NCBI GenBank assembly: GCA_903874895.1
Contig: CAIQUG010000058.1
Location: forward strand, 1 to 41,588
Reading direction: 5' to 3'
From: an uncultured Caulobacterales bacterium
GTDB lineage: Bacteria > Pseudomonadota > Alphaproteobacteria > Caulobacterales > Caulobacteraceae
DNA length: 41,588 nt
Shown: positions 1 through 41,588 of the stretch, one piece after another
Position numbering within the stretch: position 1 is the stretch's first letter
How the letters are laid out: the number at the start of each line of letters is the position of its first letter
Notes under the pieces: model-generated
Seen by the model: only the letters and a program-made list of their open reading frames with translations
Told to the model about the DNA's origin: nothing
Database searches by the model: none
Position numbers and translations under genes: made by a program

Positions 1-61
1 CACCATGATGCTGTTCGCCGACGCCAAGAAGATGGTCGAGGGCATCGTCAAGGCCCTGTGA
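1..61 (+). CDS. pntB: NAD(P) transhydrogenase subunit beta, C-terminal end (partial)
   Basis: Only the last 19 codons lie in the window. They read TMMLFADAKKMVEGIVKAL and stop at 59-61. This matches the conserved C-terminal tail of the PntB beta subunit, where an MLFGDAKK-type helix ends the NADP(H)-binding domain III. The intact protein is a membrane subunit that couples proton movement to hydride transfer from NADH to NADP+. The call rests on a short but characteristic tail; the 5' part lies outside the window. Confidence 0.72.
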   Translation, partial: TMMLFADAKKMVEGIVKAL

Positions 62-65
62 TCCC

Positions 66-245
66 GTGACGCCGGACCGGGTCGAGGACGCAGAACCCTG
101 GGCCCGCGGATGGCGGATCCCCGTGTCGCCGAACGGACGGCGGCTGTACCTGACCACGGCCGGTCAAGGGCCGGAGCCCCTGGTGCTGTGCCTGTGCCCG
201 GAAGGTGGGTGGCCAAGGCGGCGGGGGCCTGCCGTCCCGATCTGA
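66..245 (+). CDS. Possible small protein downstream of pntB
   Basis: A GTG-started frame of 59 codons begins 4 bases after the pntB stop. It reads MTPDRVEDAEPWARGWRIPV at the start and has strongly G/C-biased third positions, as real genes here do. There is no convincing ribosome binding site, but one is not needed if translation is coupled to pntB. I recognise no family. It is rich in Arg, Pro and Gly and has no membrane segment. It could equally be non-coding spacer. Bases 246-356 hold only the leader of the next gene, with a GAGGGG ribosome binding site before 357. Confidence 0.33.
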   Translation: MTPDRVEDAEPWARGWRIPVSPNGRRLYLTTAGQGPEPLVLCLCPEGGWPRRRGPAVPI

Positions 246-356
246 TGGGGCCCCGGCGGGGTCAGGTGACGGTAGAGGCAATTTGGCATGTCCGGGCGCT
301 GATCCATTGAGTTTTGCCGCGCACCAGCCCACTTTCCCAGGCTTGAGGGGACACGC

Positions 357-1286
357 ATGACGGAACCGGCACTGAAACTGGAGAATATTTCCAAGTCTTA
401 CGGAGCCATGACGGCGGTCCGCGATCTCAGCTTCGAAGCCCCCCGCGGCCGGATCTTCGGCTTCCTGGGGCCCAACGGGGCGGGCAAGACCTCCACCCTT
501 CGCATGGTGCTGGGACTGGTGGCTCCCACCTCGGGCAGGATTTCCGTGCTGGGCGCTTCGGACGGCCGCCGGGTCAGGGACCGCATCGGGTTCCTGCCGG
601 AGGAGCGGGGGCTCTACCGCCGGATGACCCCCGCCCAGGCCTTCGATTTCTTCGGGGCGCTCAAGGGTCTCGACAGCCGCACGGCCCGCAGACGGGGGGA
701 GGCCATGCTGGTCGACCAGGGCCTCGGCCACGCCATGCACAAGCCGGTCAAGTCCCTGTCCAAGGGCATGGCCCAGAAGGTGGCGCTGATTTCTGCCCTG
801 GTGCACGAGCCGGAACTGGTGATCCTCGACGAACCCTTTTCCGGCCTGGACCCCGTGAACCAGCAGTCCCTGGAGCGGCTGATCCGCGGTCTGGCCGACC
901 GGGGCGCCACGGTGGTCTTTTCCACCCACGTCATGGCCCATGCGGAGCGGCTGTGTGACAAGGTCGTGCTGATGGCCCGGGGCCGAAAGGTCTTTGACGG
1001 GCCCGTGGCGGCGGCCCGGGCCGCCGTGCCGCAGCGTCTGATCCTGGTCGGCGAGATCGATCCGGATCAGGTCCGGGCCCTGCCCGGCGTCACCGGGGTG
1101 ACCCGGGATGCGGCGAGCGACGACCCCAGTCTGGTGGTCGATCTTGCGGCGGGAGCCTCGGCCAATGCAGCCCTGAAGGAAGCCTTCGTCCAGGGTCTGG
1201 AGATCACGCGGTTCGAGGCCCGGGAGCCGACCCTGCACGACGCATTCATCGTCCTGACCCGGGACACACCGGAGGGCCAGGCATGA
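357..1286 (+). CDS. ABC transporter ATP-binding protein, NatA-like
   Basis: This 309-residue ATPase powers an ABC-2 type exporter with the permease that follows. The Walker A motif GPNGAGKTS is at about residues 38-46. The signature reads LSKGMAQK, the variant usual in NatA-like proteins rather than LSGGQ. Walker B and D-loop read LVILDEPFSGLDP, and the H-loop is in FSTHVM. The last 80 or so residues match the DUF4162 accessory domain found in NatA/YhaQ-type ATPases. The stop codon overlaps the next start as ATGA, so the two are co-translated. The exported substrate cannot be read from sequence; sodium, drugs or peptides are family possibilities. Confidence 0.9.
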   Translation: MTEPALKLENISKSYGAMTAVRDLSFEAPRGRIFGFLGPNGAGKTSTLRMVLGLVAPTSGRISVLGASDGRRVRDRIGFLPEERGLYRRMTPAQAFDFFGALKGLDSRTARRRGEAMLVDQGLGHAMHKPVKSLSKGMAQKVALISALVHEPELVILDEPFSGLDPVNQQSLERLIRGLADRGATVVFSTHVMAHAERLCDKVVLMARGRKVFDGPVAAARAAVPQRLILVGEIDPDQVRALPGVTGVTRDAASDDPSLVVDLAAGASANAALKEAFVQGLEITRFEAREPTLHDAFIVLTRDTPEGQA

Positions 1287-2635
1287 GACGGGCACTGATC
1301 ATCGCGCAGCGGGAGTATCTCTCGTTCCTGCGCACCCCGGGCTTCTGGATCTCGCTGCTGGTGATGCCGATGGTCGGCCTTGTCAGCGGCCTCGCCCCCC
1401 AGATGATCGCCAAGACCGAACCGCCGCCGACGGTCGCGGTTCTGGATCTGACCGGCCTGGGCGCCGACGGGCCTGGTCCGTGGGTGGTCCACGCCCTCGC
1501 CCGAACGGCATCGGGGGGTGCCGATGCCGATTCCGCAACGGATGGCCGCAACCGCCGCGCCCGGGATGCCCGACGCAGCATCACCGTCGTCGCCACGCCC
1601 GCGGCCTTCGCTGGCGCCCGGACGCCGGCGGAGGCCGGGCAGGCGATCCGCGCCTACATGGCCGCGAAGACTCCGCTGAAGGATGGGCGCCCCCTGTCGG
1701 GTGCCGTAGTGATCCATGGGGATCGCGACCAGCTGCAGATGGACCTGTGGACCCCCCGGCCACAGGTGGCGGACTGGTCCGATGCCCTGGCGTCGCCCTT
1801 GAACGATTGGCTGCGACGGGCGCGTCTGGCCGCGGCCGGTGTCCCGCCGGGGGTGGCCGACGCCCTCAACCACCGCCTGACGGAGGTCCGGGACTTCTCC
1901 CCGCAGGCCGCCGCCGGACGGGTCTCCCTCGCGGACAAGGCCCCGCTGCTGGTGGCGGTCGGCCTGTCCTTCCTGCTCTGGGCCCTGGTGCTGACCGGTG
2001 CCGGCATCCTGCTGAACACGGTGATCGAGGAGAAATCCAACCGGGTGATCGAGGTGCTGCTGTCTTCCGCCTCGGTCACGGAGATCCTGGCCGGCAAGAT
2101 CCTCGGTGGGGCCGCCCTGTCCCTGACCACGATGAGCTTCTGGGGGGCGATCGCCTTCTGGCTGCTCAACCGTTCCGCCCCGGACATGCTGGGCGTCGTG
2201 GGGGCCGCCCTGACCGGCCACGGACTGGTCCTTTGGTTCGCAGCCTTCTTCATCGTCGGCTATCTGATGTACGCGTCGATCTTCGCGGCGATCGGCTCCT
2301 ATTGCGAGACCCCGCGGGAGGCCCAGACCCTGCTGGGGCCGGTGATGGTGCTGCTGACCGTGCCCATCGTCTTCCTCGGCGCCACGATCAGTGCGCCGGA
2401 GGCCCCCCTGCTCAAGATCCTCGTCTGGGTGCCGTTCTTCACACCGTTCCTCATGACCACCCGGGTGGCTGCGGGGGCACCCGTGCTGGAACTGGTCGCA
2501 GCGCTCGTGGAAATGGTGCTGATGGCGGCATTCGTGATGTGGCTGTCCGGGCGCGCCTTCCGCTCCGGGGCACTGGCAACGGAGAAGCTGGATCCCCGCC
2601 GGTTCCTCGCGTCCATGTTCCGGCGGGACAGCTGA
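1283..2635 (+). CDS. ABC-2 type permease, NatB-like
   Basis: The 450-residue membrane partner of the preceding ATPase. One N-terminal membrane helix (about residues 20-40) is followed by a periplasmic domain of about 180 residues. A bundle of hydrophobic helices then runs from about residue 220 to 425. The cytoplasmic stretch EEKSNRVIEVLLSSASVTEI just after the second helix is a hallmark of the NatB/YhaP ABC-2 family. The start overlaps the ATPase stop as ATGA. The gene is followed by spacer up to the rpsU terminator. It forms the membrane channel of the exporter; the substrate is unknown. Confidence 0.88.
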   Translation: MRRALIIAQREYLSFLRTPGFWISLLVMPMVGLVSGLAPQMIAKTEPPPTVAVLDLTGLGADGPGPWVVHALARTASGGADADSATDGRNRRARDARRSITVVATPAAFAGARTPAEAGQAIRAYMAAKTPLKDGRPLSGAVVIHGDRDQLQMDLWTPRPQVADWSDALASPLNDWLRRARLAAAGVPPGVADALNHRLTEVRDFSPQAAAGRVSLADKAPLLVAVGLSFLLWALVLTGAGILLNTVIEEKSNRVIEVLLSSASVTEILAGKILGGAALSLTTMSFWGAIAFWLLNRSAPDMLGVVGAALTGHGLVLWFAAFFIVGYLMYASIFAAIGSYCETPREAQTLLGPVMVLLTVPIVFLGATISAPEAPLLKILVWVPFFTPFLMTTRVAAGAPVLELVAALVEMVLMAAFVMWLSGRAFRSGALATEKLDPRRFLASMFRRDS

Positions 2636-2681
2636 GGCGCGTCAGGCCCCGGCACCCGGCGCTCAAGTCCCGGCCCAACAG

Positions 2682-2704
2682 AAAAAGGCCCCCGAACGGG
2701 AGCC
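2682..2704 (-). terminator. Rho-independent terminator of rpsU
   Basis: On the minus strand GGCTCCC, loop GTTC and GGGGGCC form a 7-pair stem with one G-T pair. A run of five T follows at once. It lies 30 bases after the rpsU stop, as expected for an intrinsic terminator. On the plus strand no T-run follows, so it is not a good terminator for the ABC permease gene. Confidence 0.8.
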
Positions 2705-2734
2705 CTGATCCGTGCAGTCTTGCGACGGCGAAAC

Positions 2735-2968
2735 CTACTTGGTCCGCTTCGGCGCCACGACGATGCCACCTTCGCGCTGGGCGCGCTTGCGGGCCAGCTT
2801 GCGGGCACGACGAACGGCCTCGGCCTTCTGGCGCGCACGCTTTTCGGAGGGCTTTTCGTAGTGGACGTGCCGCTTCATCTCGCGGAACGTACCCTCGCGC
2901 TGCATCTTCTTCTTCAGCGCCTTGAGGGCCTGGTCGACGTTATTGTCGCGCACAAAAATCTGAACGAT
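2735..2968 (-). CDS. rpsU: 30S ribosomal protein S21, probable AUC start
   Basis: Small basic ribosomal protein of the 30S platform, which helps 16S rRNA pair with mRNA during initiation. The product is 77 residues and its core reads [20 protein letters not shown], typical alphaproteobacterial S21. The family normally begins M-V-Q-I-F-V-R-D. Here V-Q-I-F-V-R-D is present in frame, but the codon at the Met position (2966-2968) is ATC. A strong AGGAGG lies 8 bases before that ATC. The first standard start in frame, GTG at 2951-2953, would cut five conserved residues and leave 23 bases to the AGGAGG. A stop (TAG) lies two codons upstream of the ATC. I therefore place the start at ATC. A terminator follows the gene. 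Confidence 0.85.
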
Positions 2969-2975
2969 GACTAGG

Positions 2976-2984
2976 CCCTCCTCT
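2976..2984 (-). promoter_or_regulatory. rpsU ribosome binding site that decides the ATC start
   Basis: On the minus strand the sequence reads AGAGGAGGG, an almost perfect anti-16S match. It is 8 bases from the ATC codon and 23 bases from the next possible start (GTG). The spacing strongly favours the ATC. The rest of 2985-3180 is the rpsU upstream region, and I see no gene in it. Confidence 0.65.
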
Positions 2985-3180
2985 GGACCCCCGTCCGCGC
3001 CACGATCCGTAGCCGCGCGTTCGGTTCTGGAAAAAGCATCCTACGCCCGGAAAGGAACTCTCCGTGCCTTGTGGGAGGGGGAAATAGCAGAGGCGAACGC
3101 GGCTGTCCACGGAGGAGTCGCACGCGGCCGGGCCTGCGTGCCATTTTCGCCGCCCATCAGGGCCGGGACCGGAGCCCCGG

Positions 3181-3936
3181 ATGGCGCCAGACGTCCGGAT
3201 GTCCTATCTTCCGGCCATGAGCTATCCGGACAATCACGATACGCCCTCAGGCGAAGACGCCGCCCCCGACTGGGCCGACGAGACCGAGGCCCGCCTGCTG
3301 GAGGCCGCCGTCCGCTGCGTGGCCGAGCACGGCCGCTGGGATGCCCGACTCGTGGAACGGGCCGCAAAAGAGGTCGGCCTGTCCCGGGAAGCGTGCGAAC
3401 TGCTTCTGCCCCATGGCCCCCGGGACCTGGCCGCTCTGCTGGCCCGGCGGCACGACGCGCTGACGGCCGCCCGGCTCGCCGCGATCGACCCGGCCGGCCT
3501 TCGCATCCGGGAGCGCATCACCACGGCCGTGCGGACCCGGATCGCCGTGGCCATGGAGGACGAGGCTGCGGTCCGGCGCTCGCTGGGCTTTCTGGCCCTT
3601 CCCGGAAACGCGCCCCTGGCCGGGCGACTGATGTGGGCGGCGGCGGACCAGTTGTGGCGCTGGGCCGGGGACACGGCCACCGACTTCAACCACTATTCGA
3701 AGCGGGCGATCCTCTCGACGGTGCTGGCCTCCACATTGGCGGTGCGCCTGGCCCGGGACGAGGCGGCGGCCGAGACCCATCTGGCGGCGCGGATCGAGGG
3801 CGTGATGGCCTTCGAGAAGGCCAAGGCCGGGGTGAAGCTGGATCCGGAGGGGACCGCGCGATCCGTGGCAGGCCTTCTGGCCCGGCTCCGCTTCGGACGG
3901 CCGGTCAGTCCTCCAGCGCCCCCGTCAGCCGGTTGA
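3181..3936 (+). CDS. COQ9 family protein (TetR-like fold)
   Basis: This 251-residue protein belongs to the COQ9 family, lipid-binding proteins with a TetR-like helical fold that assist hydroxylation in ubiquinone synthesis. Supporting sequence: an N-terminal helix-turn-helix-like part (LLEAAVRCVAEHGRWDARLVERAAKEVGLS), a central RIRERITTAVRTRI helix, and the COQ9 stretch WRWAGDTATDFNHYSKRAILS. The ATG at 3181 has a GGAG nearby; ATG at 3217 (MSYPDN) is an equally likely start and would give 239 residues. It is divergent from rpsU, and its last 32 bases overlap the end of purK on the other strand. The role in quinone synthesis is a family inference. Confidence 0.82.
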   Translation: MAPDVRMSYLPAMSYPDNHDTPSGEDAAPDWADETEARLLEAAVRCVAEHGRWDARLVERAAKEVGLSREACELLLPHGPRDLAALLARRHDALTAARLAAIDPAGLRIRERITTAVRTRIAVAMEDEAAVRRSLGFLALPGNAPLAGRLMWAAADQLWRWAGDTATDFNHYSKRAILSTVLASTLAVRLARDEAAAETHLAARIEGVMAFEKAKAGVKLDPEGTARSVAGLLARLRFGRPVSPPAPPSAG

Positions 3937-5023
3937 CGTGACCCATCTTGCGCCCCGGCCGGGCCCCTGACTTGCCGTAGAGCCATAGGCGCGCCGTCGG
4001 ATCGGCGGCATAGGTCGCCCAGGCATCCGCCTCCTCGCCCAGCAGATTGATCATCTCCGCCCGGGCAAAGGGTCGGGTCGGGCCGAGGGGCCAGCCCGCC
4101 ACGGCGCGGATGTGCTGTTCGAACTGATCGACCTCACAGGCGTCCAGGGTCCAGTGGCCGGTATTGTGGACCCGCGGTGCGATCTCGTTCACCAGCAGGC
4201 GACCGTCCGCCATCTCGAACAGCTCAACCCCCATCACCCCCACATAGTCCAGGCCGGTCAGCAGGCGTTCGGCGATCTGCAGCGCTGCCGCCGCGGTCTC
4301 GGCGCGGACCCGGGCCGGGGCGACGGAGCGACGGAGCACGCCGTTCTCGTGGGTATTCTCCGCCAGGGGATAGGCGGCGATCTCCCCGCCCCAGCTGCGG
4401 GCGGCAATGACTGACACCTCCCGGACGAAGTCCACCCGCCCCTCGAGGATGGCGGGGGCCGCACCGATCGCGGTGAAGGCGGCCTCCGCCTCCTGCGGGG
4501 ACCTGACCCAGGCCTGACCCTTGCCGTCGTAGCCTTCCCGGCGGGTCTTGAGCAGGGCGGGGGTGCCGATCCGGGTCAGGGCCTCGGCCAGATCCTCCAC
4601 CCGGTCGATGGCGGCAAACGGGGCGCAGTCGACACCGACGGACCCGAAGAAGGTCTTTTCCGCGATCCGGTCCTGAGCCGTGGCAAGGGCGAGCGGGCCG
4701 GGAGCCATCCGCACGCCGGCGGCCAGAAGGCGATCCACCACCCGGGCCGGCACGTTCTCGAATTCCACGGTCGCGACCTGGCAGCGGGCCGCGAACTCCG
4801 CCAGGGCCACGGGGTCGTCATAGGCGGCCACCAGGCTGGACGCCGCCACGCGGCTGGCGGGCGCGTCCTCCTCCGGCGTCAGAATGCAGGTGTCAAAGCC
4901 CAGCCGGGCCGCGGCGAGCGCCAGCATGCGGCCCAGCTGCCCGCCGCCGAGAATACCAATGGTCGAGGTCGGCGCCAGGGGAGCGAAGCCTGCGCCGGGG
5001 ATCAGGTCGGATGCGTGGGTCAA
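3905..5023 (-). CDS. purK: 5-(carboxyamino)imidazole ribonucleotide synthase
   Basis: PurK uses ATP and bicarbonate to carboxylate AIR to N5-CAIR in purine synthesis. The 372-residue protein has the N-terminal [20 protein letters not shown] nucleotide-binding turn (about residues 23-42). An ATP-grasp domain follows, with [21 protein letters not shown], and the metal-binding stretch [20 protein letters not shown] followed by NTGHWT. Length is normal for the family. Its ATG overlaps the purE stop as ATGA, so PurE and PurK are made together. The 3' end overlaps the convergent COQ9-like gene by 32 bases. Confidence 0.96.
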
Positions 5024-5517
5024 TCCTCTACGGTCTCCAGCACCTGCGCGGTCTGTTCAGCGCGCCACGCCGCCAGACGCCCGGCGAGGTCCGGATCCGA
5101 CAGGGCGAGGATCTGGGCGGCCAGCAGGCCGGCATTCTTGGCCCCGGCCTTGCCGATGGCCAGGGTGCCCACGGGCACGCCGCCGGGCATCTGCACGATG
5201 GACAACAGGGAATCGAGCCCGCTCAGGGCCTTGGACTCCACCGGGACGCCCAGCACCGGCAGGTCGGTCATCGACGCCGTCATGCCGGGCAGATGCGCCG
5301 CTCCGCCCGCCCCGGCGATGATCACCTTGTACCCGGTGGCCTGGGCCGAGGTGGCAAAGGCATAAAGTCGTTGCGGCGTGCGATGGGCGGACACCACCTT
5401 GTCCGCGTGCGCGACGCCGAGGGCATCCAGCACCTCTGCGGCGGCCTGAAGGGTCGGCCAGTCCGAGCGGCTGCCCATGATGATGGCGACGGGAGGGGTT
5501 TCGGCCGAGACGACCAT
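5020..5517 (-). CDS. purE: N5-carboxyaminoimidazole ribonucleotide mutase, class I
   Basis: PurE moves the carboxyl group of N5-CAIR to carbon 4 to make CAIR, the step after PurK. The 165-residue protein shows the conserved [11 protein letters not shown] phosphate loop near residue 15. It also has VVSAHRTP with its catalytic His, and [13 protein letters not shown]. Its C-terminal part reads [21 protein letters not shown]. The reading frame stays open upstream, but ATG at 5515-5517 begins [16 protein letters not shown], the normal family start. It is the first gene of the purE-purK pair and diverges from the GGDEF gene across about 100 bases that must hold both promoters. Confidence 0.96.
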
Positions 5518-5622
5518 TGACTTCGTCAATTCGCAGCTTCCCAATTGCACCCGCCCGCGGGTGGGAAAGCCCACAAGTATAGGGACGCAGCGCCGCCCCG
5601 CAATGGAATAGGTTCCCGCCCC

Positions 5623-6231
5623 TTGAACAGGACATCCGATCCGACGCCCGAACCGGCCGCCACCGCGCCAGAGTTCCCGCCCGAATCTCCCGAAGCGGAG
5701 GTCGTCCGGCTCCGGGCGGAGGTGGCGCGGCTGGAACAGCAGGTCGCGGCCCTGGAAATCCTCGCCGACCGGGACCCCCTGACCACCATCTTCAATCGTC
5801 GCGCCTTTATGCGGGAGCTGAACCGGGTGGTGGGCTTCTGCGAGCGCTACCAGACCACGGCGGCCGTGGTGTTCTTCGACATGGATGCCTTCAAGGGGAT
5901 CAATGACGTGTTCGGCCATGCCGCCGGCGACGCCGCGCTGCAGGCGGTGGCCGCCACCCTCGCCAGTCATGTTCGAGAATCAGACGTGGTGGGGCGGCTG
6001 GGGGGCGACGAATTCGCCGTGATCCTGGTGCAGGTTGACCGGAGTGCGGCCCAGGCCAAGGCCGACAGCCTCAAGCAGCGAATTGAAGCATCCCCGGCCA
6101 TTCATGACGGGATGGCGGTGCCGCTCCGGGTCTCCCACGGTCTGCGGATGTTCGAGCCCGGCATCACTGCTGCCGGACTTCTGGCCGGTGCCGATGCGGC
6201 CATGTTCCTGAACAAGCCGCCGACGCGCTGA
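5623..6231 (+). CDS. Diguanylate cyclase (GGDEF) with N-terminal coiled coil
   Basis: The protein makes cyclic di-GMP from two GTP. With the TTG start at 5623 it has 202 residues. About 45 of these form a Pro-rich leader plus a short coiled coil ([20 protein letters not shown]), then a single GGDEF domain beginning [14 protein letters not shown]. The active loop is GGDEF at residues 127-131. An RxxD product-inhibition site (RESD, 118-121) lies exactly five residues before it, so feedback inhibition by c-di-GMP is expected. There is no sensory or membrane domain; the coiled coil probably dimerises it. The frame is open back to a TTG at 5545, but that would run into the purE promoter. The true start is uncertain. 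Confidence 0.9.
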
Positions 6232-6235
6232 GCCG

Positions 6236-6460
6236 TCAGGCGATGATGTCGGAGATCAGCTGGTTTTCCAGCAGCACGATCTGATCCCGCAGGGCCAGTT
6301 TGCGCTTCTTCATGCGGGCGACGAGGATCATGTCCGGGTTGTGCTGCTCGGCCAGGGCGGTGACGGCAGCCCCGAGATCCAGATGCTCCTGGCGGAGTTC
6401 GGTCAGGCGGGCCTTGGCCAGCCGGGTCGCCTCGTCGTCTCCCTCGTCATGATCGTTCAT
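6236..6460 (-). CDS. DUF465 (YdcH-like) small protein
   Basis: A 74-residue acidic/basic helical protein of the DUF465 family. It shows the family pattern of one long helical hairpin (RLTELRQEHLDLGAAVTAL) followed by the conserved basic stretch MKKRKLALRDQIVLLENQL. Function is not established for the family. ATG at 6458-6460 has GGAG about 10 bases upstream; the frame stays open beyond it but that part is not family-like. Its 3' end lies 4 bases from the end of the convergent GGDEF gene. A second DUF465 gene lies divergently at 6651. Confidence 0.82.
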   Translation of the reverse strand: MNDHDEGDDEATRLAKARLTELRQEHLDLGAAVTALAEQHNPDMILVARMKKRKLALRDQIVLLENQLISDIIA

Positions 6461-6650
6461 GCACCCCGTCTCCACCCGTCCGATGACAATCCGTGGCGGC
6501 GGTCGTCGGTATTCCACAGTCCAGATTCGCGGGGACGTCGTAAACAGGGACTGAACAACAAGGACGTCAATTCAGCTTCACGGCAGCGTGATCTGACAAG
6601 GTCCCCTCCGGGGTGTTCACTCACTGGGTTCATCCTCAAGGAGGCGCCCC

Positions 6651-6827
6651 ATGGCGTTGGACTCTCACATCCGTGAACTTGATTCCCGGCACCAGACCCT
6701 CGAACGTGCGATCCGTGAGGAGAGCCTGCGTCCCGTGGCCGATTCGGTCCGGTTGAAGGAGCTGAAACGACAGAAGCTCAAGCTCAAGGACGAGATCGAG
6801 GGTCTTCGAAAGCCGCGCAGCCACTGA
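6651..6827 (+). CDS. DUF465 small protein, second copy
   Basis: A 58-residue protein beginning MALDSHIRELDSRHQTLERA and containing the DUF465 signature LKELKRQKLKLKDEIEGLR. The ribosome binding site AAGGAGG (6638-6644) is perfect and sits 6 bases before the ATG. That makes this a confident gene despite its size. It diverges from the DUF465 gene at 6236-6460 across about 190 bases that hold both leaders and nothing else I can identify. It probably forms a helical hairpin; the function is unknown. Confidence 0.85.
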   Translation: MALDSHIRELDSRHQTLERAIREESLRPVADSVRLKELKRQKLKLKDEIEGLRKPRSH

Positions 6828-6882
6828 CGACCCGGGGTGACGGAGACGATCCGCCCCCCGCCGGGCACATCCGGACGGACGA

Positions 6883-7536
6883 TCAGTCTTCGTCATCCCC
6901 GTCGAAGTCGTGGCCGACGTCTTCTTCCGCTGAAGGCTTCCCGGCCACGGCACCGATCGGGGCCAAGGTCGGGCCATCGGTGACGATGCCCTTGCGCGCG
7001 TCATCCTTGGCCTTCTTGTCGGCGGCCTTGCGGACGATGTCGTCCAGCTCCAACTGGCTGATCAGCCCCAGCGTCACCGGATCCACCGGCTTGATGTTGG
7101 TGGCGTTCCAATGGCTGCGGCTGCGGACCTGCTCGATGGTCGCCTTGGTGGTGCCAAGGATCTTGGAGATCTGGCCGTCGGTGATTTCCGGATGGTTGCG
7201 CAGAAACCAGGCGATGGCGTCCGGACGGTCCTGACGACGGGAGACCGGAGTGTACTTCGGTCCCTTGCGCACGGGCTTGAGCAGCTCGGCGTGCCGGCTC
7301 TTCTGCACCTTCATGAGATAGGCCGGGTCCGCCTGGGCCTTGTCCAGCTCCTCGCGGTTCAGCTGGCCGTTGGCGATGGGGTCGGCACCGCGGATGTCGC
7401 GGGCGACCTCGCCGTCGGCAATGCCGTTCACCTCGAGGGGGTGAAGACCGCAGAAGTCGGCGATCTGTTCGAAGGTCAGAGACGTGTTCTCGACGAGCCA
7501 GACGGCGGTCGCCTTCGGCATCAGGATGTCAGTCAT
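6883..7536 (-). CDS. trcR: DUF1013 protein, TrcR-type cell-cycle transcriptional regulator
   Basis: A 217-residue protein of the DUF1013 family, known in Caulobacter-type bacteria as the cell-cycle regulator TrcR. It starts MTDILMPKATAVWLVENTSL and has two helix-turn-helix-like parts. One is LTFEQIADFCGLHPLEVNGI (about 18-37); the other, ITDGQISKILGTTKATIEQV, is about residues 117-136. The C-terminus is acidic (DVGHDFDGDDED). Cytoplasmic DNA binding is expected from the family. An unusual perfect hairpin lies in its leader (7596-7617). The protein family is clear; the gene name follows current usage and I could not check it here. Confidence 0.85.
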   Translation of the reverse strand: MTDILMPKATAVWLVENTSLTFEQIADFCGLHPLEVNGIADGEVARDIRGADPIANGQLNREELDKAQADPAYLMKVQKSRHAELLKPVRKGPKYTPVSRRQDRPDAIAWFLRNHPEITDGQISKILGTTKATIEQVRSRSHWNATNIKPVDPVTLGLISQLELDDIVRKAADKKAKDDARKGIVTDGPTLAPIGAVAGKPSAEEDVGHDFDGDDED

Positions 7537-7595
7537 AACCCCTCATCTCTTGGTCAGCTTGCCGGACCGGAGAAACCCCCGGCCAGAAACAGCGG

Positions 7596-7617
7596 CGCCC
7601 GGCCTTTCGGCCGGGCG
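7596..7617 (-). other. Perfect 9-bp hairpin with GAAA loop in the trcR leader
   Basis: CGCCCGGCC and GGCCGGGCG pair perfectly around TTTC on the plus strand, which reads GAAA (a GNRA tetraloop) on the minus strand. It lies about 60 bases upstream of the trcR start and 150 bases before the peptidase gene, so it is not at the 3' end of either. No T-run follows on either strand. It could be a leader hairpin in the trcR mRNA, an attenuator, or a barrier between divergent units. The rest of 7537-7768 shows no gene. Confidence 0.55.
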
Positions 7618-7768
7618 GTGTTGGAAGGGTCATAACCCATTTTGTGGCGGAACGGAAACGGGTTTTCCTTCCATGCCCCCCCGGGGACAGCGCAACGCGA
7701 GACAGTCGACGACGCGCGCTGAGGTGGTCTATGCTCTCCCCTTGCCTGTGTCCCGGGAGTTGTGACCC

Positions 7769-9484
<1,716 letters not shown>

Positions 9485-9508
9485 GCCGAGGCGGGTCGAA
9501 ACGGTGGA

Positions 9509-9886
9509 TCAGGGGCGCGTCGGCTCGACCGGCGCGCTCACATCCGCCGCCCAGGAGAAGCCCAGCACCGCGCCCTTGACCAGGGGCAGGATGATCAAGG
9601 TCAGGATCACCAGCGCCGGAAGGGTCACCGCCAGCACCCGCTCGGCGGGCCAGCTGATGATGAAGCCGAAGGCCAGCAAGGGCGCAACGATCAGGTGCCC
9701 GACGATCAGGATGGTGAAATAGGGCGGCGCATCATCAGCCCGGTAGCCCCCGTTGTTGTGGCCGCAGACATCGCAGGTCGGCCGCACCTTGAGATAGCCC
9801 TCGAACAGATGGCCCCGGCCACAGTTGGGGCATTTGCGCTGCAGACCGAATTTCAGGCCCCGCAGGATCCGGCTTTCACGCGCCAT
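9509..9886 (-). CDS. DUF983 membrane protein with zinc-ribbon
   Basis: A 125-residue protein of the DUF983 family. Two CxxC pairs near the N-terminus (CPNCGRGHLFEGY and CDVCG, about residues 19-41) look like a zinc ribbon. Two membrane helices follow (about 57-78 and 84-104). DUF983 genes are often found near cytochrome oxidase genes in alphaproteobacteria, but not here. The start MARESRILRGLKFGLQRKCP fits the family; the longer open frame upstream does not. Function unknown. Confidence 0.87.
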   Translation of the reverse strand: MARESRILRGLKFGLQRKCPNCGRGHLFEGYLKVRPTCDVCGHNNGGYRADDAPPYFTILIVGHLIVAPLLAFGFIISWPAERVLAVTLPALVILTLIILPLVKGAVLGFSWAADVSAPVEPTRP

Positions 9887-10006
9887 GGTGTCCTTTCGTG
9901 CGGACCTCGCCGCTCGATTGACCAACAGGTAATCCCCCACAGCGCATAATCCAAGGATGGACGCGCGATGGACCGAAACGCCGCAGGCCATACGGGGCGA
10001 ATCCGC

Positions 10007-10034
10007 TTGTACGTCCCACGCCCGAGACTAGATT
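10007..10034 (+). promoter_or_regulatory. Possible sigma-70 type promoter for the 10077 gene
   Basis: TTGTAC and TAGATT are separated by 16 bases and lie about 45 bases before the ATG at 10077. Both hexamers are near consensus in an otherwise GC-rich region. The upstream part (9887-10006) shows no gene. Confidence 0.4.
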
Positions 10035-10076
10035 GTCCGCCAACTGTGCTGGCGAACGTACTGGAGCTCCCTCGAC

Positions 10077-10439
10077 ATGCATGCCCTCGACCGGACCCGC
10101 GACGCCATCTTTGTGGAGCGCCTCCATGCCAAGTCCCTGGTCCAGGGCCTGACCTGGATCACGACCGAACATGAAGGCCGCTACCAGGTCCATGTGGGGG
10201 AATTCATCGTCGAGATCGGCGAGGGGTCCGGTGATCCGGAGAATGCCGACCCGGAAATCCTGATATGCCGTCCCGACGGCCGGGCGCTGGAGATCCTGAC
10301 CCCCTCGATCCTGCCGGAGTCCCGGGTGGAAGGCGTGGTGCCGCGTCGCCAGGCCTTCGGCGAAATCTACGAGGCGGCCCGCCGCATGGCGCTGGGCGTC
10401 GACAAGGTGCTCGAAGACCTGATCCTAAAACTGATGTAA
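10077..10439 (+). CDS. Conserved-looking hypothetical protein, 120 residues
   Basis: I do not recognise this protein. It is 120 residues, soluble, mixed alpha/beta, and has no signal peptide or membrane helix. Residues 20-70 look like beta strands (LTWITTEHEGRYQVHVGEFI, EILICRPDGRALEIL). The C-terminus is a helix (FGEIYEAARRMALGVDKVLEDL). Codon use and a plausible promoter upstream support a real gene. It lies 55 bases before kdoO on the same strand with a hairpin between, so it may be co-transcribed. Confidence 0.7.
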   Translation: MHALDRTRDAIFVERLHAKSLVQGLTWITTEHEGRYQVHVGEFIVEIGEGSGDPENADPEILICRPDGRALEILTPSILPESRVEGVVPRRQAFGEIYEAARRMALGVDKVLEDLILKLM

Positions 10440-10447
10440 GCCCGGCT

Positions 10448-10464
10448 CGCGGGGAGACCCCGCG
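10448..10464 (+). other. Perfect 7-bp hairpin between the 10077 gene and kdoO
   Basis: CGCGGGG, loop AGA and CCCCGCG pair perfectly 8 bases after the stop at 10439. No T-run follows, so it is a weak terminator candidate or an mRNA-stabilising hairpin between the two genes. Confidence 0.4.
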
Positions 10465-10494
10465 CCCGGATTCAGGACGGAACGGAGCCCCGCC

Positions 10495-11355
10495 ATGGCG
10501 CAGGTGATCGAAGCTCGGATCGGTGACGACCCTCGGGGGCTGACAGAGGCGCTGGAGGACGGCGGCTTGATCCTGCTGCCGCAGACGCCCTTCGAAATCC
10601 TGCAGGACGAAAAGCCCCTGATGGATCCGGCGATCTTCTCGGGCGGGTCGAAGAATGTGAGCTATGCACCGGACTCCGGCCATCTGGGCGGCACCTGTCT
10701 GGAGGGCGAGGCCCTGGAGCGATGCCGCGCCATGGTGGCCCGCTACGCCACCTTTGCCCGGACCCTGCTGCAGCAGGTCGCACCGAGCTATCTGGCCACG
10801 GCAGAGCAGCGCCGCACCAGTTTCCGGCCGGGGGAGGTCTCGAGCCGCGCCCTCAGCCCCCGCAAGGACGACCGTCTTCTGCACGTGGACGCGTTTCCGG
10901 CCAACCCGAACCAGGGCCGCCGCATCCTGCGCGTCTTCACCAACGTCAATCCGGAGGGGCGATCGCGGCACTGGCGGCTCGGGGACCAGTCCTTCGAGGC
11001 CTTTGCCCGGGACTTCAGCCCGCGGCTCAAGTCCGGTCCCGGTCCTCTCGCGGCGACCGTCCTGCAAACCCTGAAGATCACCAAGGGGCGACGCACCCCC
11101 TATGACGCGGCCATGCTGCAGCTGCACGACCTTGGCAAGCTGGATGCCGACTTCCAGGCCCGCACGCCCCAGCAAGAGGTCCACCTGCCGGCCGGTGCCT
11201 GCTGGATCGTCTATACAGACAGTGTCCTGCACGCCGCCATGGCTGGCCAGCACGCCTTCGAGCAGACCTTTCTGCTGCCGCCTGAGGGGATGGCGGCCCC
11301 GGACAAGGCCCCGATCCGGATCCTGGAGCGCCTGCTGGACCGGCCGTTGGGGTAA
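10495..11355 (+). CDS. kdoO: Kdo hydroxylase family protein (Fe(II)/2-oxoglutarate dioxygenase)
   Basis: A 286-residue protein resembling KdoO, which hydroxylates the Kdo sugar of lipid A inner core at carbon 3 to give Ko, using Fe(II), oxygen and 2-oxoglutarate. The iron-binding HxD is at H130/D132 in LLHVDAFP, with the distal His probably H246 in TDSVLHAAM. A conserved RILRVFTNVNPEG strand follows the HxD and a KTRR-like region lies in the middle. There is no signal peptide, consistent with action on the cytoplasmic face. No lipid A genes lie nearby. The family fit is good; substrate specificity is inferred. Confidence 0.82.
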   Translation: MAQVIEARIGDDPRGLTEALEDGGLILLPQTPFEILQDEKPLMDPAIFSGGSKNVSYAPDSGHLGGTCLEGEALERCRAMVARYATFARTLLQQVAPSYLATAEQRRTSFRPGEVSSRALSPRKDDRLLHVDAFPANPNQGRRILRVFTNVNPEGRSRHWRLGDQSFEAFARDFSPRLKSGPGPLAATVLQTLKITKGRRTPYDAAMLQLHDLGKLDADFQARTPQQEVHLPAGACWIVYTDSVLHAAMAGQHAFEQTFLLPPEGMAAPDKAPIRILERLLDRPLG

Positions 11356-11481
11356 CCACCCTTTAAACTCGAGATGTAGTTAACCATATGTAATCACGCC
11401 TCTTTGGGGAGGACGCTTGCGCCCCGGTACGCCCTATGGTGCGGTCCGGCCGTCGCGTATCTGACAGGTTCGAGGTCGTTC

Positions 11482-11904
11482 ATGTCCACCCCTCCGGAAA
11501 TCATTGCATTCGTGGCGGGATTTCCGATCCTTCTGGCCCATCTGGGCATCGGACTCGTGGCGTTCGTCCTGTGGGCCTTTGTCTACACCCTGTGCTCCCG
11601 TGGGCAGGAAATCGCCCAGATCCGCGACGGCAACCAGGGATCCGCGGTCCTCTACGGCGTGACCCTGTTCGCCCTTGTCCTCCCCCTCGCCCGTGCCCTG
11701 ACGGCGGCCAATGGCTGGCTCGACATGGCCGTCTGGAGCGGAGTTGCCGGTCTGGTCCAGCTGACGCTGTTTGCCGTGACCGACCTCGTGCTGGCGGGCC
11801 TGGGCGGACGAGTGAGGGACACGGGGGACGTGTCCGCCGCCGTGTTGCTGGGTGCTGCGCGGCTGGCAACGGCCTGGCTGTTCAGCGCCGCCCTCGCCCT
11901 CTGA
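11482..11904 (+). CDS. DUF350 inner-membrane protein
   Basis: A 140-residue protein with four hydrophobic helices (about 8-40, 55-72, 80-103 and 115-138). It shows the DUF350 pattern: a charged loop QEIAQIRDGNQGSAVLYGVTL between helices 1 and 2. DUF350 (YjfL-like) proteins are small membrane proteins of unknown biochemical role, often in envelope-stress gene groups. The start at 11482 (MSTPPEI) is chosen because the upstream part of the frame is not protein-like. The region before it (11356-11481) is locally AT-rich (TTTAAACTC, GTTAACCATATG) and may be the promoter. The next gene starts 7 bases after the stop. Confidence 0.82.
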   Translation: MSTPPEIIAFVAGFPILLAHLGIGLVAFVLWAFVYTLCSRGQEIAQIRDGNQGSAVLYGVTLFALVLPLARALTAANGWLDMAVWSGVAGLVQLTLFAVTDLVLAGLGGRVRDTGDVSAAVLLGAARLATAWLFSAALAL

Positions 11905-11911
11905 ACCGGCC

Positions 11912-12757
11912 ATGCGCCTTCCGCCGCCCATCGTGATCTTTCCCCTGGCCACCGCCCTCGTGGCGATCCTGGCCCTCACGCTGCGGAGCCACCACGACGC
12001 GCCCGCCGTCGCGCCGCTGCCGCCGAACGCCCAGGCCCTGGCGGACCTGACCCAGATCGATTTCCTGGCCCTGCGGACGCCGCCCCGCGACCGGTTCCGA
12101 CTGGTCCGTGGCGCTGCGGCCTCGGTGTCCGACCGGGGCGTGTGGCTCACCGCGGCAGGGGTGGTGGCCGGGTGCCGGGCACCGATGGTGATGGCAACGC
12201 CCCTGCGCGGTCTGCCGGCCCATGTGCTCGGGGCTCCGGTCGACGGCCTGGTGCTGCTCACCACCACCGCAGGCGCGCCGGCCCTGCCCCTCGGCGAGCA
12301 TTCCCCGGCCCGGGCCGAGCGCGCGTTTACCCCGGGCTTTCCCCGGCAGGCACCGGGGGAACTGACCGCCAAGATGCTGTCCGGCGCCGTCGGTCCGGCG
12401 GGGATGGATATCTATGCCGAGACCGGCCGCACCGATGGACTGGGCGATGCCGTGGGGAGCGGACTCATGTCCATTGCCGGAACCCCGGTACTGGACGAGG
12501 CCGGCCGACTGGTGGGCGTGGCCGTCAAGGAAGCCCCGCGGCGGGGCATCGTGGTCGCCCGCTCCCTCGCCAGTCTGAAGCGGGCCATGGCCGTGGCGCA
12601 CGTGCGTCCGTCACCCGGTGCGGAGGGCCGCCCGGTGACCGTGGACAATTACGGGATCGTGGCGGACACCCTGCGGCTGAACGGAACCGTTTCGGCGGTG
12701 GTATGCACCGACCCGGCGGACGGGGCGCTCAGCGTTCTTCGTGAAATCGGTCGTTGA
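11912..12757 (+). CDS. Trypsin-like protein lacking catalytic His and Ser (pseudo-protease)
   Basis: A 281-residue protein with an N-terminal membrane anchor or signal (about residues 6-25), then a chymotrypsin-fold pattern. The usual TAAHVV block reads TAAGVVAGC, with Gly83 in place of the catalytic His. The Asp block VDGLVLLTT keeps D111. The strands PALPLGEH and AFTPGFPRQAPGEL are typical. The GxSGGP block reads SIAGTPVLDEAGRLVGV, with Ala189 in place of Ser. So the fold is kept but catalysis should be lost. It is 7 bases after DUF350 and probably co-translated with it. The last 29 bases overlap the convergent HPr gene. The role may be ligand binding in the periplasm. Confidence 0.75.
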   Translation: MRLPPPIVIFPLATALVAILALTLRSHHDAPAVAPLPPNAQALADLTQIDFLALRTPPRDRFRLVRGAAASVSDRGVWLTAAGVVAGCRAPMVMATPLRGLPAHVLGAPVDGLVLLTTTAGAPALPLGEHSPARAERAFTPGFPRQAPGELTAKMLSGAVGPAGMDIYAETGRTDGLGDAVGSGLMSIAGTPVLDEAGRLVGVAVKEAPRRGIVVARSLASLKRAMAVAHVRPSPGAEGRPVTVDNYGIVADTLRLNGTVSAVVCTDPADGALSVLREIGR

Positions 12758-13010
12758 TCAGCTGCACCAGGGTCTCGACCGCGGTTTCCGCGTCCGGTCC
12801 TTCCGCGGTGATCTCGATCATCGTGCCGATCCCCGCCGCCAGCATCATCAGGCCCATGATCGACTGGGCGTCCACGGTCTGACCGTCCCGGCTGACGCGG
12901 ATCTCGGCGTCGAACTGGGCAGCAGTCTTGACGAACTTGGCGGAAGCGCGGGCATGAAGTCCGCGCTCGTTGATGATCTCCACCTCCCGAGCCACGCGGA
13001 CGTCGGTCAT
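12729..13010 (-). CDS. HPr phosphocarrier protein
   Basis: A 93-residue HPr of the phosphotransferase system. The phosphoryl-accepting His is H19 in NERGLHARAS. The HprK target Ser is S50 in AQSIMGLMML. The 31-residue spacing between them equals His15-Ser46 of classical HPr. It is the last gene of the chvI-chvG-hprK-EIIA-HPr chain and its ATG overlaps the EIIA stop as ATGA. There is no sugar permease here, so HPr probably works in regulation, linked to HprK. Its 3' end overlaps the convergent trypsin-like gene by 29 bases. Confidence 0.95.
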   Translation of the reverse strand: MTDVRVAREVEIINERGLHARASAKFVKTAAQFDAEIRVSRDGQTVDAQSIMGLMMLAAGIGTMIEITAEGPDAETAVETLVQLINDRFHEER

Positions 13011-13411
13011 TTTTCCCCCGACAGGACATAGGATGCGACGCTGATATACTTGCGTCCGGCGTCCTGGGCCGCCGCGACGCAGACGGCCAGGGGCTCGCGC
13101 CCACGGACGCTGGCCAGCTTGATGAGCATGGGCAGGTTGAGGCCGGCAATCACTTCGGCCTGGGTCTCGTCCATCACCGAAATGGCCAGGTTGGACGGGG
13201 TGCCGCCGAACATGTCGGTGAGCAGGATCACACCCTCTCCTGAATTGACCGACAGGGCCGCGCGCACAATGTCCGCGCGTCGACGCTCCATGTCGTCATC
13301 CGGGCCGATGGATATGGCGACCAGCTGGGACTGGGAACCGACGACGTGCTCCATGGCGGCCACGAACTCTTCCGCGAGGCGCCCGTGGGTGACGATCACA
13401 AGACCGATCAT
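13007..13411 (-). CDS. PTS EIIA component, mannose-type fold
   Basis: A 134-residue EIIA-Man fold protein. It starts MIGLVIVTHGRLAEEF with the phosphoryl-accepting H9, and carries the family stretch ILLTDMFGGTPSNLA. A GAGGAAGG site just before the ATG at 13411 supports this start over the open frame upstream. EIIA-Man proteins of this kind in alphaproteobacteria are regulatory because no EIIB/C genes are present. It receives phosphate from HPr, which is encoded next with an ATGA overlap. It is separated from hprK by about 100 bases that contain an inverted repeat (13477-13506). Confidence 0.94.
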   Translation of the reverse strand: MIGLVIVTHGRLAEEFVAAMEHVVGSQSQLVAISIGPDDDMERRRADIVRAALSVNSGEGVILLTDMFGGTPSNLAISVMDETQAEVIAGLNLPMLIKLASVRGREPLAVCVAAAQDAGRKYISVASYVLSGEK

Positions 13412-13476
13412 ACCTTCCTCTTGGAGGACGCCCCCCACCGCTCCGGAGCCTCATCCCCAAGGCTCCGTTCGGCTGC

Positions 13477-13506
13477 TTTGATACGCCGGTTATCCGGTGT
13501 GTCAAA
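13477..13506. repeat. 13-bp inverted repeat between hprK and the EIIA gene
   Basis: TTTGATACGCCGG and CCGGTGTGTCAAA face each other around TTAT. As plus-strand RNA, all 13 positions pair (two as G-U). As minus-strand RNA, the direction of the operon, two A-C mismatches appear. A second short repeat (GGAGCC/GGCTCC, 13445-13466) lies beside it. It begins 9 bases after the hprK stop. It could be an operator or a hairpin that changes expression between hprK and the EIIA/HPr genes. Confidence 0.5.
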
Positions 13507-13514
13507 CAGCGACG

Positions 13515-13955
13515 TTACGGCAGTCGAGCGAGGCGGTTGATCCGTGGCACGGCGGACGCGTCGCGGGCCGTGACCCGGGCCAGGGGCAGAGGCCGTCCCA
13601 TGACCGACGTTGTCTGTGGCTCGGGAACCCGTTCGAGCTCGAGGCCGGCGGGCTGACAGTCGATGCAGAGATGGATCCCGGACCAGTCCCGACACTGGTT
13701 CTCGCTCTGGACGCCCTGACCGCGAAGTTCGATCAGGCCGGCCAGTGTCGGAGGGGCCCGGCCGAACAGCCGCCCGCCATCGGTCCAGACCAGAACCCGG
13801 TCATCGGCCACCAGCCACCAGCCGTCTGCGATCAGCCGCAGGGCCAGATCACTCTTGCCCACGCCGGAGGGACCACACAACAGAACGCCCCGCCAGTCCC
13901 CCGCCTGCAGTCGCGTCACCAGGGTGGCGTGCAGGATCGGCGCGGCGTCGCTCAA
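13515..13955 (-). CDS. hprK: HPr kinase/phosphorylase, short alphaproteobacterial form
   Basis: A 146-residue protein equal to only the catalytic C-terminal domain of HprK; Gram-positive HprK is about 310 residues. The P-loop is GPSGVGKS (28-35), followed by the ADDRV block (about 50) and the family signature near LIELRGQGV. It phosphorylates, and removes phosphate from, the regulatory Ser of HPr (S50 of the protein encoded at 12729-13010). Its ATG overlaps the chvG stop as ATGA, so its synthesis is coupled to the sensor kinase. The short form is normal in alphaproteobacteria. Confidence 0.93.
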   Translation of the reverse strand: MSDAAPILHATLVTRLQAGDWRGVLLCGPSGVGKSDLALRLIADGWWLVADDRVLVWTDGGRLFGRAPPTLAGLIELRGQGVQSENQCRDWSGIHLCIDCQPAGLELERVPEPQTTSVMGRPLPLARVTARDASAVPRINRLARLP

Positions 13956-15589
13956 ACCCGGCGTTCCGGCAGGGTGACGGTAAAGCGCGCGCCCAGCACC
14001 GCACCGTCGGGACCGAGGCGGTTTTCCGCCTTGATGTGACCCCCGTGGGCCTCGATGATCTGCCGGGCGATGGACAGACCCAGGCCGGAATTGCCGCCGA
14101 AGGCCTGCCCCCTTGGACGGGCGGTGTAGAACCGCTCGAAGATGGTCTCGAGGTTTTCCACCGGGATCCCCGGGCCGTCATCCTCGACCCGCACCACCGC
14201 CGCGCTCCGGCCTGCCCGGTCCGCTGGCTCTCGGGTCAGGCGGACGCGCACGACGCCGGCCGGCGGACTGAAGCTGCGGGCATTGTCGATCAGGTTGCGG
14301 AACACCTGGCCGAAGGGCGTTTCCCGCCCGCTGATCAGGGCGCTGTCGCCGCCGGTGGGCAACTCAAGGCTGACGCTCGGTGCCTCTCCGGCCACCTCGA
14401 GGGTGTAGGTTCCCACGATGTCCGTCAGCAGGCGGTCCAGGGCCACGCTGCGCGGCGCCTCCCGGGAGAGTTCCGCATCAATGCGCGAGGCATTGGAGAT
14501 GTCGGTGATCAGTCGGTCCATGCGCCGGACGTCCGACTTCAGGATTCCCATGAGACGACTGCGCACGGGGGAGTCCGGCGGGGCCATCTCGAGGGTTTCC
14601 ACAGCCGAGCGAATGGAGGTCAGCGGGTTCTTGATCTCGTGCGCCACGTCGGCGGCAAACCGGTCGATGGCGTCGAGCCGCGCCGAGAGGGTCTCGGTCA
14701 TGCTCTCCAGGGACCGGGTCAGGTCCCCCAGCTCATCGCCGCGGGACGCGAGATCGGGCAGCGACATGGCCCGGGCCCGGGCCAGGCGCACGCTGTCCGC
14801 CGCCCGGGCGAGGCGAAGGACCGGGCGGGCCACCAGATGATCCAGCAGCACCGCCGACACCAGCATCACGAAGACGGCAATGAGAATGAACGGCACCATG
14901 GTCAGGCGCTGGGCAGCGACGATCTCGTCGACTCCGCCCGCCTCGACGGTGAGCACTCCCAGCACCCGCTGGACGTTCTGGATCGGGATCGAGACGCTGA
15001 CCAGCCGTCCGCCCGCCTCGGACTCGCGTACATGCGTCATCCGACGACCGGCCAGGGCCTCGCGCACCTCCGCCTGCTCCGCAGCGTGGGCGGCGGCCAC
15101 GCGCCGGGCCTCGTTCCCGGAGCCGAAGGGCAGGGCGAAACCCGGGCGGCGGGCGGGCTTTAGGGTGCGTTCCAGCACCCGGTCAGCGATCACGTCCGTA
15201 TCCGCCAGCAACTTGCCGTTGGCGTCATAGAGGCGCGCCCGCTCCGAGGACGGCAGGCCGAGGAGGGTCAGGATGGCCACCGCCCGGTCCGCGTTCATCC
15301 GCGGCTCCGGCTCGCCCTCGGTCGCCGCATTGACGATGGCATAGGACAGGAGCTGGCTCTGGGTCGTCAGGCTGTCCAGCCGCGCCGTGACGAGGCCTCG
15401 GCGGAATTCATTGAACACAAGGGCCCCGGCGATCAACACGACCATGCCCAGCAGGTTCAACAGCAGAATCAGCCGCCCGAGCCGCGACCCGGTGAGGGGA
15501 ATGCGGTCCGCGGCCCTGCGGCCCCGGGAGGGGACCGCGACCCGAGCCCCGGCGGGCTCAGGATTCCCGATATCGGTAGCCAACGCCAT
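13952..15589 (-). CDS. chvG: ChvG-type sensor histidine kinase
   Basis: A 545-residue membrane sensor kinase, partner of ChvI. Membrane helices lie at about 38-60 and 225-247 with a periplasmic sensing domain between them. A HAMP linker follows, then the H-box [15 protein letters not shown] with H317. The N-box is [10 protein letters not shown], and the ATP-binding G-boxes are VEDDGPGIP and [13 protein letters not shown]. ChvG/ExoS proteins sense envelope and acid stress in this class. The ATG at 15589 lies inside the end of chvI (32-base overlap). I see no better start downstream before the first membrane helix. The stop overlaps hprK as ATGA. Confidence 0.94.
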
Positions 15590-16289
15590 AAAGGGTCTCG
15601 ATCGCGTCGAACTCGTTATCCACTTGGCGGAACTTCTTGCGCATCCGCTTCACGTGACTGTCGATCGTCCGGTCATCCACGTAGACCTGATCGTCATAGG
15701 CGGCATCCATCAGGTTGTCCCGGCTCTTAACGAAGCCCGGCCGTTGGGCCAGGGACTGCAGCAACAGGAATTCGGTCACGGTCAGCTTCACAGGCTTGCC
15801 GTCCCACAGGCAGTCATGCCGGGCGGGATCCAGGGTCAGCTTGCCTCGCTTGAGGGCCTTGGATGCGGCCGCGGCGGCGTTGACACCGGCACTGGTCCCG
15901 AGGTCGAGCTGGTCCTCGGCATCCTCCGGCCGGGCCCGGCGGAGCACCGCCTTCACCCGCTCGATCAGCAGGCGCTGGGAGAACGGCTTGTGGATGTAGT
16001 CGTCGGCACCGAGGTTGAAGCCCAGGATCTCGTCGATCTCCTCGTCCTTCGAGGTGAGCATGATCACCGGAATGGCGGAGGTCTGGCGCAGGCGACGCAG
16101 CAGTTCCATCCCGTCCATCCGCGGCATCTTGACGTCGAGGATGGCCAGATCCGGCGGATTGGACTCGAGCGCCGCCAGTCCGGACGCACCGTCATAGTAG
16201 GACGCCACCTCGTGACCGTGGCTCTCCAGGGCCAGCGAAACCGAGGCCACAATGTTCTCGTCGTCGTCTACTAGGGTGATCTTCGCCAT
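15558..16289 (-). CDS. chvI: ChvI-type response regulator (OmpR family)
   Basis: A 243-residue response regulator. The receiver domain has the acidic pocket DDD at 8-10, phospho-acceptor D52 in [13 protein letters not shown], and K104-region MLTSKDEE. The OmpR/PhoB winged-helix domain occupies about 140-240 and includes [17 protein letters not shown] and [16 protein letters not shown]. It is the first gene of the chvI-chvG-hprK-EIIA-HPr chain. Its promoter lies in 16290-16419, shared with the divergent unknown gene at 16420, which also contains a CtrA-type box. It controls envelope genes in related bacteria. Confidence 0.95.
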
Positions 16290-16378
16290 GGGCTCGCCGT
16301 TCGGGGAGGTCGTGAGAATGGGTCGTCAGAGGGAAACGCGGGGATCGCCCGTGTGACACCCTCCGACGTGATGTGGGA

Positions 16379-16393
16379 TTAAGTCGCATTTAA
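16379..16393 (+). promoter_or_regulatory. Perfect CtrA-type box TTAA-N7-TTAA
   Basis: The sequence TTAAGTCGCATTTAA matches the CtrA consensus exactly, with seven bases between the half-sites. It lies between divergent chvI and the gene at 16420, ending 26 bases before that ATG. In a region this GC-rich, a chance match in a promoter is unlikely. It probably controls the 16420 gene; an effect on chvI is also possible. Confidence 0.65.
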
Positions 16394-16419
16394 GCCAATT
16401 CAGCGACTGTCTGGAGACC

Positions 16420-18135
16420 ATGTCAAATGCCCAGGTCCATTTCGAACTCTTCATCCGGCGCAATGCCGCGGATGGCTGGACCCTGCACCTCGCCAGCGAG
16501 GACCGGCAGTCCTGCCTCGACACCGCCAAGGAGTTGATGGGGAGCCGCAAGGCCATCGCCGTGCGGGTCAGCAAGGAAACCCTGGACGAGGAGACCCGGG
16601 GGTACCGCTCTGCCGTGATCCTGTCCGAAGGGATGGTGGAGATCGTCAAGGCGAAGCGCCCAAGGCTCGAAGACGAAACACCCCTGTGTGTCGCTCCGGC
16701 GGATCTTTACACGGTCCACGCCCGGGATGTCATCAATCGCCTGCTCGAGGGCTGGCTCCGCCGCAAGACCGTGACGGCCTTCGAGCTTCTGCACCGCCCG
16801 GATCTGGTGGAACAGCTGGATGCATCGGGGGTCGAGATCCAGCACGCCATCCAGAAGATCGCCATTCCCGAGGCCCAGGCCCGGGGCATCTCGGTCCACC
16901 AGCTGATCCGCGGGTTCCAGACCCTGGTGGAGCAGGCAGTCGAGCGGGTGATCAAGGACGGCCGCAAGAAGACCTTCGCCCAGATCACCCCGGCGAGCTT
17001 CCCCGACGTGCTGGTCGCGCTCCAGGACCATCCGGATCGCAGCTACCTGCTGGGCGGCGGTGTCGCCCATTATCTGGGTGCCGCCACCAACTGGCCGGAC
17101 AAGCTGGGCCGTCTGCTGGACCTCGCGGACGCCGCCCCGGCCATGGGCAAGGGCCGCGCCATAGCCTTCTTCGTTCTGGAGCAGGTTCTGACGGAGATGC
17201 TGAGCTCACGGCCTGCCATGACCGCATTCCTCAGTCCCGCCAAGGATCTCGGGGCCCAGCTGGGGGCCATGGTCCGCCTGGCCGCCGATGACATCGTGGA
17301 GGCCGTGTCCCGCGCCGACCCGCAGATCCAGACCCTGATCCCGCGCCTGGAGGGCCAGACGGCCCGGCTGGGGGCGCACCTTGCCGGCGACGCCTTCATG
17401 ACGGTGCGCATGACCGTCATCAAGCGCGTCATCCAGGAACTGTCCGGGCCCCGCAGGTTGCGGCCGGATGATGCGCAGGGAGAGATCAACATCCTGCGCG
17501 CCCTGGCCATGAGCCTGTCCGCCGCCTCCGGACGGCTGGTGGGCCTCGAGGATGTGGAAGCCGCCGTGACCGAACGGTCCCGCGGCCTGGTGACCGCCGA
17601 TTTCGTGAACAGCTTCCTGCAGACCTCCACCACCGCCCTCGCCGAGGCCGCGGCGCTGGTGCGGCTGGCGGACAATGTCACCGGCCCCAACAACAAGCGG
17701 GAGGCCGCCCGCTGGGTCGCCTCCATCGTCGGTGCCCTGAAATTCGAGCGAGAGCTTCGCTCGACCCCGGAGTCGCCGCTGTCCAAGCTACAGACCCTGG
17801 CCGACCTGCAACGCTCCCTGCGCAAGGCCGGGCTGACGGAAAGCGATGCCCTCGCCTCGATCAGCAAGATCGGTGAAATCGGCGCGCTGGTCGAGGCCGA
17901 TGTGAAGCTGATCCAGGCGGTCTCGCGGTCACCGGCCCCGCCGATCCAGAGGCTGGTGATCCTGCTCCGCATGGCGTCGGGAGACACGGCACCGCTCGGG
18001 CCCTGCGCCGACCGGGCCAAGGCGGAGGTGCTGCGGCAGCTGCGCACGCCGGAGGTCCGGTCTGCCCTGGCGGCCTCTCCGCAGCAGTTCGACCAGGTCC
18101 GCGGCCTGATGACCGCCATGGGACTGGCCGCCTGA
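16420..18135 (+). CDS. Unknown 571-residue helical protein, possible CtrA target
   Basis: I do not recognise this protein. It begins with about 75 residues of mixed strands and helices (VHFELFIRRNAADGWTLHLA), then is almost wholly helical. There is no signal peptide or membrane helix, so it is probably cytoplasmic. The N-terminal part resembles a small ferredoxin-like module. The rest may be a helical scaffold. GGAG lies close before the ATG, and the CtrA-type box is just upstream. It is convergent with kup, 18 bases apart. Its position beside chvI and the box suggests a cell-cycle or envelope-linked role, but this is inference only. Confidence 0.82.
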   Translation: MSNAQVHFELFIRRNAADGWTLHLASEDRQSCLDTAKELMGSRKAIAVRVSKETLDEETRGYRSAVILSEGMVEIVKAKRPRLEDETPLCVAPADLYTVHARDVINRLLEGWLRRKTVTAFELLHRPDLVEQLDASGVEIQHAIQKIAIPEAQARGISVHQLIRGFQTLVEQAVERVIKDGRKKTFAQITPASFPDVLVALQDHPDRSYLLGGGVAHYLGAATNWPDKLGRLLDLADAAPAMGKGRAIAFFVLEQVLTEMLSSRPAMTAFLSPAKDLGAQLGAMVRLAADDIVEAVSRADPQIQTLIPRLEGQTARLGAHLAGDAFMTVRMTVIKRVIQELSGPRRLRPDDAQGEINILRALAMSLSAASGRLVGLEDVEAAVTERSRGLVTADFVNSFLQTSTTALAEAAALVRLADNVTGPNNKREAARWVASIVGALKFERELRSTPESPLSKLQTLADLQRSLRKAGLTESDALASISKIGEIGALVEADVKLIQAVSRSPAPPIQRLVILLRMASGDTAPLGPCADRAKAEVLRQLRTPEVRSALAASPQQFDQVRGLMTAMGLAA

Positions 18136-18153
18136 CGGAACGACAGCCCGCGG

Positions 18154-20229
18154 TCAGACCGTGACCTGGGCCCCGAGCTCCACCACGCGGCCTGGCGGAA
18201 TGCGGAAGAAGTCCGTCGGGTTGGCCGCGTTGCGCATCAGGAAGATATAGATCTTGTCCTGCCACATGGGCATGCCGGACTGGGCCGACGGCACCACTGA
18301 CCGCCGCCCCAGGAAGAAGGACGTCGCCATGATGTCGAACTTCAGCCCGTGCTTGCGGCACAGCCCCAGGGCCTTGGGAACATTCGGGCTTTCCATGAAG
18401 CCGTAGCTGATCACCAGCTTCTTGAAGTCGTCGCTGACCGGTTCGATCCGGATCCGGTCAATTTCCGGCACCCGGGGCGTTTCGGCGGTCAGCACGGTCA
18501 GGATGATGTTCTTCTCATGCAACACCTTGTTGTGCTTGAGATTGTGCATCAGGGCCACCGGTGCCACGTCGGGGTCGGAGGTCAGAAAGATGGCCGTCCC
18601 CGGCACCCGATGCGGCGGCCGCGCGCGGAGCATGTCGATCAGGTCGGTCAGCGGCACCGAATCCCGGCGGGTCTTCTCCGTGAGGATCTGCGTGCCGCGC
18701 ACCCAGGTGGCGATGATGGTGAACAGGATCCCGCCCATGGTCAGGGGCAGCCAGCCCCCCGTGGCGATCTTCAGCCCGTTGGCGAACAGGAACACGCAGT
18801 CGAGGCTGATGAGGGGCGCGCACAGGGCCCAGCCCATCCAGCGACTCCAGCCCCACATGTGGCGAACGACGATATAGGCGAGGATGGTGGTCACCAGCAT
18901 GGTCCCGGTGACCGCCAGCCCATAGGCATCGGACAGGTTGTCGGAGTTCTGGAACACCAGCACCAGGGCCAGGACACCCAGCATGAGAAGGCTGTTGATC
19001 TGGGGGATGAAGATCTGGCCGGACTGGGTTTCCGACGTGCGGCGGACGTCCATCCGCGGCAGAAGGCCCAGCTGGATGGCCTGCTGGGACAGGGAGTAGG
19101 CGCCGGTGATCACGGCCTGGCTGGCAATGGCCGAGGCGAACACCGCCAGCAGCACCAGGGGCAGCCGGAAGACCGGCGGACACATGACGAAGAACCAGTC
19201 CTGGCTCTCGAAGGCCACGCCGTGGGCCCGGGCCTCTGCCAGGGTATGCAGGGCATAGGCCCCCTGGCCCAGATAGTTCAGCGCCAGCGCCGGGAGCACC
19301 AGGAAGAGCCAGGAGGCCTGGATCGGCCAGCGCCCGAAATGGCCCATGTCGGCGTACAGGGCCTCGGCCCCGGTGACCGTCAGGAATACCGAGCCCAGCA
19401 CCAGCAGGCCGACAATCCCGTGCTTCAGAAGGAACGCCACGGCGAAGTGCGGGCTCAGCGCCAGGAACACCTTCGGCGAATCCGCGATGTGCACGACGCC
19501 GAGGGTCGCGATGGTGAAGAACCAGACCACCATGACCGGCCCGAACAGCTTGGCGACATTGGCCGTGCCCCGGGACTGGATCAGGAACAGGCCGATCAGG
19601 ATGAAGAACGAGGCGAAGGTGATGAACTTCGGACTGGCGACATTGGCGAGGCCCGGCACGTCGTGCAGTCCCTGGAAGGCTCCCAGCACCGAGATGGCCG
19701 GAGTGATGATGCTGTCGCCATAGAAGAGGGCCGCGCCCACCACCCCGAGCACGAACACGAGGCGGGTTCGCTGTCCCAGCGCCCGGCCGGCCAGGGCCAT
19801 GAGCGACAGCACCCCGCCCTCGCCCTTGTTGTCGGCACGCATGACGAACAGAACGTATTTGACGGTCACCACCAGGAAGAGGGCCCACAGGGCCATGGAG
19901 ACCACGCCGAGGATCGAATCGTCGGTCATCCGGTCCTTGGCGGCCTGCACCATGGCGGCCTGGAAGGCATAGAGCGGGCTGGTTCCGATATCGCCGAAGA
20001 CCACCCCGACCGATCCGAGGGCCAGTCCCATGACCTTGGCGTTGAACAGGCCGCCTGACTTGCCACCCGGCCCGTGCCCGTTCCCGTGACCCTGGAGGTC
20101 ATCATGGCCGGCCACCGGCAAAGACCCCTCCGGCGGCGCGGCGCAGGCGTCCCCGCCCGAGCCGGACTGCGAGGTGTCGACGTCAGGCGCGCCCTCGACC
20201 GAAGCAGCGCCAGAGGGCGTGGCAGCCAT
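18154..20229 (-). CDS. kup: Potassium uptake protein Kup
   Basis: A potassium-proton symporter of the Kup/HAK/KT family, 691 residues with about twelve membrane helices. The hallmark GDIGTSPLYAF is at residues 79-89. Other conserved parts are DNKGEGG, YGDSIITPAISVLG, and GTANVAKLFGPVMVVWF. The soluble C-terminal domain follows after about residue 510. Start MAATPSG at 20229 has GGAGG 6 bases upstream; the longer open frame is not needed. Compared with E. coli Kup (about 622 residues), it has an extra hydrophilic N-terminal tail of about 60 residues rich in Gly, Ser and His. Confidence 0.96.
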   Translation of the reverse strand: MAATPSGAASVEGAPDVDTSQSGSGGDACAAPPEGSLPVAGHDDLQGHGNGHGPGGKSGGLFNAKVMGLALGSVGVVFGDIGTSPLYAFQAAMVQAAKDRMTDDSILGVVSMALWALFLVVTVKYVLFVMRADNKGEGGVLSLMALAGRALGQRTRLVFVLGVVGAALFYGDSIITPAISVLGAFQGLHDVPGLANVASPKFITFASFFILIGLFLIQSRGTANVAKLFGPVMVVWFFTIATLGVVHIADSPKVFLALSPHFAVAFLLKHGIVGLLVLGSVFLTVTGAEALYADMGHFGRWPIQASWLFLVLPALALNYLGQGAYALHTLAEARAHGVAFESQDWFFVMCPPVFRLPLVLLAVFASAIASQAVITGAYSLSQQAIQLGLLPRMDVRRTSETQSGQIFIPQINSLLMLGVLALVLVFQNSDNLSDAYGLAVTGTMLVTTILAYIVVRHMWGWSRWMGWALCAPLISLDCVFLFANGLKIATGGWLPLTMGGILFTIIATWVRGTQILTEKTRRDSVPLTDLIDMLRARPPHRVPGTAIFLTSDPDVAPVALMHNLKHNKVLHEKNIILTVLTAETPRVPEIDRIRIEPVSDDFKKLVISYGFMESPNVPKALGLCRKHGLKFDIMATSFFLGRRSVVPSAQSGMPMWQDKIYIFLMRNAANPTDFFRIPPGRVVELGAQVTV

Positions 20230-20459
20230 GAAAGTCCTCCGAAACCAGGTTTGGACCTGGCGATTTCCCGCCGTCCCCGCCCCCGGGATGAGGATCGGAG
20301 CGGGGCAGCAAAGGCGGCGCGGGATACTCCCTTTTTCAGACCTGTTCAATGCCGCAGACGTCGGGGGCAGATGCTGGTCTCAGAAAGGAGGGCCCGCCGG
20401 AACGATTGAATGATATGCCAAAGGTCTTAAGTCATTGGTCGATACCCTGCGAACGAGAG

Positions 20460-20879
20460 ATGTCTGACAGCCAACGCTTCCCCGTCGCCGCCCATGCGCT
20501 GGCCTATCTGGCGCACATGGATGCCTATGGGCCGGAGCGTGCCGTCTCCAGCGCAGCCCTGGCCGCATCCATGCCGACCAACCCGGTGGTGGTCCGACGG
20601 GTGACCGCCCTTCTGGCCCGTGCCGGACTGATCGGAACCCGGACCGGGGCTTCCGGAGGAGCCTGGCTGCTGCGCCGGCCGGACGACATCCGCCTGGGCG
20701 AGGTGCTCAAGGCCGTGAACGGCTTCGCCCATCTCGGCTGCCCGCCGCCCGGTGCCAAGGGGTGCCCCGTGGGCGAGCGGATTCCCCGCCAGGTGTCCCG
20801 TGCCATCGCTGCCGCCGACCAGGCTGCGACAGAGCGGCTCGACGGCTTCACCGTCGCGGACCTGCTGCGCGAAATCTGA
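20460..20879 (+). CDS. Rrf2 family transcriptional regulator
   Basis: A 139-residue winged-helix regulator of the Rrf2 family. The DNA-binding helices read VSSAALAASMPTNPVVVRRVTALLARAGLI, with the wing at RTGASGGAWLLR. Only two Cys (CPPPGAKGC) stand in the region where IscR and NsrR carry three, so it is probably not a normal Fe-S sensor and is closer to YwnA-like members. GAGAG precedes the ATG. It lies just before the flavodoxin-like gene and a perfect inverted repeat sits between them, suggesting that it controls that gene. Confidence 0.87.
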   Translation: MSDSQRFPVAAHALAYLAHMDAYGPERAVSSAALAASMPTNPVVVRRVTALLARAGLIGTRTGASGGAWLLRRPDDIRLGEVLKAVNGFAHLGCPPPGAKGCPVGERIPRQVSRAIAAADQAATERLDGFTVADLLREI

Positions 20880-20934
20880 CACGTTTTGCCGCTCTGCGGG
20901 ACTTGAACCCGGCCACAATTCTCCCAGATATCTG

Positions 20935-20955
20935 AAACCGCAACTGTTGCGGTTT
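20935..20955. repeat. Perfect 9-bp inverted repeat, candidate operator or terminator
   Basis: AAACCGCAA, spacer CTG and TTGCGGTTT form a perfect 21-base palindrome. It starts 55 bases after the Rrf2 stop and ends 40 bases before the flavodoxin-like ATG. That position and symmetry fit an operator for the Rrf2 protein. The A- and T-rich flanks would also let it act as a short bidirectional terminator. Confidence 0.6.
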
Positions 20956-20995
20956 TAGAATGGCCGGTTGCGCCGGCTGCTCCGAGGAGATCGCC

Positions 20996-21577
20996 ATGAC
21001 GACTGTCGCAATCGTTTATCATTCCGGCTACGGCCACACCGCCGTGGTCGCAGAGCATGTGGCCAAGGGCGTGACCGAGGCCGGGGCCGAGGCCCGCCTG
21101 CTTCGGATCACCGGTGCCGACCAGGACATGGCGCCCCTTCTGGACGGCATTGCCGACGCGGATGCGGTGATCTTCGGCGCGCCGACCTACATGGGCGGAG
21201 CGTCCGCGCCGTTCAAAGTCTTTGCCGACGCCAGTTCCAAGGCCTGGTTCACCCATGCCTGGAAGGACAAGCTGGCCGCGGGCTTCACCAACTCTCTCAG
21301 CCTCTCCGGCGACAAGCTTTCGACCCTCGCGTACTTCTCGGTCCTGGCCGCGCAGCACGGGATGGTCTGGGTATCCACCGGACTCATGCCCGGCGCGGCC
21401 CTCGGCGATGTCACGGTCGACGGCGTCAACCGCGTCGGGTCGTCGCTGGGTCTGATGACCCAGTCCGACAATGCCGCACCGGACGTCACGCCCGGAGCCG
21501 GCGACAGGAAGACCGCAGAGCTGTTCGGCGGCCGGGTCGCCGAAGCGGCGAAGCGCTGGAACCGCGGCGCCGCCTGA
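20996..21577 (+). CDS. Flavodoxin-like NAD(P)H:quinone oxidoreductase family protein
   Basis: A 193-residue flavodoxin-fold protein related to WrbA/NQO-type reductases. The FMN phosphate loop is YHSGYGHT (8-15). The second FMN-binding loop is APTYMGG (about 62-68). The third conserved block, FTNSLSLSGDK, starts near residue 99. The product probably uses NAD(P)H to reduce quinones by two electrons, which protects against redox stress. ATG at 20996 has GAGGAG upstream and gives a normal family start (MTTVAIVYHS). It follows the Rrf2 gene and the inverted repeat. Confidence 0.87.
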   Translation: MTTVAIVYHSGYGHTAVVAEHVAKGVTEAGAEARLLRITGADQDMAPLLDGIADADAVIFGAPTYMGGASAPFKVFADASSKAWFTHAWKDKLAAGFTNSLSLSGDKLSTLAYFSVLAAQHGMVWVSTGLMPGAALGDVTVDGVNRVGSSLGLMTQSDNAAPDVTPGAGDRKTAELFGGRVAEAAKRWNRGAA

Positions 21578-21683
21578 CCCCACGAAAGGCGACGCCAGAC
21601 AGAATGCCGAGCTTGACAGGGCGACGTGTCCGGCCAATCTCCCCCCGATGCCGCCGGCTCCTGGGCATCATCAGGGAGTGTCC

Positions 21684-22481
21684 ATGACCCGTCGTCTCTG
21701 CCTCGTCACCGGTGCGTCGGCCGGGATCGGAAAGGCGTTTGCCCACGTCTATGCCAGCCATGGCTATGACGTCTTCCTCACGGCGCGCCGGGCGGACCGA
21801 CTGGAGCTGCTGGCGTCGGAAATCCGCCTGCGCCATGGGGTCGAGGCCTTCGTGGCCACGGCGGACCTGGCAGAGGCCGGTGCCGTGGACAAGCTCCTGG
21901 CCGCCGTCGCCGCCGAGGGCCGGGACATCGACGCCCTGGTGAACAATGCGGGCTACGGCCTTGCCGGGGCCTATGCCCAGACCAGCTGGAGCGACCAGCA
22001 GGCGTTCCTGCAGGTCATGACCGTCGCCCCGGCGGAGCTGGCGCACAAGGTCCTGCCCGGCATGCTGGAGCGGCGGTTCGGCCGGATCGTCAATGTGGCG
22101 TCCCTGGCGGGGCTGGTCCCCGGTTCGGCGGGGCATACCCTGTACGGCGCCGTGAAAGCCCTGCTGGTGCGCTTTTCCCAGAGCCTGCATCTGGAGACGC
22201 AGGGGACCGGCGTGCATGTCACCGCCCTTTGCCCCGGCTTCACCTATTCCGAGTTTCATGACGTCAACGGCACGCGAGACGCCATGAACGGCCTGCCCGC
22301 CTGGCTGTGGCTCGGTGCGGACGAAGTCGCCGCCATCGGCTACGAGGCAGCCGAGGCCAACCGTGCCGTCTCCGTCAGCGGCTCGCCCAACAAGGCCATC
22401 GCTGCCCTGGCCAAGATCCTGCCCGATGACTGGGCCCTGGCGGTCATGGCCCGCCAGTCCCGCCGCTTCCGCCGGATCTGA
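21684..22481 (+). CDS. Short-chain dehydrogenase/reductase
   Basis: A 265-residue classical SDR. The cofactor motif is TGASAGIG (9-16), with ARRADRL after strand 2 suggesting NADPH. NNAG is at about residue 90 and the catalytic Tyr/Lys are Y154/K158 in YGAVK. The start at 21684 (MTRRLCLVTG) has GGGAG upstream. It lies 106 bases after the flavodoxin-like gene on the same strand and may share its transcript. Its C-terminal region is hydrophobic in places (LPAWLWLG). The substrate is not predictable; related proteins act on lipids or small ketones. Confidence 0.87.
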   Translation: MTRRLCLVTGASAGIGKAFAHVYASHGYDVFLTARRADRLELLASEIRLRHGVEAFVATADLAEAGAVDKLLAAVAAEGRDIDALVNNAGYGLAGAYAQTSWSDQQAFLQVMTVAPAELAHKVLPGMLERRFGRIVNVASLAGLVPGSAGHTLYGAVKALLVRFSQSLHLETQGTGVHVTALCPGFTYSEFHDVNGTRDAMNGLPAWLWLGADEVAAIGYEAAEANRAVSVSGSPNKAIAALAKILPDDWALAVMARQSRRFRRI

Positions 22482-22489
22482 GTGGCGTC

Positions 22490-22966
22490 CTAGGGCAGGG
22501 CGGCCCCGCGGGCATAGGCCCAGGACTGGATCTTCCAGCCGTCCGCGGCCTTGACCAGGGCAAAGGTGAAGGTCCCGGCGTTCTTCAGCTGGCCGTCCTT
22601 GGTCTTGAAGGTGATGACGCTGGGGGCCACCACATAGGCGTGGTCGCCGTTCACTTCGGCGAGGCTGGGATCGTTGATCTGCACGGCCCCGCTGATCACG
22701 CCCTTGGATGCGGCGAACTTGGCGAAGTCCCCGCCCCAGCCCAGGATGGCGGACGGTCCGGACCAGCTGTAGGGCGCGAACTCGTCAAGGATGATCGGGC
22801 TGGCCACGTGGGCGCCGGCGATCTTGGCCGGGGCATTGGCGTTGAAGCCCTCCGTCAGCTGCTTGATCGGGGCCAGCACGGCGGGATCGACGGCCGTGTC
22901 CGCCAGGGCCAGGACAGGGCTCGCCAGCAGGGTGCCTGCCAAAGCGACGGCGGTGATGATCTTCAT
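22490..22966 (-). CDS. Secreted NTF2-like (SnoaL/DUF4440-type) protein
   Basis: A 158-residue protein with a signal peptide at residues 1-22 (MKIITAVALAGTLLASPVLALA) and a single NTF2-like domain. The domain shows an N-terminal helix (IKQLTEGFNANAPAKIAGAH), then strands ending in FTFALVKAADGWKIQSWAYA, the usual end of SnoaL/DUF4440 proteins. It is periplasmic. The fold binds small ligands but activity cannot be read from sequence. Start chosen at the Met before the hydrophobic stretch; the upstream part of the frame lacks protein character. It is convergent with the SDR gene, 8 bases apart. Confidence 0.8.
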   Translation of the reverse strand: MKIITAVALAGTLLASPVLALADTAVDPAVLAPIKQLTEGFNANAPAKIAGAHVASPIILDEFAPYSWSGPSAILGWGGDFAKFAASKGVISGAVQINDPSLAEVNGDHAYVVAPSVITFKTKDGQLKNAGTFTFALVKAADGWKIQSWAYARGAALP

Positions 22967-23039
22967 GGGCGGCCTCCCAGCCATTCTGCAAATCGTTGGT
23001 CCCATGACAGCACGGGCATCCGCCGCAGGCAATCGCGGC

Positions 23040-23474
23040 TCAGTGCAGCCACAGGCCGAAGCCCACCGACGCGACGGTGAGCGCCGCGAGACCCGCCAGG
23101 TCCAGGGCCCGGGTGACAGGCCCCACCACCGGCACCGGCTTGCCCGAGGCCAGCCGCAGCTCCCGTGCCAGCAGGAACAGGGGGAAGGTGACGCTGATGG
23201 CGATGGCGAAGGCCAGCACGATGTAGGCCCAGACGAACCGGACGCCGACCTTGCGCGCCTCTCCCACCATCCAGACGGCGGCGGCGAGCAGGAACAGGCC
23301 GAGGTCGATGGCGAAGGAACGGCTGGCGGGATTGACCTTCAGGTCCGGCAGGAAGCTGCCGCCCCCGTGGGCTCCCGGTCCGAAATAGGCGAGGTTCTCG
23401 CTCCAGGTGCCATAGAAGGCGGCCAGCGCGACGACGGCATAGAAGACGCACAACAGGCGCGATCCGAGTGTCAT
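23040..23474 (-). CDS. DUF2834 membrane protein
   Basis: A 144-residue membrane protein with four hydrophobic helices (about 5-25, 55-72, 80-102 and 120-143). The pattern, including EARKVGVRFVWAYIVLAFAI and FPLFLLARELRL, matches the DUF2834 family. Function unknown. It lies upstream of the NTF2-like gene on the same strand with a 73-base gap. The 130 bases between it and lysK (23475-23604) hold the two promoters and nothing else I can identify. Confidence 0.8.
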   Translation of the reverse strand: MTLGSRLLCVFYAVVALAAFYGTWSENLAYFGPGAHGGGSFLPDLKVNPASRSFAIDLGLFLLAAAVWMVGEARKVGVRFVWAYIVLAFAIAISVTFPLFLLARELRLASGKPVPVVGPVTRALDLAGLAALTVASVGFGLWLH

Positions 23475-23604
23475 GGGCAGCCCCTTCCCCAGCGAGACCG
23501 CCCGAGGCTATCCGATCCCGACGGGCCACGCCATGGCATCGACTGCCGCCGCCGCGGGCACAGCATGATTGACCCGGGCGCTGTCCCGCTCTAACCCGCA
23601 AGCC

Positions 23605-25287
23605 ATGTTGCAAGGTCTCTCCACCCTCGCCCGGGACGCCCGCTCCTGGCCCTTCGAACAGGCGCGCGCCCTCCTGGCGCGAATCGTCTCCGTCCGGTTG
23701 TCCGACCCTGCCGAGCGTGAGGCGGCTACGGCCCTCCTCGCCGCCGGCGCGGTGGCGGATGCCGTGGGGCGCTTCCCTGCCCTTGCCGCCCATCCGGTGA
23801 CGTTCGAGACGGGCTACGGCCCCTCCGGCCTGCCGCATATCGGCACCTTCGGCGAGGTGGTCCGCACGACCATGGTGCGCAACGCCTTCCGGGCCCTGAC
23901 CGAGGATGCGATCCCCACCGAGATGCTGTGCGTCAGCGACGACATGGACGGCATGCGCAAGGTGCCGGACAATGTCCCCAATCCCGAGGCGCTGGCGGCC
24001 TATCTGCAAAGGCCCCTCACCGACGTCCCCGATCCCTTCGGCACGCATGCGGGCTTCGCCCAGCACAACAACGCCCGGCTGCGCGGCTTCCTCGACAGCT
24101 TCGGCTTCGACTACAGCTTCCGCTCGGCCACCGAGCTCTACCGCTCCGGCGTCTATGACGCGACCCTGCGGCGGGCCCTGGAACGCTATGACCAGATCAT
24201 GGCCGTGATGCTGCCGACCCTGGGGCCGGAGCGCCGGGCCACCTACAGCCCTTTCCTGCCGGTCTCCCCCTCCACCGGACGGGTGCTCTATGTGCCGATG
24301 AAGGCCACGGACCCAGTGGCTGGAACCGTGACCTTCGATGACGAGGACGGAACGGAGGTGACGCTGCCGGTCACCGGCGGCCAGGTGAAGCTGCAGTGGA
24401 AGCCGGACTTCGGCATGCGCTGGGCCGCACTGGGCGTCGATTTCGAGATGTTCGGCAAGGACCATCAGACCAATGGTCCGGTCTATTCGAAGATCTGCCG
24501 CATCCTGGGTGCGGAACCGCCCCTGCAGTTCGTCTACGAGCTGTTCCTGGACGACAAGGGGGAGAAGATCTCCAAGTCCAAGGGCAACGGCATCTCCGTG
24601 GAACAGTGGCTGAAGTATGCCCCGCAGGAGAGCCTGTCCCTCTACAACTTCCAGAAGCCCAGGGTGGCGAAGAAGCTCTATTTCGACGTGATCCCCCGGG
24701 CCGTGGACGAGTATCTGACCTTCCTCGACAACTACCCCGGGGAAGACCCCGGCGCGCAGCTCGACAATCCGGTCTGGCACATCCATGACGGCGCGCCCCC
24801 GGCCGGCGGATCACCGGTCAGCTTCGGCCTGATGCTGAACCTGGTCAGCGCGGCCAACGCGTCGGACACGGAGATCCTGTGGGGCTTCCTGTCCCGCTAC
24901 GTGCCGGGCGCGACGCCCCAGAGTCAGCCTCTGCTGGACAAGCTGGCGGGCTATGCGCTGGCCTATTACGAGGACTTCGTCCGGCCGACCAAGACCTACC
25001 GCGCGCCCACCGACACGGAACGGTCGGCCATGGTCGACCTGGTGGCCCGCTTCCGCGCCCTGCCCGCGGACACCATGGACGGCGAGGTCATACAGAACGA
25101 GGTCTATGCGGCGGGCAAGGCGGCGGGCTTCGAGCCCCTGCGCGCCTGGTTCCAGGCCCTGTACGAGGTCCTGCTGGGCCAGACCCAGGGACCGCGGTTT
25201 GGTTCCTTCGCCGCCATCTACGGCCTCGACCGCACCATCGCCCTGATCGAGCGTGCCCTCGCCGGGGACGACCTCAGCGCCGGCTGA
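23605..25287 (+). CDS. lysS: Lysine--tRNA ligase, class I
   Basis: A class I lysyl-tRNA synthetase (LysK type), 560 residues, which charges tRNA-Lys. The class I signatures are present: [13 protein letters not shown] with the HIGH-like block at H78, and KISKS at 321-325. A helical anticodon-binding part fills the C-terminal third. It is unrelated in fold to the class II LysRS of E. coli, and is common in archaea and many alphaproteobacteria. ATG at 23605 ([17 protein letters not shown]) gives a normal start; no clear ribosome binding site is seen, so the mRNA may be leaderless. Its end lies 3 bases from the convergent QueD-like gene. Confidence 0.94.
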
Positions 25288-25290
25288 ACC

Positions 25291-25725
25291 CTAGCTTCGG
25301 CGCCACAGGGCCCAGCAGTTCGGAGTCTCCCACAGCTTGATCGCCTCGAGCGTGATGCCATGGGGGGCGAGCAGGTCGGGAATGATCCGGGCCAGCTCCT
25401 CCACCAGCCCCTCCGCCGTCGGCGCACCGTCCAGCCAGTAGACCGGGCGACCCATGGAGGCGTTCAGCTCGGCAATGGCCGCGACCTGCGGGTCGGCACG
25501 GCTGAACACGGCGGTGTGGTCGAAGTTCGCGTCGATCCAGGCCCCCACCACCGACTTCAGCACGCCGAAATCGACGATGCGGCCCAGGGCGTCCATCTGG
25601 GGCCCGCTGACCTCCACCTCGGCCACATACCGGTGGCCGTGGATCGCCTTGCAGGCGCCCTCGTGTCCCGGGATGCGGTGGGCGGCATCCCACTCGAAAC
25701 GGCGGGAAATGGTGATGACAGGCAT
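25291..25725 (-). CDS. queD: 6-pyruvoyl-tetrahydropterin synthase/QueD family protein
   Basis: A 144-residue T-fold enzyme. The zinc ligands are H16 (DAAHRIPGH), H29 and H31 (CKAIHGHRY). The catalytic Cys is C25, in the C-x3-HGH arrangement of QueD and PTPS. QueD turns 7,8-dihydroneopterin triphosphate into 6-carboxytetrahydropterin for queuosine; PTPS makes a related pterin. No other queuosine genes are near. Instead, FolM-like and FolB genes lie divergently next door, so a pterin role is also possible. The symbol reflects the usual annotation, not a tested activity. Confidence 0.87.
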   Translation of the reverse strand: MPVITISRRFEWDAAHRIPGHEGACKAIHGHRYVAEVEVSGPQMDALGRIVDFGVLKSVVGAWIDANFDHTAVFSRADPQVAAIAELNASMGRPVYWLDGAPTAEGLVEELARIIPDLLAPHGITLEAIKLWETPNCWALWRRS

Positions 25726-25826
25726 GGGTCCGCCCAGGAAAATCGTCGGAGGGGTGAGGTTGGCGGCTGGCGCTAGACCATATTCATGCGCATTTGTCGA
25801 CCTTTGCGGATCGGGAGCAGACGGGA

Positions 25827-26594
25827 ATGGGCGGGACGGAGCGCCGCGCAGTATTGGTGACAGGCGGTGCCCTGCGGGTCGGTGCGGCCCTTGTGCGCCG
25901 GTTCGCCGCCGAAGGCCGCGTCGTGGTGATCCACTACCGCCTGGCCGACACCGCCGCCATCGCCCTGCAGCAGGAGATCCGCGACCTCGGCGGTGAGGCC
26001 CATATCCTCGGGGCGGACCTGACAGACCCCGGGGCCGTCGCCGGTCTGATCCCCGCCGCCCTCAAGCTCGCCCCCGACCTTGGCGTGCTGGTCAACTCCG
26101 CATCGGTGTTCGAGCCGGACACCGCGCTGGATCCGCAGACCGACGGCTGGCTGACGTCCACGGCGGTGAATGCCCTGGCGCCCGCCCGGCTGGCCGCCGC
26201 CCTGCACGCGGCGACGAGCGGCGGGGTGGTGATCCACATCCTCGACCAGAAGCTCGCCAATCCGAACCCGGACTATTTCAGCTATACCGCGTCGAAGGCG
26301 GCCCTGGCCGAGGCGGCGCGGATGCAGGCCATGGCCTTTGGGGACCGCACCCGGGTCATCTGCCTGGCACCGGGCCTGATGCTGCCCAGCGGCGACCAGA
26401 CCGACGCGGAATACGCCCGGTCCGCCACCCTGAACCTCCTCCGTCGACGGACAAGTCCCGATGATCTCGCCGAGGCGGCGGCCCTGGCGGCGTCCGGTGC
26501 CCTGGCCACCGGCGAGACGGTATTCGTGGATGGCGGCCAGCACCTGACCCCCCAGAGCCGGGACGTGATGTTCCTGGTCCGCGGCGAAACCTGA
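25827..26594 (+). CDS. FolM/pteridine reductase-like SDR
   Basis: A 255-residue SDR whose cofactor motif is TGGALRVG (12-19), that is TGx3RxG, the special form found in pteridine reductase PTR1 and dihydromonapterin reductase FolM instead of TGx3GxG. Catalytic Y153/K157 lie in YTASKAAL, and DQKLANPNPDY before it is also typical of the group. It probably uses NADPH to reduce dihydrofolate or dihydromonapterin to the tetrahydro form. ATG at 25827 is chosen because it begins MGGTERRAVLVTG. FolB follows 11 bases later. Confidence 0.87.
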   Translation: MGGTERRAVLVTGGALRVGAALVRRFAAEGRVVVIHYRLADTAAIALQQEIRDLGGEAHILGADLTDPGAVAGLIPAALKLAPDLGVLVNSASVFEPDTALDPQTDGWLTSTAVNALAPARLAAALHAATSGGVVIHILDQKLANPNPDYFSYTASKAALAEAARMQAMAFGDRTRVICLAPGLMLPSGDQTDAEYARSATLNLLRRRTSPDDLAEAAALAASGALATGETVFVDGGQHLTPQSRDVMFLVRGET

Positions 26595-26605
26595 GGACTA
26601 TCCGG

Positions 26606-26998
26606 ATGTACGCCCTGTTCCTGCGCGATCACGCCGTCTCCGCCCGGATCGGCATCCACGCCTTCGAGCGGGAGGCCCCCCAGCGGCTGATCCTGAACGT
26701 CAGCCTCGCCATCCGGGGGGAGACACAGGCGGACGACATCTCCCAGACCACGGACTACGACTTCCTGCGCACTGCGGCGGCGGAGATCCTGGCCAGCGGC
26801 CATCTGGACCTGCAGGAAACCGTCTGCAAACGGATGATCGCCGCCTGCCGTGCCCGGCCGGACGTGGCCGCAGCCCTCGTCTCGACGGAAAAGCCCGACG
26901 TCTATCCCGACGCCGCCGCCGTGGGCTGCCGCATGCTCTGGCGGGCCGACGACGTCGATCCGGCGGACCTGGCCCTGTTGTTCAGCCGCCCCGGCTGA
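26606..26998 (+). CDS. folB: Dihydroneopterin aldolase
   Basis: FolB cleaves 7,8-dihydroneopterin to 6-hydroxymethyl-dihydropterin and glycolaldehyde in folate synthesis, and can also epimerise it to dihydromonapterin. The 130-residue T-fold protein shows IGIHAFEREAPQRL with the pterin-binding Glu near residue 22. It also has TTDYDFL with the conserved Tyr, and STEKPDVYPDA with the catalytic Lys. It has a C-terminal tail slightly longer than usual. It is 11 bases after the FolM-like gene, so the two are probably one operon. Its stop is immediately followed by the stop of the convergent binding-protein gene. Confidence 0.93.
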   Translation: MYALFLRDHAVSARIGIHAFEREAPQRLILNVSLAIRGETQADDISQTTDYDFLRTAAAEILASGHLDLQETVCKRMIAACRARPDVAAALVSTEKPDVYPDAAAVGCRMLWRADDVDPADLALLFSRPG

Positions 26999-27985
26999 CT
27001 ATTTGGGCGCGAACTGCAGGGTGTAGGCGCTCTTGATGTCCGTGCCCGGCTTCAGCACGCCGGACTTCGACATCACCTCTGCGAGTGCCTGCCAGCGGGC
27101 GTCGGTCATGGCCCCGATAGGGGGCGAGGCCTTGCCATCGACGATCTCGTAGGCGCGCATCTTCTCCCGGGCCTGACCCAGGACGTCCTGGGTCATTTCC
27201 GGATTGTCCTTCAGGATCATCGCGTCGGCCGGGCGGGGATCCCCATGCAGATAGGCCTTCCAGCCTGCCGCCGTGGCCTCGACAAAGGCCTGGACCGCCT
27301 TCGGGTTCTTCGCGATCAGATCGTCGGGGACCAGCACGAGGTCGGCATAGCCGGGATAGCCCTCATCGGAGAGGACGAACACCTTTGGCTTGAAGTGCCC
27401 CTCCTTCTCGATCGTGTAGGGCTCGCTCGTCACATAGCCCTGCTGGATCGCCGCCCTGTTCTGGATGAACGGACCGGAATTGAAGGTGTATTTCCGCACC
27501 TGGTCATCCGTCAGGCCGAACCTGGCCTTCAACCACACCCAGACACCGGTGAGAGAGGCGTCGGACAGCAGCATCGGGTGGCCCTTCATGTCCGCCAGAC
27601 TGTTCACCCCGGCATCGGGATGGGCCATCAGCACCCACGGGTCCTTCTGCATCGCCGCCATGACGGCCTTCACCGGCACATGCTCCTCGGCGAGGCTCAG
27701 CGCCACGAAGCTGTTGGAGCCGATCCCCATGTCCGCGGCACCGGACGCCAGCAGCTGCGGCACGTTGGAGCTGGGACCACCCTGCAGGATCTTCACGTCC
27801 AGCCCCCGGCGGGCATATTCGCCATTGGCCACCGCCTCGTAGAAGCCCCCGTGCTCCGCCTCCGCCTTCCAGTCCGTGGCAAAGCGGATCGTCGTGGTGG
27901 CGGGGTCGGTCTTCGCGGCGGGCTTCGCGCCGCAGGCGGCGAGGGTGGTGAGCAGGAAAAGGGGCAGCAGACGACGCAGGGACAT
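26999..27985 (-). CDS. NitT/TauT-type ABC substrate-binding lipoprotein
   Basis: A 328-residue binding protein of the NMT1/THI5-like class. A lipoprotein signal ends in lipobox LAAC with Cys18. The mature part begins with TIRFATDWKAEAEHGGFYEAVANGEY and then RGLDVKILQGGP, the standard start of this class. ASGAADMGIGSNSFVAL and GYPGYADLVLVPDDLIAKNP are further family blocks. Ligands in the class include nitrate, taurine and thiamine precursors; which applies here is unknown. No transport genes are adjacent, but a matching permease and ATPase lie at 34434-35968 on the same strand. The open frame runs much farther upstream but is only antisense of prfC and the ABC-F gene. Confidence 0.87.
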   Translation of the reverse strand: MSLRRLLPLFLLTTLAACGAKPAAKTDPATTTIRFATDWKAEAEHGGFYEAVANGEYARRGLDVKILQGGPSSNVPQLLASGAADMGIGSNSFVALSLAEEHVPVKAVMAAMQKDPWVLMAHPDAGVNSLADMKGHPMLLSDASLTGVWVWLKARFGLTDDQVRKYTFNSGPFIQNRAAIQQGYVTSEPYTIEKEGHFKPKVFVLSDEGYPGYADLVLVPDDLIAKNPKAVQAFVEATAAGWKAYLHGDPRPADAMILKDNPEMTQDVLGQAREKMRAYEIVDGKASPPIGAMTDARWQALAEVMSKSGVLKPGTDIKSAYTLQFAPK

Positions 27986-28141
27986 GGGCAGACTCCGATC
28001 CGGACGCCCAAGGCTTGGCCAAGGTTGCGGGCCCGCGCAAGCCGGAAAAGACGTCCTCCCGGTGCCCCCGGTCCGTTCGGGCTTTGGATCGGGCCGGGAA
28101 TGCCCTATCTGACGGCCTCCCGCCCCTTGAAAGTCCCCTGA

Positions 28142-29986
28142 GTGAGCAAGCCGCCCGCCAAGTCCAACACGCCCGCACCGACCCGCTCGTCCGGCCGGCC
28201 GCCGCTGATCGCGCTCCGCGACGTGCAGCTGTCCGACGGGCCGGTGCAGATGTTCGAGGGCGTCGACATCGCGCTGGAACCCCGGCAGCGGGCGGCGCTG
28301 GTCGGCCGCAACGGGGCGGGCAAGTCCACCCTGATGCGCATCCTGACCGGGGCGTTCGCCCCCGATTCCGGGGAGCGGTTCCTGCAGCCCGGCCTGCGCA
28401 TGGTCTATGTGCCGCAGGAGCCGGAGATCACCGGGGATACCCTGCTGGACCACGTCACCGCCGGCGGAGCCCAGGATTGGGAGGGGGAAAGCGCCCTGTC
28501 CACCTTCGGTCTGGACGGGGCCAAGAGCACCCGGGGCCTGTCCGGTGGCGAGATCCGCCGCACGGCACTGGCCCGGGCCTTCGCGGAGAAGCCGGATCTG
28601 CTGCTGCTGGACGAACCCACCAACCACCTGGACGTCTTCGCCATCGAGACGCTGGAGCGGGAGATCGCCGACAGCGGCGCGGCCCTTCTGGTGGTGAGCC
28701 ACGACCGGGCCTTCCTGAACCGGGTCACGGACCGCTGCTTCTGGCTCGCCCATCGCAAGGTGCGGGTGTTCGACCAGGGCTTCGCGGCCTTCGAACCCTG
28801 GGCGGAAAAGGTCGAGGCGGAGGAGGAGGAAGCCTTCCGCCGCCTGACCAAGGCCATCGAGCGGGAGACCTACACCTTCTATCGCTCCATCACCGCGCGG
28901 CGCACGCGCAACGAGGGCCGCGCCCGGCAGCTGGAGGCCATGCGCGCGCAGAAGGAAACCCTGATGCGGGACCAGACCCGGGGCATGGAGCTGGTGCTGG
29001 ACAGCGGTGCCGTCTCCGGCAAGCGGGTGGTGGAGGTGAAGGGCCTCTCCAAGGCCTTCGGCGACCGGACCATTGTCCGCGACCTGTCCCTGCGCATCCT
29101 CCGGGGCGACCGCCTGGCCGTGGTCGGCCCCAACGGTGCGGGCAAGACCACCCTGGTCAAGCTTCTGTTGGGAGAGCTGGCCGCCGATGCCGGCGAGGTG
29201 ACCCTGGGCACGGGCCTGCAGACGGCCTACCTGGATCAGGCCCGGGTGGACCTGAAGCCCACCGACACCCTGTGGGACGCCCTCACCCCCACCGGCGGCG
29301 ACCAGGTCATGGTCCGCGGCCAGCCGATGCATGTGGCGGCCTTTGCCAAGTCGTTCATGTTCAAGGAAAGCCAGATCCGCCAGCCCGTCGCCAGCCTGTC
29401 GGGGGGGGAGCGCAACCGCCTTCTGCTGGCCCGGGCGCTGACCAAGCCCGCCAACCTGCTGGTGCTGGACGAACCCACCAACGACCTGGACATCGAGACC
29501 CTCGACCTGCTGGAAGGCATGCTCGAGGACTATGACGGCACCCTGATCCTGGTCAGCCACGACCGGGACTTCATCGACCGTCTTGCCACATCGACCCTGG
29601 GACTGGACGGGCGGGGCCGGGCGGCGGAGGCCCCCGGCGGCTGGTCGGACTTCAACCGTCAGTATCCGGACTTCTTCGACCGTGGCTCGGCCAAGGCCCA
29701 GCTGCGGGTCGAGGCGGCGAAGCCCGCGGGTCCGGAGCCGAGGCGCGCGGCCGTGAAGCTGACCTTCAAGGACCAGCGGCGGCTTGAGGAGGCGGAGAAG
29801 GAAACCGCCACCCTGCCCGGCGAGATCGAGGGTCTGGAGACCCAGCTGGCGGACCCGGGGCTCTATGCCCGCAATCCGAAGCGCTTCGACGCCCTGACCG
29901 CCCAGATCGACACCCTCCGCGCCCGTCTTGCCCGGGCGGAAGAGGACTGGCTGGCGCTGGAGGAAAAGCGCGAGGGGCTGGGCTGA
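28142..29986 (+). CDS. uup: ABC-F family ATPase, Uup-like
   Basis: A soluble ABC-F protein of 614 residues with two ATPase domains. Walker A motifs are GRNGAGKS (about 55-62) and GPNGAGKT (about 328-335). Signatures are LSGGEIRR and LSGGERNR, with LLLLDEPTNHLD and LLVLDEPTNDLD. The linker (about 225-285) and a C-terminal coiled coil (about 540-610, RRLEEAEKETATLPGEIEGL) match Uup, which acts on stalled or collided ribosomes and branched DNA. The start is GTG at 28142; a later start is possible. The 156 bases upstream hold the divergent promoters. Confidence 0.9.
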   Translation: MSKPPAKSNTPAPTRSSGRPPLIALRDVQLSDGPVQMFEGVDIALEPRQRAALVGRNGAGKSTLMRILTGAFAPDSGERFLQPGLRMVYVPQEPEITGDTLLDHVTAGGAQDWEGESALSTFGLDGAKSTRGLSGGEIRRTALARAFAEKPDLLLLDEPTNHLDVFAIETLEREIADSGAALLVVSHDRAFLNRVTDRCFWLAHRKVRVFDQGFAAFEPWAEKVEAEEEEAFRRLTKAIERETYTFYRSITARRTRNEGRARQLEAMRAQKETLMRDQTRGMELVLDSGAVSGKRVVEVKGLSKAFGDRTIVRDLSLRILRGDRLAVVGPNGAGKTTLVKLLLGELAADAGEVTLGTGLQTAYLDQARVDLKPTDTLWDALTPTGGDQVMVRGQPMHVAAFAKSFMFKESQIRQPVASLSGGERNRLLLARALTKPANLLVLDEPTNDLDIETLDLLEGMLEDYDGTLILVSHDRDFIDRLATSTLGLDGRGRAAEAPGGWSDFNRQYPDFFDRGSAKAQLRVEAAKPAGPEPRRAAVKLTFKDQRRLEEAEKETATLPGEIEGLETQLADPGLYARNPKRFDALTAQIDTLRARLARAEEDWLALEEKREGLG

Positions 29987-30046
29987 CCCGAGGGCGAAAC
30001 GCGGCTGCCATCGACATCCGCCCCCGTTCCGGCTAACCCCGCGCCC

Positions 30047-31636
30047 ATGAGCACGTCCATTCCCCTGGAAGCCGCCCGCCGGCGCACCTTCGCCATCATC
30101 TCCCACCCGGATGCGGGCAAGACCACCCTGACGGAGCATCTGCTGCTGGCAGGGGGCGCGATCCGCGCCGCCGGTGCCGTGCGGGCCCGGGGAGAGACCC
30201 GGCGCACCCGCTCCGACTGGATGAAGATCGAGCAGGAGCGCGGCATCTCGGTCACCGCGTCTGTCATGACCTTCGACCACGGCGGGCTGATGTACAATCT
30301 GCTCGACACGCCGGGCCACGAGGACTTCTCGGAGGACACCTACCGGACCCTGACCGCCGCGGATGCCGCGGTCATGGTGCTGGACGCGGCCAAGGGGATC
30401 GAGCCCCAGACCCTGAAGCTGTTCGAGGTCTGCCGCCTTCGGGACATCCCCATCCTGACCTTCATCAACAAGATGGACCGGGAGGCGCAGGACCCGTTCG
30501 AGCTGCTGGACGAGATCGCCACGAAGCTGGCCCTGGACCCCGCGCCGCTCTACTGGCCCGCCGGATCCGGCTCGCGTTTCAAGGGCACGCTGGACCTGCG
30601 CACGGACCGCTTCACGCCCTATGTCCGCAACAGCGAGATCGGCGAGATCGAGCAGGTCGCGTTCCGTGGAAACGCCATCTCGCAATATCTCGACCCGGCG
30701 GAGGTGGAGGAGCTGTCCGACAGCGCAGAGCTGATCCTGGGTGCCTCCAAGACCTTCGATCCGCAGGCCTTCCTGGAGGGCCACATGACCCCGGTGTTCT
30801 TCGGCTCCGCCCTGCGGCATTTCGGCGTGGAGGAACTGCTGAGCGGCCTGGGAGCCTTCGCCCCGCCGCCGAAGCAGGTGGCGGCCCTGAAGGGCACCGC
30901 CGACACCCACGTGGCACCCGGGGAGTCCGAGGTGACCGGCTTCGTGTTCAAGGTCCAGGCGAACATGGACCCCAACCACCGGGACCGGATCGCCATGCTG
31001 CGCCTGTGTTCGGGCAAGTTCACCCGCGGCATGAAGCTGAAGGTCCAGAACACCGGACGCCAGCTGTCGGTGAACTCCCCCATCATGTTCTTCGCTGCGG
31101 ACCGGGAACTGGCGGAGGAAGCCTATGCCGGGGACGTGATCGGCATCCCCAACCATGGGGTCCTGCGGGTGGGCGACAGCCTGTCCGAGACGGGGACGCT
31201 GCGCTTCCAGGGCCTGCCCAACTTCGCGCCGGAAATCCTGCGCCGGGTCCGGATCAAGGACCCCCTCAAGGCGAAGCACCTGAAGAAGGCCCTGGAAGGA
31301 CTGGCCGAGGAGGGCGTGACCCAGCTGTTCCGACCGACCCTGGGCGCAGACTTCATCGTCGGTGCCGTGGGCCAGCTGCAGTTCGAGGTGATGGCCGACC
31401 GCCTGGCCAACGAATACCAGCTGGAAGTGATCTTCGAGGCCGCTCCCTTCGCCGAGGCCCGCTGGGTCACCGGCTCCCGGGCCGATCTCGAGGACTTTGC
31501 GGGCAAGCATCGCAACGCCATGGCCGAGGACATCGATGCCCAGCCCGTCTTCCTGGCCAAGTCGTCCTGGGAGATCGGATATGTGACCGAGAAATTCCCG
31601 ACTGTGACATTCCAGCGCACCCGCGAGCGCGGCTGA
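30047..31636 (+). CDS. prfC: Peptide chain release factor 3
   Basis: A 529-residue GTPase that recycles release factors 1 and 2 from the ribosome after termination. G motifs are visible: SHPDAGKTTL (about 19-28), DTPGHEDF (about 88-95) and NKMD (about 142-145). The RF3-specific start RRRTFAIISHPDAGKTTLTE and the C-terminal block VGQLQFEVMADRLANEY are present. Length is normal. It lies 60 bases after the ABC-F gene on the same strand, a pairing of two ribosome-acting GTP/ATP enzymes that may be co-transcribed. Confidence 0.96.
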   Translation: MSTSIPLEAARRRTFAIISHPDAGKTTLTEHLLLAGGAIRAAGAVRARGETRRTRSDWMKIEQERGISVTASVMTFDHGGLMYNLLDTPGHEDFSEDTYRTLTAADAAVMVLDAAKGIEPQTLKLFEVCRLRDIPILTFINKMDREAQDPFELLDEIATKLALDPAPLYWPAGSGSRFKGTLDLRTDRFTPYVRNSEIGEIEQVAFRGNAISQYLDPAEVEELSDSAELILGASKTFDPQAFLEGHMTPVFFGSALRHFGVEELLSGLGAFAPPPKQVAALKGTADTHVAPGESEVTGFVFKVQANMDPNHRDRIAMLRLCSGKFTRGMKLKVQNTGRQLSVNSPIMFFAADRELAEEAYAGDVIGIPNHGVLRVGDSLSETGTLRFQGLPNFAPEILRRVRIKDPLKAKHLKKALEGLAEEGVTQLFRPTLGADFIVGAVGQLQFEVMADRLANEYQLEVIFEAAPFAEARWVTGSRADLEDFAGKHRNAMAEDIDAQPVFLAKSSWEIGYVTEKFPTVTFQRTRERG

Positions 31637-31724
31637 TCCGAAGGCCCTCCACGGCTCCAACCTTGCTGGTCTGGGCCTGAACCGAAGGGGGGCGTCCCAC
31701 TGCGGGACGACGGGGAGGCAACCT

Positions 31725-33056
31725 ATGCAATTCGAGCGGGATCCGTGGCGGCGTTTCGGGCGAAACACGCGCGGAAATGCGCTGGCCCATGCCGAGCGGA
31801 TCGAGTTGCTGGACGCCGCGGCCCTCAAGGCCGAAACCGCACAGGCCGGTCTGGCCGTGCATCAGGCGACGGACCGCCAACGCTCGGCGCGCCTTCTGGA
31901 CTATGCCTTCATGCTCCGCGAGATTGCCCGACGCACCGGCGATGTCGCATGCCTTGCCAATGCCGGACGGGCTGCGGAACGGGCCGTCCGTCTGGCCATC
32001 GACGACGCGACCCGGATCGCCGCCCGCATCGAGCTGGTCCACTGCAGCCTGCTCGCCGCCGACCTGTTCGGCGACAGCCTGGCCGCGGAGGCCGCCCAGG
32101 CCCGCTTGACGGCGCTCGAGGGCGAAGAGCGCGTGTCCGTGGACGACCGGATCGTCACCATGGGGCTGAAGGCGCGGCTGCTGGCGCGGAACGCCCTGAC
32201 GGACAACGATCTCAACGCCGCGGTCGAAGCGGCGGGTGCCTTTGACGAGGCAGTGGAACTGTCGGATCAGCGTCTGCGGTCCTCCGGCGAGGGCCGGAGC
32301 CTTGCGGCCAATCTGCGCCTGCATCGCGCGGACATGCTGGTGGGCTTCGGCGTCCAGCTGAAGGAAACCACGCTTCTGCGCCAGGCGGAGACCGATCTGG
32401 CACAGGTGGCGGCCCAGATCGACCGCGACCGGCTGCCGATCTCCTGGGCGCGGGCCGAGGCCCTGCGCGGCGCGGCCCTCGCGGCCTGCGGATCCCTCGG
32501 CGCGGACGAGGATGAAATTTCCCGCGGGGCCACGGCCCTGTCGGTGTCCCTGGCCCATCTGCCGATGCTGCACAGCCCGCTGGACACGGCGCGGACCTCC
32601 CATGCGCTGGGCGTCGTGCTGCAGGCCCTCGGGGAGGCCTGCGACGACGACCGCCTGTTCGACGAGGCCATTTCGGCCTTCGACCGGGCACTGGAGGCCT
32701 TCGAGGCCCACCCCGACGTGGCCCAGCGGCCGGTCTGTGCCTATGACCGGGCCATCGCCATCACCCGGCGCGCCGAGCGGCAGGGCGACATGGTGTCACT
32801 GGACTATGCGGAACGGGCCTTCAAGGCAGAGCTGTCCGGCCTGGAGCCGCAACTCGACCCGGTGGCCTGGGCCGTGATGCAGGTGGCCCTGGCCCGGGTC
32901 TATTCCGCCCGCGCGGACATGACCGGCGACGAAAGCGAGCGGTCCCGGGCGAGGCTGGCGCTGGCGACCGCGCTGGACGTGTTCACCGAGCGGGGGCTGC
33001 GAGGCCTGGCGGAGGTGGTGATGTCCAACCTCGAGCAGCTGAAGTCGAAGGTCTGA
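31725..33056 (+). CDS. Unknown helical-repeat (TPR-like) protein, 443 residues
   Basis: I recognise no named family. The protein is almost wholly helical. Repeating helix pairs such as RSARLLDYAFMLREIARRTG, LFDEAISAFDRALEAFEA and LDYAERAFKAELSGLE suggest TPR-like units across residues 50-430. There is no signal peptide or membrane helix, so it is probably a cytoplasmic protein-binding scaffold. GGGGAGG precedes the ATG, with a short hairpin (CGTCCC/GGGACG, 31693-31709) just before it. It is convergent with the DUF2336 gene, 21 bases apart. Confidence 0.8.
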   Translation: MQFERDPWRRFGRNTRGNALAHAERIELLDAAALKAETAQAGLAVHQATDRQRSARLLDYAFMLREIARRTGDVACLANAGRAAERAVRLAIDDATRIAARIELVHCSLLAADLFGDSLAAEAAQARLTALEGEERVSVDDRIVTMGLKARLLARNALTDNDLNAAVEAAGAFDEAVELSDQRLRSSGEGRSLAANLRLHRADMLVGFGVQLKETTLLRQAETDLAQVAAQIDRDRLPISWARAEALRGAALAACGSLGADEDEISRGATALSVSLAHLPMLHSPLDTARTSHALGVVLQALGEACDDDRLFDEAISAFDRALEAFEAHPDVAQRPVCAYDRAIAITRRAERQGDMVSLDYAERAFKAELSGLEPQLDPVAWAVMQVALARVYSARADMTGDESERSRARLALATALDVFTERGLRGLAEVVMSNLEQLKSKV

Positions 33057-33077
33057 TCGACCGGACCGGTTCCGGCG

Positions 33078-34181
33078 TCAGGCGGCGACGTCGCCCGTGT
33101 CGCGGCGAATGCGCCAGAAGCGCAGGGTCCGCTGGGCCGTCTCGATGGTCAGCTGATTGTAGAGGGCACCGTATTCCTGAGCCCGGCCCATGGCCATGTC
33201 GTCATCCAGGATCAGCAGGGTGAAGGTCAGGAACAGGGCGCGATCGAAGTTCGCGGACCGGCACACGACGGCCAGGGCGTCCACTTCCTTGCGATCGACG
33301 ATGATCCGCGCCGTATTGAAGTCGATGTCCGCCAGTTGGGCCAGGGCCACCAGGAAACGGGTCCGTTCTCCGAAGCGCAGGAACGACACCAGCACGGACG
33401 GATTGATCTGCTTATTGGACACGAGGGCCGAGACATAACGCTCTGCTTCCGCCAGGTCCGGCGGCAGCGCACCGTCGCGGGTGGCGATCCGCTTGCGGCT
33501 GGTCTCCAGGGCCGCGGTCAGTTCGGTCTGGCTGATGCTGGCATTGCGGGCGGTGATGGTTTCCCGCAGCCTCGCCTCGACCACGAAGTACATCTCGTTC
33601 AGCAGGTCGACGGGCAGGTTGTGGCGGTTGATCACCGCCTCGTGCAGATCGGGGTTGGCGGTGGCGCGATCCACCACGGTTTCGGCGGACCGCCGGGACA
33701 GGATCGCCGTCTCGTTCTGCAGCAGGACGCCCAGGGTCGTATCGTCGCCGCGCTCCACGATGACGTCGGACACGGACTCGGCGAGATCGACCCGGCGGGA
33801 CACGGCCCGCAGATAGTCCTGACCGCGCTTGTTCACCACTTCCAGCAGGTCGGTCTCGGTCAGGACCGTCGAGCGGGAGAGGACCGGCGCCGCGACGGCG
33901 ATTTCGTCATTGGCCAGACTGCGGACCAGACCGGCCGGCGCGTGGTCGGCGTCGGCGATCCGTTCGGAGAGGGCCGCGCGGACCTCCGCCTCCATCTCGC
34001 GGCTCAGGTCCAGCATCACGTCGTCGAACAGTTCGAGCTCCCGGGCGCTCTGATGCTCCGACGTGGCGAAGAACAGGTCCGTCACCTCGCGGAGGAGCTC
34101 GCGGCGCTTGGTGCTCGACGGCTCCTGGGCGAGGGAGATCAGCTGCGCCAGCTTGGTCAGATTGGAGGCGTTCTCTGTCAT
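33078..34181 (-). CDS. DUF2336 domain protein
   Basis: A 367-residue all-helical protein of the DUF2336 family, which is mostly restricted to alphaproteobacteria. Characteristic parts are the N-terminal RRELLREVTDLFFA and helical HEAT-like units such as VLSRSTVLTETDLLEVV and AILSRRSAETVVDRATANPD. The second half contains NKQINPSVLVSFLRFGERTRF, FNTARIIVDRKEVDAL and LTFTLLILDDDM. No signal peptide or membrane helix is seen. Function is not established. The start MTENASNLTKL at 34181 is clear because the upstream frame is not protein-like. A possible small ORF ends 8 bases before it. Confidence 0.87.
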   Translation of the reverse strand: MTENASNLTKLAQLISLAQEPSSTKRRELLREVTDLFFATSEHQSARELELFDDVMLDLSREMEAEVRAALSERIADADHAPAGLVRSLANDEIAVAAPVLSRSTVLTETDLLEVVNKRGQDYLRAVSRRVDLAESVSDVIVERGDDTTLGVLLQNETAILSRRSAETVVDRATANPDLHEAVINRHNLPVDLLNEMYFVVEARLRETITARNASISQTELTAALETSRKRIATRDGALPPDLAEAERYVSALVSNKQINPSVLVSFLRFGERTRFLVALAQLADIDFNTARIIVDRKEVDALAVVCRSANFDRALFLTFTLLILDDDMAMGRAQEYGALYNQLTIETAQRTLRFWRIRRDTGDVAA

Positions 34182-34189
34182 CGATCCGC

Positions 34190-34363
34190 TCAGACGTCCG
34201 TGGGTGAGGTGGCAGGCAGGATGGGGGTGTCTTCGGCACGGCGCAGGTCCGTCGACCGACCGTCGACGGACACAAGACCGCGGCAAGCCGCCGAGCCGCC
34301 TGCCGCCGCCAGAGAGGCGACCATTGCAAGACCCTGAATGATTGTCGGTATTCCGATGCTCAT
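34190..34363 (-). CDS. Possible small secreted or membrane peptide before the DUF2336 gene
   Basis: A 57-residue frame starting MSIGIPTIIQGLAMVASLAA has a hydrophobic N-terminal stretch like a signal peptide, then a polar tail. Third-position GC is fairly high. It ends 8 bases before the DUF2336 ATG, as in an operon. No good ribosome binding site is seen before the ATG. The rest of 34364-34433 holds nothing I can identify apart from a near-match CtrA box. This call is weak. Confidence 0.3.
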   Translation of the reverse strand: MSIGIPTIIQGLAMVASLAAAGGSAACRGLVSVDGRSTDLRRAEDTPILPATSPTDV

Positions 34364-34433
34364 GAGGGACAGGCCCGTGACTGCCGAAGGGAAACTCTCC
34401 GGAAACCCTAAGTCACAGGCACTTAACTGCCCG

Positions 34434-35201
34434 CTAACGGCCCCGCCACTTTCTCAAAATTTCCGTCTCGGCCATCCGGGTGACGGCGTGCAGTCCCACC
34501 GCGAGGATCGCCAGAGCGAACAGCGCCGCAAAGGTCTCTGCCATCCGCAGCTGGTGGGTGGTTTCCACGATGGTCCAGGCCAGGCCCTGGGACCGACCGG
34601 ACCCGGCGGAGATCTCCGCGACCACGGCACCGATGACCGACAGTCCCACCGCCACCTTGACCCCCTCCAGCACGAAGGGCGTGGCAGCCGGCATCCGCAG
34701 CCGCCAGAGCCGCTGACCCGCCGACGCCCCATAGAGATCGAACAGCCGCTCCAGATCCGGATCCGCCGACTTCAGGCCGGTCAGGGCTCCGGAAAAGAGC
34801 GGGAAGAAGGCCACCACCGCCGCCAGGGCCGTGGTGGCGTATTCCGGGTGATCCAGTCCCGCCCAGCTGACCACCAGGGGGGCGATGGCCACCACGGGCG
34901 TCACCTGCAGGGTCACGGCGAGGGGCTGGACCGCCCGCTCGATCAGCGGCGACACGGCGGCCGCCAGCGCCAGGGGACCCGCAACCAGCGCGGCGAGCAC
35001 CAGGGCCAGCAAGGCCGACGACAGGGTCACCCACGCCGCCGCGAACAGGGCACCGGCGTGATCGGCCAGGGCCGCGGCAATCGCCGACGGAGCCGGCAGC
35101 AGGTACACCGGCAGCTGCAGTCCGCGACAGGCCAGCTCCCATCCCGCCAGCAGGACAAGGCTCAGGGCCAGCGGGGCCGCCAGGGACGTAACCCGGCTCA
35201 A
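34434..35201 (-). CDS. NitT/TauT-type ABC transporter permease
   Basis: A 255-residue permease of the binding-protein-dependent (SsuC/TauC/NitT) type with about six membrane helices. The EAA-like loop DLYGASAGQRLWRLRMPAATPFVLEG, which docks the ATPase, is at about residues 155-180. TTG at 35199-35201 overlaps the TGA of the ATPase gene (TTGA), which gives coupled translation and a normal N-terminus ([20 protein letters not shown]). No standard ATG is available nearby in frame. It works with the ATPase at 35198-35968 and probably the binding lipoprotein at 26999-27985. The substrate is unknown. Confidence 0.88.
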   Translation of the reverse strand: MSRVTSLAAPLALSLVLLAGWELACRGLQLPVYLLPAPSAIAAALADHAGALFAAAWVTLSSALLALVLAALVAGPLALAAAVSPLIERAVQPLAVTLQVTPVVAIAPLVVSWAGLDHPEYATTALAAVVAFFPLFSGALTGLKSADPDLERLFDLYGASAGQRLWRLRMPAATPFVLEGVKVAVGLSVIGAVVAEISAGSGRSQGLAWTIVETTHQLRMAETFAALFALAILAVGLHAVTRMAETEILRKWRGR

Positions 35202-35968
35202 GCGGCGGTCTCCATGGCCATCTGCAAGGCGTGGGAAACCTCCTCCACCGCGTCCCGGAAGGCGGGGGATGTCCGAAACCGGGCCGCCCGGGGAAAACCG
35301 TCCGACAGACGCGTCTCGGCGAGGATCCGGCCGGGTCCGGGACTCATCACGATCACCCGGTCCGCCATGTAGACAGCCTCTTCCACACTGTGGGTGATGA
35401 ACAGCAGGGCGGGCCGCCCGTCCTTCCACAGGGACATGACATCGTCCGCCAGGCGGCGCCGGGTGATCTCGTCCAGGGCGGCGAAGGGTTCATCCATCAG
35501 CAGCAGGCGGGGCGAGGTGGCCAGGGCCCGGGCAATGCTGACCCGCATGGCCATGCCGCCGGACAGCTGGGCGGGCTTCTTGAGCTCCGATCCGGCCAGG
35601 CCGACCCGGGCCAGAGCGGCGCGGGCCTGATCTGCCGCCTGGACCGCGGGGATGCCGGCGAGGCGGAGCGGCAGGGCCACATTGTCGAGGGCAGACGACC
35701 AGGGGGCCAGGGTCGGGGACTGGAACACGACTGCCGTTTCCCCCCGGCCGGCCGCGCGTCGGACGTGGCCCTGGGTCGGTGGCTCCAACCCGGCCAGCAG
35801 GCGCAGGGCCGTGGACTTCCCACACCCCGACGGCCCCACCAGCGCGGTGGACGACCCCGCTTCGAGGGTCAGGCTGAAGGGTCCGAGAACGGTGCGGTCA
35901 TCATACCGGACCACCACGTCCTGCAGGGACGCAACCGTCAGTGGAAGGGCGGTCGAGGGTTCGCTCAT
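35198..35968 (-). CDS. NitT/TauT-type ABC transporter ATP-binding protein
   Basis: A 256-residue ATPase of the SsuB/TauB class. Walker A is GPSGCGKST (about 45-53), the Q-loop is [11 protein letters not shown], the signature is [15 protein letters not shown], and Walker B reads [14 protein letters not shown]. The H-loop is in [20 protein letters not shown], the block typical of this import group. The gene is first in a two-gene unit; its stop overlaps the permease TTG. No binding protein is encoded next to it, unlike most systems of this class. Substrate unknown (nitrate, sulfonate, thiamine precursor are family options). Confidence 0.92.
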
Positions 35969-36017
35969 CCGCCTATATTAGGGGGCTTTTGCCGGAGTGA
36001 AAGGTGGTGCCGGGGCG

Positions 36018-36392
36018 TCAGGCGGCCATCCGCCGCCAGACCAGGTTGTCGGCGACGACGGTGGTCAGGCCGTTCTTCGCCTGGCGGCTATGAAGGTCTG
36101 CCATGACGTCGATGGACAACGAGGCCACGCGGGTCAGCACGTGCTCCGGATTGCAGTGGATCGACGGTGCGACGAACAGGGCGGCATTGGCCTCGGGGGC
36201 CTTGGCCACGATCAGGCTGGCCAGCCGCTGGGCCATCACCGGGTCCGTGCGCTGCAGCAGCGGTCGCTCGGCAAAGGCCTCGGCCCCCAGCTTGAGGACG
36301 AAGTCCACACTCAACGCACGGAACCGGACCGGATCCAGCGGCGGCTGGATGGACTCGAGGGTCAGGACCGTATCGTTCAGCAGAAACATCAT
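36018..36392 (-). CDS. Conserved-looking hypothetical protein, 124 residues
   Basis: I do not recognise this protein. It is 124 residues, soluble, with an N-terminal strand region (MMFLLNDTVLTLES) and then helices (FRALSVDFVLKLGAEAFAER, MAQRLASLIVAKAPEANAAL). It has no signal peptide. It lies 72 bases downstream of the DUF1491 gene and 49 bases upstream of the ABC ATPase start, all on the minus strand. It may be co-transcribed with DUF1491. Good codon bias supports a real gene. Confidence 0.75.
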   Translation of the reverse strand: MMFLLNDTVLTLESIQPPLDPVRFRALSVDFVLKLGAEAFAERPLLQRTDPVMAQRLASLIVAKAPEANAALFVAPSIHCNPEHVLTRVASLSIDVMADLHSRQAKNGLTTVVADNLVWRRMAA

Positions 36393-36463
36393 AGAGGCAG
36401 GCTCCGGAGGTCAGGGTCCTAACCCTAACTCAGGGGCCTTTACGGTCGGGTTGAGAAAGGCGG

Positions 36464-36796
36464 TTAACGGTCCGCTACCGGTTCGACCAGGAAATGGCGG
36501 CCGCTGGAATCCTCGATGTCCACCACCCAGAGGTCCGGGTCGATGCGCACCGCACGCTGGACATAGGCCTCGATATCCGACTCCGCCGTGGCAGCGATCG
36601 GGCGAATCCAGATGGAGCGTCCCTCGGAGTCCAGCGCCTCGGCCAGGAGCGTCATCTGCCGCTCCCGGCTGTTCCAGGCCCGGACCAGAACGGCACCCGC
36701 CCGGGCGTCACCCCGGCGGGTCACCGCAGCGAAGGCCCCTTCGAGGCCGGCCCGGCGGATCAGGGCAGACACCCAGATGTCGGTGGGAATATTCAT
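36464..36796 (-). CDS. DUF1491 family protein
   Basis: A 110-residue small soluble protein of the DUF1491 family, seen mainly in alphaproteobacteria. Family features include the N-terminal VSALIRRAGLEGAFAAVTRR, GDARAGAVLVRAW, and the C-terminal ESDIEAYVQRAVRIDPDLWV followed by VDIEDSSGRHFLVE. No biochemical role is known. The ATG at 36796 fits the family start. The intergenic region to the divergent secreted gene contains TTAAC elements (36801-36805) but no perfect CtrA box. Confidence 0.87.
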   Translation of the reverse strand: MNIPTDIWVSALIRRAGLEGAFAAVTRRGDARAGAVLVRAWNSRERQMTLLAEALDSEGRSIWIRPIAATAESDIEAYVQRAVRIDPDLWVVDIEDSSGRHFLVEPVADR

Positions 36797-36886
36797 GGGT
36801 TAACCACGTCGCCTAACCTGGCTGAAAGCCGATCGGAGTTAATGACGGACTCATCACGCCGCAGGCCGGCAGGAAGAGCAGTCGCC

Positions 36887-37765
36887 ATGACCCCGCCGAA
36901 ATCGGCGCTGATCCAGCTATGTTCCGGTCTTGTCGCAGCCATCGCCCTGCTCGTCCAGACCGCGCCCCCCGCAGCGGCCGCCGGCTGGAGCCTGGACAAG
37001 GTCTTTGCGGAGCGGACGGCCATGCGGGTCGCGGACCAGCGCTGCAAGCTGTTCGCCCCCAGCGTGGCGTCGGCGCTGCTGATGGGCGAGGTTCAGGCGC
37101 GCAATGCCGTGCTCCGGTCCGGGCGCGATGCTGCCGACGTCGCCCAGATCGTCGAGATCGCCGTGCAGAGAGGTTCCAGCATTTCCTGCCGCGACCCGGC
37201 GCTGATCACCGAAGCCGGACATATCCGCAGTGCCTTTTCCAGCTATGCGAAAGTCCAGCGCCTCGACTTCCCGGGCGGGACAGCGTCCTGGAAGGCCGAC
37301 CGGACCGTCCTCAGTACCCGGGTCGAGGGCGGACGCTGGGCGCTGACCACGGCCGCCGTCCGCTCCACCTCCAGCCTGCACTTCGGCGTCGTGGTGACCA
37401 GCGGCCGACTGGCCCTGTTTGCCCAGCCCGGTGCCGAGCCCGGGCTGATGCAACCGGCGGCCGCGCGTCTGGTGGTACGTGACCCGCAAAGAGCACCGCG
37501 TCCCTATCTGGCCAGCGCCATCACCCCGCCCCCCCGCGCGGCGAGCAACATCTATTTCGCACAGGCGCGCCGTGCCGCACCGGACGGCGGTCTGGGCTTC
37601 CAGTTTCCCGACCAGGCGGTGGAGGCCCTCGTGCAGCTCGACCCCCGGGAAGCCGTGCTGCTGGAGCTGGTCTATCCCACCAGCCACGGGGACCGGGTGG
37701 TCAGCGGCGTCTATGAAGTCGGGGATTTTGCGCCGGCCTACGGATTCCTGACCCTCGCCCGTTAG
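36887..37765 (+). CDS. Secreted protein of unknown function
   Basis: A 292-residue protein with a clear signal peptide (about residues 1-34, hydrophobic core GLVAAIALLVQTA, ending PAAAA before GW). The mature part starts with a helical domain containing two Cys (RVADQRCKLFAP and SSISCRDPAL), which could form a disulfide. A beta-rich C-terminal part follows (LVVRDPQRAP, NIYFAQARRA). I recognise no family. AGGAAG sits before ATG 36887; ATG 36842 is in frame and would add 15 residues before the signal. It is convergent with the XdhC-like gene, 9 bases apart. Confidence 0.75.
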   Translation: MTPPKSALIQLCSGLVAAIALLVQTAPPAAAAGWSLDKVFAERTAMRVADQRCKLFAPSVASALLMGEVQARNAVLRSGRDAADVAQIVEIAVQRGSSISCRDPALITEAGHIRSAFSSYAKVQRLDFPGGTASWKADRTVLSTRVEGGRWALTTAAVRSTSSLHFGVVVTSGRLALFAQPGAEPGLMQPAAARLVVRDPQRAPRPYLASAITPPPRAASNIYFAQARRAAPDGGLGFQFPDQAVEALVQLDPREAVLLELVYPTSHGDRVVSGVYEVGDFAPAYGFLTLAR

Positions 37766-37774
37766 ACCCCGGTC

Positions 37775-38791
37775 TCAGCCGTCCCGGCCGTGGGATACGG
37801 CGGTGGCCTCCGCCATCACCGCCACGGCGATCTCGTAGGGCGACTTCCCCCCGAGATCGAGCCCGATCGGCCCTCTCAACCGTGCCAGGTCCCGGGGCGC
37901 GATCCCCAGCCTACCCAGACGCGCAATCCGTTCCGGCAAGCGTCGCCGCGCGCCGAGGACGCCCACATAGGGTGCCGCCGACGGCAGGGCCGCCGCCAGT
38001 GCGGCCTCGTCGATCTCGGTGTCGTGGGTCGCCACGGCGACGAAGGTCCACGGATCCAGCCCGATCTCCGCCAGGGCAGCGCCCACCTCACCCCGCCAGT
38101 AGTGCGCAGCCAGTCCCGGCGGCGGGGCCAGGGGACCGCGGGGGCGGACCAGGTGGGTCTCGTATCCCATGGCCAGGGCCAGCTGGGTCACCGCCAGCGC
38201 CGTCGGATCGGCCCCGACGATCACCATCCGCCGCTGCGGCGGCAGGGTGAGGCGCACGCGGAAGGGTGCCTCGTCCAGCCCGATGGTCAGGCGCACGTCA
38301 TTCGCGGCCACCGAAACGCAGGACCGGGTGTCCCCATCGGTGGTCCAGCCGGCAGTCTGGCGAGCGGCGCGAAGGGCCACCAGGGTCCCGGCCGCAGGAT
38401 CGTCCGCCGCAAGGGGCTCGACCAGCATCTCGATCCGGGCACCGCACAGCAGCCGGATATCCGGCCACGGACTGCCCGAACCGTAGACCAGCCGTCGCGA
38501 CACGCCGTCGGCCAGGGCGGCCCGGGCGTGTGCGGCCACGTCGGCCTCGACACACCCCCCGGACAGGAACCCGCTGAGGGTTCGCGACGAGACCAGCATC
38601 TGCGATCCGGGCGGACGAGGCGAGCCGCCATCGGTCCGGATCAGGGTGACCAGGGCACTGGCCTGCCCGGCCGCCCTCTCGGCGGCGAGGCTGTCGCGCA
38701 CATCGTCGGTCAGGCCGAACATCGGCCAATCGGGAAACACGGGGTCGGGATAGACCGGGGGTTCAGGTGAACGGTGGTCGGTATCGGGCAT
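37775..38791 (-). CDS. XdhC/CoxI family protein
   Basis: A 338-residue protein of the XdhC family, which bind molybdenum cofactor and help insert its sulfurated form into xanthine dehydrogenase-type enzymes. The N-terminal XdhC_CoxI domain shows GSPRPPGSQMLV and SGFLSGGCVEADVAAHA, with the Cys that is conserved for cofactor binding. The C-terminal Rossmann domain begins VIVGADPTALAVTQLALAMGY and includes ATHDTEIDE. No molybdenum enzyme is encoded in the window. It starts 9 bases after the tilS stop, so it may be in the same transcript. Confidence 0.87.
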   Translation of the reverse strand: MPDTDHRSPEPPVYPDPVFPDWPMFGLTDDVRDSLAAERAAGQASALVTLIRTDGGSPRPPGSQMLVSSRTLSGFLSGGCVEADVAAHARAALADGVSRRLVYGSGSPWPDIRLLCGARIEMLVEPLAADDPAAGTLVALRAARQTAGWTTDGDTRSCVSVAANDVRLTIGLDEAPFRVRLTLPPQRRMVIVGADPTALAVTQLALAMGYETHLVRPRGPLAPPPGLAAHYWRGEVGAALAEIGLDPWTFVAVATHDTEIDEAALAAALPSAAPYVGVLGARRRLPERIARLGRLGIAPRDLARLRGPIGLDLGGKSPYEIAVAVMAEATAVSHGRDG

Positions 38792-38800
38792 GGAGGTGTC

Positions 38801-40057
38801 TTAGCCGATCTCGGCCTCGCAGGCGACCAGACCGCAGGCGGCGGCGAACCGCCCGGGTGCCAGGGAGGTCACGGCCGGTTGCCCCGACCCGATCGGCGCC
38901 GGCAGCACCGGGGCCGCACTGTCCGGGAAGAGGACAGGAAGGGACGGCCGAGCGATGGCCGGGACTGCCTTCAACAGGTCGCGATCCGGCCGGGACAGGC
39001 GCGCGCCCCGCCCGGCCAGAAACCCGACCGAGGCAGAGGGTTCGATCTCGAAGCGGTTGTCGAACACGCCCGCGTCCCCCGGCCCGGTGCGCCGCCGAAG
39101 ATCCCGGGCATCACGCGCCAGGATGACGCGGCGGGTGTCCGCCGCCAGCCGCACGCCGGCGAGGTGGGTTCGAAGCGGTTCGGTCCCGGCCAGTTGCATG
39201 ACCACCCGGTCGAGCGCCCCGCGGCTGGGCGGCACCAACGCCCCCCCGATACTGACGATGGCGGCTCCGAGGATTCCCTGCAGGACAGGGGCGGGACCCT
39301 CCCGCATCAGGTCGCGGTCGAAGGTGCCGTAGCCGTCCGGTGTGCAGGTCACCTGCCCCGCCAGATGAACCCTCGCCGCATCGGTTGCCGGGTCCGGATC
39401 CGCTGTCCGCTCGATGTCCGGCTGTTGACGAAGGGCCTGCCGGGCGCGGGCGCGGGCAAATCGCATGTCGCCGTTGGCGGGATCCTCCAGCCAGGTGAGC
39501 CCCCTTTGGCTCAGGACCTGCCGGATATCCTGTCGACGCAGGGACAGCATCGGCCGGAACAGGAACAGCCCCCGCCCCTCCGGCCAGACCGGCGAAGGGC
39601 TCCAGGCCCGCGGGTCCGGCAGGGACGGCGTTCCGGCCCGGCGCATCCAGGCCGATTCCGCCAGATCATCCGCCGTCTGCCCGAGCAGGATGACCTGTGC
39701 CCCGACGGATCGCGCCGCCTCCGCCAGCAGCCGATGCCGGGCGAGCCGCGCCGCCGCCGGCAGCCCGGTCGAGGGCTTCGGGCCCTGCCAGACGAGGCCC
39801 CGCCACTCCGCCCCCAGTCCGACGGCAGCGGTCCCGGCAGCGCGGGTCCAGGCGGCACTGTCGGGGTTGAGGCCGTGATCCACGGTCAGGGCCACCACCC
39901 GGCGACCATGCGCCCGGCCGAAGGCGCAGGCGAGGATCAGCAGATAAAGGCTATCACCACCGCCGGAAAACCCGACGGTCAGAGGCCTTGCACTGGACGG
40001 GTCGAGCCGGGACCGGAACGTGGCCATCATCCCGTCAGCGGACAGGGGATCCGTCAC
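38801..40057 (-). CDS. tilS: tRNA(Ile)-lysidine synthetase
   Basis: TilS attaches lysine to C34 of the tRNA-Ile that reads AUA, changing its identity. With the GTG start at 40057 the protein has 418 residues; ATG at 40030 is an alternative. The N-type ATP pyrophosphatase loop SGGGDS is at about 31-36, followed by VDHGLNPDSA and LLGQTADDLAE (the usual HHxDDQAET block has Q-T here). The C-terminal half is less conserved. It follows cpoB after 34 bases and precedes the XdhC-like gene. In many relatives the next gene is ftsH, which is absent at this place. Confidence 0.88.
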   Translation of the reverse strand: MTDPLSADGMMATFRSRLDPSSARPLTVGFSGGGDSLYLLILACAFGRAHGRRVVALTVDHGLNPDSAAWTRAAGTAAVGLGAEWRGLVWQGPKPSTGLPAAARLARHRLLAEAARSVGAQVILLGQTADDLAESAWMRRAGTPSLPDPRAWSPSPVWPEGRGLFLFRPMLSLRRQDIRQVLSQRGLTWLEDPANGDMRFARARARQALRQQPDIERTADPDPATDAARVHLAGQVTCTPDGYGTFDRDLMREGPAPVLQGILGAAIVSIGGALVPPSRGALDRVVMQLAGTEPLRTHLAGVRLAADTRRVILARDARDLRRRTGPGDAGVFDNRFEIEPSASVGFLAGRGARLSRPDRDLLKAVPAIARPSLPVLFPDSAAPVLPAPIGSGQPAVTSLAPGRFAAACGLVACEAEIG

Positions 40058-40091
40058 CGGCCGACCGGCCCGGACACCGGGCTCCGACGGG

Positions 40092-41045
40092 TCAGCCGGC
40101 GCAGCCCAGCTTTTCCTTGGTCTGCGCCGCCCGCGTCCGCGCCGACGGGGTCGCCGTCTTTTCATAGCGCCGGGCGAACTCACCCAGGGCCGCGCAGGCC
40201 TCGGGGTTGCGCTGGGTGGCAGCAAGGGCCCGGGACAGCTTGATCACCGCGTCCGGGGCCCAGGGGGTCTTCGGCCAACCCTTCAGGGCCCGGGCATAGG
40301 CCGAAGTGGCATCGCCGTTCAGGTCCCGGACGGAATAGCTTTCCCCCAGCCAGTAGAAGGCTTCCGGCGTCTTGGGATCCGCGGGATGGGTTCCGACGAA
40401 GGCCTGGAAGGCCTGCGACGCGCCGCCGTAGTCACCGGATGCCAGCAGGGTCCGGGCCGTCTTGAATTCCCCGACCGTATCGACCCCGGCCGCCGGATCC
40501 GCGGACGGCACCGGAGCCGCAGCCGCGGCCGAGGCCTGACGACGGCCCTTGCCGTCGGGAGCGGGGGGCGGCGGGGGCGGGGAGCTGACCGTGGCCAGCT
40601 GGCTCTCCACCCGGGCGAGGCGATCTGTCAGGGCCTGGATCTGGGTGGTGCGGTCGGACCGGTCGGCCTCCATCCCCGAACGCAGTTGCTCCACGTCGTG
40701 GGTCGACTGCTCATTGCCGCCCTGAAGCTTGCGAAGCGTGGCCTCCAGATCATCGACCCGCTGGGTCAGGGCCGTCACTGCCGGGTCGGGGCCCGCGTCC
40801 TTGACCTCCACCGGATGACCCGTGTCGCGGGCCTGGAACACGATGGCGCGCAGTTCCCGGATCTGCTTCTCGAGGCGATCCACCCGGGCCGGGTCCTCCG
40901 CTGCCCGTCCGAGCCCGGGGATCGCCAGGCTGGAACAGGCCATCAGCGTGCCCACGGCCGCAGCCGCAGCGAGGCGACGCCGTGCCGGCCGCCGCGCGAC
41001 CGCCCTCAATCCTTCAGGACGCATGCATTCCATCATCGAGGCCAT
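40092..41045 (-). CDS. cpoB: Tol-Pal system protein CpoB (YbgF)
   Basis: A 317-residue periplasmic protein that links peptidoglycan synthesis with Tol-Pal-driven outer membrane constriction. A signal-like stretch (about 22-48, with LAAAAAVGTLMACSS) is followed by a coiled coil at about 50-155 (VDRLEKQIRELRAIVFQ). After a Pro/Ala-rich linker come TPR repeats (about 190-310, EFKTARTLLASGDYGGASQA), the standard YbgF layout. Its start is either ATG 41045 or a later Met before the Arg-rich part. It is downstream of pal in the normal tol-pal order. Confidence 0.92.
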   Translation of the reverse strand: MASMMECMRPEGLRAVARRPARRRLAAAAAVGTLMACSSLAIPGLGRAAEDPARVDRLEKQIRELRAIVFQARDTGHPVEVKDAGPDPAVTALTQRVDDLEATLRKLQGGNEQSTHDVEQLRSGMEADRSDRTTQIQALTDRLARVESQLATVSSPPPPPPAPDGKGRRQASAAAAAPVPSADPAAGVDTVGEFKTARTLLASGDYGGASQAFQAFVGTHPADPKTPEAFYWLGESYSVRDLNGDATSAYARALKGWPKTPWAPDAVIKLSRALAATQRNPEACAALGEFARRYEKTATPSARTRAAQTKEKLGCAG

Positions 41046-41156
41046 CTTCCAGGGTTCCTGCCCGCAGAGTCACTTTCCGGAGGCAGCCATGAGGACTGCC
41101 CGTCCGGCCGTGGGCGGGCGACGGGCCGTGATCGGACCCGTCGCCCCCTTTCGGTC

Positions 41157-41588
41157 CTACTTCACGCCGCCGGTCAGGGCGGTGTGGCCGTTCCGGTTGT
41201 GCGCCCAGGCGTCTTCGCCCGAGCCCAGGTCCACCGGCTGTTCCTTGCCATAGGAGATGGTCGTGATCCGCGAGGCGGACACGCCCTGACCGACCAGATA
41301 GGCCTTGATCGCCTCGGCCCGACGGGCCCCCAGGGCCAGGTTGTAGTCACGGGTGCCGCGCTCATCGCAGTTGCCCTCGATCCGCACGACCACCGCCGGA
41401 TAACGGTTCAGCCAGGCAGCCTGACTGGCCAGCACGGACTTGCCATCGGCCCGCAGGGCGTAGGCGTCGAAGTCGAAATAGACCCGCTCGCCCACATTGA
41501 CCACGAAGTCCTGCATGGAGCCCGGAACCGGGCCGGCCGGCGGCAGCGGCGCGGGGGCCGGCGGCGGCGGCGCGGGGGGTGCCGGGGC
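41157..41588 (-). CDS. pal: Peptidoglycan-associated lipoprotein Pal (5' end outside window)
   Basis: Only the last 143 codons and the stop are in the window. A Pro/Ala-rich linker (41517-41588) leads into an OmpA-like domain. That domain contains RVYFDFDAYALRADG, VRIEGNCDERGTRDYNLALG, ARRAEAIKAYL and ITTISYGKEQP, the typical Pal peptidoglycan-binding block with its NxxD-R pattern. Pal anchors the outer membrane to peptidoglycan and pairs with TolB. The lipobox and signal are beyond the right edge. It lies 111 bases before cpoB. Confidence 0.94.
   Translation of the reverse strand, partial: APAPPAPPPPAPAPLPPAGPVPGSMQDFVVNVGERVYFDFDAYALRADGKSVLASQAAWLNRYPAVVVRIEGNCDERGTRDYNLALGARRAEAIKAYLVGQGVSASRITTISYGKEQPVDLGSGEDAWAHNRNGHTALTGGVK

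Follow-up and report, generated by a model that had tools for sequence, protein, structure and literature searches.

AUC is a very rare start codon, and the textbook example of a near-cognate start that is conserved in bacteria is that of infC, the gene for initiation factor IF3. Among genes for small-subunit proteins, rpsT of E. coli (bS20) begins with UUG, and Parsons is said to have found in 1988 that this start codon affects both the efficiency and the autoregulation of expression. According to a review (PMC4611024), AUG, GUG and UUG escape discrimination by IF3 and other triplets do not. For Caulobacter crescentus, 74.3% of the mapped starts are reported to be ATG, 0.7% CTG and 0.25% other near-cognates (PMC4117421); at such frequencies, it is unusual for a gene encoding a ribosomal protein to start with AUC or CUG. 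The rpsU gene has its own precedent for special initiation in Flavobacterium, where bS21 is described as autoregulating through a strong, extended Shine-Dalgarno (SD) sequence (PMC9976891). No description of a non-AUG rpsU start in Alphaproteobacteria was found in the titles and opening lines of abstracts of the literature matches listed.

The rpsU gene described here lies on the minus strand of the window, by which the whole stretch of DNA analysed (41,588 nt) is meant. The features of the locus are:

2735–2968, minus strand: rpsU, 30S ribosomal protein bS21, 77 residues (stop codon at 2737–2735)
2966–2968, minus strand: AUC, the probable start codon of rpsU, assigned by comparison
2977–2982, minus strand: AGGAGG, SD sequence of rpsU, with a spacer of 8 nt to the AUC
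2951–2953, minus strand: GTG, codon 6 and the first ATG/GTG/TTG in the rpsU frame, rejected as a conserved start
3041–3043, minus strand: in-frame stop codon TAG, 25 codons 5' of the AUC
3082–3109, minus strand: conserved promoter-like pair, TGGACA (3109–3104) and GCTATTT (3088–3082), from an alignment of AUC leaders of the family
2685–2706, minus strand: intrinsic-terminator-like hairpin 3' of rpsU (one in 2600–3300, against a mean of 0.5 in shuffled sequences)

The product matches two bS21 profiles above their curated cut-offs (TIGR00030, 69 bits with a cut-off of 28.95; PF01165, 70.9 bits with a cut-off of 27). As the original prediction had stated, the codons after the ATC at 2968–2966 read, in the same frame, V-Q-I-F-V-R-D and the remaining bS21 sequence. 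Residue 4 aligns with residue 4 of E. coli bS21, and the AUC therefore occupies the place of the E. coli Met1 codon. The spacing of the AGGAGG was also given correctly (it lies at 2982–2977 and ends 8 nt before the ATC), but the TAG said to lie two codons upstream (2973–2971) is out of frame; the in-frame TAG is at 3043–3041, 25 codons upstream. Between this stop and the AUC there is no ATG, GTG or TTG in the rpsU frame, and the codons directly before the ATC are CTA GTC. As expected of a gene whose near-cognate start is of the kind rejected by IF3, this rpsU is without a canonical in-frame start at its conserved N-terminus. The next standard start, the GTG at 2953–2951, would drop five residues, as had been predicted. 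An open reading frame listing limited to ATG, GTG and TTG does place the rpsU start at this codon 6, so that annotation on that basis trims five residues from bS21 here.

The gene is divergent from a COQ9-family open reading frame (3181–3936, plus strand), with which it has a short intergenic region in common (2969–3180). Other neighbours, identified by Pfam at 357–2635 and 3905–5023, are an ABC transporter ATPase and an ABC-2 permease (plus strand) and a PurK-like ATP-grasp gene (minus strand). A scan of 2500–3400 against Rfam returned two sub-threshold matches near the terminator. One of them, ctRNA_p42d at 2675–2709 on the minus strand (24.3 bits, gathering threshold 50), lies over the terminator-like hairpin and is probably just that hairpin.

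In the alignment of AUC leaders (29 leaders of the family, 12 of them inspected in print), the TGGACA/GCTAT pair lies about 140 and 120 nt upstream and is conserved across genera, and the stretch between the pair and the SD is not conserved. The pair would imply an rpsU leader of roughly 100 nt; a scan of 2600–3300 with the sigma-70 consensus found no site. A possible hairpin in which the SD region would be sequestered by codons 12–15 has a predicted energy of −20.9 kcal/mol in the window's genome, and 79% of cells are paired across 32 AUC loci, against 20–46% for slid versions. It was nevertheless rejected as a conserved element, being no better than synonymous-codon nulls (mean rank 0.62). 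The consensus fold of the 29 leaders consists of two small helices only, and the stretch 3076–2900 folds with z = −1.43.

The window comes from a draft assembly of 266 contigs, and the original prediction had named a sequencing error, with ATG or GTG as the true codon, as one observation that would overturn it. Against an error of sequencing or assembly stands the finding of ATC in all six genomes read of the genus, the window's own included, and, by a fixed pattern, in 37 of 390 genomes of the family, spread over 15 of its 22 genera. Among the carriers are genomes assembled into just one or two contigs (G016, G024). The error reading is already refuted by these other assemblies, and the chance that it applies is negligible.

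The aligned codon was then compared across 221 genomes of Caulobacterales, each counted once, in a sample that is not random; three second rpsU matches (G012 C54, G204 C5 and G658 C51, the last with ATC) were left out of the count. The codon is CTG in 105 genomes, ATC in 80, TTG in 13, GTG in 11, ATG in eight, and ATT and ATA in two each. In all 221 it is AUG or one base removed from it, at position 1 or 3, and U is always in the middle. A trade among AUC, CUG, UUG, GUG and AUG points to a start-codon position, since such exchanges are not what one would expect of an internal isoleucine codon. The prediction that rpsU begins at AUC thus finds strong support in the aligned codons of its relatives, and on this comparison the AUC may be taken as the start with high confidence; its position, and the class of codon found there, are conserved.

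The codons are distributed unevenly among the families. The window's own family (f1, 131 genomes) has ATC in 35, CTG in 81, GTG in 11 and TTG in four genomes, with ATC over-represented because 35 of the 37 known ATC genomes of this family were read and the others were only sampled. Family f2 has ATC (13), ATT (2) and ATA (2); f3, ATC (4) and CTG (19); f4, ATC (15) and ATG (8); and f5, ATC (13), CTG (5) and TTG (9). CTG is present at this position in Brevundimonas diminuta ATCC 11568, Brevundimonas alba DSM 4736 and Asticcacaulis aquaticus. It is also found in all four named Caulobacter loci read, which makes a regulatory role of the weak start testable in a model organism. The eight AUG genomes (loci L496, L497, L498, L504 and L507–L510) all come from two genera of family f4, g31 and g208, and have a divergent N-terminus, MVEIYVRQNN. 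If the five families are clades, the counts would call for a minimum of nine changes of codon, including one in which AUG was either gained or lost. Five changes are needed on a 30-genome tree (infC, rpsR and rpsP) without AUG genomes, 10 of whose 27 inner branches have good support. Two of the second rpsU copies, L252 (G012:C54) and L300 (G204:C5), start one codon later, with GTG or TTG followed by QVLVRD; the contigs that carry them are 3 and 15.6 kb long, and they may be contamination or a paralogue.

A later start, at the codon-6 GTG, would turn the conserved stretch before it into untranslated leader. This codon is indeed the first ATG, GTG or TTG in frame, but only 42 of the 80 ATC genomes have GTG as codon 6, the other 38 having GTC, GTT or GTA, and the later start is therefore not conserved. 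Codons 2–6 differ solely at third positions among the 29 AUC loci of the family, and the SD would sit 23 nt from the GTG; initiation there is very improbable.

A canonical start upstream was likewise rejected, there being none in the window's genome, and none is possible in the 30 loci where a non-canonical start is forced (an in-frame stop 2–59 codons upstream, no ATG, GTG or TTG from that stop to the start, and none within the gene until codon 15 or later). These 30 loci, 11 with ATC and 19 with CTG, were found among 182 ATC, CTG, ATT and ATA loci, a set that includes L494, a second rpsU match dropped from the count of 221, and nine loci from the wider class (in two of these, L142 and L156, the next codon is GTG). 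The stop lies two codons before the ATC in six loci (L245, L250, L454, L472, L474 and L476); in the last two of these, the first canonical codon to follow is codon 22. An ATG, GTG or TTG does occur within six codons upstream in 20 of the 80 ATC genomes, for example a TTG two codons before the ATC in G024 and the g2 genomes; there the non-canonical start is argued by homology, and an upstream start is possible on sequence alone.

Outside the order, 74 further alphaproteobacterial rpsU loci were read (69 from a class sample with matches in 186 of its 192 genomes, and five others; the class table is without L189, which was unmatched, and L421, L428 and L430, which are not of the class). The start lies one codon later in 62 of them (GTG in 40, TTG in 12, ATG in 10), five start with TTG or GTG at the same position as in Caulobacterales, and six with ATC and one with ATA have no adjacent canonical codon. 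In other classes of the phylum, ATG occupies the position in 12 of the 13 rpsU loci read and TTG in one (nine of 22 loci, including L421, were unread; L428 and L430 were read). By these alignments, non-AUG starts of rpsU are common in Alphaproteobacteria, and AUC and CUG are concentrated in Caulobacterales.

Other genes of the small subunit gave a different picture. The aligned start is ATG in 30 of 30 loci for each of rpsP, rpsR and rpsT, whereas infC has ATT, ATA or ATC in all 58 readable loci (30 of 30, and 28 of 28 readable among 29 further loci). In the window's own genome, the aligned start of infC (L305, G000:C261) is ATT (IRRPM...), preceded by GGAG. Many infC loci contain an in-frame ATG four codons later, so the infC start here also rests on homology. 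As judged from the aligned codons, rpsU is like infC and unlike rpsP, rpsR and rpsT, and a ribosomal protein gene in which AUG is mostly avoided throughout an order would form a second case beside infC.

The resemblance extends to the class of codon. Triplets subject to IF3 discrimination (AUC, CUG, AUU and AUA) make up 189 of the 221 rpsU starts in Caulobacterales, GUG and UUG together 24, and AUG eight, so that membership of this class is a tendency and not absolute. The AUG exceptions show the same of the weak-start rule as a whole, and the GUG and UUG genomes suggest that the requirement could be satisfied by any weak codon. By analogy, it is possible that rpsU is regulated like infC: IF3 on the 30S subunit would reject AUC and CUG, and most bS21 would be made at times when there is little IF3 for the number of 30S subunits, which would couple the supply of bS21 to the status of the ribosomes. 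The preponderance of the IF3-rejected class and the uniform AUU, AUA or AUC of infC (58 of 58) are what such coupling would lead one to expect, but the 24 GUG/UUG and eight AUG genomes speak against it. Furthermore, infC retains AUA or AUC in the clade with AUG rpsU (7 of 7 readable loci); the codons of the two genes do not co-vary, and a joint change of their starts was rejected as unsupported. IF3-coupled control of rpsU is, on balance, conceivable but rather unlikely.

The second component of the initiation region is the SD. A GGAG core within 16 nt of the start is found with all ATC (80/80), TTG (13/13), GTG (11/11), ATT (2/2) and ATA (2/2) genomes and with 100 of 105 CTG genomes, or 208 of 213 non-AUG genomes of the order, and in none of its eight AUG genomes; by this comparison the SD, too, is a conserved part of the locus. 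Outside Caulobacterales, four of 10 AUG rpsU loci keep GGAG, and a weak codon and a strong SD are thus not linked in general. Duplex energies with the anti-SD were calculated using RNAduplex and an assumed anti-SD sequence. Median values for rpsU were −9.1 (CTG), −9.5 (ATC), −9.5 (GTG) and −11.9 (TTG) kcal/mol, compared with −6.8 for AUG and −6.7 for both ATA and ATT (two loci each). The control genes gave medians of −6.2 (rpsP, 28 of 30 loci scored) and −7.8 kcal/mol (rpsR, 25 of 30); infC rows were left out, as 35 matches, stray ones included, had been returned for 30 loci. The ranges overlap, from −14.2 to −6.4 for AUC rpsU (79 loci) and from −8.7 to −4.3 for AUG rpsU, and rpsR reaches −12.6 with AUG.

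The separation within the order between non-AUG genomes with GGAG and AUG genomes without it bears on two further readings. In one, the weak codon would make initiation lean on SD pairing, which bS21 at the 30S platform would modulate, giving feedback of the kind published for Flavobacterium rpsU through its extended SD (PMC9976891). Three points speak against such feedback: E. coli bS21 is said to provide for SD pairing (PMC10931766), which would give the feedback the opposite sign; the median of −9.5 kcal/mol is weaker than the values below −13 kcal/mol for Bacteroidota with their extended anti-SD, though the two were computed differently; and GGAG is kept in four of the 10 AUG loci outside the order. 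We regard it as unlikely. In the other, and simplest, reading the weak codon lowers the rate of bS21 synthesis to a fixed set-point without regulation, and the SD compensates. Turnover among AUC, CUG, UUG and GUG with GGAG, and AUG without GGAG, is what would be expected within the order for a constant overall rate. A set-point alone, however, leaves the preference for the IF3-rejected class (189/221) unexplained, and there is overlap in energy between AUG rpsU (−8.7 to −4.3) and AUC rpsU (−14.2 to −6.4). We would give this account a little under an even chance.

The interpretation preferred here encompasses more than one of these possibilities. It is very probable that the AUC at 2968–2966 is the genuine initiation codon of rpsU, and likely that a weak start combined with a strong SD is kept by selection, limiting or regulating bS21. 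The initiator tRNA would read the AUC as formylmethionine, aided by the strong SD. Most Caulobacterales have rpsU on a weak non-AUG codon with a strong SD, the codon drifting among near-cognates with AUG rare. The likely purpose would be to slow the initiation of bS21 synthesis and render it responsive to the condition of the 30S subunit or its factors, thereby limiting or regulating how much bS21 is made. bS21 itself is located next to the anti-SD and has a part in initiation. Translation from the AUC and any regulation through it are inferred. A more speculative and doubtful extension is that start-codon fidelity serves as a sensor matching bS21 supply to the state of 30S and IF3. Caulobacterales and some other alphaproteobacterial families would then hold rpsU on IF3-discriminated codons over long evolutionary times and, within Caulobacterales, AUG would be found only where the GGAG core has been given up.

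Four known systems may be compared with this locus. The rpsU genes of other Alphaproteobacteria are the same gene with a mostly non-AUG start, but theirs is mostly a canonical GTG or TTG and the protein is one residue shorter. E. coli rpsT (bS20) is likewise a small-subunit protein gene whose start codon matters for expression, whereas rpsT in the relatives examined here has AUG (30/30 loci). Flavobacterium rpsU shares the gene, a strong SD and an initiation region unlike that of other ribosomal protein genes; from the published account, it has an exceptional SD among organisms that otherwise ignore the SD, while here the start codon is the odd element. A further parallel is infC, a gene of the translation apparatus with a conserved start of the IF3-discriminated class and with ATT in this same genome. 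The product of infC is itself the discriminating factor, allowing direct feedback, and that of rpsU is not; and infC has AUU, AUA or AUC in all 58 readable loci, whereas rpsU also uses CUG, UUG and GUG and, in one clade, AUG.
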